Positions 1 to 64,000 of a stretch of DNA of 64,000 bases are shown here, piece by piece. The number at the start of each line of letters is the position of its first letter. Within the stretch, counting starts at the first letter, position 1. The stretch spans positions 62,001 to 126,000 of the forward strand of contig JACPOI010000036.1 of assembly GCA_016185015.1 (NCBI GenBank), written 5' to 3'. Source of the stretch: Burkholderiales bacterium. GTDB lineage: Bacteria > Pseudomonadota > Gammaproteobacteria > Burkholderiales > Burkholderiaceae_C. Below the pieces are notes generated by a model. It made no database searches and was not told where the DNA came from. It saw only the letters and a list, made by a program, of their open reading frames with translations. The position numbers were made by a program, and so were the translations under genes.

Positions 1-825
1 GGTGGACATGCTCTCCGAGCCTTGGCGTACCTCCTGCACGATGCGCGCCAGGCTGTCGGTCATCTCCTGCAGGGCTTGCAGCAGCTGGCCGGTCTCGTCG
101 CTGCTCTCGACGCGGATGTGACTGCCCAGGTCGCCGCTGGCCACGGTGCGAGCCACCTGCACGGCTTCATTGAGGGGGCGCGTGATGGAGCGTGTGATCC
201 ACCAGGCGAACAGCACGCCCAGCAGCAGGCCCAGCAGGCCCAGTGCCGTCATGAGGGTCCGGGCCGAGACGATGTCGCGCCGCACTTCATCGCTGCTGGC
301 CACGACGATCTTCTTCTGCAGATCGGTCAGCTGGTTGATCGGTGCCTGCAGGGCGTCGAGCAGGGGCAGGGTCTCGGTGTTCATCACGCGCGTGGCTTCC
401 TCCCGGTTGCCTTCCTCCATGAGCCTGGCCACCTTGCCGAAGGAGGCGACGTACTGGCTGCGTGTTTCCTTCAGGCGGGTCAGCAGCGCCTTGCCCTCGG
501 GCAGGTAGATGAGCTGGTCCAGCGTCTCCAGCGCCACGTCGATGGTCTTCTTGTTCTCGGCGATGCGCTCCTTGATCCGGGCCAGCTGCGACACGTCGTC
601 CACGATGATCAGTTCCATGGTGCGGCGCGCATTGGCCCGGGTGGTGGCGTTGATCACGTTGGCGGCCTCGGCCTTGACCCAGTCCTTCTCGATGATGCGG
701 CTGTTGACCTCGCCGACCTGGCTGAAGCGCCACAGGGCCAGCAGGATGACAGCAAGCAGCATCACGATGAGCAGGCCGAAGCCCAGGCCCAGCCGGGTGC
801 CGATTTTCAGGTTGGCGATGTTCAT
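1..825 (-). CDS. methyl-accepting chemotaxis protein (N-terminal 4HB/TM/HAMP part; 3' end beyond window edge)
   Basis: Reading frame open from ATG (cat at 823-825) to window edge; translation MNIANLKIGTRLGLGFGLLIVMLLAVILLALWRFSQVGEVN...ITRSITRPLNEAVQVARTVASGDLGSHIRVESSDETGQLLQALQEMTDSLARIVQEVRQGSESMST. Typical MCP. Missing from the ORF track because no stop lies in the window. Confidence 0.9.
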   Translation of the reverse strand, partial: MNIANLKIGTRLGLGFGLLIVMLLAVILLALWRFSQVGEVNSRIIEKDWVKAEAANVINATTRANARRTMELIIVDDVSQLARIKERIAENKKTIDVALETLDQLIYLPEGKALLTRLKETRSQYVASFGKVARLMEEGNREEATRVMNTETLPLLDALQAPINQLTDLQKKIVVASSDEVRRDIVSARTLMTALGLLGLLLGVLFAWWITRSITRPLNEAVQVARTVASGDLGSHIRVESSDETGQLLQALQEMTDSLARIVQEVRQGSESMST

Positions 826-843
826 GGGGGTTCTCCGAAATAA

Positions 844-1617
844 TCAGCTGGATTGGGGCTTGGCGTAACTGCCGTCGATTTCATTGAACAGGGGGCTGGC
901 CATGGTGTCGTCCGTGTCTGCGTAGGGGCCGGTGCCGCTGTGCGTGGCGCTGGAGGCCGGCACGAACTGGCCGGTTTTCACGTCGAACACATGCACCTCG
1001 CCGTCTTCGATCACGTAGTGCCAGCCGTGCAGGGCCAGCTGACCGGCTTCCACGCGCTCGCGCACCATGGGGTAGCCCATCAGGCGCTCCAGTTGCAGGA
1101 TCACGGCGCGCTGTTCGGTGCGGCGCAGCGCCTCGGCCGAGATCTGCACCGGCAACACGGCCTCGCGCCCGAGGTCCAGCCAGGCGGCCAGGTTGATGGC
1201 TTCCTTGGGCACGCCCTCGTAGAGTGCGCGGATGCCGCCGCAATGGCTGTGGCCGCAGACCACGATGCGCGAGACCTTGAGGCTGAGCACCGCGAACTCG
1301 ATGGCCGCGGCCGTGCCGTGGTAACCCGTCCAGCGTCGCGCGGCAGCCAGGTAGACGCCTTCGGGGGACATGTCGCCCGAGGGGACGTTGAGCATGCCGT
1401 CGTGCGGCGGCACGAAGGCCGCCACATTGCGCACGATGAAGAGGTCACCCGGGCCCGTGCCGGTGAGCAGGTAGGGCACCAGCCGCGAGTCAGAGCAGCC
1501 GATGAAGAGGATGGTGGGGTGCTGGCCGCGCTCCACCAGATCCTGGAACTGGTCCTGGATGCCGGGAAAGGTCTGGTCGTGAAAGCGCCGCAGACGCTCC
1601 AGCAGTTCGTCGGGCAT
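844..1617 (-). CDS. beta-class carbonic anhydrase
   Basis: ORF 257 aa with CSDSR and HSHCGG zinc-site motifs (FIGCSDSRLVP ... VVCGHSHCGGIRAL). Confidence 0.93.
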   Translation of the reverse strand: MPDELLERLRRFHDQTFPGIQDQFQDLVERGQHPTILFIGCSDSRLVPYLLTGTGPGDLFIVRNVAAFVPPHDGMLNVPSGDMSPEGVYLAAARRWTGYHGTAAAIEFAVLSLKVSRIVVCGHSHCGGIRALYEGVPKEAINLAAWLDLGREAVLPVQISAEALRRTEQRAVILQLERLMGYPMVRERVEAGQLALHGWHYVIEDGEVHVFDVKTGQFVPASSATHSGTGPYADTDDTMASPLFNEIDGSYAKPQSS

Positions 1618-1631
1618 CGGCGCGCTCTCGC

Positions 1632-2459
1632 TTACTGGACCAGTGGGGTGTCGGCGGCGTCCAGTTCCACGCCTTCGAGCTCGGCCTGCCCGGCCAGCAG
1701 GGCCAGGTACTGGCGCAGCGCGGTCACATAGGTCTGCTGGCGCAGGGTCATGGCGACGGCGCCGTGCACGGATTCGAAGGATTGGTCGGCACCGGCTTCG
1801 CGCTGGCGCACATCCACCACGTGCAGGCCGAAACGGCTGTGCACCAGGCGCGGCAGCACGCCCACTTCGGACTGGCCGAAGATCTCGCGCGCGAACTCGG
1901 GGGCGCAGTCCTGCGCCGTGAGCCAGCCCAGTTCGCCGCCTTCGGCGCCGCTGGGGCAGTTGGAGAGCTTGCGGGCGGCTTCGACGAAGGGGTCGCCCGT
2001 GCCGTCGTGGCTGCGCACATCGAGCAGGGCGCCTTCGGCGCGCTTGCGCAGCGCCACGACGTCGACGCCCGGCGTCACGGCAAACAGGATGTGGCGCACA
2101 TGCGCGCGCTCGCCGATGCGGTAACGCGCGGCGTGGGCCGCGTGGTGGCGACGGCAGGCTTCTTCCGACGGATCGGGGATCTTCAGGCTTTGTTCGAGCA
2201 GCTGCTCGATGGCCTCGACCGCCGCTTCGCTGGGCACGCCGTCGGCCGCGCTGTCGGCCGCGGCCAGCAGGCCGGCGCGCTGCGCCGCCTGGCGCAGCAG
2301 CTCGGTGCAGGCGCGTTGGCGCAGCTCGTCGTCGCTGAGCTTTTCATCGGAAAGGTGCAGGGCGACGCCGTTGACCCGCGCGATGGCGACGGGGGCGGCC
2401 ACGGTCGCTTCGGCTTCGGCGCTGGCGCAGCCGCAGCTGGAGGAGCAGGGGGTTTTCAT
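1632..2459 (-). CDS. parvulin-type peptidyl-prolyl cis-trans isomerase encoded in the nar operon
   Basis: ORF 275 aa; parvulin-like core (RAHVRHILFAV...LSNCPSGAEGGELGWL...FGQSEVGVLPRLVHSRFGLHVVDV); 4-bp overlap with narI. Confidence 0.88.
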   Translation of the reverse strand: MKTPCSSSCGCASAEAEATVAAPVAIARVNGVALHLSDEKLSDDELRQRACTELLRQAAQRAGLLAAADSAADGVPSEAAVEAIEQLLEQSLKIPDPSEEACRRHHAAHAARYRIGERAHVRHILFAVTPGVDVVALRKRAEGALLDVRSHDGTGDPFVEAARKLSNCPSGAEGGELGWLTAQDCAPEFAREIFGQSEVGVLPRLVHSRFGLHVVDVRQREAGADQSFESVHGAVAMTLRQQTYVTALRQYLALLAGQAELEGVELDAADTPLVQ

Positions 2460-3196
2460 ACACGGGCTCCCGGTTGGCGTGGCAGGTTGTGGCCGGTGGG
2501 CAGGTTGAGCCGGCGGCTACGCACGACCTGGTAAGGCCGCATCAGGTAGGTCACCGAGGCAAAACCGCTCCAGACGTGCACCAGGCGCGTGAAGGGGAAG
2601 ATCAGGAAGATGCTCATGCCCAGGAACATGTGCGCCTTGAAGACCCAGCTGGCTTCGAGCAGCAGCTCGGGGGCACCACTGCGGAAGGTCACGATGCGCT
2701 GGGCCCATTCGGCCAGTTGCATCATCATGCCGCCGTCCAGGTGCTGGGCCGAGAGCGGGATGGTGCCCAGGCCCAGGGCGAACTGCAGCCACAGCAGGAC
2801 CAGCAGCAGGATGTCGCTGGCCTTGCTGGTGGCGCGGATGCGCGGCTCGAACAGGCGGCGGTGCAGCAGCACCGTGACGCCGATGAAACCCAGCACCCCG
2901 AACAGGCCGCCCGAGACCATGGCCAGCAGCTGTTTGGCACCGGCCGTCATGAAGGGCTCGTAGAGGAAGTGCGGCGTCAGCATGCCCACGGTGTGGCCGA
3001 AGAACAGGAACAGCACACCGACGTGGAACAGGTTGCTGCCCCAGCGCAGCTGGCCGGCCTTGAGCAGCTGCGAGGAATCGCTTTTCCAGGTGTACTGGTC
3101 GCGGTCGAAGCGGATCAGGCTGCCCAGCAGGAAGACCGTGAGGCAGATGTAGGGATAGATCCCGAAGACGAACTGGTTGAGGTAGTTCATATTCAT
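2456..3196 (-). CDS. narI: respiratory nitrate reductase gamma subunit (cytochrome b)
   Basis: 246 aa membrane protein MNYLNQFVFGIYPYICLTVFLLGSLIRFDRDQYTWKSDSSQLL; position after narJ; 4-bp overlap. Confidence 0.96.
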   Translation of the reverse strand: MNMNYLNQFVFGIYPYICLTVFLLGSLIRFDRDQYTWKSDSSQLLKAGQLRWGSNLFHVGVLFLFFGHTVGMLTPHFLYEPFMTAGAKQLLAMVSGGLFGVLGFIGVTVLLHRRLFEPRIRATSKASDILLLVLLWLQFALGLGTIPLSAQHLDGGMMMQLAEWAQRIVTFRSGAPELLLEASWVFKAHMFLGMSIFLIFPFTRLVHVWSGFASVTYLMRPYQVVRSRRLNLPTGHNLPRQPGARV

Positions 3197-3873
3197 GCTC
3201 CTGGCGCAGCGGGCTGCGCAACATTCCTGACGATGCGGATGGGCTGGGGCTGGCCGGGTTTGGCCTGGCCCTGGGTCGAACAGCCGTCAAAGGCCATGGG
3301 CTCTTCCCAGGCCTGGTCCAGCGGCTCGTCTTCCACCACCTTCACGGCCTGGGCCCGTTCCCCGGCGATCTCCAGCAGGGCGCCCAGCACGCTGGCGTAG
3401 GGGCTCTCCCGTTTGACCAGGGCGCTGAAGATGGCATTGAGGATGTGGGCGATCTCGCCCAGGAAGGCTCGCGCCTCCTTGGCCGGCTGGGTGGAGACGA
3501 ACTCCAGCACCACCGGCAGGTAGTCGGGCAACTCGCCCTCGGCCAGGTAGAGGCCGGCCTTCTCGTAGGTCTGGGCCAGGTCGATCATGGCCGGGCCGCG
3601 GTCGCGGCTGTCGCCGTGCACGTGCTCGAACAGATGCAGCGAGGTGGCGCGGCCGCGGTCGAACAGTTGCACGTAGTCGGCTTCCATGTCGATCGGGTCG
3701 CGCGTGCGCATGGACTTGAGCAGCGCGTCCAGCTCGCCCAGGCGGGTTGCGCCCAGGGCCTGTTCGCTGTGCAGCGCGGCACCCAGGTCGCCCAGGTGGC
3801 TGCGCAGTTCGGCGTCGGGGTAGCCCAGCAGACGGGCCAGCACGCGCAGGGTCAAAGTAGCGTTGTGGGTCAT
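3193..3873 (-). CDS. narJ: nitrate reductase molybdenum cofactor assembly chaperone
   Basis: C-terminal part of track ORF 3193..4395; internal start MTHNATLTLRVLARLLGYPDAELRSHLGDLG at cat 3871-3873; NarJ-type sequence MEADYVQLFDRGRATSLHLFEHVHGDSRDRGPAM. Confidence 0.95.
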   Translation of the reverse strand: MTHNATLTLRVLARLLGYPDAELRSHLGDLGAALHSEQALGATRLGELDALLKSMRTRDPIDMEADYVQLFDRGRATSLHLFEHVHGDSRDRGPAMIDLAQTYEKAGLYLAEGELPDYLPVVLEFVSTQPAKEARAFLGEIAHILNAIFSALVKRESPYASVLGALLEIAGERAQAVKVVEDEPLDQAWEEPMAFDGCSTQGQAKPGQPQPIRIVRNVAQPAAPGA

Positions 3874-3875
3874 GG

Positions 3876-5399
3876 TCAGACTCCTGCCTTGATGGGGATG
3901 GTGCGGCGTTTGCCGCTGCCGAAGAGGCTGGCCTCGCTGGCGCCGTCGGAACAGCCGTTGCCAAACGAGAAGCCGCAGCCGCCGCGCATGTCGAAGGTGT
4001 TCTCGGCGTACTCGCGGTGCGAGCTCGGGATCACGAAGCGGTCCTCGTAGTTGGCAATCGCCATCACGTGGTACATGTCCTCCACCTCGGCCTGCGTCAT
4101 CTGCACCTGCTCCAGGGCGCTGGTGTTGATGCGGCCTTCGACGTGCTTCTCGCGCTGGTAGGCGCGCATGGCGAGCATGCGTTCCAGGGCGCGTTCCACC
4201 GGCATGGTGTCGCCGGCGGTCAGCAGGTTGGCCAGGTACTTGACCGGGATGCGCAGCTGCTTGACGTCCGGGATCTCGCCGTTGATGCCGATGTCGCCGG
4301 CGTTCGCGGCCGCCGTGATGGGCGACAGCGGCGGCACGTACCAGACCATGGGCAGGGTGCGGTACTCGGGGTGCAGGGGCAGGGCCACCTTCCACTCCAC
4401 CGCCATCTTGTAGACCGGGCTCCTGCGCGCGGCGTCCATCCAGGCGTCGGGGATGCCGTCGGCGCGCGCCTGCTCGATCACCTTCGGGTCGTTGGGGTCG
4501 AGGAAGATGTTGAGCTGGGCTTCGTACAGGTCGCGGTCGTGTTCCACGCTGGCCGCTTCCTGGATGCGGTCGGCGTCATACAGCAGAACGCCCAGGTAGC
4601 GGATGCGGCCCACGCAGGTCTCGGAGCAGACGGTGGGTTGACCGGCTTCGATGCGCGGGTAGCAGAAGATGCACTTCTCGGCCTTGCCCGATTCCCAGTT
4701 GTAGTAGATCTTCTTGTAGGGGCAGCCGCTCACGCACATGCGCCAGCCGCGGCACTTGTCCTGGTCGATCAGCACAATGCCGTCTTCCTCGCGCTTGTAG
4801 ATCGAGCCCGAGGGGCACGATGCGACGCAGGCCGGGTTCAGGCAGTGTTCGCACAGCCGCGGCAGGTACATCATGAAGGTGTTCTCGAACTGCCCGTAGA
4901 TGTCCTTCTGCACGTCGTCGAAGTTCTTGTCCTTCGAACGCTTGCTGAATTCACCACCCAGGATCTCCTCCCAGTTCGGGCCCCACTCGATCTTCTCCAT
5001 GCGCTGACCGGTGATCAGGCTGCGCGGACGTGCCGTGGGCGTGGCCTTCATCTCGGGCGCCGACTGCAGGTGGTCGTAGTCGAAGGTGAAGGGCTCGTAG
5101 TAGTCGTCGATCTGCGGCAGGTTGGGGTTGGCGAAGATCTTCATCAAGAGCTTCCACTTCGCCCCCTGGCGCGGTTCGATGCTGCCGTTCGATTTACGGA
5201 CCCAGCCGCCGTTCCACTTGTCCTGGTTCTCCCATTCCTTGGGGTAACCGATGCCGGGTTTGGTCTCGACGTTGTTGAACCAGGCGTACTCCATGCCTTT
5301 GCGGCTGGTCCAGACGTTCTTGCAGGTGACCGAACAGGTGTGGCAACCGATGCACTTGTCCAGATTGAGCACCATGCCGATTTGAGCGCGGATTTTCAT
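3876..5399 (-). CDS. narH: respiratory nitrate reductase beta subunit (Fe-S)
   Basis: 507 aa; CIGCHTCSVTCKNVW and CRGWRMCVSGCPYKK cluster motifs typical of NarH. Confidence 0.97.
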   Translation of the reverse strand: MKIRAQIGMVLNLDKCIGCHTCSVTCKNVWTSRKGMEYAWFNNVETKPGIGYPKEWENQDKWNGGWVRKSNGSIEPRQGAKWKLLMKIFANPNLPQIDDYYEPFTFDYDHLQSAPEMKATPTARPRSLITGQRMEKIEWGPNWEEILGGEFSKRSKDKNFDDVQKDIYGQFENTFMMYLPRLCEHCLNPACVASCPSGSIYKREEDGIVLIDQDKCRGWRMCVSGCPYKKIYYNWESGKAEKCIFCYPRIEAGQPTVCSETCVGRIRYLGVLLYDADRIQEAASVEHDRDLYEAQLNIFLDPNDPKVIEQARADGIPDAWMDAARRSPVYKMAVEWKVALPLHPEYRTLPMVWYVPPLSPITAAANAGDIGINGEIPDVKQLRIPVKYLANLLTAGDTMPVERALERMLAMRAYQREKHVEGRINTSALEQVQMTQAEVEDMYHVMAIANYEDRFVIPSSHREYAENTFDMRGGCGFSFGNGCSDGASEASLFGSGKRRTIPIKAGV

Positions 5400-5411
5400 G
5401 GTCGTTCTCCT

Positions 5412-8400
5412 TCAGGCGTGGGCGCCGGTAGCAGCTTGGGCGGCAGCCGGGGTGTCCAGCCAGTCCACCTTGTTCATCTTGCGCACCACGACGAACTCGT
5501 CGCGGTTGGTGCCGATGGTCCCGTAGTAGTTGAAGCCGTAGCTGAACTGCGCGTAACCGCCGATCATGTGCGTGGGCTTCAACACGATGCGCGTCACCGA
5601 GTTGTGGATGCCGCCGCGTGCGCCGGTGATCTCGGAGCCGGGGGTGTTGATGATCTTCTCCTGCGCGTGGTACATCATGACCATGCCGTTGTTCACCCGC
5701 TGGCTCACCACCGCGCGCGCCGCAATGGCGCCGTTGATGTTGAACAGCTCAACCCAGTCGTTGTCCACGATGCCGGCGCTCTTGGCGTCGTCCTCGCTGA
5801 GCCAGATCACCGGGCCGCCGCGGTTGAGCGTGAGCATCATCAGGTTGTCCGTGTAGGTGGAGTGGATACCCCACTTCTGGTGCGGCGTGATGAAGTTCAG
5901 CAGGATCTCGGCGTTGCCGTTGGGCTTGATGCCGTGGATGCCGGCCGTGGTCTTCAAGTCCACGGGCGGCTTGTAGCTGGACAGGTTTTCCCCGAAGGCG
6001 GTCATCCACGGGTGGTCCAGGTAGAACTGCTGACGGCCGGTGAGGGTGCGCCACGGTATCAGCTCATGCACGTTGGTGTAGCCGGCGTTGTAGGACACGG
6101 TCTCGCTCTCGATGCCGCTCCAGGTCGGGCTGGAGATGATCTTGCGCGGCTGAGCCTGGATGTCGCGGAAGCGGATCTTCTCGTCTTCGCGGTACAGGGC
6201 CAGGTGCTTGTGGTCGCGCCCAGTCTGCTTGGACAGCGCCTCCCAGGCCTTGACGGCGACGTGGCCGTTGGTTTCCGGGGCCAGCTGCAGCACCACTTCG
6301 CAGGCGTCGATGTCGGTCTCGATCTTGGGCATGCCACAGGTGGCGCCTTCGGCACGCACCACGCCGTTGAGCTCACCGAGCTGCTTGACTTCGGTCTGGG
6401 TGTTCCAGGCGATGCCCTTGCCGCCGTTGCCCACCTTGTTCATCAGCGGGCCCAAGGCCGTGAAGCGCTTGTAGAGGTTGGGGTAGTCGCGTTCGACCAC
6501 GGCCATGTTGGGCGCGGTCTTGCCGGGGATGAGCTCGCACTCGCCCTTCTTCCATTCCTTGACGTCGAAGGGCTGGGCCAGTTCGGACGGGCTGTCGTGC
6601 ATCAGCGGGGTGAGCACCATCTCGCGCTCCACACCCAGGTGGCCCACGCAGAGCTCGCTGAACTTCTTGGCGAAGCCCTTGTAGATGTCCCAGTCGCTCT
6701 TGCTCTGCCAGGCCGGGTCCACCGCGGTGGACAGCGGGTGGATGAAGGGGTGCATGTCGCTGGTGTTGAGGTCGTTCTTCTCGTACCAGGTGGCGGTGGG
6801 CAGCACGATGTCGGAGTACAGGCAGGTCGTGCTCATGCGGAAGTCCAGCGTGACCAGCAGGTCCAGCTTGCCCTCCGGGGCCTGGTCGTGCCAGACCACC
6901 TCGGTGGGCTTGGCCTCGTCCTTGCCGAGGTCCTTGCCCTGCACGCCGTGGCTGGTGCCCAGCAGGTGCTTGAGGAAGTACTCGTGGCCCTTGCCGCTGG
7001 AGCCCAGGATGTTGGAGCGCCAGACGAACATGTTGCGCGGCCAGTTGGCCGGGTGGTCCGGGTCCTCGCAGCTCATCTTGAGCGTGCCGTCCTTCAGGCC
7101 CTTGACCGTGTAGTCCTTGGGGTCCATGCCGGCGGCGGTCGCGTCCTTCACGATCTGCATCGGGTTGGTCTGCAGCTGCGGGGCGCTGGGCAACCAGCCC
7201 ATGCGCTCGGCGCGCACGTTGTAGTCGATCATGCTGCCGCCGAAGATCTTCTTGTCGGCCAGCGGCGAGAGCACCTCGCCCATGGTCAGCTTCTCGTAGC
7301 GCCACTGGTCGGTGTGGGCGTAGAAGAAGCTGGTGGAGTTCATCTGGCGGGGCGGGCGGATCCAGTCCAGCGCGAAGGCCAGCGCGGTCCAGCCGGTCTG
7401 CGGCCGCAGTTTTTCCTGGCCCACGTAGTGCGCCCAGCCGCCGCCCGATTGGCCGATACAGCCGCACATCATCAGCATGTTGATGATGCCGCGGTAGTTC
7501 ATGTCGCTGTGGTACCAGTGGTTCATGGCCGCGCCGATGATGACCATGGACTTGCCCTTGGTCTTGTCGGCGTTGTCGGCGAACTGGTGCGCCACGGTGA
7601 TGAGCTGCTGGCGCGGCACGCCGGTGATCTTTTCCTGCCAGGCCGGGGTGTAGGGGGTGTCGTCGTCGAAGCTCTTCGCGGCGAGTTCACCCGGCAGGCC
7701 GCGGGCGATGCCGTAGTTGGCGGCCTGCAGGTCGAACACGGTGGCCACCAGGGCTTCGCGCTTGTCGCCTTCCTTGCCCAGCGAGATGCGCGTCACCGGC
7801 ACGGTGCGCACCAGCACGTTGTTGGCTGCGGCGCCCGTGGTGTTGTTGGGGAAGTGCTCGCTTTCGATGCCGCCGAAGTAGGGGAAGCCGATCTTCGCGG
7901 TTTCGGTCTTGGCGCCGCCCTCCATCGCGGAGAGCTTGAGCTTCACGTCATTGCCGTGGCGCGCTTCCTTGGCTTCCAGGTTCCACTGGCCGGCGTCGGC
8001 GCGGCCGTCCGGTCCCCAGCGGAAGCCGATGGCGCCCTTGGGGCAGACCACCTTGCCGTCTTCGTTGATGGCCACGGTCTTCCATTCGGGGTTGTTGGCC
8101 TGGCCCAGCTTGCCGTTGAAGTCGCTGGCGCGCACATAGCGGTCGGGCACCAGGATCTTTTCGCCGCTCGGGCTGGTCTGCTCCTTGAGCATGACCAGCA
8201 TGGGCAGGTCGGTGTAACGGCGCGCGTAGTCGTCGAAGTAGGCGCTGGGCTTGTCGAAGTAGAACTCCTTCATGATGACGTGGCCCATGGCCATGGCCAT
8301 CGCCGCGTCGGTGCCCTGCTTGGGGTGCATCCAAATGTCGGCCAGCTTGGAGATCTCGGCGTAGTCGGGTGTCACCGCCACGGTCTTGGCGCCCTTGTAG

Positions 8401-9212
8401 CGCACCTCGGTGAAGAAGTGGGCGTCGGGGGTGCGCGTCTGCGGCACGTTGGAGCCCCAGGCGATGATGTAGGTGGAGTTGTACCAGTCGGCCGACTCGG
8501 GCACGTCGGTCTGCTCACCCCAGACCTGCGGGCTGGCGGGGGGGAGGTCGCAGTACCAGTCGTAGAAGCTCATGCACACGCCGCCCATCAGGCTGAGGTA
8601 GCGCGAGCCGGCAGCGTAGGAGACCATGGACATGGCCGGGATCGGCGAGAAGCCGATCACGCGGTCGGGACCGTGTTTCTTGACGGTGTAGATGTTCGCC
8701 GCGGCGATCATCTCGTTGACTTCATCCCAGCTGGAGCGCACGAAGCCGCCCAGGCCGCGCACGCTCTGGTATTCCTTGCGCTTGGCGTTGCTGTCGGCAA
8801 TCGACGCCCAGGCCTCCACCGGCGCATGGACCAGCCGGGCTTCGCGCCAGAGCTTGAGCAGGCGCCCGCGCACCATGGGGTACTTCACGCGGTTGGCGGA
8901 ATACAGGTACCAGCTGTAGCTGGCGCCACGCGCGCAGCCGCGCGGTTCGTGGTTGGGCATGTCCCAGCGGGTGCGGGGGTAGTCGGTCTGCTGGGTTTCC
9001 CAGGTGACGATGCCGCCCTTGACGTAGATTTTCCACGAGCAGGAGCCCGTGCAGTTCACGCCGTGGGTGGAGCGCACGATCTTGTCGTGGGCCCAGCGGT
9101 CGCGGTAGGCGTCTTCCCAGGTGCGGTCTTCACCGGTGGTGACGCCGTGGTCCTTGGAGAAGGGCTCTTTCGGTTGCGAGAAGTAGCTCAGTCGGTCGAG
9201 AAAATGGCTCAT
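5412..9212 (-). CDS. narG: respiratory nitrate reductase alpha subunit (Mo-bisMGD)
   Basis: 1266 aa; MSHFLDRLSYFSQPKEPFSKDHGVTTGEDRTWEDAYRDRWAHDKIVRSTHGVNCTGSCSWKIYVK, classic NarG N-terminus. Confidence 0.98.
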   Translation of the reverse strand: MSHFLDRLSYFSQPKEPFSKDHGVTTGEDRTWEDAYRDRWAHDKIVRSTHGVNCTGSCSWKIYVKGGIVTWETQQTDYPRTRWDMPNHEPRGCARGASYSWYLYSANRVKYPMVRGRLLKLWREARLVHAPVEAWASIADSNAKRKEYQSVRGLGGFVRSSWDEVNEMIAAANIYTVKKHGPDRVIGFSPIPAMSMVSYAAGSRYLSLMGGVCMSFYDWYCDLPPASPQVWGEQTDVPESADWYNSTYIIAWGSNVPQTRTPDAHFFTEVRYKGAKTVAVTPDYAEISKLADIWMHPKQGTDAAMAMAMGHVIMKEFYFDKPSAYFDDYARRYTDLPMLVMLKEQTSPSGEKILVPDRYVRASDFNGKLGQANNPEWKTVAINEDGKVVCPKGAIGFRWGPDGRADAGQWNLEAKEARHGNDVKLKLSAMEGGAKTETAKIGFPYFGGIESEHFPNNTTGAAANNVLVRTVPVTRISLGKEGDKREALVATVFDLQAANYGIARGLPGELAAKSFDDDTPYTPAWQEKITGVPRQQLITVAHQFADNADKTKGKSMVIIGAAMNHWYHSDMNYRGIINMLMMCGCIGQSGGGWAHYVGQEKLRPQTGWTALAFALDWIRPPRQMNSTSFFYAHTDQWRYEKLTMGEVLSPLADKKIFGGSMIDYNVRAERMGWLPSAPQLQTNPMQIVKDATAAGMDPKDYTVKGLKDGTLKMSCEDPDHPANWPRNMFVWRSNILGSSGKGHEYFLKHLLGTSHGVQGKDLGKDEAKPTEVVWHDQAPEGKLDLLVTLDFRMSTTCLYSDIVLPTATWYEKNDLNTSDMHPFIHPLSTAVDPAWQSKSDWDIYKGFAKKFSELCVGHLGVEREMVLTPLMHDSPSELAQPFDVKEWKKGECELIPGKTAPNMAVVERDYPNLYKRFTALGPLMNKVGNGGKGIAWNTQTEVKQLGELNGVVRAEGATCGMPKIETDIDACEVVLQLAPETNGHVAVKAWEALSKQTGRDHKHLALYREDEKIRFRDIQAQPRKIISSPTWSGIESETVSYNAGYTNVHELIPWRTLTGRQQFYLDHPWMTAFGENLSSYKPPVDLKTTAGIHGIKPNGNAEILLNFITPHQKWGIHSTYTDNLMMLTLNRGGPVIWLSEDDAKSAGIVDNDWVELFNINGAIAARAVVSQRVNNGMVMMYHAQEKIINTPGSEITGARGGIHNSVTRIVLKPTHMIGGYAQFSYGFNYYGTIGTNRDEFVVVRKMNKVDWLDTPAAAQAATGAHA

Positions 9213-9254
9213 ATCAGCCTCCTAGATAGTCGTTGTGACGCGCTTGCGGTGTGA

Positions 9255-10898
9255 TCAGGGGTTCTTGACGTAGGCGTTCTTGCGCAGGTAGAACCACCAG
9301 TTGAGGATCAGGCACAGGGCGTAGAAGACCGCGAAGCCGTACATGGCGTACTGCGGTGTGCCAGCCTTGATCTGGGCGCCGATCACCACCGGGGCCACGA
9401 AGGCGCCGTAGGCGGCGATGGCCGAAGTCCAGCCCAGCACCGGGCCGGCCTGCTGGCGGTCGAAGATCACGGCGATGGTGCGGAAGGTCGAGCCGTTGCC
9501 GATGCCGGTGGCGGTGAACAGCACCACGAACAGCACCATGAAGGTCGTGAAGTACTGCTCGGGCGTGGCCGACTGGTAGGCCTGCAACATGATGTAGCCC
9601 ACGGCACCCGAGGCGACCACCATCACGGCCGAGATGATCTGCGTGACGATGGAGCCGCCGACCTTGTCCGAGATCCAGCCACCGATGGGGCGCACGGCGG
9701 CGCCGACGAAGGGGCCGATCCAGGCGTAGGTCAGCGCGCTGGGGGCGTTGGGGTTCTTGGCATGGACCCAGGCGTTGGTGGCCACGTCGAAGATGTGCGT
9801 GCTGCCGAAGATCACCGTGATGGACAGGGGCAGCGCCATGGAGAAGCCGATGAAGCTGCCGAAGGTCACGATGTACAGCGCCGTCATGGACCAGGTGTGC
9901 TTGTCCTTGAAGATGGCGAACTGCTTGTCGATGTTTTCCTTCATGGTGCCGAAGGCCGTGAGCTTCATCACCAGCAGGGTGCTGACGATGATCAGCGGCA
10001 TGGCCAGCCACATGTTCAGCACGCCCAGGCCGGTGGGCGCGGGCAGGTAGAGGTAGAGGCCCACACCGGCCGGCAGGAAGGACAGGGTGTAGAGCCAGAC
10101 GATCTTGATGAAGGCGCTGATGGTGCTGCCGATGGAGTTGTCCACACCCGGTGTGACCGTCTTCAGGTTGTTCATGCCGAACCAGCACAGGATGGACAGC
10201 GGCACCAGCGAGAGCAGCCAGGCGAAGCCGGCGTTCTGGATGAAGGTGGGCGTGCCCGCGGCGATCTTGCCGAAGATCCAGCCGCTGTCCTTCACCAGCG
10301 TCATCGATTCACCACCGAAGGCGCCGAAGATGCTGACCGTCATCACCAGCGGAATGACGATCTGCATGGTCGTCACGCCGAAATTGCCCAGGCCGGCGTT
10401 CAGGCCCAGCGCCGTGCCCTGCAGGCGCTTGGGGAAGAAGGTGCCGATGTTGGACATGGAGCTGGCGAAATTGCCGCCGCCCACACCCGACCACAGGGCC
10501 ATGAGCTGGAAGGCCCACAGCGGCCAGTCTTTATGTTGGAGTGCGATGCCGGTGCCGATGGCCGGGGCCAGCAGCATGGCGGTGGTCAGGAAGATAGTGT
10601 TGCGCCCGCCGGCCAGCCGGATCAGGAAGGACGCCGGGATGCGCATGGTGGCGCCGGCCAGGCCCGCGATGGCGGTCAGCGTGAAGAGCTCGGCCTGGGT
10701 GAAGGGGAATCCCAGGTTGAGCATCTGCACGGTGATGATGCCCCACATGCCCCAGATGGCGAAGCCGCACAGCAGGGCCGGCACCGAGATCCAGAGGTTG
10801 CGGTAAGCGATCTTCTTGCCGGTGCTCTCCCAGAACTTTTCGTCCTCGGGGCGCAAGTCGGTGATGGTGGCACCCGATTCCTTGGTGGTGGTGTTCAT
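9255..10898 (-). CDS. narK: NarK-family nitrate/nitrite MFS transporter (long form)
   Basis: 547 aa MFS protein; GGGNFASSMSNIGTFFPKRLQGTALGLNAGLGNFGV is a nitrate signature-type motif; adjacent to narG. Confidence 0.92.
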   Translation of the reverse strand: MNTTTKESGATITDLRPEDEKFWESTGKKIAYRNLWISVPALLCGFAIWGMWGIITVQMLNLGFPFTQAELFTLTAIAGLAGATMRIPASFLIRLAGGRNTIFLTTAMLLAPAIGTGIALQHKDWPLWAFQLMALWSGVGGGNFASSMSNIGTFFPKRLQGTALGLNAGLGNFGVTTMQIVIPLVMTVSIFGAFGGESMTLVKDSGWIFGKIAAGTPTFIQNAGFAWLLSLVPLSILCWFGMNNLKTVTPGVDNSIGSTISAFIKIVWLYTLSFLPAGVGLYLYLPAPTGLGVLNMWLAMPLIIVSTLLVMKLTAFGTMKENIDKQFAIFKDKHTWSMTALYIVTFGSFIGFSMALPLSITVIFGSTHIFDVATNAWVHAKNPNAPSALTYAWIGPFVGAAVRPIGGWISDKVGGSIVTQIISAVMVVASGAVGYIMLQAYQSATPEQYFTTFMVLFVVLFTATGIGNGSTFRTIAVIFDRQQAGPVLGWTSAIAAYGAFVAPVVIGAQIKAGTPQYAMYGFAVFYALCLILNWWFYLRKNAYVKNP

Positions 10899-10923
10899 GT
10901 TGTTTCCTTGGAATGAGTAAGGG

Positions 10924-12180
10924 TCAGCCCTTGAGGCTGAAGGCGGTGGCCTGCGAGCCCATGACCTGGGCGCGGCGCACCTCGGTCCAGTACATCCAGA
11001 TCAGCGAGACCCAGACCACGCCGTACATCAGCATGAAGGCGCTGGAGCGGATGCCGGTGAGGTCGAGCAGCACGCCGAACAGGATGGGCAGCACGAAACC
11101 GCCCAGGCCGCCGGCCAGGCCGACGATGCCGCTGATGGTGCCGATGTTGGTCGGGTAGTCGTCGCTGATGTACTTGAACACGCTGGCCTTGCCGAAGGCC
11201 CAGGCGATGCCCAGGATGAACATCAGGCCGGTGAAGGCATAGACGTTGAGGCCGAAGTGGAAGGTCTTGGGGCCGTTGATGGTGGTGATGGTGAAGTCGA
11301 ACTGCGGGTAGCTCAGCAGGAACAGGCAGATCCAGCTCACCCACATGACCCACCAGGTCACGCTGTGGGCGCCGTACTTGTCAGACAGCCAGCCACCCAC
11401 CGCGCGCAGCACGCCGCCGGGCAGAGAGAAGCAGGCGGCCAGCAGGGCGGCGGCGCGGATGTCCAGGCCGTACTCGCCCACGTAGTACTGCACCATCCAC
11501 AGCGAGAGGGCCACGTAGCCGCCGAACACGATGCTGTAGTACTGGCAGTACTTGATGACCTTGGGGTCCTTCAGGGCCTTGAGCTGGTCGCTGAACTTGA
11601 CGTTGCTCGGCACCAGGTGGGCCGGGTCGCTGTGGCTGAACAGCCAGAAGACGATGACCGTGCCCAGCATGATGGCCGCGTAGACCTGCGGCACCATGAC
11701 CCAGCCGAAAGCCACGACCAGGGCCGGGGCGATGAACTTGTTGACCGCCGCGCCCGAGTTGCCGGCGCCGTACACGCCCATGGCGAAACCCTGGCGGTTC
11801 TTGGGGAACCAGCGTGCGACGTAAGGCGTGCCCACCGAGAAGGAGCCGCCGGCCAGGCCCACGAAGAGGCCGATGGTCAGGAAGTGCCAGTACTCGGTGG
11901 CGTAGGCCATCAGGTAGATCGCCGGCACGGTGCAGGCCATCAGGATGGTCATGACGATGCGCCCGCCGTAGCGGTCGGTCCAGATGCCCAGCGGCACGCG
12001 GATCAGCGAGCCGGTGAGCACCGGGGTGGCCGTGAGCAGGCCGAATTCGGTGGCGTTGAGGTTGAGCGCCTTCTTGATCGGGATGCCGATCACGCCGAAC
12101 ATCATCCACACCATGAAACACACGGTGAAGGCCAGCGTGCTGACGATCAGCACCGAGAGCGCTTGTCTGTTTCTATCCAT
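10924..12180 (-). CDS. narK: NarK-family nitrate transporter (short form)
   Basis: 418 aa MFS protein; GLAGGSFSVGTPYVARWFPKNRQGFAMGVYGAGNSGAAVNKF signature; first gene of the nar operon. Confidence 0.92.
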   Translation of the reverse strand: MDRNRQALSVLIVSTLAFTVCFMVWMMFGVIGIPIKKALNLNATEFGLLTATPVLTGSLIRVPLGIWTDRYGGRIVMTILMACTVPAIYLMAYATEYWHFLTIGLFVGLAGGSFSVGTPYVARWFPKNRQGFAMGVYGAGNSGAAVNKFIAPALVVAFGWVMVPQVYAAIMLGTVIVFWLFSHSDPAHLVPSNVKFSDQLKALKDPKVIKYCQYYSIVFGGYVALSLWMVQYYVGEYGLDIRAAALLAACFSLPGGVLRAVGGWLSDKYGAHSVTWWVMWVSWICLFLLSYPQFDFTITTINGPKTFHFGLNVYAFTGLMFILGIAWAFGKASVFKYISDDYPTNIGTISGIVGLAGGLGGFVLPILFGVLLDLTGIRSSAFMLMYGVVWVSLIWMYWTEVRRAQVMGSQATAFSLKG

Positions 12181-12308
12181 GTCACATCTCCTTTGAGGAT
12201 GGATGGACTGTAGAAATCAGCAGCTGGCCCCGCCATCCTTCATAGGTAGCGGCAGGAGGGGTGGGCATCCTCCGAAAGAACTAGTTGGACGGTTTAATCA
12301 CCCGGCGC

Positions 12309-12322
12309 TTGATGTGGATCAA
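12309..12322. promoter_or_regulatory. FNR/Dnr-type binding site TTGAT-GTGG-ATCAA upstream of narK
   Basis: Perfect TTGATnnnnATCAA palindrome 129 bp upstream of the first nar gene. Confidence 0.85.
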
Positions 12323-12377
12323 ACGGTGAGGTCGGCCGGTGGAGCGTCGCGCGCCCCGCGTGATCCGCAGCCCAGTG

Positions 12378-13292
12378 CTAGGGCGCGGTCGTGATGCCGC
12401 GCCAGCCACGCGCCTTGCGCTGGAGGTGGTCCAGAAAGGCCGCGGCGATCGGGGACAGCCGTTTGGCGCGCAGATTCACCACATGCCAGCTGGAGCTGAT
12501 CGGGAAACCCTGGACGTCGAGCACGGCGACCCCATGCTCCCGGTTCTGGCCGTGCAGCGCGTGCTGGGACAGCACCGAAATCCCCAGACCGCCGGCCACG
12601 GCCTCCTTGAGGGCCTCGTTGCTGCCCAGTTCGAGGCGCACCTGCGGTGTGAAACCCTTGGCCTTGAAGTGCTCGTCGACCGCCATGCGGGTGCCCGAGC
12701 CCTGCTCGCGCAGCAGGAAACGACGTTCCTGCAGATCCTGCAGGCGGATGCGGCGGCGCGCGATCAGGGGGTCGCGCACGGGGGCCACGACCACCAGGGG
12801 GTTGGACATGAAGACATGGTCGTCCAGATCCAGGTCCGCCGGCGGCCTGGACATGATGTACAGGTCGTCCATGTTCTCGCGCAGGCGCTGCACCACGCCG
12901 TCGCGGTTGAGCACTTCCAGCGCGATCTCCACATCCGGGTGGCGGCTGCAGAAGCCGCCCAGCAGACGCGGCACGAAATACTTGGCCGTGCTGACGACCG
13001 CGATGCGCAGCTTGCCGCGGGTCAGACCCTTCATCGCGTCCACCTGCTGGACGTAGTTGTCCCACTCGGTTGCCAGCGTGCGCGCCGTCTGCGCCAGTGC
13101 GATACCCGCCTCGGTGAGGTGGACCTTGCGGGCAATCACCTCGTACAGGGGCAGGCCGACGGACTCCGTGATCTCCTTGAGCTGCATCGAGGCGGTCGGC
13201 TGGGTCACATGCATGGTCCGTGCGGCCGCGCTGACGCTGCCCGTCTCGGCCAAGGCCAGGAAGAGGCGCAATTGGCGGAATGTCACGTTCAT
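12378..13292 (-). CDS. LysR-family transcriptional regulator (CbbR/CmpR-like)
   Basis: 304 aa; MNVTFRQLRLFLALAETGSVSAAARTMHVTQPTASMQLKEITESVGLPLYE; divergent from SbtA-type transporter. Confidence 0.9.
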   Translation of the reverse strand: MNVTFRQLRLFLALAETGSVSAAARTMHVTQPTASMQLKEITESVGLPLYEVIARKVHLTEAGIALAQTARTLATEWDNYVQQVDAMKGLTRGKLRIAVVSTAKYFVPRLLGGFCSRHPDVEIALEVLNRDGVVQRLRENMDDLYIMSRPPADLDLDDHVFMSNPLVVVAPVRDPLIARRRIRLQDLQERRFLLREQGSGTRMAVDEHFKAKGFTPQVRLELGSNEALKEAVAGGLGISVLSQHALHGQNREHGVAVLDVQGFPISSSWHVVNLRAKRLSPIAAAFLDHLQRKARGWRGITTAP

Positions 13293-13375
13293 AGACTTTT
13301 CTCTATGTATTTGTATTTAAGAATCGATTTTACTTATTTGTCTGGATTCGTACCATGGGAGACACAGGAGTACCC

Positions 13376-14380
13376 ATGCACAACTTGCTCGATCCCGCGA
13401 TTCTCTTTTTTGTCTTTGGCGTGCTGGCGGGGACGCTCAAGTCCAACCTTGAAATCCCGCCGCCCATCGCGCGCTTTCTTTCGCTGTATCTGCTCATGGC
13501 GCTGGGGCTCAAGGGCGGTTTCGCCCTGGCGCACTCGGGCCTCACCACCAGCGTGGTGACCAGCTTGCTGGCGGCCGTCTCGCTGGCGATCCTCATCCCG
13601 ATCCTGGGTTACCAGATCCTGAAACGGTTCCTGCCGGGTTTCGATGCGGCTGCGGTGGCTGCCACCTATGGCTCGGTCAGCGCCGTCACCTTTGTCACCG
13701 CCGTGCAGTTCCTGGAGCAGCAGCACATTGCCTACGGGGGGCACATGGCGGCAGCGCTGGCCCTGATGGAATCTCCAGCGATCATCCTCGCCGTTGTGCT
13801 GGCCAATACGCTGCGCCAGCGCCAGACCGCGGGCGGTCTGCAGGTCCTGGGCGATGGCACCGCCAGCCTGAACGGTCCGCCAGGACTGCGGCTGGGCAAG
13901 GTCCTGCATGAATCCTTCACCGATGGCGCCCAGCTGCTGCTGCTCGGGGCGATGGTCGTGGGCCTGCTGAGTGGCGATGCCGGCAAGACCGCGATGCAGC
14001 CCTTCTCCGGTGATCTGTTCAAGGGCATGCTGGCCTTCTTCCTGCTCGACATGGGACTCATGACCGCGCGCAACCTGCCGCAACTCAAGGGCATCTCGCC
14101 CCTGCTGCTGGCCTACGCAGTGGTGGCGCCGCTGGTGCATGCCGGCCTGGCGCTGGGGCTGGGCGTCCTGCTGGGCCTGCCGTTGGGCGACGTGATCCTG
14201 CTGATGGTGCTGTCCGCTAGCGCCTCGTACATCGCCGTGCCCGCCGTGCTCCGGTATGCCATCCCTGAAGCACGCCCGCCACTCTATTTCGGCCTGTCGC
14301 TGGGCCTGACCTTTCCGCTCAACATCATCCTGGGCATCCCGCTGTACAGCGCCGTGGCCCACGTCGTGATTTCTCCTTGA
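13376..14380 (+). CDS. SbtA-type sodium-dependent bicarbonate transporter family protein
   Basis: Start MHNLLDPAILFFVFGVLAGTLKSNLEIPPPIARFLSLYLLMALGLKGGFALAHSG with RBS acaggag upstream; GSVSAVTFVTAVQFLEQ and MALMESPAIILAVVLAN match my memory of the Sbt_1 (DUF897) family. Confidence 0.85.
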   Translation: MHNLLDPAILFFVFGVLAGTLKSNLEIPPPIARFLSLYLLMALGLKGGFALAHSGLTTSVVTSLLAAVSLAILIPILGYQILKRFLPGFDAAAVAATYGSVSAVTFVTAVQFLEQQHIAYGGHMAAALALMESPAIILAVVLANTLRQRQTAGGLQVLGDGTASLNGPPGLRLGKVLHESFTDGAQLLLLGAMVVGLLSGDAGKTAMQPFSGDLFKGMLAFFLLDMGLMTARNLPQLKGISPLLLAYAVVAPLVHAGLALGLGVLLGLPLGDVILLMVLSASASYIAVPAVLRYAIPEARPPLYFGLSLGLTFPLNIILGIPLYSAVAHVVISP

Positions 14381-14446
14381 AAGGTGTTCCCCGGCCCCGG
14401 CAGTGCGCGCTCGTTCCTGCGTTTCGGGCTTGGACGTCCGACGGCC

Positions 14447-15205
14447 TCAGGGATGCCAGTTCGAAATGACCGGCGGTGTGTCGGCCGAGCGTTTGCCGGC
14501 GAGGGCGTAGGACAGTTCATTGGCGGCCCGGATCACGTTCTTCGCGTACTTGTCCAGCTTGGCCGTCGACAGTCGGGAGACCGGGCCCGAGATGCACATG
14601 GAGCCCAGCAGTCGCCAGTTCAGGCCGAAGACCGGGGCTGCCACGCTGGCCACCTCAGGTTCGCGCTCGCCCAGCGAGAGGTGGTAACCCCGCTTGCGTA
14701 TGCCTTCGTAGGGTTCACCGCGTTCGCCGCTGAAAGCGAGGATGACTCGCCCGGGAGCACCCCGGTCCAGGGGCAGGCGCTCTCCGGTGCGAACGTGATG
14801 GCGAACCGCCTGCGAGCCTTCGACCCGGGCGATGCAGGCGCGGATCTTCCCTTCGCGCACATAGAACGTTGCACTCTCCCCCGTGAGCTGCGCGAGCTGG
14901 CGCAGCACGGGCTCCACCGCATTGTTGACGTCGAAGCCGGCCTGGTACCGGGCGCCCAGCCAGCCGGTCGCCGGCCCCAGGCGCCACTGGCCATCTTCCG
15001 CCTGCACCATGTAGTGGGACAAGGCCAGCGTGCGGGCCAGGCGCAGCACGGTGGTCTTGTGCATGCCTGTCCTGCGGCTGAGCTCTGCCAGCGAAAGCGT
15101 GGATTCGTCGACCTGGAAGGCTTCGAGCAGCGACAGCGCACGCGCGACGGCGATGACGCCCCCTTCCTTGTCTTTCGGCTCGTCCTGGGGGGGATTGCGT
15201 AGCAT
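14447..15205 (-). CDS. IclR-family transcriptional regulator
   Basis: 252 aa; VIAVARALSLLEAFQVDESTLSLAELSRRTGMHKTTVLRLARTLALSHYM wHTH. Confidence 0.92.
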   Translation of the reverse strand: MLRNPPQDEPKDKEGGVIAVARALSLLEAFQVDESTLSLAELSRRTGMHKTTVLRLARTLALSHYMVQAEDGQWRLGPATGWLGARYQAGFDVNNAVEPVLRQLAQLTGESATFYVREGKIRACIARVEGSQAVRHHVRTGERLPLDRGAPGRVILAFSGERGEPYEGIRKRGYHLSLGEREPEVASVAAPVFGLNWRLLGSMCISGPVSRLSTAKLDKYAKNVIRAANELSYALAGKRSADTPPVISNWHP

Positions 15206-15310
15206 GGGCTATGTTTCACTGGTTGAAACGGCATTGTATCCAGCGCACCATGCATCTAGAGTGCGTACCCATGGCGAAAGTCATTCGCCTGACTACAGGA
15301 GATACGCACC

Positions 15311-16282
15311 ATGAAATTTTCCCGACGTACCGTGATGGGCCTGGTCCTTGCGACCCTTGTCACTTCCATGGCTCATGCACAGGTCTGGCCCGGCAAGCCG
15401 ATCCGTCTGGTGGTGCCCTTTCCTGCCGGCGGGGGCACCGACATCATCGGTCGCGAGCTGACCCAGAAGATCACCGAAGCCAGCAAGTGGACTTTTATCG
15501 TCGATAACAAGCCCGGCTCCGGCGGCAACATTGGCATCGACAACATCGCGAAGTCACCGGCGGACGGCTACAACCTCGTGCTGGGGCAGACCAGCAACCT
15601 GGCGATCAATCCCAGCCTCTACGCCAAGCTGCCCTATGACCCGGTCAAGGATCTGACACCCATTTCCATGGTGGCCAGTGCGCCCCTGGCGCTGGTGGTT
15701 TCGGTGAATTCGCCTTTTCAAACCCTGGCCGACCTGGTGACCGCGGCCAAGGCGCGCCCCGAGAAGATCAACTTCGCCACCTCCGGCAATGGCACCGTGG
15801 CCCACCTGGCCACGGAGCTCTTCAAGAAGGAGGCCGGCATCAAGCTCACGCATATTCCCTACAAGGGTGCGGCGCAGGGGCTCAACGACGTGATCGGGGG
15901 GCAGGTGGAGGTCTACGTCTCCTCCATCCCTACCCTGATCGGACACATCAAGAACGGCAAATTGCGCGCGCTGGCCGTCACCTCGCTCAAGCGGGTGGAT
16001 GACCTGCCGCAGGTCCCCACCATTGCCGAGTCCGGCTACAAGGGCTTCGAGGCCGTCACCTGGTTCGGCGTCCTGGGCCCGGCCAATCTGCCCAAGGAGA
16101 TCACGGCCCGGCTGAACGTCGAGATCAACAAGGCCCTGCGAACCCCCGAACTGAAGAAAAAACTGGGGGACCAGGGCGCCGACGTTGCCGGCAGCACGCC
16201 GGAGCAGTTCGGCAAGCTGGTTCGTGACGACATGGTCCGCTGGGGCGCCGTCGTCAGGGAATCCGGCGCAAAGATCGATTGA
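15311..16282 (+). CDS. Bug-family (TctC-like) tripartite tricarboxylate transporter substrate-binding protein
   Basis: 323 aa; signal peptide then WPGKPIRLVVPFPAGGGTDIIGRELTQKITEASKWTFIVDNKPGSGGNIG. Confidence 0.94.
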   Translation: MKFSRRTVMGLVLATLVTSMAHAQVWPGKPIRLVVPFPAGGGTDIIGRELTQKITEASKWTFIVDNKPGSGGNIGIDNIAKSPADGYNLVLGQTSNLAINPSLYAKLPYDPVKDLTPISMVASAPLALVVSVNSPFQTLADLVTAAKARPEKINFATSGNGTVAHLATELFKKEAGIKLTHIPYKGAAQGLNDVIGGQVEVYVSSIPTLIGHIKNGKLRALAVTSLKRVDDLPQVPTIAESGYKGFEAVTWFGVLGPANLPKEITARLNVEINKALRTPELKKKLGDQGADVAGSTPEQFGKLVRDDMVRWGAVVRESGAKID

Positions 16283-16311
16283 ACCTTCACTGACCAGGAA
16301 CCGATACCACC

Positions 16312-16995
16312 ATGACACAAACCGACATCATTCGTGACTTTGCGCGCGTGCCGCCGCAGGTCGTAGCACAAGCCGCCGAATATCAGGCTGCCATCCTGGC
16401 CGATGTGGCCGGCCGGCGAGGCGCCCTGCATGGACGCATCCGCGCCCTGCATCCCCGCGTGAAAGTCGCGGGCACGGCCTTCACCGTGGAAGTCCGTCCG
16501 GGCGACAACCTGATGATCCACGCCGCCATGTCCCTGGCCAAGCCGGGTGATGTGCTGGTGATCGACGGCAAGGGCGACCAGACCGCCGCGCTGATGGGCA
16601 CCATCATGATCACGGCCTGCCGCAAACTCGGCATTGCCGGGGTGGTGATCGACGGCGCCGTGCGGGATTCGACGGAGCTGGAGGAGATGGGCTACCCCGT
16701 GTTCAGCGTCGGCACCAATCCGAACGGTCCGACCAAGCTGGTGCCAGGGCACATCGGCCACCCGGTCACGGTGGGCGGCGTGACGGTCCATCCGGGCGAC
16801 TTTGTCCTGGGCGATGCCGATGGCGTGGTGGTGGTCGAGCGCGACAAGATCGAGTCGCTGCTGCCCCTGGCGGCCAAGAAGGTGAAGGATGAGAACGAAC
16901 GCATCGCGGGCATCCACAAGGGTGACGTCGCCGCCAAATGGCTCGATGCCGCCCTGCGCGCGGCCGGTGTGCTGAAGGAAGGGGAGCGCCTGTGA
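16312..16995 (+). CDS. RraA-like / 4-carboxy-4-hydroxy-2-oxoadipate aldolase-like protein
   Basis: 227 aa; GDVLVIDGKGDQTAALMGTIMITACRKLGIAGVVIDGAVRDSTEL. Confidence 0.87.
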   Translation: MTQTDIIRDFARVPPQVVAQAAEYQAAILADVAGRRGALHGRIRALHPRVKVAGTAFTVEVRPGDNLMIHAAMSLAKPGDVLVIDGKGDQTAALMGTIMITACRKLGIAGVVIDGAVRDSTELEEMGYPVFSVGTNPNGPTKLVPGHIGHPVTVGGVTVHPGDFVLGDADGVVVVERDKIESLLPLAAKKVKDENERIAGIHKGDVAAKWLDAALRAAGVLKEGERL

Positions 16996-17927
16996 GCGTG
17001 AGCCCCAACGCCGGCAAGCCGGTGCTCCTGGTCACGGCGGCCGACCTGGCGCCGCAGGCGCTGGGCCTGCTGCAGGATTTCGAGGTGATCTACGCGGGCA
17101 AGACGCCGACCGAGGACGACATCGTGGCACTGTGCGGCCGGTACAACCCCGTGGCCATCATCGTGCGTTATGGATCGGTGGGCGCCAAGGCCATTGATGC
17201 CGCGCCCGCACTGCGCGTGATTTCCAAGCACGGCAGCGGGACCGACACCATCGACAAGGTGGCGGCAAAGGCGCGCAATGTGCAGGTGTGCGCCGCGGTC
17301 GGTGCCAATGCCGCGGCCGTGGCCGAGCAGGCGCTGGCACTGCTGCTGGCCTGCGCCAAGTCCGTGCCGAAACTGAACACGCGCATGCATGCCGGCCTCT
17401 GGGACAAGGCGACGCACAAGAGCCTGGAGCTGGGTGGCCGCACCATCGGGCTGATCGGTCTGGGGGCCATCGGCCTGCGCTTCGCCAGGATGGTCCAGGC
17501 CATGGACATGCGTGTCATCGGCTTCGATCCCTATGCGCGTCAATTCCCGCCAGGCGTGGAGCAGGTGGACCTGGAGACGCTGTGGCGGACGTCGGATGCC
17601 ATTTCATTCCACTGCCCGCTGACCGGCGAGAACCGGAACATGTTGAACGAAAGCACCCTGGCCTTGTGCAAACCCGGAGTCATCGTGGTGAACACGGCGC
17701 GCGGGGGGCTGATCGACGAAGTCGCCCTGCTGGCTGCGCTGCGTTCCGGCCGGGTTGCCTCGGCGGGTCTGGACAGTTTTGCCGTGGAGCCCATGACTGC
17801 CGGGCACCCTTTCCAGGGCGAGGAGCGCATCGTGCTCAGCCCGCACATCGGAGGGGTCACCTCCGACGCCTACGTCAAGATGGGTGTGGCTTCTGCGGAG
17901 AACGTGCTGGCCGCGCTGCGCGGCTAG
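16992..17927 (+). CDS. D-2-hydroxyacid dehydrogenase (phosphoglycerate dehydrogenase-like)
   Basis: GTG start at 16992 overlapping rraA-like stop; GGRTIGLIGLGAIGLRFARMVQAMDMRVIGFDPYA NAD-binding motif and active-site His region (HIGGVTSDAYVKMG). Confidence 0.9.
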   Translation: MSVSPNAGKPVLLVTAADLAPQALGLLQDFEVIYAGKTPTEDDIVALCGRYNPVAIIVRYGSVGAKAIDAAPALRVISKHGSGTDTIDKVAAKARNVQVCAAVGANAAAVAEQALALLLACAKSVPKLNTRMHAGLWDKATHKSLELGGRTIGLIGLGAIGLRFARMVQAMDMRVIGFDPYARQFPPGVEQVDLETLWRTSDAISFHCPLTGENRNMLNESTLALCKPGVIVVNTARGGLIDEVALLAALRSGRVASAGLDSFAVEPMTAGHPFQGEERIVLSPHIGGVTSDAYVKMGVASAENVLAALRG

Positions 17928-18607
17928 CTCACGCCCGCACTCGTCGCCAGCACCGCCGCCTGCACCCGCGTGCTCACCGCCAGCTTGCGCAGCACGTGCT
18001 GCACGTGGATCTTGACCGTGGTCTCGGCGATGCCGAGTTCGGTGCCGATCTCCTTGTTGCTGGCGCCGCGTGCGATGCCGCGCAGGATGTCGCGCTCGCG
18101 CGGCGAGAGTTGCCCCAGCAGGGTCTGGGCCGGGCTGAGGGCCGGCAGGGCGGCTGGCGCTGTGGCCCCGCCATTCTGGAAGGCGGAGACCAGCTTGCTG
18201 GTCATCTCTGGCGCGACCACGCTTTCGCCGCGCATGACACGGGCGATGGCCGTGGCCAGCGCGTCGCCCTCGATGGTCTTGAGCAGGTAGCCGGCCGCGC
18301 CGGCCTTCAGCGCCGTGCCCAGGTCCTGCTCGTCCTCGCTCACGGTGAGCATGAGCACGCGGGCCTTGGGCGCAGCTTCGCGCAGTGCGGGCAGGGCATC
18401 GACACCGCGCACGCCGGGCAGGTGGTTGTCCAGCAGGATCAGGTCGGGCTGCAGCTCCTGCGCGCGGCGCTGTGCCTCGCCGGCATCGGCGGCGTCGCCC
18501 ACGATCTCGAAGTTGGGTTCGCGCGCCAGCAGGGCGATCAGGCCGCGGCGAAACAGGGTGTGGTCGTCGACGACCAGGATACGGATGCGCTCAGGCTGCA
18601 TGTTCAA
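17924..18607 (-). CDS. narL: NarL-type two-component response regulator (REC + LuxR HTH)
   Basis: 227 aa; RILVVDDHTLFRRGLIALLAREPN... LSPRERDILRGIARGASNKEIGTELGIAETTVKIHVQHVLRKL. Confidence 0.92.
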   Translation of the reverse strand: MNMQPERIRILVVDDHTLFRRGLIALLAREPNFEIVGDAADAGEAQRRAQELQPDLILLDNHLPGVRGVDALPALREAAPKARVLMLTVSEDEQDLGTALKAGAAGYLLKTIEGDALATAIARVMRGESVVAPEMTSKLVSAFQNGGATAPAALPALSPAQTLLGQLSPRERDILRGIARGASNKEIGTELGIAETTVKIHVQHVLRKLAVSTRVQAAVLATSAGVS

Positions 18608-20525
18608 GGGGGCCGGTTGCCGGCAGGGTCGGGGCGGGCGCGCGGGCGGCGACCAGCTGGGCCGGCAGGGTCAGCACCATGGAGGTGCCGCTGCCCGGGG
18701 TGGAGATGAGTTCGACCCGCGCGCCGATGCGCTCGGCGCGCTCGCGCATGATGCGCAGGCCCACGTGGCTCTCGTCGATGCTGTCGTCGCGGGTGTCGAA
18801 GCCGCTGCCGTCGTCGCGCACCTCGAAGCGCCACTCGGGCTGCTGTTGCACATCGAGCCAGACCTGCGAGGCGCGTGCGTGCTTGCGCACGTTGGAGAGC
18901 GCTTCCTGCACGATGTGCAGCACCTGGATCTGCAGGTCGGGCGCCAGCGGCAGGCCCTGGCCCTGCATCTGCAGGTGGGCCTTCAGGCCGCTTTGCAGCT
19001 CGAACTTGTGCAGCGTGGTGGTGAGCGCGGTCTCGATGTCTTCGGTGTTGGTGCGGGTGCGGAAGTGCATCAGCAGCTCACGCACGTCGCCATAACTTTC
19101 GCGCACGCCGGCGTCGATTTCCTCCAGCACCTTGGCCATCTCCTGCGCGTCCCCTGCGGCCAGCGCGTCGCGCATGAGCTGCACCTGGATCTTCAGGAAG
19201 GCCAGGGATTGCGCGATGGAGTCGTGCAACTCGCGTGCCAGCAGGTGGCGCTCCTGGGACACCGCGGCTTCCATGTCCAGGGCGTTCAGGCGCAGGTTCT
19301 CCATGGCGCCGGCCAGGTGGCTGGCCAGGGCTTCGAGCAGGGAGCGCTCGGCGGCTGAGGGCTCGGTGCGGGCGTGGAAAAACAGGTCCACCTCGCCCAT
19401 GAGGCGCTCGTGCAGGCGCACCGGGATGTTGACCAGCGACTCGAAGCCCGCCTGCCCGCACAGGCGGTCGCGCGTATCGCCCAGCGCGTGGATGGGGATG
19501 ACGCGCAGCCCGGCGCTGGTGGCCGTGCTGGTGCCGCAGTCGCAATCGCCCTTGTGGATGCAGTGCTCGGCCTCCACCATCTCGGCGGGCAGGCCCTGGG
19601 CGGCCAGCATCAGGTAGCGCTGGTTGGACTGGTCGGACCAGCGCAAGGCCACGCCGTCGGCATGCGCGATGCGCTGGATGCTGCGCACGAAACCCTGGGC
19701 CAGCTCGTCCAGCGAGGTGCTGCGCGCCACCAGCGCGGTGATTTCGTAGAGGCTGGCCAGGCGCTCGCGCTTCTCTTCCAGCTCTGCGGTCTTCTCGGCC
19801 ACCTTGGCTTCGAGGTTGCGGTACATGGACTGCAGGTGTGCGGCCATGTCGTTGAAGCCGTCGGCCAGGGTGCCGAACTCGTCGCTGCTGACCCGCTCGA
19901 CGCGCGCGTCGAAGTCGCCGCCCTGGATCTTCTCGATGGCCCGCTTGAGCAGGCCCACGGGTTCGAGCACCAGCAGCTGGCCGACATAGAGCAGCACCAC
20001 CGCCCCCAGGACGACCAGGGCCATCAGCGTGGTCTGCAACAGGTGCAGGATGGCCGTCCAGCGCGAGATATGGGTTTCGATGCCATGCACGAAAGCGTCG
20101 ATGTGGGCAACGAAGGCGATGGTCAGTTCGCGCAGCTGCTGCGGCTGCGCGGGCGAGATCGGGCCGACCAGCAATTGGCGAAAACCGGACCAGTCCTGCT
20201 CGATCACGGCAAAGCGTGCCTGCACGGTCTCGTCCCAGGGTACGAAAAGCGGGCGCTCGGGATCGCCATGGCGCAGCACGGCCAGGCTGGCTTCGAATTC
20301 CTGCACCAGGGGCGGCACTTCAGCGGCCTGACCGGTGCTCAGCGTGAGCGACATGCGGTAGGCCTGCATGCGCATGCGCCCGGCCTCGTTGACGGCTGCA
20401 GCGCCGCCGTCGAGCTGCCAGGACACCCACAGCGTGGCCGCCGTGGCCAGCAGGGCCAGCAGCAGAAAGGGGGTGGCGGCCAGTGTGAGTTTGGCGGCCA
20501 GGCTGCGTTGCGTGGGGGGCGTCAT
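18591..20525 (-). CDS. narX: NarX-type nitrate/nitrite sensor histidine kinase
   Basis: Start MTPPTQRSLAAKLTLAATPF; P-box-like VNEAGRMRMQAYRMSL; HAMP; cysteine cluster HCIHKGDCDCG; HisKA_3 (ARELHDSIAQSLAFLKIQVQLM). Confidence 0.93.
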   Translation of the reverse strand: MTPPTQRSLAAKLTLAATPFLLLALLATAATLWVSWQLDGGAAAVNEAGRMRMQAYRMSLTLSTGQAAEVPPLVQEFEASLAVLRHGDPERPLFVPWDETVQARFAVIEQDWSGFRQLLVGPISPAQPQQLRELTIAFVAHIDAFVHGIETHISRWTAILHLLQTTLMALVVLGAVVLLYVGQLLVLEPVGLLKRAIEKIQGGDFDARVERVSSDEFGTLADGFNDMAAHLQSMYRNLEAKVAEKTAELEEKRERLASLYEITALVARSTSLDELAQGFVRSIQRIAHADGVALRWSDQSNQRYLMLAAQGLPAEMVEAEHCIHKGDCDCGTSTATSAGLRVIPIHALGDTRDRLCGQAGFESLVNIPVRLHERLMGEVDLFFHARTEPSAAERSLLEALASHLAGAMENLRLNALDMEAAVSQERHLLARELHDSIAQSLAFLKIQVQLMRDALAAGDAQEMAKVLEEIDAGVRESYGDVRELLMHFRTRTNTEDIETALTTTLHKFELQSGLKAHLQMQGQGLPLAPDLQIQVLHIVQEALSNVRKHARASQVWLDVQQQPEWRFEVRDDGSGFDTRDDSIDESHVGLRIMRERAERIGARVELISTPGSGTSMVLTLPAQLVAARAPAPTLPATGPLEHAA

Positions 20526-20586
20526 GGTGGTCGCGTTGCGGGGTTCCAGTGTGCGGTCAAAGCGCTCGCGCGGGCGGACCTGAATC

Positions 20587-20600
20587 TTGATACGGATCAA
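20587..20600. promoter_or_regulatory. FNR/Dnr-type binding site TTGAT-ACGG-ATCAA between narX and uspA-like gene
   Basis: Perfect TTGATnnnnATCAA palindrome in the divergent intergenic region. Confidence 0.88.
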
Positions 20601-20659
20601 GCCGGCGCGCAATAGCCGGTCTAAAGTGAGGCGGTACTCGCTTCGACCAGGAGGTTTCC

Positions 20660-21097
20660 ATGTTCCAGCATATCCTGCTGCCCACCGATGGTTCCGATCC
20701 GGCCATGCGCGCGGTGGCGCGCGGCGTCGAGCTGGCCCAGCGCCTGGGGGCCCGGGTCACGGTGATGACCGCACTCGAACACTTTCCGGCCGGCATCATG
20801 GCCAGCGGTTACCGGCCCCATGACGAACCCCAGGAGGTGCCTGGCCTGCAGGCCGCCACCTACTGGCTGGAGCAGGCCGAGGCGGTGGCGCGCGCGGCCG
20901 GCGTGCCCTGCGAACGCCTGCTCATGCGCGAGCAAAAGATCGTCTACCGCGCCATCCTGGATGCGGCACAACAAAGCGGCGCCGATCTCATTGTCATGGG
21001 CACGCACGGCATGGGGCTGATGGAGCGCCTCTTCGTGGGCAGCCAGACGCAGCGCGTGCTGGCGCACACCACCATCCCCGTGCTGACGCTGCACTGA
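20660..21097 (+). CDS. universal stress protein (UspA family)
   Basis: 145 aa; MFQHILLPTDGSDPAMRAVARGVELAQ ... IVMGTHGMGLMERLFVGSQTQRVLAHTTIPVLTL. Confidence 0.94.
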   Translation: MFQHILLPTDGSDPAMRAVARGVELAQRLGARVTVMTALEHFPAGIMASGYRPHDEPQEVPGLQAATYWLEQAEAVARAAGVPCERLLMREQKIVYRAILDAAQQSGADLIVMGTHGMGLMERLFVGSQTQRVLAHTTIPVLTLH

Positions 21098-21106
21098 GCG
21101 TCTGAT

Positions 21107-21862
21107 CTAGCCGCGGATATCCGCGACCGGCTCGCTGCCGAAATCGCTGCGGGCCAGGTAGGCCAGCACCTTGCGCGCCGCGGTCTCGGGGCTGTCGAGC
21201 TGGCCGTCGCTCTTGAGCTGCTCAAAACGTGCGCGGTCGGGGAAGGCCGCAGCGTCGGCGCCGCGCAGCTGCACCTGCATGTCGGTATCGATCACACCGG
21301 GCGCCAGTGCGCAGACCCTGGCGCCCCGGGGCTTGAGCGCTTCTTCCAGTGCCAGGCAGCGCGTGTAGTGGTCCATGCCCGCCTTGGCCGCGCAGTAGAC
21401 GGCCTGCGAGGCCATGGGCCGGCGGCCCAGGCCCGAGGAGATGTTGAGCACCTTGCGCGGGACGCCCCAGCCTTCGGTGGCGGCGAGAAAGGCTGCGCTC
21501 AGCGCCATGGGTGCTTCCAGGTCCACGCGCAGGGCCTGGGCCAGGTCATCGGGTTCGATCTCCGAAAGTGGTGCAATGCGCGGGATCGTGCCGGCGTTGT
21601 TGATCAGCGTGGCGCCGGCGTGGCGCACACCGGGGCGGCCCAGCCACTGCCGCAGCATGGCCGCGGCCTCGCGGCTGTGCGAGAGGTCCAGTGGCCACTG
21701 TTCCAGCGCGCAGCCGGCCTGTGCCGCCTGCGCGGCCAGCGCCGCGTTTGCCTGGCGCGAGATGCATAGCAGGGTGTGGCCGGGTGCCAGCAGCTGCTGC
21801 GCCATGGCCAGACCCATGCCGCGCGAGGCGCCGGTGAGGATGTAGAGATGGGTATCGGCCAT
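21107..21862 (-). CDS. SDR-family oxidoreductase
   Basis: MADTHLYILTGASRGMGLAMAQQLL; YCAAK active site. Confidence 0.9.
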   Translation of the reverse strand: MADTHLYILTGASRGMGLAMAQQLLAPGHTLLCISRQANAALAAQAAQAGCALEQWPLDLSHSREAAAMLRQWLGRPGVRHAGATLINNAGTIPRIAPLSEIEPDDLAQALRVDLEAPMALSAAFLAATEGWGVPRKVLNISSGLGRRPMASQAVYCAAKAGMDHYTRCLALEEALKPRGARVCALAPGVIDTDMQVQLRGADAAAFPDRARFEQLKSDGQLDSPETAARKVLAYLARSDFGSEPVADIRG

Positions 21863-21879
21863 GAAGGGCTCCTTGGACA

Positions 21880-22545
21880 TCAGAAGGGGGGCGGGCTGTG
21901 CCAGTGCAGGGCCTCACCCGTGACGGGGTGGGTTAGCGCCAGTTCGCTGGCGTGCAGTTGCAGGCGGGGACAACGCGCCTGGGTGTCGGCATCTGCATAA
22001 AGTGCGTCGCCCAGGATGGGGTGGCCGATGGCCTGCAGATGCACGCGCAGCTGGTGCGTGCGGCCCGTCACCGGTTCGAGTGCCAGCCGGGTCTGTGGCC
22101 GGCCCTCGGTGTCGTGCTCGTGTGCCAGCACGCGCCAGCGCGTCTGGCTGGGTTTGCCGCCGGCATCCACCTTCTGACGGGGCCGGTTGGGCCAGTCGCT
22201 CATGAGCGGCAGGTCGATCTCGCCCCACTCGGCGGGTGGCGGCGGCATGTGGCCGGCGACCAGCGCCACGTAGCGTTTGCGGACCGAGCGTGATTCGAAG
22301 GCCATGCTCAGCGTGCGCTGCATCGCGCTGCCGCGTGCCATCAGCAGCAGGCCCGAGGTGGCCATGTCCAGCCGGTGCACGATCAGCGCGTCCTGCCACA
22401 GCGCCTGGGCCTGGGCGCTCGCGCAGTCCTGCTTGTCGGGGCCGCGCCCGGGCACCGAGAGCAGGCCGGCGGGTTTGTCCAGCACCAGCAGCGCGTCGTC
22501 GGCGTGCAGGCAGGCCATACCGGCAGGTTCAGCGCTGGGGCTCAC
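21880..22545 (-). CDS. RluA-family RNA pseudouridine synthase
   Basis: 221 aa; LDKPAGLLSVPGRG and ALIVHRLDMATSGLLLMARG (HRLD motif). Confidence 0.93.
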   Translation of the reverse strand: MSPSAEPAGMACLHADDALLVLDKPAGLLSVPGRGPDKQDCASAQAQALWQDALIVHRLDMATSGLLLMARGSAMQRTLSMAFESRSVRKRYVALVAGHMPPPPAEWGEIDLPLMSDWPNRPRQKVDAGGKPSQTRWRVLAHEHDTEGRPQTRLALEPVTGRTHQLRVHLQAIGHPILGDALYADADTQARCPRLQLHASELALTHPVTGEALHWHSPPPF

Positions 22546-24610
22546 CCTGGATCAGGCGCTGTACGGTGTCGCACAGCTCCGAGACGTCGTTGGGCTTGTG
22601 GATCAGGGCACGGGCACCGGCTTCCAGCGCGCTGGCCTCGATCTCGGGTGTGATGTAGCCCGAGGCCAGTGCCATGGGCAGCTTGGGACGGATGCGGTGC
22701 GCATCCTTGAGCAGTTCGACGCCGCTGTAACCCGGCATGTTGTAGTCGGTCACCAGCAGGTCGTAGTCGTCGGGCTGCGCGCGCAAGGCAGCCAGCGCGG
22801 CCTGCGGGTCGGTGTAGACGCTGACCTTGAAACCGCGCCGCACCAGCACGCGCTCGACCAGGAAGGACAGGGCCTGGTCATCATCGACGTACATCACGTG
22901 GCGGCCGAAGCCCATGGCGGTCTGCAGGCGCGTGGGTTCGGCCGGCGCGGGAATGCTGTCGGTCTCGGCCTCGGCGGCAGGGAAATAGAGCGTGAATTCG
23001 CTGCCGTTGCCGGGCGAGCTGCTCACGTCCACCGTTCCCAAGTGGGTGCGCATCACGCCGTGCACCACGGCCAGGCCCAGGCCCGTGCCCTGGCCCACCG
23101 GCTTGGTGGTGAAAAAGGGCTCGAAGATGCGCTGCAGGGTCTCGGCCTCCATGCCGCTGCCGCTGTCACGCACGGCCAGGGTCACGTAGCGGCCCTCGGC
23201 CAGTCCCAGGCGCTGGCACTCCAGCATGTCGGGGTAGGTGCTGTCGAGTTCGATGCTGACCGTGCCGCGCACGCTGCCGATGGCGTGGATGGCGTTGGTG
23301 CACAGGTTGATCAGGGCCTGCTCGACCTGGGTTGCGTCGGCCAGCACGGGAGGCGTTTCGCGCAGGCGCACCTGCAGGTCCACCGTGGGCGGCAGGGTGA
23401 CCTTCATGAGACGCACCGATTCCTGCACCACCTCGACCAGCTGGATCGGGTGGCGCTTGGGCGGTTCGTTGCGGCTGAAGGTCAGGATCTGGCGCACCAG
23501 GTCACGGCCGCGGCGGCCGGCCTTCTCGACTTCGGTCAGGCAGACCTGCACCGGCGAGTCGGCCCTGGCGTCCTGGCGGGCCAGCGTGACGTTGCCCAGG
23601 ATGGCGCCCAGGATGTTGTTGAAGTCGTGCGCGATGCCGCCGGCCATGGTGCCGATGGCCTGCATCTTGTGCGCCTCGCGCAGCTGCGCTTCGAGGATGT
23701 TGCGCTGCACTTCCATCTCGCGGCGTGTCGTCAGGTCGCGCGCAAAGACGGTGGTGATGTCGCCGTCGCCTTCGGGCTGGCGTTCGCGCGAGACGCTCAC
23801 CTCCAGCATCAGGGGGCGGCCTTCGACGGTGCGGCCGATCACTTCGCCCAGCGTGGCCTGGGTCGAGAGGCGGGTGGCGGCGATCGCGTCGATGGCTTCG
23901 GGCAGGAAGCGCCCCAGCGAGGTCTTGAGCGCCTGCTCGGGCGGGCAGTGGAAGAGCGCGGCGGCAGCCGGGTTGAAAACGGTGATGCGCTGTTCGCCGT
24001 CAACGCAGATGATGGCGTCCAGGGACGAGTTGATGATGGCGGCCAGGCGGTTCTCGCTCAGGCGCAGCTCCTCGTTGCGCTGCTGCAGGGCCAGCGCGCT
24101 TTCCTGCAGCGCGCGGCGGCGTTCCTGCAGCGCACGCCGCTCGGTCAGAAGCGGGCCCTGATCGATCACGGCGCAGATGAAATGGGTCAGGTCGCGGTCC
24201 TGCGAATACTGGATGCGCGCGATGTGCAGGTCGCCGGTGAAGCGCGCTTCCAGGCCGCTGGAGAACACCACCTCGTTGGTGTCGCTGTGGCCCTGGATCT
24301 TGGCCTCGTCCAGAGACTGCTGCACGCGCTCCACGTGGTCGGGCGTGACCAGGGGCAGCAGGAAGTTCAGCGGCGGGTCGGATTCCTTGGGCCGGAACAG
24401 CTTGAGCGCCATGGCGTTGCTCTGTTCCACCATGCCGAACTCGTCGACCACCATCAGTCCCAGTGGCACGTTGGAGAACAGCGATTCGAAACGTTCGGAA
24501 GCGCCCTCGGCGGCGATGCGGCTGAATTCGAGTGCGCTGTTCTGCGCTTCCAGCTCGGCCTGGTAGGCGCGCAGATCGTCGATCAGCTTGGGGAGGGCCC
24601 GGCGGGTCAT
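22529..24610 (-). CDS. PAS-domain hybrid sensor histidine kinase with C-terminal receiver
   Basis: Start MTRRALPKLIDDLRAYQAELEAQ; GGIAHDFNNILGAILGNVTLAR; C-terminal HVMYVDDDQALSFLVERVL...LLVTDYNMPGYSGVELL. Confidence 0.93.
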   Translation of the reverse strand: MTRRALPKLIDDLRAYQAELEAQNSALEFSRIAAEGASERFESLFSNVPLGLMVVDEFGMVEQSNAMALKLFRPKESDPPLNFLLPLVTPDHVERVQQSLDEAKIQGHSDTNEVVFSSGLEARFTGDLHIARIQYSQDRDLTHFICAVIDQGPLLTERRALQERRRALQESALALQQRNEELRLSENRLAAIINSSLDAIICVDGEQRITVFNPAAAALFHCPPEQALKTSLGRFLPEAIDAIAATRLSTQATLGEVIGRTVEGRPLMLEVSVSRERQPEGDGDITTVFARDLTTRREMEVQRNILEAQLREAHKMQAIGTMAGGIAHDFNNILGAILGNVTLARQDARADSPVQVCLTEVEKAGRRGRDLVRQILTFSRNEPPKRHPIQLVEVVQESVRLMKVTLPPTVDLQVRLRETPPVLADATQVEQALINLCTNAIHAIGSVRGTVSIELDSTYPDMLECQRLGLAEGRYVTLAVRDSGSGMEAETLQRIFEPFFTTKPVGQGTGLGLAVVHGVMRTHLGTVDVSSSPGNGSEFTLYFPAAEAETDSIPAPAEPTRLQTAMGFGRHVMYVDDDQALSFLVERVLVRRGFKVSVYTDPQAALAALRAQPDDYDLLVTDYNMPGYSGVELLKDAHRIRPKLPMALASGYITPEIEASALEAGARALIHKPNDVSELCDTVQRLIQGEPQR

Positions 24611-24632
24611 GGCGAGGACTGGTCCACGCTGT

Positions 24633-25550
24633 TCAGTTGTTCTTGTTGGTGAACCAGAAGCTGACGATGGGGGCGGTCGGGTCATCGAAGGAGGCGCCCA
24701 GCGCCATTTCGCCCTTGTCCAGCAGCACGCATTCCTGGCGGCGCAGGGAGATCACGGCCGAGGAGCCGGCAAAACGCACCCAGGTGCCGTAGCTGCTGAT
24801 GTCCGATAGCACGAAGAGCTCGCCGCGACGGTCCAGGCGGGCGTGCAGGCGCGAGACGCGCGGGTCGAGCACGGCAAACTGGGCGTCATTGCCGCGGCCC
24901 AGGAAGACCGGCATGTCCATGGCCTCGAACAGGATGTTGTGCTCGCGCCAGGTCAGCTCGATGGTGCTGGGCAGGCGGCTGCTGGGCGCGCCGACCGTCT
25001 CCAGGCCGGCCTGCATGGTCATGATCTCGGAGGTGCTCTCGCGCTGCCAGTCGATGCGGTAGACGGTGATGGGCTCGCTTTTGCCCCGGATGTCCATGGG
25101 CCCGAGGTTGCGGTAATTGATCTCGCCGTCGTTGTAGAGCGCTTCGATGACGCTTTCGGACGCGAAGATCTGCTCGGCACCCGACAGGTCGCTCAGGCGC
25201 GAGGCCATGTTGACGGCGTCGCCGAAGCAGTCGCCGTCCTGTTCCACCACCTCGCCGCGGGCCAGTCCCACCTTGACCTGCATCCTGCTCTGGCCCGGCA
25301 GGCTGCTGCTGCGTTCGCGCTGCATGCGCTGCATCTCGACCATGGACAGCACGGCAGCCTGGTTGTCGGAAAAGGAGGCCAGTACCCCGTCGCCCAGGTA
25401 CTTGATGACACGCCCGCCGCGCGCCTGGAAGGACTTGCCTATCCAGTGGGTGGTGCGGGTCACCAATTCAGCCGCCCTGGCATTGCCCAATGCCTCGAAC
25501 AAGCCGGTGCTTCCGGTCAGGTCGGCAAAGACGATGGTGAGGACGGCCAT
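24633..25550 (-). CDS. class III adenylate/guanylate cyclase with C-terminal FHA domain
   Basis: 305 aa; MAVLTIVFADLTGSTGLFEALG... GDGVLASF ... GDCFGDAVNMASRLSDLS; FHA-like DAQFAVLDPRVSRLHARLDRRGELFVLSDISSYGTWVRF. Confidence 0.92.
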   Translation of the reverse strand: MAVLTIVFADLTGSTGLFEALGNARAAELVTRTTHWIGKSFQARGGRVIKYLGDGVLASFSDNQAAVLSMVEMQRMQRERSSSLPGQSRMQVKVGLARGEVVEQDGDCFGDAVNMASRLSDLSGAEQIFASESVIEALYNDGEINYRNLGPMDIRGKSEPITVYRIDWQRESTSEIMTMQAGLETVGAPSSRLPSTIELTWREHNILFEAMDMPVFLGRGNDAQFAVLDPRVSRLHARLDRRGELFVLSDISSYGTWVRFAGSSAVISLRRQECVLLDKGEMALGASFDDPTAPIVSFWFTNKNN

Positions 25551-25825
25551 GCGATCGGAATGTTGGAGAGGATGAGTGTGCTTATTATGCCGGCCCCGCC
25601 ACGGGGCGTGGACGCTGCCATGGAGGCCAAGCTGATGCGTGTCAAGTATACGGGTCGTCCGGTTTCAGGCCGGCCGTGCGGCGCCCGGCGCAGGCGCTGC
25701 CGGCTCAGCGGCGCGGGGCATGGGCGGCGCTGCCACCGTGCGCAAAATGCCACGCCGGGGCGTGCCGCTGTGTAAGATGTGCGGTGTAGCGCCAACAGGC
25801 GTTGCAGCACAGGGGACACAAGAAC

Positions 25826-26371
25826 ATGGGCATCAATCCTGCCATCGTCCAGAACATCGCCGAGCGGGTGCGGGCCGAGGTGTTGCCCCAGCGCGCGGCA
25901 TCGGCGCTCAAGCTTGACCCGGCCATCATCCAGAAGATTGCCCAGAAGGTCCCGATCTTCGCCGGCATGAGCCAGCCCTGCCTGCTGGACACGCTGGCCA
26001 CCGGCGAACACTTCACGGTCCAGGCCGGGGAAGCGGTGTTCCGCGAAGGCGACATGGGCAACTCCTTTTATGTCCTGATCGCCGGCGAAGTGGTGGTCGA
26101 GAAGATACGCGACGGCAAACCGGTCGAGCTGACACGCCTGGGCCCGGGAGAGTGCTTCGGCGAGATGGCCCTGGTCGGCAACGACGTGCGTTCGGCCACG
26201 GTGCGCGCCACCGGCCCGCTGGTAGCCATGCGCTTCTACCGCGAACTCATCGATGCCAACCCCGAAAGCGCGTCGGCCATCTACCGCAACATTGCCCGCA
26301 TCCTGGCGGGCCGCCTGGGCGAGTCCAGCCTCATGCTGGCCGACCTGAAAAAGCGCGACAGCGCAGCCTGA
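25826..26371 (+). CDS. cyclic nucleotide-binding domain protein
   Basis: Start MGINPAIVQNIAERV; PIFAGMSQPCLLDTLATGEHFTVQAGEAVFREGDMGNSFYVLIAGEVVVE...GPGECFGEMALVGNDVRSATVRA. Confidence 0.92.
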   Translation: MGINPAIVQNIAERVRAEVLPQRAASALKLDPAIIQKIAQKVPIFAGMSQPCLLDTLATGEHFTVQAGEAVFREGDMGNSFYVLIAGEVVVEKIRDGKPVELTRLGPGECFGEMALVGNDVRSATVRATGPLVAMRFYRELIDANPESASAIYRNIARILAGRLGESSLMLADLKKRDSAA

Positions 26372-26376
26372 GTTCC

Positions 26377-27342
26377 TCATGCGGACGGGGCCGGCGAGGG
26401 CTGGCCCGTACTCCACAGGGCCAGCAGACGGCCGATGTCTTCCAGCCGGGGCACCGGGGTCACGCCCTCGGGGGGGCGGCGTTGCAGCACCGGGTGGCTG
26501 CCACCGGCCCAGATTTCTATATCGGCCGGCAGCCGGCTGCGCAGATCCTGCAGGCCGCGCTGCAGCAGCTGCGCATTGAAGGCCGGGCTGAAGCTCAGGC
26601 CCACGATCTGTGCGCGGTTGGCTTGCGCCGCGCGCACGATCTCGGCCACGGGTGTCTGGGCCCCGAGCGAGACGCATTCGCAGCCTTCCAGAACCAGGGT
26701 GATCTCGGCCATCAGCAGGCCCAGCATGTGGGATTCCTGCGGAAAGGTCGCCAGCAGCACCCGCGGGCGGCCCGGGCGCGGCATGGAGGCCATGCTGCCC
26801 AGGGCGCTGCGCAGCACGGCGGTCACGCTCTCCGTATACATATGTTCTTCGAACACCTGGATCTCGCCGCGCACCCAGGCTTCGCCCACCTGGGCGTTCA
26901 GCGGCGCCAGCAGTTCGGTCAGGAAGCGGCCCAGGCCCAGGCGCAGCACGGCCTGGTTCAGGGTGCGGCGCAAGGCCATCACCTCGTGCTGGCGCACCAG
27001 GTCCAGGACCGCCTGCAGTTCGGGCGTGAGGGGGGGGTGTGTCGCGACCGGGGCCGAGTCCAGCAGCAGTTGCTGCAACTCGGCCAGCGACAGGGGCACC
27101 ACGCGCCCGGGGCGCTGGCCGGCCCCCAGCAGGCGCGCGATCAGGCGCAGGCGCTCGACCTGCTCGGACGGGTAGAGGCGCTCGTCGAAGGCGTCGCGCA
27201 CGGGCTGCGGGAAGCCGTAACGACGCTCCCAGACGCGCAGCGTGTCCTTGGAAAGACCCGTGTCGCGCTCCACCGCGGCGATGGGCAGGTCGGTGCCGGC
27301 CGTCGCGCCTGTCATGCCTGACTCATCTGTAAGGTCTTTCAC
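26377..27342 (-). CDS. MerR-family regulator with B12-binding domain (CarH/LitR-like photoreceptor candidate)
   Basis: 321 aa; MerR HTH (IAAVERDTGLSKDTLRVWERRYGFPQP); W-x9-EH (WVRGEIQVFEEH) and E-x-H-x-x-G (ESHMLG) B12-site motifs. Confidence 0.9.
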   Translation of the reverse strand: MKDLTDESGMTGATAGTDLPIAAVERDTGLSKDTLRVWERRYGFPQPVRDAFDERLYPSEQVERLRLIARLLGAGQRPGRVVPLSLAELQQLLLDSAPVATHPPLTPELQAVLDLVRQHEVMALRRTLNQAVLRLGLGRFLTELLAPLNAQVGEAWVRGEIQVFEEHMYTESVTAVLRSALGSMASMPRPGRPRVLLATFPQESHMLGLLMAEITLVLEGCECVSLGAQTPVAEIVRAAQANRAQIVGLSFSPAFNAQLLQRGLQDLRSRLPADIEIWAGGSHPVLQRRPPEGVTPVPRLEDIGRLLALWSTGQPSPAPSA

Positions 27343-27352
27343 TATAAATCTT

Positions 27353-27367
27353 TTTGTCTAGGACAAA
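27353..27367. promoter_or_regulatory. candidate operator dyad TTTGTC-TAG-GACAAA
   Basis: 6-bp perfect inverted repeat with 3-nt spacer in the AT-rich divergent intergenic region upstream of the merR-like gene. Confidence 0.5.
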
Positions 27368-27415
27368 CGAAGATAATCTTCCAAAACAACGCGATATTAA
27401 CTGTTTAATCTAAGT

Positions 27416-27430
27416 TTTGTCCATGTCAAA
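27416..27430. promoter_or_regulatory. candidate second operator TTTGTCCATGTCAAA
   Basis: 15-mer matching the 27353 dyad at 11 of 15 positions (TTTGTC...CAAA shared); same intergenic region. Confidence 0.35.
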
Positions 27431-27508
27431 AATTCTTTCCAACTTCTCCCGCGGGTTTGGCAGCCCCGCCGTCCCGGGCTTCACCGGCCTGTGGAAGCGA
27501 GCCTGCGC

Positions 27509-28801
27509 ATGAAGGTCGCCATCGTCGGCTCCGGCATCTCCGGCCTGGCCGTGGCCCACGCTTTGCAGGGCCATGCCGAGCTGACCCTGTTCGAGGCGGG
27601 GGACTATTTCGGCGGTCACACCCACACGGTGGACGTGACCCTGCCCACCAACCATGGGTCCGTCACCTGGGGTGTGGACACCGGTTTCCTGGTTTTCAAC
27701 GAGCGCACCTACCCCAACCTGATCCGCCTGTTCGGCGAGCTGGATATCGCCACCGCCAAGACCGACATGTCCTTCTCGGTCCAGGCCGGTGTGGCTGGCC
27801 GGCGGCTGGAATGGAACGGCGCGAGCCTCAACAGCGTGTTTGCCCAGCGCAGCAATCTCCTGAACTGGCGCTTCCTGCGCATGCTGCGCGAGGTGTTGCG
27901 TTTCAACAAGCTGGCCACGACCCTGGCCGAGGCCGGGGCCGATGCGCAGCTGGCCCAGCCCCTAGGCGAGTGGCTGGACGCGCAGCGTTTCAGTACCGAA
28001 TTCCGTGACTGGTACTTCCTGCCCATGATGGCCTGCATCTGGAGCTGTCCGACGGCGCAGATGCTCGAGTTCCCCGTGGCCACCATGATCCGTTTCTGCC
28101 ACAACCATGGCCTGATCCAGGTGAATGACCGGCCGCAGTGGTGGACGGTGACGGGCGGCGCGCGCCGATACGTCGAGAAGATCGTGGCCCGCATCCCCGA
28201 CAAGCGTCTCAACACCCCCGTGCGCGCCATCGAGCGCGACGACCACGGTGTGACGCTCACCACCGACCATGGCGCCCAGCGTTTCGACCAGGTCGTGCTG
28301 GCCACCCATTCCGACCAGGCCCTGGCCTTGCTGCGCCGGCCGTCGGCCGAAGAAGACCGGGTGCTGGGCGCCATCCGCTACCAGGCCAACCGCGCCGTGC
28401 TGCACACCGATGCCTCCGTGCTGCCCGAGCGTCGCCTGGCCTGGGCCGCCTGGAACTACGAACGCGCGCCCGCCAGCGGCCAGGAAAGCAGCCGCGTCTG
28501 CCTGCACTATCTGTTGAACCAGCTGCAGCCGCTGCCCTTCGAGCAGCCGGTGGTCGTCAGCCTCAACCCGCTGCGCGAGATCGCACCGGAGCATGTGCTG
28601 GGCGACTACGCGTACGCGCACCCGGTGTTCGACCTGGGGGCCATTGCCGCACAGAAGGAACTGCCCAGGTTGCAGGGCCGCCAGCGCACCTGGTACGCCG
28701 GCGCCTGGACCGGCTACGGTTTTCACGAAGACGGCCTCAAGTCCGGGCTGTCGGTGGCGCAGCAACTGCTGGCGCGCATGGCCTATCGGGAAGCCGCATG
28801 A
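27509..28801 (+). CDS. FAD-dependent amine-oxidase-type oxidoreductase
   Basis: MKVAIVGSGISGLAVAHALQGHAELTLFEAGDYFGGHTHTVDV; family commonly next to DUF1365 and CFA-synthase genes. Confidence 0.92.
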   Translation: MKVAIVGSGISGLAVAHALQGHAELTLFEAGDYFGGHTHTVDVTLPTNHGSVTWGVDTGFLVFNERTYPNLIRLFGELDIATAKTDMSFSVQAGVAGRRLEWNGASLNSVFAQRSNLLNWRFLRMLREVLRFNKLATTLAEAGADAQLAQPLGEWLDAQRFSTEFRDWYFLPMMACIWSCPTAQMLEFPVATMIRFCHNHGLIQVNDRPQWWTVTGGARRYVEKIVARIPDKRLNTPVRAIERDDHGVTLTTDHGAQRFDQVVLATHSDQALALLRRPSAEEDRVLGAIRYQANRAVLHTDASVLPERRLAWAAWNYERAPASGQESSRVCLHYLLNQLQPLPFEQPVVVSLNPLREIAPEHVLGDYAYAHPVFDLGAIAAQKELPRLQGRQRTWYAGAWTGYGFHEDGLKSGLSVAQQLLARMAYREAA

Positions 28802-29598
28802 GCCAGCCCGACGTGCCCCTGATCGGTCGCGGCCAGGTGCGCCACACGCGCCTGCGCCCGAAGCGGCACGCTTTTGCCTACCCCACCTTCTTTCTCATGT
28901 TGCCGCTGCGCAGCATGCGCCGCTATGGCAGCGGCGAACTCGCGCACAACCGTGCCGGCTGGCTCAGTTTCCATGACAGCGACCACGGCGACGGCCGCAG
29001 CGCTGCGCAGGGCGGAGCGCTGGGCTGGATGGATGAGTTGCTGCGGCGCGAAGGCATAGAGGATGCCGACGGCGAGATCTGGCTGCATTCCTACCCGCGG
29101 GTGCTGGGCTACGCCTTCAAGCCGGTGAGTTTCTGGTACTGCCACCGCGCCGACGGCACCTTGCGTGCCATCGTGGCCGAGGTCAACAACACGTTTGGCG
29201 AGCGCCACTGCTACCTGCTCGATGCGCCGCGTTACGGCCAGGAGCAGCGCGCCAGCAAGGTCTTCCACGTCTCGCCCTTCTGCCGCGTGGAAGGCGAGTA
29301 CCGCTTCCGTTTCATGCGCACCGAGCGTGCCGGCATGGAGCGCACCGTCGCCTGCGTCGACCTCATGGATGCCCAGGGCCTGTTGCTGCAGACCAGTGTC
29401 AGCGGTGTGCTGCAGCCCTATACCGCGCTGAGCGCGCGCCGTGTGCTGTGGCGCCAGCCGGCCATGACGCTGGCGCTGATTGCCCATATCCATTGGCAGG
29501 CCGTGCGCCTGTGGCTCAAGCGCGTGCCCTTTTTCGCCAAGCCGGTGCCTCCCGCCGACTTCGTCACCCGTTCCATCCCTCCAGCCTCCACGCCATGA
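28798..29598 (+). CDS. DUF1365 family protein
   Basis: Start MSQPDVPLIGRGQVRHTRLRPKRHAFAYPTFFLMLPL; YPRVLGYAFKPVSFWYCH; ATGA overlap with upstream gene. Confidence 0.92.
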   Translation: MSQPDVPLIGRGQVRHTRLRPKRHAFAYPTFFLMLPLRSMRRYGSGELAHNRAGWLSFHDSDHGDGRSAAQGGALGWMDELLRREGIEDADGEIWLHSYPRVLGYAFKPVSFWYCHRADGTLRAIVAEVNNTFGERHCYLLDAPRYGQEQRASKVFHVSPFCRVEGEYRFRFMRTERAGMERTVACVDLMDAQGLLLQTSVSGVLQPYTALSARRVLWRQPAMTLALIAHIHWQAVRLWLKRVPFFAKPVPPADFVTRSIPPASTP

Positions 29599-30818
29599 AC
29601 ACCACCACGGCTTCCCGCCTCGTGCTGCCGCGCAGCGCACCCGCCAGTGCCCGCTCCGTCCTGCGCCTGCTCGAACGACTGCAGCATGGCACGCTCTCAC
29701 TGCAACTGCCCGATGGCACCCAGCTGCGCTACGGCAACGGCGAGCAGCCCGCCGCCAGCCTGGTGCTGCACGACTGGGCCGTGTTCGGCGCCACGATGAA
29801 GTCCGGCGATATCGGCTTCGCCGAAAGCTACATGGCCGGCCAGTGGACGACCTCCGACCTGGCCGCATTGCTGCGCCTGTTCATCCGCAACCGCCAGGCG
29901 CTGGAGGACGTGATCTACGGCAGCTGGCTGGGCAGCCTGTTCTACCGCCTGCGCCACCTCTTCCACCGCAACACCAAGACCAACAGCCGCAAGAACATCC
30001 ACGCCCATTACGACCTGGGCAACGCCTTCTACCGCCTGTGGCTGGACGGCACCATGAACTACTCCTCGGCCTGGTTCGAGGGCAACCTGGCCGGCGACAT
30101 GGTCGCCGCGCAGCAGGCCAAGGTGCGGCGCGCGCTGCGCCTGGCGGGCGTGCAGCCGGGCAACCGGGTGCTGGAGATCGGCTGTGGCTGGGGTGCGCTG
30201 GCCGAGATGGCCGTCACCGAATTCCAGGCCTCGCTCACCGGCGTCACGCTGAGCACCGAACAGCTGGGCTGGGGCCAGGAGCGCATGAGCAATCTGGGGG
30301 CCGAGGCGGCCGCGCGCGCCGACCTGCGCCTGCAGGACTACCGCGACATCAACGACGGCCCCTATGACGCGATCTGCTCCATCGAGATGGTCGAGGCCGT
30401 GGGCCAGGAATACTGGCCCACCTATTTCCAGAGCGTGGCGCGCCTGCTCAAGAGCGGCGGCCGCGCCTGCATCCAGAGCATCGTGATCGAGGACCGCCTG
30501 TTCGAGCGTTACCTCCACTCGACCGATTTCATCCAACAGTACATCTTCCCCGGCGGCTGCCTGCCGAGCCCGGCCGAATTCCGCCGCCAGGCGCAGGCGG
30601 CCGGCCTGAAGGTGGTGGATGAGCTGTCCTTCGGTCCCGACTACGCCGAAACCCTGCGTCGCTGGCGCCACCAGTTCCTGGCGGAGCGCAGCCGCATCCT
30701 GCAACTCGGATTTGACGAAAGGTTCATGCATCTATGGGAGTTCTACCTCGCCTATTGCGAAGCGGCCTTCGACGAAGCCAGTATCGACGTGATGCAGTTC
30801 ACGCTACAAAAAGCGTAG
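29595..30818 (+). CDS. cyclopropane-fatty-acyl-phospholipid synthase family methyltransferase
   Basis: NSRKNIHAHYDLGNAFYRLWLDGTMNYSSAWF; VLEIGCGWGALAEMAV; ATGA overlap with upstream gene. Confidence 0.95.
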   Translation: MNTTTASRLVLPRSAPASARSVLRLLERLQHGTLSLQLPDGTQLRYGNGEQPAASLVLHDWAVFGATMKSGDIGFAESYMAGQWTTSDLAALLRLFIRNRQALEDVIYGSWLGSLFYRLRHLFHRNTKTNSRKNIHAHYDLGNAFYRLWLDGTMNYSSAWFEGNLAGDMVAAQQAKVRRALRLAGVQPGNRVLEIGCGWGALAEMAVTEFQASLTGVTLSTEQLGWGQERMSNLGAEAAARADLRLQDYRDINDGPYDAICSIEMVEAVGQEYWPTYFQSVARLLKSGGRACIQSIVIEDRLFERYLHSTDFIQQYIFPGGCLPSPAEFRRQAQAAGLKVVDELSFGPDYAETLRRWRHQFLAERSRILQLGFDERFMHLWEFYLAYCEAAFDEASIDVMQFTLQKA

Positions 30819-31363
30819 CAACTGTCGTCGGATTCGTAATGCTGCTGGCTGCCGCGCCGGTGCTGGCCGAGATCGTGCCGCCGCCGGCGCGTGTCGCCTC
30901 GCCCCTGCTGGCGCAGCCGCGCCAGGTCGGCAGCGGCCTGTACAGCTGGTGGGGCTTCGACGTCTACCAGGCCAGCCTGTGGGCCGAGCCCGGTTTCGAT
31001 GCCGCGGCCCTGCCGCGCCAGCGTTATGCGCTGGAGTTGCACTACCGACGCGACTTCAAGGGGCGCGACATCGCCCAGCGCTCCATCGACGAAATGCGTC
31101 GCGTCGGGTCTTTCAGCGACGCGCAGGCGCAAGCCTGGCTGCAGGCCATGGTGGCGGTCTTCCCGGACGTGTCCAACGGCGACCGCCTGACCGGCGTGAA
31201 CCTGCCGGGCCGCGGCGCGCAGTTCTACGCCAACGGCAAACCCGCGGGCGAAATCGCCGACCCCGAGTTCGCCCGCCTGTTCTTCGGCATCTGGCTGTCG
31301 GAGCAGACCTCGGCACCCAAGTTGAGGCTGGCCCTGCTGGGCCAGTCCGCGAGCGCCCGCTGA
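30734..31363 (+). CDS. chalcone-isomerase-like periplasmic/secreted protein (start uncertain)
   Basis: VGSGLYSWWGFDVYQASLWAEPGF...LHYRRDFKGRDIAQRSIDEMRRVG; real start probably near 30800-30839. Confidence 0.8.
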   Translation: MGVLPRLLRSGLRRSQYRRDAVHATKSVATVVGFVMLLAAAPVLAEIVPPPARVASPLLAQPRQVGSGLYSWWGFDVYQASLWAEPGFDAAALPRQRYALELHYRRDFKGRDIAQRSIDEMRRVGSFSDAQAQAWLQAMVAVFPDVSNGDRLTGVNLPGRGAQFYANGKPAGEIADPEFARLFFGIWLSEQTSAPKLRLALLGQSASAR

Positions 31364-31376
31364 GCGGCAGGCCTGC

Positions 31377-32648
31377 ATGACGACCTCTTCCACGCTCTCG
31401 GTCGCGCAAGCCTGGCGTTATGGCCTCATGGGCCTGCCGCTGGCGTTCGTGGCGTTGCCGTTGTATGTGCTGCTGCCCAACCACTATGCGCGCGAGTTCG
31501 GCGTGCCGCTGGCCACGCTGGGCGCCTTGCTGCTGGCCACGCGCCTGGCCGATGCGCTGATCGATCCGCTGCTGGGCCGTCTGAGCGACCGGCTCTACCG
31601 CCGGTCCCCGGCCACGCTGCTGGCCTGGGCCGCGCTCGCGTGCGGGCTCGTGGGGGCAGGTTTTGCGTTGCTCTTCTTTCCTCCGCTGCGCAGCGGGGAT
31701 GGCCTGCTGGTCGTCAGCGCCGTGCTGCTGATGCTGACCTACGCCAGCTTCAGCGCGGTGACCCTCTCGCACCAGGCCTGGGGTGCCTTGCTCGGGGGTG
31801 ACGCCTTGCGCCAGAGCCGCCTGGTGGCCTGGCGCGAGGGCCTGGGCCTCGTTGGTGTGCTGCTGGCGTCGGTGGCGCCCGTGCTCTGGGGGCTGGACGT
31901 CATGGTCGGCCTGTTCTGGGGCACCTTGCTGCTGGGCTGGCTGGCCTGGCGTGCGGCGCCGCGTCCTGCGGCCGACGCCATCACGGGCACGGTGGCCGAG
32001 GCCGGCGATCTCTGGCAACCCTGGCAGCGCGCGCCCTTTCGCCGCCTGCTCGCGGTCTTCATGCTCAACGGCATCGCCAGCGCGGTGCCGGCCACGCTGG
32101 TGCTCTTTTTCGTGCAGGACCGGTTGCAGGCGTCGGCGTCCATGGAGCCGCTCTTTCTTGGCAGCTACTTCCTGAGTGCAGCCTTGTCCATGCCCCTTTG
32201 GCTTGCCGCCGTGCGCCGCCTCGGCCTGGCCCGCAGCTGGCTGGTCGGCATGGGGCTGGCGGTGGCCGTCTTCGTCTGGGCCAGCACCCTGGGCAGCGGG
32301 GATGCCTGGCTCTTCATCGCCATCTGCGTGCTCTCGGGCGCCGCTCTGGGTGCCGATCTCGTGATGCCTGGCGCCATGCTGGCCGGCCTGATTGCGCGCG
32401 CCGGCGATCTGGGTCGCACGCAAGGCGCCTACTACGGCTGGTGGAACTTCGCCACCAAACTCAACCTCGCCCTGGCCGCCGGCCTGGCCCTGCCCCTGCT
32501 GGGTTTCTACGGTTATGCGCCCGGCGCGCGCGAGCCCCAGGCCCTGCAGGCGCTCACCGTCGCCTACTGCCTGCTGCCCTGTGTGCTCAAGCTGGCGGCG
32601 GGGGCCCTGCTTTATTCATCGTTCATTCACCGCAAAGGCTCATCATGA
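31377..32648 (+). CDS. MFS transporter (glycoside-pentoside-hexuronide-type)
   Basis: 423 aa, multiple TM segments; LADALIDPLLGRLSDRLYRR. Confidence 0.88.
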   Translation: MTTSSTLSVAQAWRYGLMGLPLAFVALPLYVLLPNHYAREFGVPLATLGALLLATRLADALIDPLLGRLSDRLYRRSPATLLAWAALACGLVGAGFALLFFPPLRSGDGLLVVSAVLLMLTYASFSAVTLSHQAWGALLGGDALRQSRLVAWREGLGLVGVLLASVAPVLWGLDVMVGLFWGTLLLGWLAWRAAPRPAADAITGTVAEAGDLWQPWQRAPFRRLLAVFMLNGIASAVPATLVLFFVQDRLQASASMEPLFLGSYFLSAALSMPLWLAAVRRLGLARSWLVGMGLAVAVFVWASTLGSGDAWLFIAICVLSGAALGADLVMPGAMLAGLIARAGDLGRTQGAYYGWWNFATKLNLALAAGLALPLLGFYGYAPGAREPQALQALTVAYCLLPCVLKLAAGALLYSSFIHRKGSS

Positions 32649-33205
32649 AACGTCGTCTGCTGCTCACCGGCGCCGCCGCGCTTGGCGCCACCACCCTGGC
32701 CGGCTGTGCCTCACCCACCGTCGCCGACTACGCCCAGGAGAAACCCGAGCTCGACCTGCGCCGTTATTTCAACGGCACGGTGGATGCCTACGGTGTCTTC
32801 ACCGATCGCTCGGGCAAGGTCGTCAAGCGTTTCACCGTGGTCATGAACTGCAGCTGGAGCGGCGAGAGCGGCCGCGAGGTCGGCGTGCTCGACGAAGATT
32901 TCACCTACTCCGATGGCACGACACAGAAGCGCATCTGGACGCTGCGTCGCCGCCCTGGGGTGGGCAAGCAGGGGCTCTATGTCGGCACCGCCGCCGACGT
33001 GGTGGGCGAGGCCAATGGCGAGGAACGCGGCAACGCCTTCTACTGGGCCTACAACCTGGACCTGCCGGTGGACGGGCGCAACATCGTCGTACATTTCGAG
33101 GACTGGATGTACCAGATGAACGACCGCGTCATGCTCAACCGCGCCACCATGAGCAAATGGGGTGTGCGCCTGGGTGAAGTCACCCTGTCCTTTAGCAAGC
33201 GCTGA
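32645..33205 (+). CDS. DUF3833 family lipoprotein
   Basis: Start MKRRLLLTGAAALGATTLAGCASPTVADYAQEKPELDLRRYFNGTVDAYGVF; lipobox LAGC. Confidence 0.88.
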   Translation: MKRRLLLTGAAALGATTLAGCASPTVADYAQEKPELDLRRYFNGTVDAYGVFTDRSGKVVKRFTVVMNCSWSGESGREVGVLDEDFTYSDGTTQKRIWTLRRRPGVGKQGLYVGTAADVVGEANGEERGNAFYWAYNLDLPVDGRNIVVHFEDWMYQMNDRVMLNRATMSKWGVRLGEVTLSFSKR

Positions 33206-33208
33206 ACC

Positions 33209-34015
33209 ATGTCCCTCAATCCTCCCCTGCGCCACTGGGCCGGCAAGACGGTCTGGCTGGTCGGTGCCTCTAGCGGCATCGGCCAGGCCTGCGCCGACCT
33301 GCTGCACGCGCAAGGCGCCACGGTGTTTGTGTCTGCCCGCAAGGCGGATCAGCTCGATGCCTGGGTGGCCGCGCATCCGGGCGCCGATGCCCAGGGCCGG
33401 CCGCGCGCCGTGGCCCTGGCGCTGGATGTCACGGACCGCCGCGCCCTGCAGCTGGCCAGCGACGCTGTCGCCGAGCGCGGTCCGCTGGACCTGGTGGTGT
33501 ACTGCGCCGGTTATTACCTGCCCGTCGATGCCGTGGCCTACAGCCTGGAGGAAATGCTGCGTCACGAACAGGTCAACTACGTGGGCGCCCTCTACCTGCT
33601 GGAAGCCGTTTTGCCCCACCTGAAGCGGCAGGCCGCGGCGGGGCAGGGCGGGCACCTGAGCCTGGTCAGCAGCGTGGCGGGTTTCCGCGGCCTGCCCAAG
33701 AGCCTGGCCTACGGGCCGACCAAGGCTGCGCTCATCAACCTGGCCGAAGCCCTCTACCTGGACCTGGGGGCCCTGGGCCTGGGCGTGAGCGTGGTCAACC
33801 CCGGCTTCGTCGAGACGCCGCTGACCGCGCAGAACGATTTCAAGATGCCTGCGCTCATCACGCCGGACGTCGCGGCGCGCGAAATGCTGGCCGGCTGGGC
33901 GCGCGGCGACTTCGAATTGCACTTCCCCAAACGCTTCACGCGCTGGCTCAAGTTCATGCGTCTGTTGCCCTATCGTCTCTACTTTCCCCTGGTTAGAAAG
34001 GCCACCGGAGCATGA
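33209..34015 (+). CDS. SDR-family oxidoreductase
   Basis: KTVWLVGASSGIGQACADLLHAQGA; YGPTKAAL active site. Confidence 0.92.
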   Translation: MSLNPPLRHWAGKTVWLVGASSGIGQACADLLHAQGATVFVSARKADQLDAWVAAHPGADAQGRPRAVALALDVTDRRALQLASDAVAERGPLDLVVYCAGYYLPVDAVAYSLEEMLRHEQVNYVGALYLLEAVLPHLKRQAAAGQGGHLSLVSSVAGFRGLPKSLAYGPTKAALINLAEALYLDLGALGLGVSVVNPGFVETPLTAQNDFKMPALITPDVAAREMLAGWARGDFELHFPKRFTRWLKFMRLLPYRLYFPLVRKATGA

Positions 34016-34440
34016 GCCATGCCGTCGAAAAGATCGCCGTTTTCTTTGAAACGCTGACGCCGCAGAGTGTCGAGCGTTTTCCCGAGTTCTATACCGAAGA
34101 CGCGTATTTCAAGGACCCCTTCAACGAGGTGCGCGGCATCCTGCCCATCCAGCGCATCTTCCGCCACATGTACGTCAACCTGCACGAGCCACGGTTCGTC
34201 GTGACGGGCCGCGTGGTCGAGGGCGAGCAGGTCCTGCTGACCTGGGATTTCCATTTCCGCTTCCGCAAGTTCAGCCCCGAGCAGCCGCAACTCATCCGCG
34301 GCGCCACCCACCTGCGCCTAGCGCAGGACGGGCGCATCCGCTCGCACCGGGACTACTGGGACGCGGCCGAGGAGCTCTACGAGAAGCTGCCGCTGGTGGG
34401 CGGGCTGATGCGCTGGCTCAAACGCCGCGCCAATTCCTGA
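34012..34440 (+). CDS. SnoaL-like / nuclear transport factor 2-fold protein
   Basis: 142 aa; FYTEDAYFKDPFNEVRG...HLRLAQDGRIRSHRDYWDAAEELYEKLPLVG. Confidence 0.87.
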   Translation: MSHAVEKIAVFFETLTPQSVERFPEFYTEDAYFKDPFNEVRGILPIQRIFRHMYVNLHEPRFVVTGRVVEGEQVLLTWDFHFRFRKFSPEQPQLIRGATHLRLAQDGRIRSHRDYWDAAEELYEKLPLVGGLMRWLKRRANS

Positions 34441-34441
34441 G

Positions 34442-35353
34442 TCAGAGAAACAGCGCCTCAAAGCCGCCCTCGGGCTGGAAGCGCTTGCTGCTGTAGCGCA
34501 GCCGCGTGGGGCCGGGCAGGGCGCGCTCGCGCACGCTGTGGCGCGGGTCACCGGGGTAACACAGCACGCGCACGCCGTTCTCGTCGTCATAGGGCTCGGG
34601 CTGCACCAGGGCCGGGCTCTTGCTGCGGGCCTCGGCCAGCACGCCGGCCACGCTGGTGTGGCGCGCGAGATGGGCCAGGCTCATGATCTGCGGCGGCGCC
34701 AGCTCGATGAGGCTGTCGCGGTACTGCTCCAGCGCAGCGCGTGGTGCCACCCACACGCTCTCGGTGGCTTCGTGGTTGTCATGGCGTGCCGTCTGCACCG
34801 CCGGCACGGCGGCCACGAAAAAGCGCGTGTCGAAACGCTTGGAACTCACCGAGGCCATTTTGGGTGTGACCCAGCGCGACCAGGGCAGCACGCTGCGGGT
34901 ATCGAGCTTGAGACCCAGGCGCGTGAGCACCTCCGCAAATCCATGGCCCTCGCGCAGCAGCGCGGTGGCCTGCGCCACCTGATCGGCGCTGGCGCCATGC
35001 GCGTACAGCACACCCGATTCTTCGAACGCCTCACGCAGCGCCGCCACGTAACAGCTCGCGGCCAGCTCCGCCGCCGTGTCGGGCTCGCCCAGTGCGCCGT
35101 GCAGCGCGGCCAGGGGCTGGTCCAGCTGGGGGATCAGCGCGGCGTCTTGCGCGTCGATCTTGCCGCCGGGGAACACATAGGCCCCACCCAGCACGTCGGA
35201 CAGGCCATGGCGCTTGAGCAGGAAGACCTCCAGCCCGGTGGGCGCGTCGCGCAGCATGACCACGGTGGCCGCGTCGCGCGGCGGGGTTTCGATGAGGGTG
35301 CGGTTCAGTTCCATGGTGTCGTGTGCAGGACTCGGCGGGTTTTGTTCGTCCAT
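34442..35353 (-). CDS. NUDIX hydrolase (CoA-pyrophosphatase-like)
   Basis: MDEQNPPSPAHDTMELNRTLIETPPRDAATVVMLRD...GGAYVFPGGKID...ALREAFEESGVLY. Alternative start at 35314. Confidence 0.88.
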   Translation of the reverse strand: MDEQNPPSPAHDTMELNRTLIETPPRDAATVVMLRDAPTGLEVFLLKRHGLSDVLGGAYVFPGGKIDAQDAALIPQLDQPLAALHGALGEPDTAAELAASCYVAALREAFEESGVLYAHGASADQVAQATALLREGHGFAEVLTRLGLKLDTRSVLPWSRWVTPKMASVSSKRFDTRFFVAAVPAVQTARHDNHEATESVWVAPRAALEQYRDSLIELAPPQIMSLAHLARHTSVAGVLAEARSKSPALVQPEPYDDENGVRVLCYPGDPRHSVRERALPGPTRLRYSSKRFQPEGGFEALFL

Positions 35354-35393
35354 TAAGATTTGAGCATACGCTGACAAACACAGAGGAGACAGC

Positions 35394-36305
<912 letters not shown>

Positions 36306-36317
36306 GCGCGGCTTGCC

Positions 36318-36965
36318 CTAAGCCTGCTTCGCTGCGAGCTGCGCGCCGAGCGCTGCATCGATGGCCTTGGCGGCCAGGTAGGCCGGGCGCTGCGTGAGCC
36401 GGGCAGCGTAATCCTCGAATTCGGCGCGCTTGGTGATGGTGCCGAACTCCATGCCCCAGATCAGCTGGGAGCCCACGTAGACATCGGCGGCGCTGAAGGC
36501 CGGGCCGCCGAGCCAGGTCGTGCGCGCCAGCGCGCCGGCCAGCGTGTCCATGACCTTGTCGTAGTTGCCGTAGCCGACCATGCGCTCCTGCTTCTCCTCG
36601 ATCTTCACGCCCAGGGTGCGGTCCACCACCGAGGCTTCCAGCGGGCCGGCGGCGAAGAACAGCCAGCGGTAGTAGGCAGCGCGCTGTGCCGGTGCCGGCA
36701 CCAGGCCGACCGCCGGGAAGGCGTCGGCCAGGTAGGCGCAGATGGCGGCGCACTCGGTCACGACCTGCTGGCCGTGCACGACGGTTGGCACCTTGCCCAT
36801 GGGGTTGAGCGCCAGGTAGTCCGGGGACTTCATGGTGGTACCGAAGTCGAGGATGACCTGGCGATAGGGGGCGCCGGTTTCCTCCAGCATCCAGCGCGCG
36901 ATCTGGCCGCGGGACCAGGGATGTGTGTAGAGGGTGAGGTCGGCAGAGTGGTCGACGAGCGGCAT
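36318..36965 (-). CDS. glutathione S-transferase family protein
   Basis: MPLVDHSADLTLYTHPWSRGQIARWMLEETGAPYRQVILDFGTTMKSPDYLALNPMGKVPTVVHG. Confidence 0.93.
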   Translation of the reverse strand: MPLVDHSADLTLYTHPWSRGQIARWMLEETGAPYRQVILDFGTTMKSPDYLALNPMGKVPTVVHGQQVVTECAAICAYLADAFPAVGLVPAPAQRAAYYRWLFFAAGPLEASVVDRTLGVKIEEKQERMVGYGNYDKVMDTLAGALARTTWLGGPAFSAADVYVGSQLIWGMEFGTITKRAEFEDYAARLTQRPAYLAAKAIDAALGAQLAAKQA

Positions 36966-37000
36966 GGTCTGGCTCCTGTTCAGAGGGGGCTTGTGGAATT

Positions 37001-37282
37001 CTAGGATGCCAGTTGCCAGCCCAAGCTCGTGAACAGCGCGCAATTCAGCAGCATCGTGAGCCAGAACAAGCGAAGAAAGCCGCCCTTGCTCGACTTGTGG
37101 CGCAGGTAATGCTGTGCGAGCAGAGCCCCGGGCCAGCCACCGAACAGGGCTAGCAGGTGCAAGGTGCGTTCGGGCACGCGCCGGCGCCGGCGCCGTGCGG
37201 CTGACTTGTCCAGCGCGTAAACGACATAGGTGGCGAGGCTCATGCAGCCATAAACCAGAGCGATGATGAGAAGGGCGTTCAT
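37001..37282 (-). CDS. DUF1294 family membrane protein
   Basis: MNALLIIALVYGCMSLATYVVYALDKSAARRRRRRVPERTLHLLALFGGWPGALLAQHYLRHKSSKGGF. Confidence 0.9.
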   Translation of the reverse strand: MNALLIIALVYGCMSLATYVVYALDKSAARRRRRRVPERTLHLLALFGGWPGALLAQHYLRHKSSKGGFLRLFWLTMLLNCALFTSLGWQLAS

Positions 37283-37518
37283 GGGCCGTCCTGGCCCTGC
37301 AAGCGCCATTCCGCTTCTTCCTGCCAGTACGCTGCCGCCGCATAAAACCCCTCCCACACGCAGCCGTTGCAGCCGCGCCCGCAGCAGCCCGTGGGCAGGG
37401 GCGGCGGGCTGCGCAGGGTCACGCCGGCGACCTGGGCGCGCTGCAGCAGCGCGGCGACCCGGGCCTGGGTGTCGGCCAGCGGGCCTTGGGTGTGGAGGGT
37501 GCCGGGGTGGTCGCTCAT
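37279..37518 (-). CDS. small oxidoreductase-like domain protein (Cys-rich)
   Basis: 79 aa; PTGCCGRGCNGCVWEGFYAAAAYWQEE; 4-bp overlap with DUF1294 gene. Confidence 0.8.
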   Translation of the reverse strand: MSDHPGTLHTQGPLADTQARVAALLQRAQVAGVTLRSPPPLPTGCCGRGCNGCVWEGFYAAAAYWQEEAEWRLQGQDGP

Positions 37519-37618
37519 TGGGGAAAAGGGACGGGTCTAGGCCCCGCGCAGCAGGGTTTATCCCGGCATGGTAACTTCCGGGTCCGATTACAAATAGAAC
37601 AGTCGCAGGATCTTCCGC

Positions 37619-39175
37619 ATGAGCAGCCCCGTCGCCCATCCTCTCCTGGCCTCCGAGCGCCTGCTGGGCATCCGGCGTGGCATCGAGAAGGAGAGTCTGC
37701 GCGCGCTGCCCGACGGCAAGCTGGCGCTCACCCCCCATCCCCTGGCGCTGGGCTCGGCGCTCACGCACCCGCACATCACCACCGACTATTCCGAGTCCCA
37801 GCTGGAACTCATCACCGGCGTGCATGCCGGCGTGCAGGCCTGCCTGGACGAGCTCGTCGAAACCCACCAGTACACCTACCGAACGCTGCAGGAAGCGGGG
37901 CAGGAGATGCTCTGGGTTTCCAGCATGCCCTGCGGCCTGCCCACCGACGAGACCATTCCCTTGGGGCGCTACGGCTCGTCCAACATCGGGCGCGCCAAGA
38001 GCGTCTATCGCATGGGCCTGGGCCACCGTTATGGCCGGCGCATGCAGACCATCTCGGGCATCCACTACAACTGGTCGTTGCCCGGTGTGAGCAACGCGGA
38101 GTACTTCGCGCTGATCCGCAACTTCCGCCGCCACGCCTTCCTGCTGCTCTATCTCTTCGGCGCCTCGCCCGCCCTGTGCCCCACCTTCGTCGAAGGCCGC
38201 CAGCACGAGCTGCAGTCGCTCAACGGTCAGGCGCTGTACATGCCGCACGGCACCTCGCTGCGCATGGGGCGCCTGGGTTACCAGAGCGACGCCCAGGCTT
38301 CGCTGGCCGTCAGCTACAACAGCCTGGAGGGTTACGCCGCCTCGCTGCACGACGCGCTCACGCGCCCCTGGCCGGCTTACGAGGCCCTGGGCGTGCTGAA
38401 CCCCGGCGGCGACTACATCCAGCTCGCCACCAGTCTGCTGCAAATAGAGAACGAGTTCTACGGCACCATCCGCCCCAAGCGCACCATCTTCCAGGGCGAG
38501 CGCCCGCTGCACGCGCTGCGCGAACGCGGCGTGGAGTACGTGGAGGTGCGCCTCATGGACCTGGACCCCTTCGAGCCGGTGGGCATCAACGCGCGGACCA
38601 TGCGTTTCCTGGACGTTTTCCTTCTGCATTGCCTGCAGAGCGAGAGCCCGCCCGACACGCCGCAGGAGATCACCGAGCTCGCACGCAACCAGCACCTCAC
38701 GGCGGCACGCGGGCGCGAGCCGGGCCTGCAACTGCTGCGCGGCGGCCAGGCGGTCACGTTGAAGGACTGGGGCAGCGAACTGGTGCAGGCCTGCGAACCC
38801 ATTGCGCGCGCGCTGGACGCCGCGCACGGGTGCACCGACTACAGCGCGGCCCTGGCCTCGGCCCGCACCGGCCTGGCCGATCCTTCGACCCTGCCTTCGG
38901 CGCGTGTGCTGGCCGAGATGGCCAACGGGCACGACAACTCTTTCCTGCGTTTTGTGCGCGCCCGTTCTCAGCAGACGCGCGAGCACCTGCTGGCGCGCCC
39001 GTGGACACCGCAGCAGCAGCTGCGTTACGAGCTGATGGCACGCAAGTCCCTCGAAGACCAGAAGGCCATCGAGGCGGCCGACACCATGCCCTTCGAGATC
39101 TTCCGCCAGCAGTACGTCTCGCCTTCGCGACTGGGATCACCGGCGCGCGCGGCGACGCAGGAAGTACTGGCCTAA
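37619..39175 (+). CDS. gshA: glutamate-cysteine ligase
   Basis: 518 aa; RLLGIRRGIEKESLRALPDGKLALTPHPLALGSALTHPHITTDYSESQLELITG. Confidence 0.96.
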   Translation: MSSPVAHPLLASERLLGIRRGIEKESLRALPDGKLALTPHPLALGSALTHPHITTDYSESQLELITGVHAGVQACLDELVETHQYTYRTLQEAGQEMLWVSSMPCGLPTDETIPLGRYGSSNIGRAKSVYRMGLGHRYGRRMQTISGIHYNWSLPGVSNAEYFALIRNFRRHAFLLLYLFGASPALCPTFVEGRQHELQSLNGQALYMPHGTSLRMGRLGYQSDAQASLAVSYNSLEGYAASLHDALTRPWPAYEALGVLNPGGDYIQLATSLLQIENEFYGTIRPKRTIFQGERPLHALRERGVEYVEVRLMDLDPFEPVGINARTMRFLDVFLLHCLQSESPPDTPQEITELARNQHLTAARGREPGLQLLRGGQAVTLKDWGSELVQACEPIARALDAAHGCTDYSAALASARTGLADPSTLPSARVLAEMANGHDNSFLRFVRARSQQTREHLLARPWTPQQQLRYELMARKSLEDQKAIEAADTMPFEIFRQQYVSPSRLGSPARAATQEVLA

Positions 39176-39424
39176 AAAGGCCACGCCCAGCACCAGGGCA
39201 AACCAGCCCACGATCTGGCCACCGGTCAGCAGCTCCTGTACCGCTGGCGAACGGGCGAAGTACGGGCCCAGCAGGATGACTGCGCCGATCAGGGCGATGG
39301 CGATGCCTTTGAAGAGGAGTTCCTGGTCGGCTTTTTTGCGTTGAGCTTCTTGCTTGTCGGCGGGGGTGGTCATGGGGATGATTATCGTTGCCGGTTTGTT
39401 CTTCTGCGTCATGTTTTTGTTCAC
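39137..39424 (-). CDS. small hydrophobic protein of unknown function
   Basis: 95 aa; two TM segments (GIAIALIGAVILLGPYFA; IVGWFALVLGVAFLGQYFL); 3' end overlaps gshA by 39 bp. Confidence 0.7.
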   Translation of the reverse strand: MNKNMTQKNKPATIIIPMTTPADKQEAQRKKADQELLFKGIAIALIGAVILLGPYFARSPAVQELLTGGQIVGWFALVLGVAFLGQYFLRRRARR

Positions 39425-39444
39425 GTGGCATTGCCGGGATGTGC

Positions 39445-39947
39445 CCCCGGCAGGGCAGTAACTTTCTTTTGCTTCGCCAAAAGAAAGTCACCAAAGAAAA
39501 GGCGAGCCGGGTGCGTCGTCCCTGCGCTGCGCTACGGGCACGCTGCGTTGCTCGGCCAGTGCGGGAAGTGCGGGAAGTGCAGAAACTCGCTGCGCTCAGA
39601 CATCTGCACTTCTTTTTCCGCCCTGGCCTGCGCTACTCGCCTCCGCACACGGCAGTGGAAACCGGAGAACAAAACCCAAGACCACACGGACGCGCCATGG
39701 CGTGTCCTTGTGGGGTTCGGTGGTTGGGCTCTGGCTGTCGGCTGTTGGTCCCCTATGCCGTGTGGCAGGGCTGAGCAGCGCAGCAGCGGGCGGATCAGGG
39801 CGGGCGTTGTTTGAGCGCAGCGAGTTTAGCCCGACCCCGCCCGGTGCGAGCAGCGCAAGGAACCCCGCAGGGGCCCTGACTTCGGCTCGCCTTTCTTTTG
39901 GGTACTTTGCTTTGGCGAAGCAAAGAAAAGTACCTCGCCCGCCGGGG
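39445..39947. repeat. large imperfect palindromic intergenic element
   Basis: Left and right halves are diverged reverse complements about ~39697; each arm carries a local hairpin (CTTTCTTTTG-CTTCGC-CAAAAGAAAG at 39463-39488; GTACTTTGCTTTG-GCGAAG-CAAAGAAAAGTAC near 39902-39933). Confidence 0.8.
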
Positions 39948-40085
39948 CGAGACCCGGCCTGCCACGACAGCAGTTGGCTCTCTCGGCACCAGATGAGCTG
40001 CCAAGGAGACCTAAGCGAAGAACCCGCCCAACCCGTCTCGGCGACAATCTCCCCTTCATCCCCAACACGAACACAATTCCCCGCC

Positions 40086-41075
40086 ATGGCCGTCCAGTGG
40101 TTCCCAGGTCACATGCACCTGACCAAGAAGACCATCGAGGAGCGCATCAAGCACATTGATGTGGTCATCGAGATGGTCGACGCGCGCCTGCCGGGCTCCA
40201 GCGCCAACCCCATGCTGGCCTCGCTGACCGCCAAGCGCCCCAGTCTCAAGGTCCTGAACAAGCAGGACCTGGCCGATCCGGCCTGCACCGCGCTCTGGCT
40301 GGCGCACTACAACGGCCGCGAGGGCACGCGCGCCATTGCCCTGGACACCACCGACGGCAACGCCGCCAAGCGGCTGATCGCGCCGTGCCGCGAACTGGCG
40401 CCGACCCGCGGCAACAGCATGGCGCGCCCGCTGCGCGTGATGATCTGCGGCATTCCCAACGTGGGCAAGTCCACGCTGATCAACCGGCTGGTGGGCAAGA
40501 GCGCAGCCAAGGCGGCCGACGAGGCCGGTGTCACGCGCAACGAACAGCGCATCGTGCTCGAAGACGGCTTCTACCTGTTCGACACGCCCGGCATGCTGTG
40601 GCCGCGCATCATCGTGGCGCAAAGCGGCTACAACCTTGCCGCCAGCGGTGCCGTGGGCCGCAACGCCTTCGACGACCAGGAGGTGGCGCTCGAATTGCTG
40701 GACTACCTCAAGCCCCACTACGCGGCCGAGCTGGCCGCGCGTTACGCGCTCAAGGACATCGCAGCCCAGGAAAGTGATGCCCTGCTCGAAGCCATCGGCC
40801 GCAACCGCGGCGCGCTGCAGGCTGGCAACAAGGTCAACCTGCAGAAGGCGGCCGAACTGCTGATCCACGACTTCCGCGTCGGCGCGCTGGGTCGCATCTC
40901 GCTGGAGACACCGCAGGAATACGCGCGCTGGCTGGCCGAAGGCAAACAGCTCGACGCCGAACGCCAGCTGCGCAAGGAAGAGCTTCAGAGCGCCGGCCAT
41001 ATCCGTAGCAAACCCGCCGTCAAGAAATCTGCGCCTCCCAAGGCAGCCCCCCGTCCCAGGAAACCCGCCCGATGA
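40086..41075 (+). CDS. ribosome biogenesis GTPase (RbgA/YlqF family)
   Basis: Start MAVQWFPGHMHLTKKTIEERIKHIDVVIEMVDARLPGSSANPML; circularly permuted GTPase GIPNVGKSTLINRL. Confidence 0.95.
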   Translation: MAVQWFPGHMHLTKKTIEERIKHIDVVIEMVDARLPGSSANPMLASLTAKRPSLKVLNKQDLADPACTALWLAHYNGREGTRAIALDTTDGNAAKRLIAPCRELAPTRGNSMARPLRVMICGIPNVGKSTLINRLVGKSAAKAADEAGVTRNEQRIVLEDGFYLFDTPGMLWPRIIVAQSGYNLAASGAVGRNAFDDQEVALELLDYLKPHYAAELAARYALKDIAAQESDALLEAIGRNRGALQAGNKVNLQKAAELLIHDFRVGALGRISLETPQEYARWLAEGKQLDAERQLRKEELQSAGHIRSKPAVKKSAPPKAAPRPRKPAR

Positions 41076-41983
41076 AAACCCTGCTGCCCCAGCAACTGCT
41101 GGTCCACCCCGACCGCCACGATCCCTCGCCGCTCATCCTCTACCACGCACGTTGTGCCGATGGTTTTGGTGCCGCGCTGGCGGCCTGGCTCTATTACGAA
41201 GGCAATGCCGAGTTCCGTCCCTGCGACCATGGCGATGTGAAGAGCGTGGACGACCTGCCGGCGCTCGAAGGCCGTGCGGTCTACATCCTCGATTTTTCCT
41301 TTGCGCCCGAGATCATGTCGGCCATCGAGCGGCGCGCGGCCAAGCTCGTCATGCTGGACCACCACAAGAGCGCGGCCGAGAAGCTCACGGGCTTTGCCTG
41401 CCGCTGCGGCGTGGTGCATTTCGACATGAGCAAGTCCGGCGCGCGCCTGGCCTGGGAGTTCTTCCAGTCCGACCGCGCGCTGCCCGCCCTGGTGCGCTAC
41501 ATCGAAGACCGTGACATCTGGGCCTGGAAATTTCCCGAGAGCGCGGGCTTTCTCGCCGCGCTCGACATGGAGGTCATGGACTTCGAGCGCTGGTCGCAGA
41601 TCGCTTCCTATGACGAAGACGAACTGGCGAACTTCATGCTGCGCGGCCAGGCCATGGACGAGAAGTTCCGCAAGCTCTGCGAGGACATCGCCGCGGGCGC
41701 CGAGCCCGTGGTCTTCAACGGCCAGGCCGGCCTCATGGTCAATGCGCCCGGCATGTTCCACAGCCTGGTGGGCGAGATGCTGAGCAAGAAGAGCGGCACC
41801 TTTGCCTTGATGTGGAGCGCCAGCAAGGGCGGGCTCATCAAGGCCGGCCTGCGTTCGCAGCGCAGCTTCGACTGCATCCCCCTGGCCGAGAGCATGGGCG
41901 GCGGCGGCCATGCCCAGGCCTGCGGTTTCCGCATGGGAGCCGAGCGCCTGCCCGAATTACTGCGCGGCACGCTGAACGCCTGA
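41072..41983 (+). CDS. DHH/DHHA1-family phosphoesterase
   Basis: LILYHARCADGFGAALAAWLYY; LVMLDHHKSAAEKL; GGGGHAQACGFRM. Confidence 0.9.
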   Translation: MKTLLPQQLLVHPDRHDPSPLILYHARCADGFGAALAAWLYYEGNAEFRPCDHGDVKSVDDLPALEGRAVYILDFSFAPEIMSAIERRAAKLVMLDHHKSAAEKLTGFACRCGVVHFDMSKSGARLAWEFFQSDRALPALVRYIEDRDIWAWKFPESAGFLAALDMEVMDFERWSQIASYDEDELANFMLRGQAMDEKFRKLCEDIAAGAEPVVFNGQAGLMVNAPGMFHSLVGEMLSKKSGTFALMWSASKGGLIKAGLRSQRSFDCIPLAESMGGGGHAQACGFRMGAERLPELLRGTLNA

Positions 41984-42040
41984 ACCTCAAGTTGTCGACC
42001 GGCCTGCCGATAAAGGGTGTGGAACCACCCGATATCGACC

Positions 42041-42244
42041 ATGGACGGCATCAGCAACCAGATCATCGCCATCGCCGGCCAGTTGCAGTCGGCGCGGCTG
42101 GCGCAGAACGTGCAGGTCTACGTCTTGCGCCAGGCCATGGACATGCAGCAGAGCAGCATGCAGATCCTGCTGCAGCCGGCCACCGGTCCGCAGCCCCTGG
42201 CCATCTCGGGCAGCCTGGGCACGCGGCTCAACGTTCTGGCCTGA
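42041..42244 (+). CDS. YjfB-like putative motility protein
   Basis: MDGISNQIIAIAGQLQSARLAQNVQVYVLRQAMDMQQSSMQILLQ...SGSLGTRLNVLA. Confidence 0.75.
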   Translation: MDGISNQIIAIAGQLQSARLAQNVQVYVLRQAMDMQQSSMQILLQPATGPQPLAISGSLGTRLNVLA

Positions 42245-42263
42245 GGCCGCGCGGCGTTTTTCC

Positions 42264-42557
42264 TCAATAGCCCTCTTTGAGCACCACGTCCGAGCAGGGG
42301 TGGGCCACGCAGGGCAGCACATAACCCTCTTCCTTCTCTTCCTGGCTCAGGCCGGGCCAATCGATGTCGTAGCGCACCGTGCCGCTGACGAGCTGGCCGA
42401 TGCAGGTGCGGCAATTGCCGTTGCGGCAGGAGCTGGGCCAGTCCACACCGCCTTGTTCCATGGAGAGCAGCAGGGGCCGGTCGGCCCAGGCGTCGAAGGT
42501 CTGGTCGAAAGCCTCGGTGCGGCCGGTGTAGAAGAGGGGGGTGTCGTTCGGGTTCAT
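42264..42557 (-). CDS. 2Fe-2S ferredoxin
   Basis: 97 aa; PSSCRNGNCRTCIGQLVSG...CVAHPCSD plant-type ferredoxin cluster motif. Confidence 0.9.
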   Translation of the reverse strand: MNPNDTPLFYTGRTEAFDQTFDAWADRPLLLSMEQGGVDWPSSCRNGNCRTCIGQLVSGTVRYDIDWPGLSQEEKEEGYVLPCVAHPCSDVVLKEGY

Positions 42558-42719
42558 GTTTGGGGGACGGTGTTGCCTCCATTCTAGGCAGGACCCGATA
42601 GGCCCATTGCGGCACAGGGCAAGTTCTGTTTGCTATCAAAAACAGAGCGTTTGCGCCAGATCATGGAAGCTTGTAGGCTGTCGTGTCAGCATCGCGCGAC
42701 CGCATCGCAGGAGCCTTCC

Positions 42720-43322
42720 ATGAACAGCCGCCGCATCCTCATCCTCCAGGGCCATCCCGACGCCTCGGCGCCGCACCTCTGTCACGCCCTGGCCGCGGCC
42801 TATGCCGAGGGCGCACGCAGCGCCGGCCATGAGGTGCACATCGTCGAGATCGCGAAGCTGGACTTCCCCCTGCTGCGCAGCCAGCAGGAGTGGGAACACA
42901 CGGCGCTGCCCGCCGGTCTGCAGGCCGCGCAGGACGAGATCGCCTGGGCCCAGCATCTGGTCATCCTCTTCCCGCTCTGGCTGGGCGATATGCCGGCCCT
43001 ACTCAAGGGCTTCCTGGAGCAGGTGACCCGCCCGGGTTTTGCCTTCAAGGGCGACTCGGCCGAGCGCAGCAGCAACCCCTTCATGTTCAAAGGCCTCAAG
43101 GGGCGCAGCGCGCGCGTCGTCGTCACCATGGGAATGCCAGCCCTGGTCTATCGCTGGTATTTCCGCGCCCGCGGCGTGGGCCTGCTCAAGCGCAACATCC
43201 TGGGTTTCGTCGGCATCTCGCCGGTGCGCGACACGCTGGTCGGCATGGTGGATCGGCTGGGTGAGGCCGGTGTGCGCACGTGGCAGGACAAGTTGCGCGC
43301 GCTGGGTGCGCGCGCCGTCTGA
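42720..43322 (+). CDS. NAD(P)H-dependent oxidoreductase (flavodoxin-like/quinone reductase)
   Basis: MNSRRILILQGHPDASAPHLCHALAAAYAEGARSAGHEVHIVEIAKLDFPLL; FPLWLGDMPALLKGFLEQVTRPGFAF. Confidence 0.92.
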   Translation: MNSRRILILQGHPDASAPHLCHALAAAYAEGARSAGHEVHIVEIAKLDFPLLRSQQEWEHTALPAGLQAAQDEIAWAQHLVILFPLWLGDMPALLKGFLEQVTRPGFAFKGDSAERSSNPFMFKGLKGRSARVVVTMGMPALVYRWYFRARGVGLLKRNILGFVGISPVRDTLVGMVDRLGEAGVRTWQDKLRALGARAV

Positions 43323-43332
43323 GGCATCCGGA

Positions 43333-44226
43333 TCAGGCGGGCGCGCCGAAGTGCTCTGCCACCAGTTCGCGCAAGGCCTTGGCGACGAAGCGGCTCAGGC
43401 GCGTGGCCGGGCGGGCGGTGGGCACGGCCAGCACCAGCTGGTTGCGCATGGCCGGCGTATGGATGGCCGCCACGTTCAGGGCTTGCGGGTAGGTCCAGGC
43501 CTTGGTGGCGCTCAGCGGCAGCACGGTGTCGGCCACGCCGCGCGCCACCAGGCTCAGCACCGTCTGCACCGAATCCACCTCGGCCACCAGTTGCAGCGGC
43601 AGGCCGCGCGGGCGGGTGTGCTGCTCGAGCAACTGCCGTAGCGCATTGGGTCCGCTGGGCATGACCAGCGGACGCAGCGCCACGTCGGCCAGGCGCATGC
43701 GTTTGGGGACGGGCTGCACGCTGATGAGCACCAGCGGTTCGCGCAGCAGGGTTTCCTGCTGCATCTGCGGTGAGGCCGGTGGGTCGAAGACCAGGGCCAC
43801 GTCGATGCGGCCGGCCACCAGCCATTCGCGCAGGCGGATGCTCAGGCCCTCCACCACGGTCATGGTGGCTTCGGGAAACCGGGCGTGGAAGCGCTCGACC
43901 AGGTCGGCCGTCAGCACGTGGGCCAGGCGCGGCGGCAGGCCCACGGTCACGCGGCCGCGCGGGCTGGCCTGGCGCTCGCGCATGTCCACGCGGGCGCGCT
44001 CGGCCAGATCGAAGATGCCGCGCGCATGCGCCAGCAGGGCCGTGCCGGATTCGGTGGCCTGCACGCCGCGACCGGTGCGCTCGAACAGGCGCTGCCCCAG
44101 TTCCTCCTCCAGCAGCAGCACCTGGCGGCTCAGCGCGGGCTGCGACATGTGCAGGGTGGCGGCGGCACGGCTGAAGCTGCCGGCCTCGGACACAGCCACG
44201 AAGTACGCCAGGCGGGTCAGGTTCAT
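43333..44226 (-). CDS. LysR-family transcriptional regulator
   Basis: Start MNLTRLAYFVAVSEAGSFSRAAATLHMSQPALSRQVLLLEEELGQRLFERTGRGV. Confidence 0.93.
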   Translation of the reverse strand: MNLTRLAYFVAVSEAGSFSRAAATLHMSQPALSRQVLLLEEELGQRLFERTGRGVQATESGTALLAHARGIFDLAERARVDMRERQASPRGRVTVGLPPRLAHVLTADLVERFHARFPEATMTVVEGLSIRLREWLVAGRIDVALVFDPPASPQMQQETLLREPLVLISVQPVPKRMRLADVALRPLVMPSGPNALRQLLEQHTRPRGLPLQLVAEVDSVQTVLSLVARGVADTVLPLSATKAWTYPQALNVAAIHTPAMRNQLVLAVPTARPATRLSRFVAKALRELVAEHFGAPA

Positions 44227-44302
44227 GTCATGCATTCTACGGATATCTGGTATTGATAAATGGTTGATTTGAAGGCGAGCAGCTCGCACCACAATCAGCG
44301 AC

Positions 44303-45190
44303 ATGCCTGATCTCCAGACGCCCGTCCAGACCTACCAGACCCCGCCCACCCGGCCCACGCTGCAACTGCCCCCCGGCGCCTGCGATGCCCATGTGCACGT
44401 GTTCGGCCCGGCCGCGCGCTTTCCTTACGCGCCAGGCCGCAACTTCACGCCGGTGGATGCACCCAAGGAAACGCTGTTTGCCCTGCACCGGCAACTGGGC
44501 ATCAGCCGCTGCGTGATCGTGCAGTCGGCCGTGCACGGTTTCGACAACCGCGTGGTCGAAGACGCGATCCAGGCCGGGCAGGGGCGCTACCTGGGCGTGG
44601 CCCTGGTGCCCGTCAACGTGGCCGACAGCGAACTGCAGCGCCTGGCTGCCGCGGGTTTTCGCGGCGTGCGTTTCAACTTCATGAAACACCTGAGCGCTGC
44701 GGCCAGCGTGGACGAGGTGGTGGCGCTTACCCCCCGCCTCAAGGCCGCCGGCCTGCACCTGCAGGTGCATTTCGAGAGCAGCCTGGTGCACAGTCTGGGG
44801 CCGGTGCTGGCGCGCAGCGCCGTGCCTGTGGTGATCGACCACATGGGCCGGGTCGATGCCACCCTCGGCGCCGACCATGCCGATTTCGCGGCCCTGCACG
44901 CGCTGCTGGCCAATCCGCTGTTCCATGTGAAGCTCAGCGGCATCGACCGCATCGATTCCAAACCCGCTGCAGCCCCCGCTTATGCGCACGGCGTGGCCCT
45001 GGCGCGTCTGCTGCTGGAGAGTTATCCCGAGCGCTGCCTTTGGGGCACGGACTGGCCGCACCCCAACCACACCCACGTGCCCGACGACGGCGCGCTGGTC
45101 GATGCGCTTGCACGCATCGCCCCCGACACCGCGCAGCGCGAGTTGCTGCTGGTGCGCAACCCGCAGAATTTCTACCGCTTCGAGCACTGA
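44303..45190 (+). CDS. amidohydrolase, 2-pyrone-4,6-dicarboxylate lactonase (LigI)-like
   Basis: PGACDAHVHVFGPAARFPYAPGRNFTPVDAP; HMGRVDA; WGTDWPHPN. Confidence 0.88.
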   Translation: MPDLQTPVQTYQTPPTRPTLQLPPGACDAHVHVFGPAARFPYAPGRNFTPVDAPKETLFALHRQLGISRCVIVQSAVHGFDNRVVEDAIQAGQGRYLGVALVPVNVADSELQRLAAAGFRGVRFNFMKHLSAAASVDEVVALTPRLKAAGLHLQVHFESSLVHSLGPVLARSAVPVVIDHMGRVDATLGADHADFAALHALLANPLFHVKLSGIDRIDSKPAAAPAYAHGVALARLLLESYPERCLWGTDWPHPNHTHVPDDGALVDALARIAPDTAQRELLLVRNPQNFYRFEH

Positions 45191-45194
45191 ACGT

Positions 45195-46016
45195 ATGAGC
45201 ACTCCCTCCACATCCCCCCAGGGCCGCCTCGCCGGTAAGGTCGTTTTTGTCACCGGCGCCGGCTCGGTCGGCCCCGGCTGGGGCAATGGCCGCGCCATTG
45301 CCGTGCGTTTTGCCGAAGAGGGCGCCAGCATCTTCGGCCTGGACCGCGACCTCGAACGCATGGCCGAGACCGAGCGCCTGGTCAGCGCTGCGGGCGGGCG
45401 TTTCATCGGCGCCAGCTGCGACGTCACGCGCGGCGAGGCCATCGCCGAGGCCGTGGCACGTTGCATGAGCGCGTTCGGCCGTATCGACGTGCTGGTCAAC
45501 AACGTGGGCGGCTCGGCCAAGGGCGGCCCCGTGGAGATGAGCGAAGAGGTCTGGGATGCGCAGATCGACCACAACCTCAAGAGCGTGTTCCTCACCTGCA
45601 AACACGTCATCCCGCACATGCTCGCGCAAGGTAGCGGCACCATCGTCAACATCTCGTCCACCTCGGGCCTGCGCTGGACGGGTGCCGCGCAGATCGCCTA
45701 CGCGGCCACCAAGGCCGGCGTGATCCAGTTCTCGCGCGTGCTGGCCGTGCAGTACGCCAAGCAGGGCATTCGCGTGAACACCGTGGTGCCCGGGCAATTG
45801 CACACGCCTATGGTCGAGGTGCGGCTGGCCGGCCAGCGCGCCGGCGGCGACGTCGAGGCCCTGCTGCAGCAGCGCCAGTCGCGCATCCCGCTGCCCTTCA
45901 TGGGCGACGGGCGCGACACGGCCAACGCCGCGCTTTTCCTGGCCTGTGATGAATCGCGTTTTGTCACCGGTACCGAAATCGTGGTCGACGGCGGCATGTC
46001 CGTGCGCTGCGACTGA
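45195..46016 (+). CDS. SDR-family oxidoreductase
   Basis: LAGKVVFVTGAGSVGPGWGNGRAIAVRFAEEGASIFGLDRDLERMAETE; YAATKAGV; CDESRFVTGTEIVVDGG. Confidence 0.94.
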   Translation: MSTPSTSPQGRLAGKVVFVTGAGSVGPGWGNGRAIAVRFAEEGASIFGLDRDLERMAETERLVSAAGGRFIGASCDVTRGEAIAEAVARCMSAFGRIDVLVNNVGGSAKGGPVEMSEEVWDAQIDHNLKSVFLTCKHVIPHMLAQGSGTIVNISSTSGLRWTGAAQIAYAATKAGVIQFSRVLAVQYAKQGIRVNTVVPGQLHTPMVEVRLAGQRAGGDVEALLQQRQSRIPLPFMGDGRDTANAALFLACDESRFVTGTEIVVDGGMSVRCD

Positions 46017-46026
46017 AAGATATGAA

Positions 46027-46135
46027 ACACCCCCTGAGTCGCTTCGCGCCTTCCCCCTTGAGGGGGACGACGCCAGTGGCCTGGCAAGGCCAGTTCCACG
46101 GCGTCCGCTGGAACGGCCGGCTGCGTGGCCTGAGA
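46027..46135. repeat. intergenic GC-rich hairpin repeat of Burkholderiales type
   Basis: CACCCCCTGAGTCGCTTCGCGCCTTCCCCCTTGAGGGGGACG... with CTGGC-AAG-GCCAG; recognised from memory as an interspersed element type, only one copy in this window. Confidence 0.6.
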
Positions 46136-46205
46136 TTTCACGCTGCCCATTGAAATATTGCTACACGAACACGTCATCACCATCCATAAAACGAGGAGAC
46201 TTCCC

Positions 46206-47180
46206 ATGAATTTCCATCGCTCCCTGCGCCGTGCCGGCCTGCTCTGCGCCATGCTGCTGCTGACGGGGGTCGCGCTGGCCCAGCAGGCCAAGATCACCCG
46301 CATCATCGTGGCCTTCCCGCCCGGCGGCCCGGTGGATTTCGTCGCGCGCACCCTGGGTGAACAGCTGGGCAAGGAGCTGGGCCACCAGGTCATCATCGAG
46401 AACAAGGCCGGCGCCAACGGCGCCATTGCAGCCGAATACGTGGCGCGTTCTTCTCCTGATGCCCAGACCCTGTGGCTGACCAGCGTGGGCGCGGTGGCCA
46501 TCAATCCGGCGCTCTACGGCAAGCTTTCCTACGACCCGCAGCGCGACCTGAGCCCGGTGTCCCTGGTGGTCAACAACGTCGAGGTGCTGGTCGTGGGGGC
46601 CAACGCGCCCTACAACAGCGGTGCCGAATTCGTCGCCGCCACCCGCCAGAACCCGGGCCAGCCGCTGACCATGGCGTCCTCCGGCACCGGCAGCGTGCCG
46701 CACCTGGCCATGGAATTGCTCAACGATGCCGCGAAGATCAACCTCACGCACATCCCCTACAAGGGGGCCGCACCGGCCATCACCGATGTGATCGCTGGCC
46801 ACGTCAACGGTTTCTTCGGCGACATTCCCGGCCTCATCTCGCACATCAAGTCGGGCCGTCTCAAGGCCATCGGCCTGGCCGCGACCAAGCGCCACCCGCT
46901 GCTGCCCGAGGTCAAGACCTTCGAGGAGATGGGCGTGCCCGGTGTGGATTCCGACAACTGGTACGCTCTGTTCGCCGCCAAGGGCACCCCTGCGGCCGAG
47001 ATCGACCGCGTGAACCAGGCGGTGCGGCGCACACTGGGCCACGAGGCCGTGAAAGCCAGGCTGCAGGCCTCCGGCGCCGAAGTGGCGCCGTCCACACCGG
47101 CCGCATTGGCGGCGCTGCTGAAGAACGACACGGCCAAGTGGACCCGCGTGGTCAAGGCCAAGAACATCCAACCCGACTGA
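46206..47180 (+). CDS. Bug-family (TctC-like) substrate-binding protein
   Basis: Signal peptide; KITRIIVAFPPGGPVDFVARTLGEQLGKELGHQVIIENKAGANGAIAAEYVA. Confidence 0.94.
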   Translation: MNFHRSLRRAGLLCAMLLLTGVALAQQAKITRIIVAFPPGGPVDFVARTLGEQLGKELGHQVIIENKAGANGAIAAEYVARSSPDAQTLWLTSVGAVAINPALYGKLSYDPQRDLSPVSLVVNNVEVLVVGANAPYNSGAEFVAATRQNPGQPLTMASSGTGSVPHLAMELLNDAAKINLTHIPYKGAAPAITDVIAGHVNGFFGDIPGLISHIKSGRLKAIGLAATKRHPLLPEVKTFEEMGVPGVDSDNWYALFAAKGTPAAEIDRVNQAVRRTLGHEAVKARLQASGAEVAPSTPAALAALLKNDTAKWTRVVKAKNIQPD

Positions 47181-47193
47181 GATTCCACACCCC

Positions 47194-47712
47194 ATGCGCA
47201 TCACCCCCATCACGCCCGGCACCCGGCCCGAACTCGCCGCCCAGGAGGCGCAGATCCAGGCCGAGCGCGGCCGCATCTCGCCGCTGTACCAGGTGCTGCT
47301 CAACAGCCCGCCCATCGCCCACGGCTGGGAACAGATGCTCTCGGCCGTGCGCAACCGCAACAGCATCCCTGCCGGCCTGCGCGAGATGGTCATCCTGCGC
47401 GTCGCGGTGCTCAACCGCGCACCCTACGAGTTCGACGCCCATGTGCCGCACGCGCTGAAGGCCGGTGTCTCGCAGCTTGTCATCGACGGCTTGCGCGCCG
47501 TGCCGCTGGCGGCGGACCTGCCCCTGTCGCCGGCCGAGCGGGTGGCGCTGCGCCTGACCGATGCCATGACACGCGACATCGATGTCCCCGAAGCGCTGTA
47601 TGACGAGGTCAAACAGCACTTCGATGCCCAGGGCCAGATCGACCTGGTGGCCACTGCGGCCGCCTACAACATGGTGTCGCGTTTCCTGGTGGCGCTGCAG
47701 ATCGGGCACTGA
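47194..47712 (+). CDS. carboxymuconolactone decarboxylase family protein
   Basis: LLNSPPIAHGWEQMLSAVRNRNSIPAGLREMVILRVAVLNRAPYEFDAHVPHALKAGVSQ. Confidence 0.9.
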   Translation: MRITPITPGTRPELAAQEAQIQAERGRISPLYQVLLNSPPIAHGWEQMLSAVRNRNSIPAGLREMVILRVAVLNRAPYEFDAHVPHALKAGVSQLVIDGLRAVPLAADLPLSPAERVALRLTDAMTRDIDVPEALYDEVKQHFDAQGQIDLVATAAAYNMVSRFLVALQIGH

Positions 47713-47714
47713 GT

Positions 47715-48311
47715 ATGGAACAGCCGACCGACTGTCTGCTGCTGCAGTTCAAGCTCGATCCAGCGTCCACCGAGCGTCTGGCCGCGGCTGCCGCCCAGCT
47801 GTGCACCGACAGTGGCTTGCAGCTGCAGCGCCTGGCCTGTACGGCGCAGGGGGAGGCCTACCTCTATGCGCGCCTGCCGCAGCGCACGCTGCTGGAGGTG
47901 GGGGCTCTGTCGCCCGTGGATGCTGCGCTGGCCCGGCGCATACCCTCTGCGCGCGACATCCGTGTCTCGCGCCTGCAGCAGGTCTATGCGGCGCCGGGGC
48001 AATCCCGTGACGCATCGCCCGTCTTCCACTACGTGGTCGAGACCGATCCGGAAACCGGCTGGCGCGAGGAACTGGAGCGCTGGTACGACACCGAGCACAT
48101 GCCTGGCCTGGCTTCCGTGCCGGGCTGCATCCTGGCCCAGCGGTATTACAACCACGACCAGGGCCCGCTCTCGCTGGCCTGTTATGACCTGGTCTCCGAG
48201 CAGGTGCTGGGCTCGCCGCCCTGGCTGGCCGTGCGCGGCACGGCCTGGAGCGACATCGTGCGCCCGCACTTCACCAACACCAAACGCACCATGTTCCGCG
48301 CGCTGGTCTGA
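47715..48311 (+). CDS. hypothetical protein, possible EthD-like dimeric alpha-beta barrel
   Basis: 198 aa; WREELERWYDTEHMPGLASVPGCILAQRYYN. Confidence 0.6.
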   Translation: MEQPTDCLLLQFKLDPASTERLAAAAAQLCTDSGLQLQRLACTAQGEAYLYARLPQRTLLEVGALSPVDAALARRIPSARDIRVSRLQQVYAAPGQSRDASPVFHYVVETDPETGWREELERWYDTEHMPGLASVPGCILAQRYYNHDQGPLSLACYDLVSEQVLGSPPWLAVRGTAWSDIVRPHFTNTKRTMFRALV

Positions 48312-48435
48312 GGCGCTCCGGGTGCGGGCCGCGGCGGGCTGGCCGTGTGCGGCAGGGTGACACCTCCCACGTTCAGGGGATGACGACGCAGGCGCCAGCG
48401 GCTAAAGTCGCGCGATCATCCAACAGGGAGGCTTA

Positions 48436-49989
48436 ATGAAGCGACTCGGTCCCATCCTGCAATTCCTCGGCTGCGAACAAGGCCAGTGGCGCATCAGCGC
48501 CCTGTGGGTGCAGGACAGCGCCGACGTTGCGCCGGTCCTCACGGTCGGTGGCCGCCCCGTGCAGGTGGCGCAGGCGAGTGTGCCTGGCAGCACCTGCACG
48601 GCCTGGCGTTTCGAGTTCGCGGTCGCGCAGACGGCCGCCGCGCAGGACGTGGCCTACAGCATCGGCGGCGAGCAGCACGGTTTCTGCGTGCCGGCGCGCG
48701 ACACCCTGCCCTCGATGGCCTACGCCTCGTGCAACGGCTTTTCCGATCCGACCCTCATGAAGAAGGTCAAGGAGCCCAACGCGCTGTGGGCGCGCCTGGG
48801 TCGGCTGCACGCGGGCACCGACCGCGTCGACAGCCAGAGCTACGGGCCCCTGCACCTGCTGCTGCTGGGCGGCGACCAGGTCTACAGCGACGCCATGTGG
48901 GCCGTGATCCCCGAACTCAAGGCCTGGTGCGCGCTGCCGCGCGACAAGCGTTTCAGGGCCGCTTTCACCGCCACCTTGCGCCGCAAGGTCGAGGCCCATT
49001 TCAGCAGCATCTACCTGGACCGCTGGTCCCAGCCCGAGGTGGCAACCATGCTGGCCCGCCTGCCCACCGTGATGATGTGGGACGACCACGACATCATGGA
49101 CGGCTGGGGCTCCTACCCGGCGGAGCAGCACCAGTGCCCCGTCTACCAGGGCATCTTCGAGGTGGCGCGCAATGCCTTTGCGCTGTTCCAGCGGCAGGCC
49201 ATGGGCACGCGGCCGCCGGCCACGCTGCCGGGGCAGGACCAGCACAACAGCGCCTGGCGCATCGGCGAGCTGGGCCTGCTGGTGCTGGATATGCGTAGCG
49301 AGCGCCGCCCGCGCTCGGGCGACGCTCAGGCCACGGGCGGCGTGCTGCAAGCCGAGCAGGTGCTCAGCCCCAGGAGCTGGGCCGCCGTCTACCAGTGGCT
49401 GGCGGTACAGGAGGCTGCGGGTGGTTTGAAGCACCTCTTCGTCATGAGCAGCATTCCCGTGGTGCATCCGGGTCTTGATCTGATCGAGAAGGTGCTGGGC
49501 GTGCTGCCGGGCCAGCAGGAGATGGAGGACGACCTGCGTGACCACTGGGCCAGCACGCCACACAAGGCCGAACGCTTGCGCCTCATCCACCGCCTGCTGC
49601 AGGTGGCGGCCCGGGGCGTGCGCGTCACCATCCTCTCAGGTGACGTGCATGTGGCCGCGCTGGGTGTGATCGAGTCCACGCGCGAGGGCGGCAAGCCCTG
49701 TGTGATCAACCAGCTCACCAGCAGCGGCATCGTGCACCCGACCTCTTCGGCGACCGAGGTGTTCGTGCTGGAGCACGTGGCCCGGCATGAGGAACAGGTC
49801 GACCGCGGCATCACCACCCGCATGCTGGAGTTCCCCGCCACCGGCCGCTGCATCAAGGCCAGCCGCAACTTCCTCACCCTGCAGCCTGACGCTGCGGGTG
49901 GTGAAAACCGCTACTGGGCCAACTGGTGGGTCGAAGGCGAGCCCCACCCCTATACCAAGGTGGTCCACCCCGCCACCGCGCCGGCCTAG
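48436..49989 (+). CDS. alkaline phosphatase D-like (PhoD family) protein
   Basis: 517 aa; LLLGGDQVYSDAMW; VMMWDDHDIMDGWGSYP; ILSGDVHVAALG. Confidence 0.88.
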   Translation: MKRLGPILQFLGCEQGQWRISALWVQDSADVAPVLTVGGRPVQVAQASVPGSTCTAWRFEFAVAQTAAAQDVAYSIGGEQHGFCVPARDTLPSMAYASCNGFSDPTLMKKVKEPNALWARLGRLHAGTDRVDSQSYGPLHLLLLGGDQVYSDAMWAVIPELKAWCALPRDKRFRAAFTATLRRKVEAHFSSIYLDRWSQPEVATMLARLPTVMMWDDHDIMDGWGSYPAEQHQCPVYQGIFEVARNAFALFQRQAMGTRPPATLPGQDQHNSAWRIGELGLLVLDMRSERRPRSGDAQATGGVLQAEQVLSPRSWAAVYQWLAVQEAAGGLKHLFVMSSIPVVHPGLDLIEKVLGVLPGQQEMEDDLRDHWASTPHKAERLRLIHRLLQVAARGVRVTILSGDVHVAALGVIESTREGGKPCVINQLTSSGIVHPTSSATEVFVLEHVARHEEQVDRGITTRMLEFPATGRCIKASRNFLTLQPDAAGGENRYWANWWVEGEPHPYTKVVHPATAPA

Positions 49990-50005
49990 GGCAGCGCGGC
50001 GAGAC

Positions 50006-50707
50006 TCAACGCCGGCCTATGTTCCCGGGGTTGTGGCCATGACCGTGGCCGTGGTGGCGAGGGGCGCCGTGCCGCGGGTAGCCACCGCCGAAGTACAGTT
50101 GCACCCCAGCCGACGGGTAACGGTAGTACGGGTAGGGATAGGCATAGGGATACGGGCGCGCGTAATAGACCGGTGGTGCGACGACCACGGGCGGCGCATA
50201 CACCGGCGCGGCCACGATGGGTTCGGGCGGTGGTGCACCGGGTTCACCCAGGTACTCGGGAGCCACGCGCAGCGCGATGGTCTGGCCCGGGTCGTAGGGC
50301 AGCTGCACCGTGTATTCCTTGTCGGCGTAGATGTAGACCACGCGGTAGCCCACCGTGCGGTTTTCGTAGAAGGTCTGCACGCCGCAGCGTTGCACCTCCT
50401 GCAGTTCGGTGGGTGGAGCACCTTCGATGCGGTCGCCGATCACGGCGCCACCAATGGCGCCCAGCACCGTGGCCGCACCTGAGCCTTGCCCGGCCACGTT
50501 GCCGACGATGCCGCCCGCGACCGCGCCGATGGCCGCACCCGCGCCGCTGCGGGGCGGCTGCACCGCAAGCTGCTCGGTGCTGCACACCCGGCGCGGCACC
50601 GGCACTTGCTGCACCACCGGGGTGGAAGACAGCACCAGCCCCTGTTCCTGCGCGGCGCACAGGCCGGCGGCGAGCAGGGCGCCGGCCAGAACCAGCGTTC
50701 TTTTCAT
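50006..50707 (-). CDS. glycine-zipper 2TM outer-membrane-associated protein
   Basis: Start MKRTLVLAGALLAAGLCAAQEQG; GAGAAIGAVAGGIVGNVAGQGSGAATVLGAIGGAVIGDRIEG; Tyr/Pro-rich C-terminus. Confidence 0.85.
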   Translation of the reverse strand: MKRTLVLAGALLAAGLCAAQEQGLVLSSTPVVQQVPVPRRVCSTEQLAVQPPRSGAGAAIGAVAGGIVGNVAGQGSGAATVLGAIGGAVIGDRIEGAPPTELQEVQRCGVQTFYENRTVGYRVVYIYADKEYTVQLPYDPGQTIALRVAPEYLGEPGAPPPEPIVAAPVYAPPVVVAPPVYYARPYPYAYPYPYYRYPSAGVQLYFGGGYPRHGAPRHHGHGHGHNPGNIGRR

Positions 50708-50862
50708 GGTCTTGCTCCTCGTCATGCCCTGTCTAACGCGGCTGGCCGGCACCCAGCCGACGGGTTGGCCCGTCTTTTACCTGTCGCTTGTGTAAAGACG
50801 GCCGGGTCGCGGCGGTGTAGAGTTTGCTGGTCCCGGTCCCACCACAACAACGAGGAGACATC

Positions 50863-51681
50863 ATGATCCGCACACCTGCCGCCCGGCTTCGGGCCTTCCT
50901 GGCCTTCGCCTGCCTGTCCCTGGCCGCCTTGTCGGCCAGCGCACAGACCAAACCCCGCGTGCTCGACGCCGGCGTCGTCAACCCGGCCTCGGCCATCTAC
51001 ATCGGCAACAGCTTCTTCTATTACAACAACAGCCTGCACGGCCATGTGGGCCAGCTCATCGCGCAGGGCATGCCGGGCCACCGCCACCGCGCCAGCTCGG
51101 TCACCATCAGCGGCTCGGGCTTCGACTGGCACGACGTCGATTCCTACTTCCGCCCCAACGCCATCGGCGGTTATTCCTTCGGCCCGAACAACGTGGTCAG
51201 CTTCAACAAGCTCGACAAGCTGTTCGACGTGGCCATCATGATGGACTGCAGCCAGTGCCCGCTGCATCCGCAGCTCAAGACCGTATTCAAGGAGTATGCG
51301 AAGAAGCACAGCGACACCGTGCGCAAGCACGGCGCCAAGCCCGTGTTCTTCATGTCCTGGGCCTACCAGGACGCGCCCGAGATGACGGCCCAGCTGGCCG
51401 AGGCCTACACCCAGGCCGCCAACGAGAACGACGTCTTCGTCATTCCCGCCGGCCTGGCCTTCGCGCGTTCCATCGCGCAAAAGCCGGATCTGAACCTCTA
51501 CGTCGCCGACAAGCGCCACCCCAGCCTGGCCGGCACCTACCTGGCAGCCTGCACGGTGTATGCGTCGCTGTTCAAGAAGTCACCCGTGGGCCTGGCCTAC
51601 AACGCCGGCCTGAGCCCGGAGGTGGCGCGCCACCTGCAGACCGTGGCCTGGGAGACCGTGCAGGCCTATCACCAGCTCTGA
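50863..51681 (+). CDS. secreted SGNH/GDSL-like hydrolase fold protein of unknown function
   Basis: Signal peptide; AIYIGNSFFYYNN (block I-like), DKRHPSLAGTYLAACTVYA (block V-like DxxH). Confidence 0.65.
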   Translation: MIRTPAARLRAFLAFACLSLAALSASAQTKPRVLDAGVVNPASAIYIGNSFFYYNNSLHGHVGQLIAQGMPGHRHRASSVTISGSGFDWHDVDSYFRPNAIGGYSFGPNNVVSFNKLDKLFDVAIMMDCSQCPLHPQLKTVFKEYAKKHSDTVRKHGAKPVFFMSWAYQDAPEMTAQLAEAYTQAANENDVFVIPAGLAFARSIAQKPDLNLYVADKRHPSLAGTYLAACTVYASLFKKSPVGLAYNAGLSPEVARHLQTVAWETVQAYHQL

Positions 51682-51690
51682 GCTTGGACC

Positions 51691-53358
51691 TCAGGGGCGT
51701 CGTGCTTCGAGTGCCGCGTAAGGACCTTCGGCGTAGACGACTCGCCCGCCCACCAGGGTCAGCAGCGAGTGGATGTTGCCGATCTCGTCGACCGGCACGC
51801 TGAGGTAGTCCTTGCTCAGCACGGCCAGGTCGGCCAGCTTGCCCACGGCCAGCGTGCCACGGCGGGCCTCGTCATGTGCCAGCCAGGCGCTGCCGCTGGT
51901 GTACATGCGCAGGGCTTCCTGCCGGTTCGGTGTTTCCTCCGGGCCGCGCAGCGCCACGCCGCCGGCCGACTTGCCGTCCAGCATCCAGCGCAGGGCGATG
52001 AAGGGGCTGTAGTTCGCCACGCGATGGGCATCCGTGCCAGCGCCCACCATCACCCCGGCCTTGAGGGCGGTGCGCATGGGGGGCATGCTCTTCAGGGCGG
52101 CCTCGCCGCGGATCTTCAACTCGCGTTCGCCGTCGTAGTACATGGCGTCCTGCAACGCCCAGCCCACGCCCAGCTTCTTCATCCGGGCAAAGGTCGCTTC
52201 GGTGCCGTCGTTGAGGTGTGCCACCGACCAGCGCAGCGGTGCGATCGGGATCTCGCGGTTCACGCGCTCGTACACATCCAGCAGGTGGTGGATGGAGGCA
52301 TTGCTGTGCCAGTGTTGCGTCACGGTCAGGCCGCGCTCGGCGGCCCACTTGAGGGCCTGGTAGTACTGTTCCTTGTCGGCGTCGCTGGGTTGGTCGTTGT
52401 TGTACATGCGGAAGGTCACACGCTCGCCGATGCCGTTGAAGCGCAGCAGCTCGTCGCCAAAGCCCATGGGCAGCAGTTGCGTGAGTTCCTTGAACTCTTC
52501 GAGTTCCTGGCCGCGCTTCTGTGAAAAGTAGGCGTAGTTCACGCGCACGGTCAGCGCCTTGTCGCGCCAGACCTGGAACAGCGGCGCATACTCGGCCGGC
52601 GTCATGTTGAAGCCGCCCGGGTCCACCACACCGGTCAGGCCCACGCGGTTGAGCTCGCGGAAGAACTTGCGCGTGCTTGCCACCTTCTGGTCGAAGCCCG
52701 GCGCCGGCAGCTTGTCGAACAGCTGCACGATGCCGCCGCCCACGGCCCCGGTGGGGTTGCCGCTGGCGTCGCGCACGAACTTGCCGCCACCGGGCAGGTC
52801 GGCTTCCGAGTTGATGTTGAGTGCCTGGTAGGCCAGCGGCGTCAGCATGGCCCAGCCGTACATCCACTGCACGTAGACCGGGTTGTTCGGTGCCGCGGCC
52901 ACCAGCTCGGCCTGGGTCGGGCGGCGCCGCTCCTTGAATTGCTCGTCGGTCCAGCCGCCGGCGACGATCAGCCACTGGCCCGGTGGCGCGGCGCTGGCCG
53001 CGTCACGCAGCCGGCCCAGGGCCTGCTCGATCGAGGTGGTACCAAACCAGTGCACCTCGGTGCCATAACTCAGCGCGGCGCGGATCGCGTGCATGTGCGA
53101 GTCGATCAGGCCGGGGATCACCGTGCGTCCGCCCAGGTCCACGACACGGGTGCCCTTGCCGGCCAGGCGCTTGATGTCGCCCGATTTGCCGAGCGCCACG
53201 ATGCGGTCGCCGGCGATGGCGAGCGCCTGGTGCACCGTGCCACGCTCGTCCGCGCTCAGCACCTTGCCGTTGAGCAGCACGGTGTCGATCTTTTCAGCGG
53301 TTGCGGCGGCACAGAGGCCGACTGAGAGTACGGCACATGCCAGCGTGCGGAAGAACAT
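51691..53358 (-). CDS. secreted YtcJ-like metal-dependent amidohydrolase
   Basis: 555 aa with signal peptide; VVDLGGRTVIPGLIDSHMHAIRAAL; VGAGTDAHRVANYSPFIALRWMLDG. Confidence 0.9.
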   Translation of the reverse strand: MFFRTLACAVLSVGLCAAATAEKIDTVLLNGKVLSADERGTVHQALAIAGDRIVALGKSGDIKRLAGKGTRVVDLGGRTVIPGLIDSHMHAIRAALSYGTEVHWFGTTSIEQALGRLRDAASAAPPGQWLIVAGGWTDEQFKERRRPTQAELVAAAPNNPVYVQWMYGWAMLTPLAYQALNINSEADLPGGGKFVRDASGNPTGAVGGGIVQLFDKLPAPGFDQKVASTRKFFRELNRVGLTGVVDPGGFNMTPAEYAPLFQVWRDKALTVRVNYAYFSQKRGQELEEFKELTQLLPMGFGDELLRFNGIGERVTFRMYNNDQPSDADKEQYYQALKWAAERGLTVTQHWHSNASIHHLLDVYERVNREIPIAPLRWSVAHLNDGTEATFARMKKLGVGWALQDAMYYDGERELKIRGEAALKSMPPMRTALKAGVMVGAGTDAHRVANYSPFIALRWMLDGKSAGGVALRGPEETPNRQEALRMYTSGSAWLAHDEARRGTLAVGKLADLAVLSKDYLSVPVDEIGNIHSLLTLVGGRVVYAEGPYAALEARRP

Positions 53359-53514
53359 GGGAAGGCCTCCAGATGGATACCCCGAGGGGCAGGTGGGCCC
53401 ATCATCCGGCAGCGGCTGCTTTTCCCACCTAGAGGTAATCCCTAGTGAGCCAGGTCGACAAGCGTGCGGGCGCGAAGCCGTCTAGACTGCGTCCAGTCAC
53501 TCAGGAGGTCCTTC

Positions 53515-54135
53515 ATGACTGTGCCCGCACACCGCGTTCTTCCCGTCCTGGTCGGCATCATCATCGGCCTGCTGGGCACCTTCAGTGGGGCGCAGACGAC
53601 GCCCGCCACGGCCAGGCTGCGCGGCACCGTGGTGAGCGTGGCGCCGGCGTCCCTTGTGCTCAAGACGCGTGAGGGCGAAGTGATCGAGCTGCAGCTCAGC
53701 GACAGGCTGGTCGTCAACGAGGTCTACCCCATCACCCTGGCCGATGTGCAGCCCGGCAGCTTCATCGGCACGGCGGCGCTGCCGCAGGCCGACGGCAGCC
53801 TGCGCGCCATGGCCGTCACCGTGTTCCCCGATGCGGCCCGCGGCACGGGCGAAGGCCACCGGCCCTTCGACCTGCAGCCCCAGAGCACCATGACCAATGC
53901 CACCGTGGCCGAAGTCTCGTCCCTGGGCACGGGGCGCCGGTTGCAGCTGAAGTACAAGGACGGTGCGCAGACCATCGTCGTGCCACCCGAGGCGCCCATC
54001 GTCACCTTCCGGCCCGGCGACCGCAGCCTGCTGGTGCCCGGCGCCAGTGTCTCGCTCACGGCCCAGGCCATCAACGTCAAGCCCACGGCCCTGCGCATCA
54101 ATGCCGGGCGCAACGGTTTCGTGTTGCCCTATTGA
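53515..54135 (+). CDS. hypothetical exported protein
   Basis: Start MTVPAHRVLPVLVGIIIGLLGTFSGAQTTPATARLRGTVVSVAPASLVLKTREGE; RBS aggaggtc. Confidence 0.7.
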   Translation: MTVPAHRVLPVLVGIIIGLLGTFSGAQTTPATARLRGTVVSVAPASLVLKTREGEVIELQLSDRLVVNEVYPITLADVQPGSFIGTAALPQADGSLRAMAVTVFPDAARGTGEGHRPFDLQPQSTMTNATVAEVSSLGTGRRLQLKYKDGAQTIVVPPEAPIVTFRPGDRSLLVPGASVSLTAQAINVKPTALRINAGRNGFVLPY

Positions 54136-54206
54136 GGACCGACATCCGGTCCCTGCTGTCTTGCCTTCGCGACCGTTAAGATCGCCGGTCAGGGAGGAAC
54201 ATCAAG

Positions 54207-54761
54207 ATGACCGACGTCATAGGCCGCTTTTTCAAATACCTGCTTCTGTTCGTGCTGGGCGCGGGTGGACTGGTGATGGCCCTCAGCCACGACCGTCTCC
54301 ATGTCTACCAGAGTGCCTTGCGCGAGACCTCGCCGCAGATCACCATGCGCTACGAACAGCTGTCCGTGGACATGGACGAAGCCGCCGTGCGCCGGCACTT
54401 CGCGGGCGTCAACCTGGATTGTTTTGGCCAGCCCAGGGAAGCTAATGGGCTGGGCGATCGTGTCTGTTATGCCCCGATAGACGCGGTGGACGGCAATGCA
54501 GCACTGACGCTGGCACTCTTTTTCAACAAGGGCCGCCTCAGCGTGGCGGTGGTGCACGTGCCCTGGTGGCGGCATGTGGGCATGAAGAAGCGCCTGCTGG
54601 CCCGATATGGGGAACCCGGTTCCGGCGGGGTGACCGACAAGGACACCCCCATCCTGCGCTGGAAGCTGCCCAACGGCGACCTGGACTTTGTCCGAGACCG
54701 CGATCTCAATCCCTTGAACTGGAGCGGTGTGGTCTGGCTTGGCAAGGACCGCAGTCGCTGA
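54207..54761 (+). CDS. hypothetical membrane-anchored protein
   Basis: 184 aa; MTDVIGRFFKYLLLFVLGAGGLVMALSHDRLHVYQSAL; RBS gggagg. Confidence 0.7.
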   Translation: MTDVIGRFFKYLLLFVLGAGGLVMALSHDRLHVYQSALRETSPQITMRYEQLSVDMDEAAVRRHFAGVNLDCFGQPREANGLGDRVCYAPIDAVDGNAALTLALFFNKGRLSVAVVHVPWWRHVGMKKRLLARYGEPGSGGVTDKDTPILRWKLPNGDLDFVRDRDLNPLNWSGVVWLGKDRSR

Positions 54762-54776
54762 GGCTGCCGGCGCGAC

Positions 54777-55847
54777 TTACTTCTTCGCCGCGCGGTTGCG
54801 TTCGAGTTGCGCGTCCACCAGCGCCACCACCTCGTCCACAGCGGGATGGCGTTGGCCCTTTTGTGCCGCAACGGCTTGCACCAGGCGGTCCACGCGCTCG
54901 ATGTTCGGCGCGCCGGCGTACAGCGCGCGTGCGGCTGACGACGGGCTGGCCAGCCCCTGTGCGGCCGCGGCGTATTTCTCGAAAGGCACCAGGTCTTCGT
55001 CCTTGGCGCCGAGCGACTTGCACAAGTCTCCGACCCAGTTGTAGACCGCGCGCGAAGTGGCCAGATCGCCGTGCACCGCTTCCTTGATGGGGCGCATGCC
55101 CTGTGGTGTCACGCAGCGGTAGTTGCCGGCCAGCAGCATGCTCCACTTGGCCAGCGGCACGAAGACCGAATCGTGCACCTTGAGCTTCACCGGCAGTTCG
55201 ACGGGCTTGCCGTCCACCTCGAAGCGGATCGCCTCGATGTCGGCTTGCAGGCGGCGCAGCATGGCGGTGTGCGTGTCGGAGACGAAACGCGCCGCCTTGA
55301 AGTTGGTGGGCAGGCGCACCTGCAGCACGTTGACCTGCTCCTCCGGCGGGCGGAAGGCCTGCGGGTCGGGGCTGCACAGCGTCATGCTGGCCGGGTCAAA
55401 GCTGTCCCACACCGTGGGGTCGGTGTAGGCGCCGCGGCAGGCTTCGGTGGCCACGCCGGGCAGGCGTGCCAGATAGGGCAGAGGTGGCATGTTCATGATG
55501 GACATGCACGGCACTTTGGACCTGGCCACCGCGTCGAGCAGTTCGCGCACGCCGGGGCTGCGGTACTGCGGCTCCTGCATGGCCAGACCCACCAGGTCGT
55601 AGTCGGCCGGTTTCACGTCGGCCGGGCCGGCGGCTTTCAGCAGGCCGGGGTAACGACGCGAGTCGAGTTCCACCAGGCCTTCGCGCCCCTTGATGGGCAG
55701 GCGCACGCGGATGCCTTCGCGGTTGATCAGCTCCACCTCATTGGGCAGGCACACCAGGGTGACCTGGTGGCCGGCCATCACCAGCTTGATGCCCAGCAGC
55801 GAACCGTAGGACGCGCCGAGGATGAGGATCTTGCAGGGCTGGCTCAT
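54777..55847 (-). CDS. ketopantoate reductase/ApbA family protein
   Basis: 356 aa; CKILILGASYGSLLGIKLVMAGHQVTLVCLPNEVELINREGIRVRLP. Confidence 0.82.
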   Translation of the reverse strand: MSQPCKILILGASYGSLLGIKLVMAGHQVTLVCLPNEVELINREGIRVRLPIKGREGLVELDSRRYPGLLKAAGPADVKPADYDLVGLAMQEPQYRSPGVRELLDAVARSKVPCMSIMNMPPLPYLARLPGVATEACRGAYTDPTVWDSFDPASMTLCSPDPQAFRPPEEQVNVLQVRLPTNFKAARFVSDTHTAMLRRLQADIEAIRFEVDGKPVELPVKLKVHDSVFVPLAKWSMLLAGNYRCVTPQGMRPIKEAVHGDLATSRAVYNWVGDLCKSLGAKDEDLVPFEKYAAAAQGLASPSSAARALYAGAPNIERVDRLVQAVAAQKGQRHPAVDEVVALVDAQLERNRAAKK

Positions 55848-55917
55848 GATGTCTCCTGGTGGGTGTGACCCCGGTTGTCATACGTCCGCTGCGCTGGCGG
55901 ACACCGGCTGGCCGGTC

Positions 55918-56058
55918 TTATTTGTTCTTTTCCTTGCCGCGCGGAATGACGGCGGTGACCGGCGGCATCGGGCGGTCGGAGGTCGATGTCTTGGGTGGCG
56001 AAGTGTCTTTCTTCGGTTTCTTTGCCATCTTGTTGCTGCGTTGTTCACCTTTGGCCAT
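55918..56058 (-). CDS. small basic protein (46 aa) of unknown function
   Basis: MAKGEQRSNKMAKKPKKDTSPPKTSTSDRPMPPVTAVIPRGKEKNK; strong RBS ggaggactt before ATG; 3' part of track ORF 55918..57003. Confidence 0.65.
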   Translation of the reverse strand: MAKGEQRSNKMAKKPKKDTSPPKTSTSDRPMPPVTAVIPRGKEKNK

Positions 56059-56211
56059 AAGTCCTCCATGGGTTGCGGTCCCGGAACGGCACCTGACCCG
56101 CATGGTAAGCCAGAAAACCGGCCGCATTACAAATCGACACGCACATCTCTTGGAGCGGCCGTGACGCGGTGCTAGCATGACCGTCCCGCAACCCTGCATC
56201 GGCCTGCGTCC

Positions 56212-57081
56212 ATGAACAGAATCAGCAGAATCGTCCTGGCCTTCCTCGTCACCGCCGTGCTGGTCGGTTTCCTCGCCTGGCTGTTCTGGCCGCAGCCGGT
56301 GCCGCCCGCGCCCAAGCCGGTGCCCGTCACCCAGCCCGTGAGTGGCGGCGCGGAGCTCACGGTCTCGCCCGTGCCCTCCAACGACCCCATCCGCCATCCG
56401 GTGCAGGCCATCGAAACCGCCGAGGCGCCCCCGCGGCCGCTGCCCGCCCTGGGCGAGTCCGACGCGCGCCTGCAGCAGGACCTCAACGCCTTGGTGGGCC
56501 GCAAGAACGTGCAGACCTTCGTGTTGCTGGAGAGTTTCGTGCGCCGCGCCGTGGCCACGGTGGACAACCTGGGGCGCGAACACGCCGCGCCCAGCATGTG
56601 GCCCGTGCACCCGACCCCCGGGCGTTTCGCCACGCTCAAGCAGGGCGAGGGCGACATCATCAACCCCGACAACGGGCAGCGTTATGTGCCCCTGGTGCAG
56701 TTCATCGAATCGGTGGACAGCCGCAAGGCCGTGCAACTCTACGTCTCGCTCTACCCGCTGTTCCAGCAGGCCTATGTGGAGCTCGGCTACCCCAAGGCCT
56801 ACTTCAACGACCGCCTGGTCGCCGTCATCGACCAGCTGCTCAGCACCCCGGTGATCGAAGGCCCGCTGGCCGTTACCCTGGTCGAGGTGAAGGGCCCCAT
56901 CGCCTCCGAGCGCCCCTGGACCCGTTACGAGTTTTCCGACGACAAGCTGCAGTCGCTCAGTGCCGGGCAGAAGATGCTGCTGCGCACCGGCCCGGTCAAC
57001 CACCGTCGCCTCAAGGCCAAGCTGCTCGACATCCGCAAGCTGCTGACCAAGGCCGAGCTGCCGGCCGGCGTCACGCCCTAG
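56212..57081 (+). CDS. DUF3014 family membrane-anchored protein
   Basis: 289 aa; MNRISRIVLAFLVTAVLVGFLAWLFWPQPVPPAPKP; LLESFVRRAVATVDNLGR; RYVPLVQFIESVDSRKAVQLYVSLYPLFQQAYVELGYP. Confidence 0.85.
   Translation: MNRISRIVLAFLVTAVLVGFLAWLFWPQPVPPAPKPVPVTQPVSGGAELTVSPVPSNDPIRHPVQAIETAEAPPRPLPALGESDARLQQDLNALVGRKNVQTFVLLESFVRRAVATVDNLGREHAAPSMWPVHPTPGRFATLKQGEGDIINPDNGQRYVPLVQFIESVDSRKAVQLYVSLYPLFQQAYVELGYPKAYFNDRLVAVIDQLLSTPVIEGPLAVTLVEVKGPIASERPWTRYEFSDDKLQSLSAGQKMLLRTGPVNHRRLKAKLLDIRKLLTKAELPAGVTP

Positions 57082-64000: not shown

Follow-up and report, generated by a model that had tools for sequence, protein, structure and literature searches.

A candidate cobalamin-dependent light-responsive regulator of a predicted furan fatty acid operon in Burkholderiales

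We analyzed a stretch of 64,000 nucleotides of DNA (the window) from a freshwater-type Burkholderiales bacterium and found a regulator gene that faces, across a paired palindromic operator, an operon predicted to make methylated furan fatty acids. Its product is probably a B12-dependent repressor of the class I CarH/LitR type that is released by light and controls both the divergent ufa operon and its own gene, with light sensing as the best inference for its signal. The original prediction of a CarH-type protein linked to a lipid-modification operon gained strong support, for the class I identity, the adenosylcobalamin (AdoCbl)-binding type and the link alike, from homology, fold, motif conservation, synteny and operator sites. 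We infer cofactor binding, light response, bridging by a tetramer, direction of repression and product identity; among these, repression, bridging and light release are suggested by what its relatives do and by how the boxes are arranged.

In the proposed mechanism, AdoCbl would be held in the dark between the Trp/Glu/His cap and His205, and the AdoCbl-bound regulator would oligomerize and hold the two palindromic boxes (from 27353 and from 27416) on one face of the DNA, with the ufaD-ufaO-ufaM operon and the regulator's own gene shut off. UV, blue or green light would break the Co-C bond, the oligomer would fall apart or change shape, and the DNA would be released. The operon would then make furan fatty acids, which would quench singlet oxygen in the membrane. 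If this is true, cobalamin photoreception would reach beyond the control of carotenoids to the furan fatty acids of the membrane, in common non-phototrophic freshwater and soil bacteria. The absence of phototrophy genes noted earlier held in a reaction-centre search, which gave no Photo_RC match across the 95.8%-complete assembly. The genome encodes a BtuR-type corrinoid adenosyltransferase and carries a cobalamin riboswitch on the same contig. The other strong B12-binding_2 match in the genome lies within a 956-residue open frame.

Table 1. Features of the regulator, its operator and the divergent operon (window coordinates, or residues of the regulator)
Feature	Position	Strand	Basis or remark
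CarH/LitR-type regulator gene	26377..27342	-	domains, homology, predicted fold
MerR HTH of regulator	residues 20-76		
Four-helix B12-binding subdomain	residues 110-178		
Rossmann B12-binding subdomain	residues 194-286		
Ado-capping motif W156-x9-E166-H167	26842..26877	-	kept in 144/146 homologues
V157, position of Thermus CarH light-state ligand His132	26872..26874	-	alignment, PMC10442372
ExHxxG motif E203-S-H205-M-L-G208, predicted lower axial cobalt ligand His205	26719..26736	-	alignment
GG of B12-binding fold, G280-G281	26500..26505	-	
Operator box 1, TTTGTCTAGGACAAA	27353..27367	.	perfect palindromic consensus, 10 bp upstream of regulator start
Operator box 2, TTTGTCCATGTCAAA	27416..27430	.	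single mismatch, 63 bp away from box 1
ufaD-type FAD desaturase (Amino_oxidase domain)	27509..28801	+	Pfam; naming after PMC7380195
ufaO-type furan-forming oxygenase (DUF1365)	28798..29598	+	Pfam; PMC7380195
ufaM/CFA-type SAM-dependent fatty acyl methyltransferase (CMAS)	29595..30818	+	family models
Chalcone-isomerase-like protein (Chalcone_3)	30734..31363	+	Pfam
MFS transporter (MFS_2)	31377..32648	+	Pfam
DUF3833 lipoprotein-like protein	32645..33205	+	Pfam
Short-chain dehydrogenase	33209..34015	+	Pfam
SnoaL-like protein, last operon gene	34012..34440	+	Pfam

The regulator and its cobalamin site

The regulator gene coincides exactly with one open reading frame, which begins with GTG and encodes 321 amino acids; we regard the start codon as uncertain, the N-terminal ~18 residues being variable and disordered. 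The MerR helix-turn-helix and cobalamin-binding module originally assigned to it were both recovered by Pfam, with MerR_1 (7e-11), B12-binding_2 (5e-8) and B12-binding (3e-10) all over curated cut-offs. The best solved relatives were the LitR/CarH structures of Thermus thermophilus, 3WHP (E 8e-26) and 5C8D (E 1e-25). An AlphaFold model computed from 39 homologues had a mean pLDDT of 92.6, and its top PDB fold matches were the CarH entries 5C8D/E/F, with a TM of ~0.8 across the cobalamin-binding domain. The NCBIfam CarH model was likewise the best hit, yet with 123 bits its score was far under the cut-off of 400 bits, as one would expect of a distant branch.

CarH and class I LitR proteins carry a MerR HTH at the N-terminus and, after it, the two B12-binding subdomains; the regulator has this arrangement, and Thermus CarH (TtCarH) shares all three domains. 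The retained Rossmann domain sets the regulator apart from class II LitR proteins, which have the four-helix subdomain alone and an adjacent short LOV gene, whereas its own neighbors are a gene for a cyclic-nucleotide-binding protein and the ufa operon. The class III LitR of Burkholderia multivorans, which has no B12-binding domain, is also a Burkholderiales LitR with a role in the light response (cited in PMC9758184); its C-terminus resembles no known functional (B12) domain, and it is not the window protein. We classify the regulator as a variant of the CarH kind rather than a canonical CarH, since domains and motifs fit but the bis-His ligand and the direct-repeat operator are absent. Our homologue set comprised 146 regulators, mostly from Burkholderiales. 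Among the open-access papers searched we found none describing this clade, although it may have been mentioned before, and the regulator apparently belongs to a large undescribed branch of the CarH family.

The W-x9-E-H, E-x-H-x-x-G and GG motifs that had been reported for this protein are all present (Table 1) and are common to TtCarH, its best match in both sequence and fold. The Trp, Glu and His of the cap and the lower His were together kept in 144 of the 146 aligned homologues; thus, the CarH motifs are not chance resemblances. The published CarH motif is ExHx2G-x41-SxV/T-x22-27-GG (PMC8156234), and the regulator reads ESHMLG-x41-SFS-x27-GG, so that the spacing fits and the third residue of SxV/T, here Ser (SxS), is a small deviation. 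With regard to the SignatureFinder light signature (GxxW, EH, GxxH, GxxxP), the regulator has GEAW, EH and GAQTP, whereas GxxH reads QESH, which had been overlooked. Gln is the commonest residue at this Gly position in the clade (62 of 147 aligned rows).

Also overlooked was the residue after the motif Trp. In Thermus CarH this is His132, which becomes the upper cobalt ligand in light and thereby generates a bis-His state (PMC10442372); the regulator has V157 instead. Among the 146 homologues (a tally that sets TtCarH aside, the sole His in the table being that of TtCarH itself) this position was occupied by Met (61), Ala (39), Leu (20), Val (12), Ile (6), Ser (5) or Thr (3), and in none by His. 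As the whole clade lacks the bis-His ligand, the canonical output mechanism should not be taken for granted, and these homologues offer a natural test of whether the ligand switch is required for CarH photoactivation.

The missing histidine is an argument for a different signal. The regulator might sense the AdoCbl level, that is, B12 status, with the holo form repressing, the apo form or a damaged cofactor derepressing, and light being incidental because the bis-His lock is missing. It would fit that Thermus CarH H132A mostly stays tetrameric in light, with tetramer release largely blocked (PMC10442372); the same paper mentions an earlier study that reported disassembly of H132A. However, the light-state His is found in many, not all, CarH proteins (PMC9304148), and Chloracidobacterium CtMerR (8JBS/8JBT), likewise a MerR-type AdoCbl photoreceptor without bis-His, has Arg at the His132 position and still goes from tetramer to monomer in light (PMC11796333). 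The equivalent of His132 is therefore not essential in every family member, and its loss leaves a light response possible, although the light-state chemistry must then differ. CtMerR differs from the window clade in having Arg rather than a hydrophobic residue and in its DNA-binding domain, and is the weaker sequence match. In addition, AdoCbl is photolabile in any such pocket, the operon is of a photo-oxidative kind, and the same operator is found ahead of photolyase genes in relatives. We therefore regard a pure B12-status sensor as unlikely and favor a light-released repressor.

The two exceptions among the 146 homologues (L062 and L072) had lost all four contacts together. Both are intact regulators, in which W is changed to G and EH to QR, and this suggests that they are B12-blind derivatives in the manner of Myxococcus CarA (PMC9304148). 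Their existence would agree with a B12-independent regulator of the CarA or class II/III LitR type, which is cued by oxidative stress or by a separate photoreceptor. A precedent is provided by the class II LitR proteins PplR/PmlR of Pseudomonas, which, via short LOV proteins, control light-induced genes for ufaM, an FAD oxidoreductase, an SDR and photolyase (PMC9758184). However, PplR/PmlR keep only the four-helix bundle of the two B12-binding subdomains and are reported to be B12-independent (PMC9758184), whereas the window protein has both subdomains and keeps every Ado-cap and lower-ligand residue, all strongly conserved, which makes this explanation very improbable for it.

In L062 the ufa operon is no longer adjacent to the regulator. 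In another locus (L087) the regulator gene is split, its DNA-binding and B12-binding parts being ~2 kb apart; judged from sequence alone, the insert is group II intron/reverse-transcriptase-like.

The divergent operon and the paired operator

The neighboring lipid-modification operon proved to be real, with stop and start codons overlapping at 28798-28801, 29595-29598, 32645-32648 and 34012-34015. According to the naming of PMC7380195, the ufaD-ufaO-ufaM genes at the head of the operon (27509-34440) would encode the full methylated furan fatty acid pathway, an identity that had been overlooked. Family models alone do not separate the methyltransferase from CFA synthase, and we assigned it as ufaM-type on the basis of operon context. 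Of the homologous loci, 131 extend 4 kb or more on the side of the operon, and 120 of these keep the divergent ufaD, ufaO and ufaM set. A glutathione-peroxidase-type gene (recognized by motif only) lies between the regulator and ufaD in 61 of 126 loci and is absent from this place in the window. Just beyond the regulator, a protein with adenylate-cyclase-like and FHA-like matches is encoded at 24633-25550(-). The gene for the cyclic-nucleotide-binding protein lies at 25802-26371(+), and several species of the genus have it next to the regulator as well.

Furan fatty acids are part of the response to singlet oxygen (PMC7380195, PMC6852236), and in Rhodobacter and its relatives their genes fall within the core of the singlet-oxygen regulon (PMC6852236). 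In R. sphaeroides, furan fatty acid genes are also controlled against singlet oxygen, by RpoE-ChrR (PMC7380195, PMC6852236); this is a sigma/anti-sigma pair that senses singlet oxygen, in contrast to the predicted cobalamin repressor of the window. TtCarH in turn targets carotenoid genes, whereas the predicted target here is the furan fatty acid genes.

The intergenic region carries two palindromes that had been overlooked. Box 1 is the only perfect site in the genome. The consensus, TTTGTCNNNGACAAA, was found at 53 sites with <=1 mismatch in 52 intergenic regions, versus 0.05 expected from dinucleotide shuffles, and 46 of the 52 regions carry a site at <=2 mismatches. The start-to-start spacing in the window belongs to the commonest class in the clade, 62-64 bp, which accounted for 27 of 33 and 24 of 36 pairs in two pair sets; the remaining pairs were mostly spaced at 21, 31-33 or 53-54 bp, near multiples of 10.5. 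Helical phasing was strong, with Rayleigh R of 0.93 (n=33) and 0.90 (n=36), values that come from related loci and do not amount to a formal test. We considered shared ancestry alone as the origin of the in-phase spacing and rejected it, as pairs outside 62-64 bp were also mostly in phase (R 0.97, n=6, and R 0.80, n=12; related loci, no p-value). In the latter set, the spacings of 29 and 44 are probably chance pairs. In a locus from the same order but outside the family (L230), two sites are 122 bp apart and out of phase.

The known CarH operator consists of tandem 11-bp direct repeats, nnnnTnnACAn, in Thermus, Bacillus and myxobacterial CarH (PMC9304148). The window boxes are inverted repeats at whole helical turns, and we rejected their assignment as the known direct repeats because the TnnACA core fits but the arrangement does not. 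Since position 8 of the box was always A or T in 73 sites, one strand always reads T-n-G followed by ACA where these bases are kept, which is the TnnACA core. The TtCarH half-site core is accordingly found inside each window box on one strand. By this comparison, the boxes have the predicted recognition core in common with known CarH half-sites but arrange it differently, as inverted repeats that are paired and in phase. Such a compact and well-defined operator could serve green-light gene switches.

In many relatives the stretch between the boxes contains a sigma70-like promoter (TTG..., about 17 bp, TANTAT); in the window's genus we found no clear sigma70 match there. MerR family members often activate, and an activator that twists the promoter upon binding, with light or the photolysed cofactor turning transcription on, would be in line with this habit; it is the least probable explanation, as the boxes in relatives flank the promoter rather than lie inside its 19-20 bp spacer and characterized class I CarH proteins are repressors (PMC8156234).

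Candidate sites and side observations in relatives

In the window's own genome, a search at <=1 mismatch gave 7 forward hits versus 6 for the reversed control, and boxes 1 and 2 alone stood out. The photolyase gene of this genome (C60:41975) had no box at <=2 mismatches in its locus. As sites other than these two occur at the reversed-control frequency and the photolyase has no box, we claim no further targets in this genome, where the regulator would have a dedicated target. Across the family, the exact site was present in 32 of 151 genomes, versus 2 genomes for the reversed control pattern. All 32 have a regulator match when compared by eye, a few being partial or weak (e.g. G036).

Relatives have the site ahead of an SDR-photolyase pair (L134, G264, from another family), and in L281 two boxes 74 bp apart precede genes for a photolyase and a photolyase-related protein. 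It also precedes the iscR-iscS-iscU-iscA operon (L265, L266, L268, L270, L278), and further sites were found before chemoreceptor genes, a lipocalin and a sigma-factor gene. An upstream iscR site (<=2 mismatches) was detected in 13 of 55 regulator-bearing genomes versus 0 of 39 without the regulator (Fisher p 6e-4), and in 8 of 50 versus 0 of 39 (p 0.008) after removal of the five loci that prompted the comparison; both p-values are optimistic, given the relatedness of the genomes and the unequal lengths scanned. The iscR region of the window genome itself had no site at <=2 mismatches. These observations suggest light control of Fe-S cluster assembly in several regulator-bearing relatives. 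Tentatively, this large Burkholderiales branch may release DNA in light without the bis-His switch and repress by bridging two same-face palindromes set whole helical turns apart around a promoter; its regulon may take in furan lipids and photolyases, joined in some species by Fe-S cluster assembly.

A conserved RNA of ~100 nucleotides, folded as a three-way junction, precedes ufaD in about 45 of 126 loci, e.g. L043:8392-8495(-), L054:8507-8604(-) and L078:4128-4225(+), and is retained in L062. Compensatory changes were seen at 20 of its 24 predicted pairs, its apical loop is a polypyrimidine, CTCCTCCTCCTCCCTCCCTCC, and in seven loci it had no Rfam match at gathering score. It is possibly a leader regulator, or a stress sRNA with the potential to base-pair with Shine-Dalgarno sequences. 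We rejected it as part of the window system, as neither the window nor its genome contains it.

Two species of the window's genus (L130:6314 and L131:6164) have the exact 15-mer inside a longer inverted repeat beside an MCP chemoreceptor gene, which may be an operator or a terminator. Two more MCP genes have a site nearby (L273 and L280). In another genome of the genus (L135:5843, G254), an operator-like site lies between a B12-binding-domain (PpaA/AerR-like) gene and a PAS-HTH_8 (PpsR/CrtJ-like) gene, and a UbiA-family gene adjoins the pair. From this gene set, some species of the genus are probably phototrophs.
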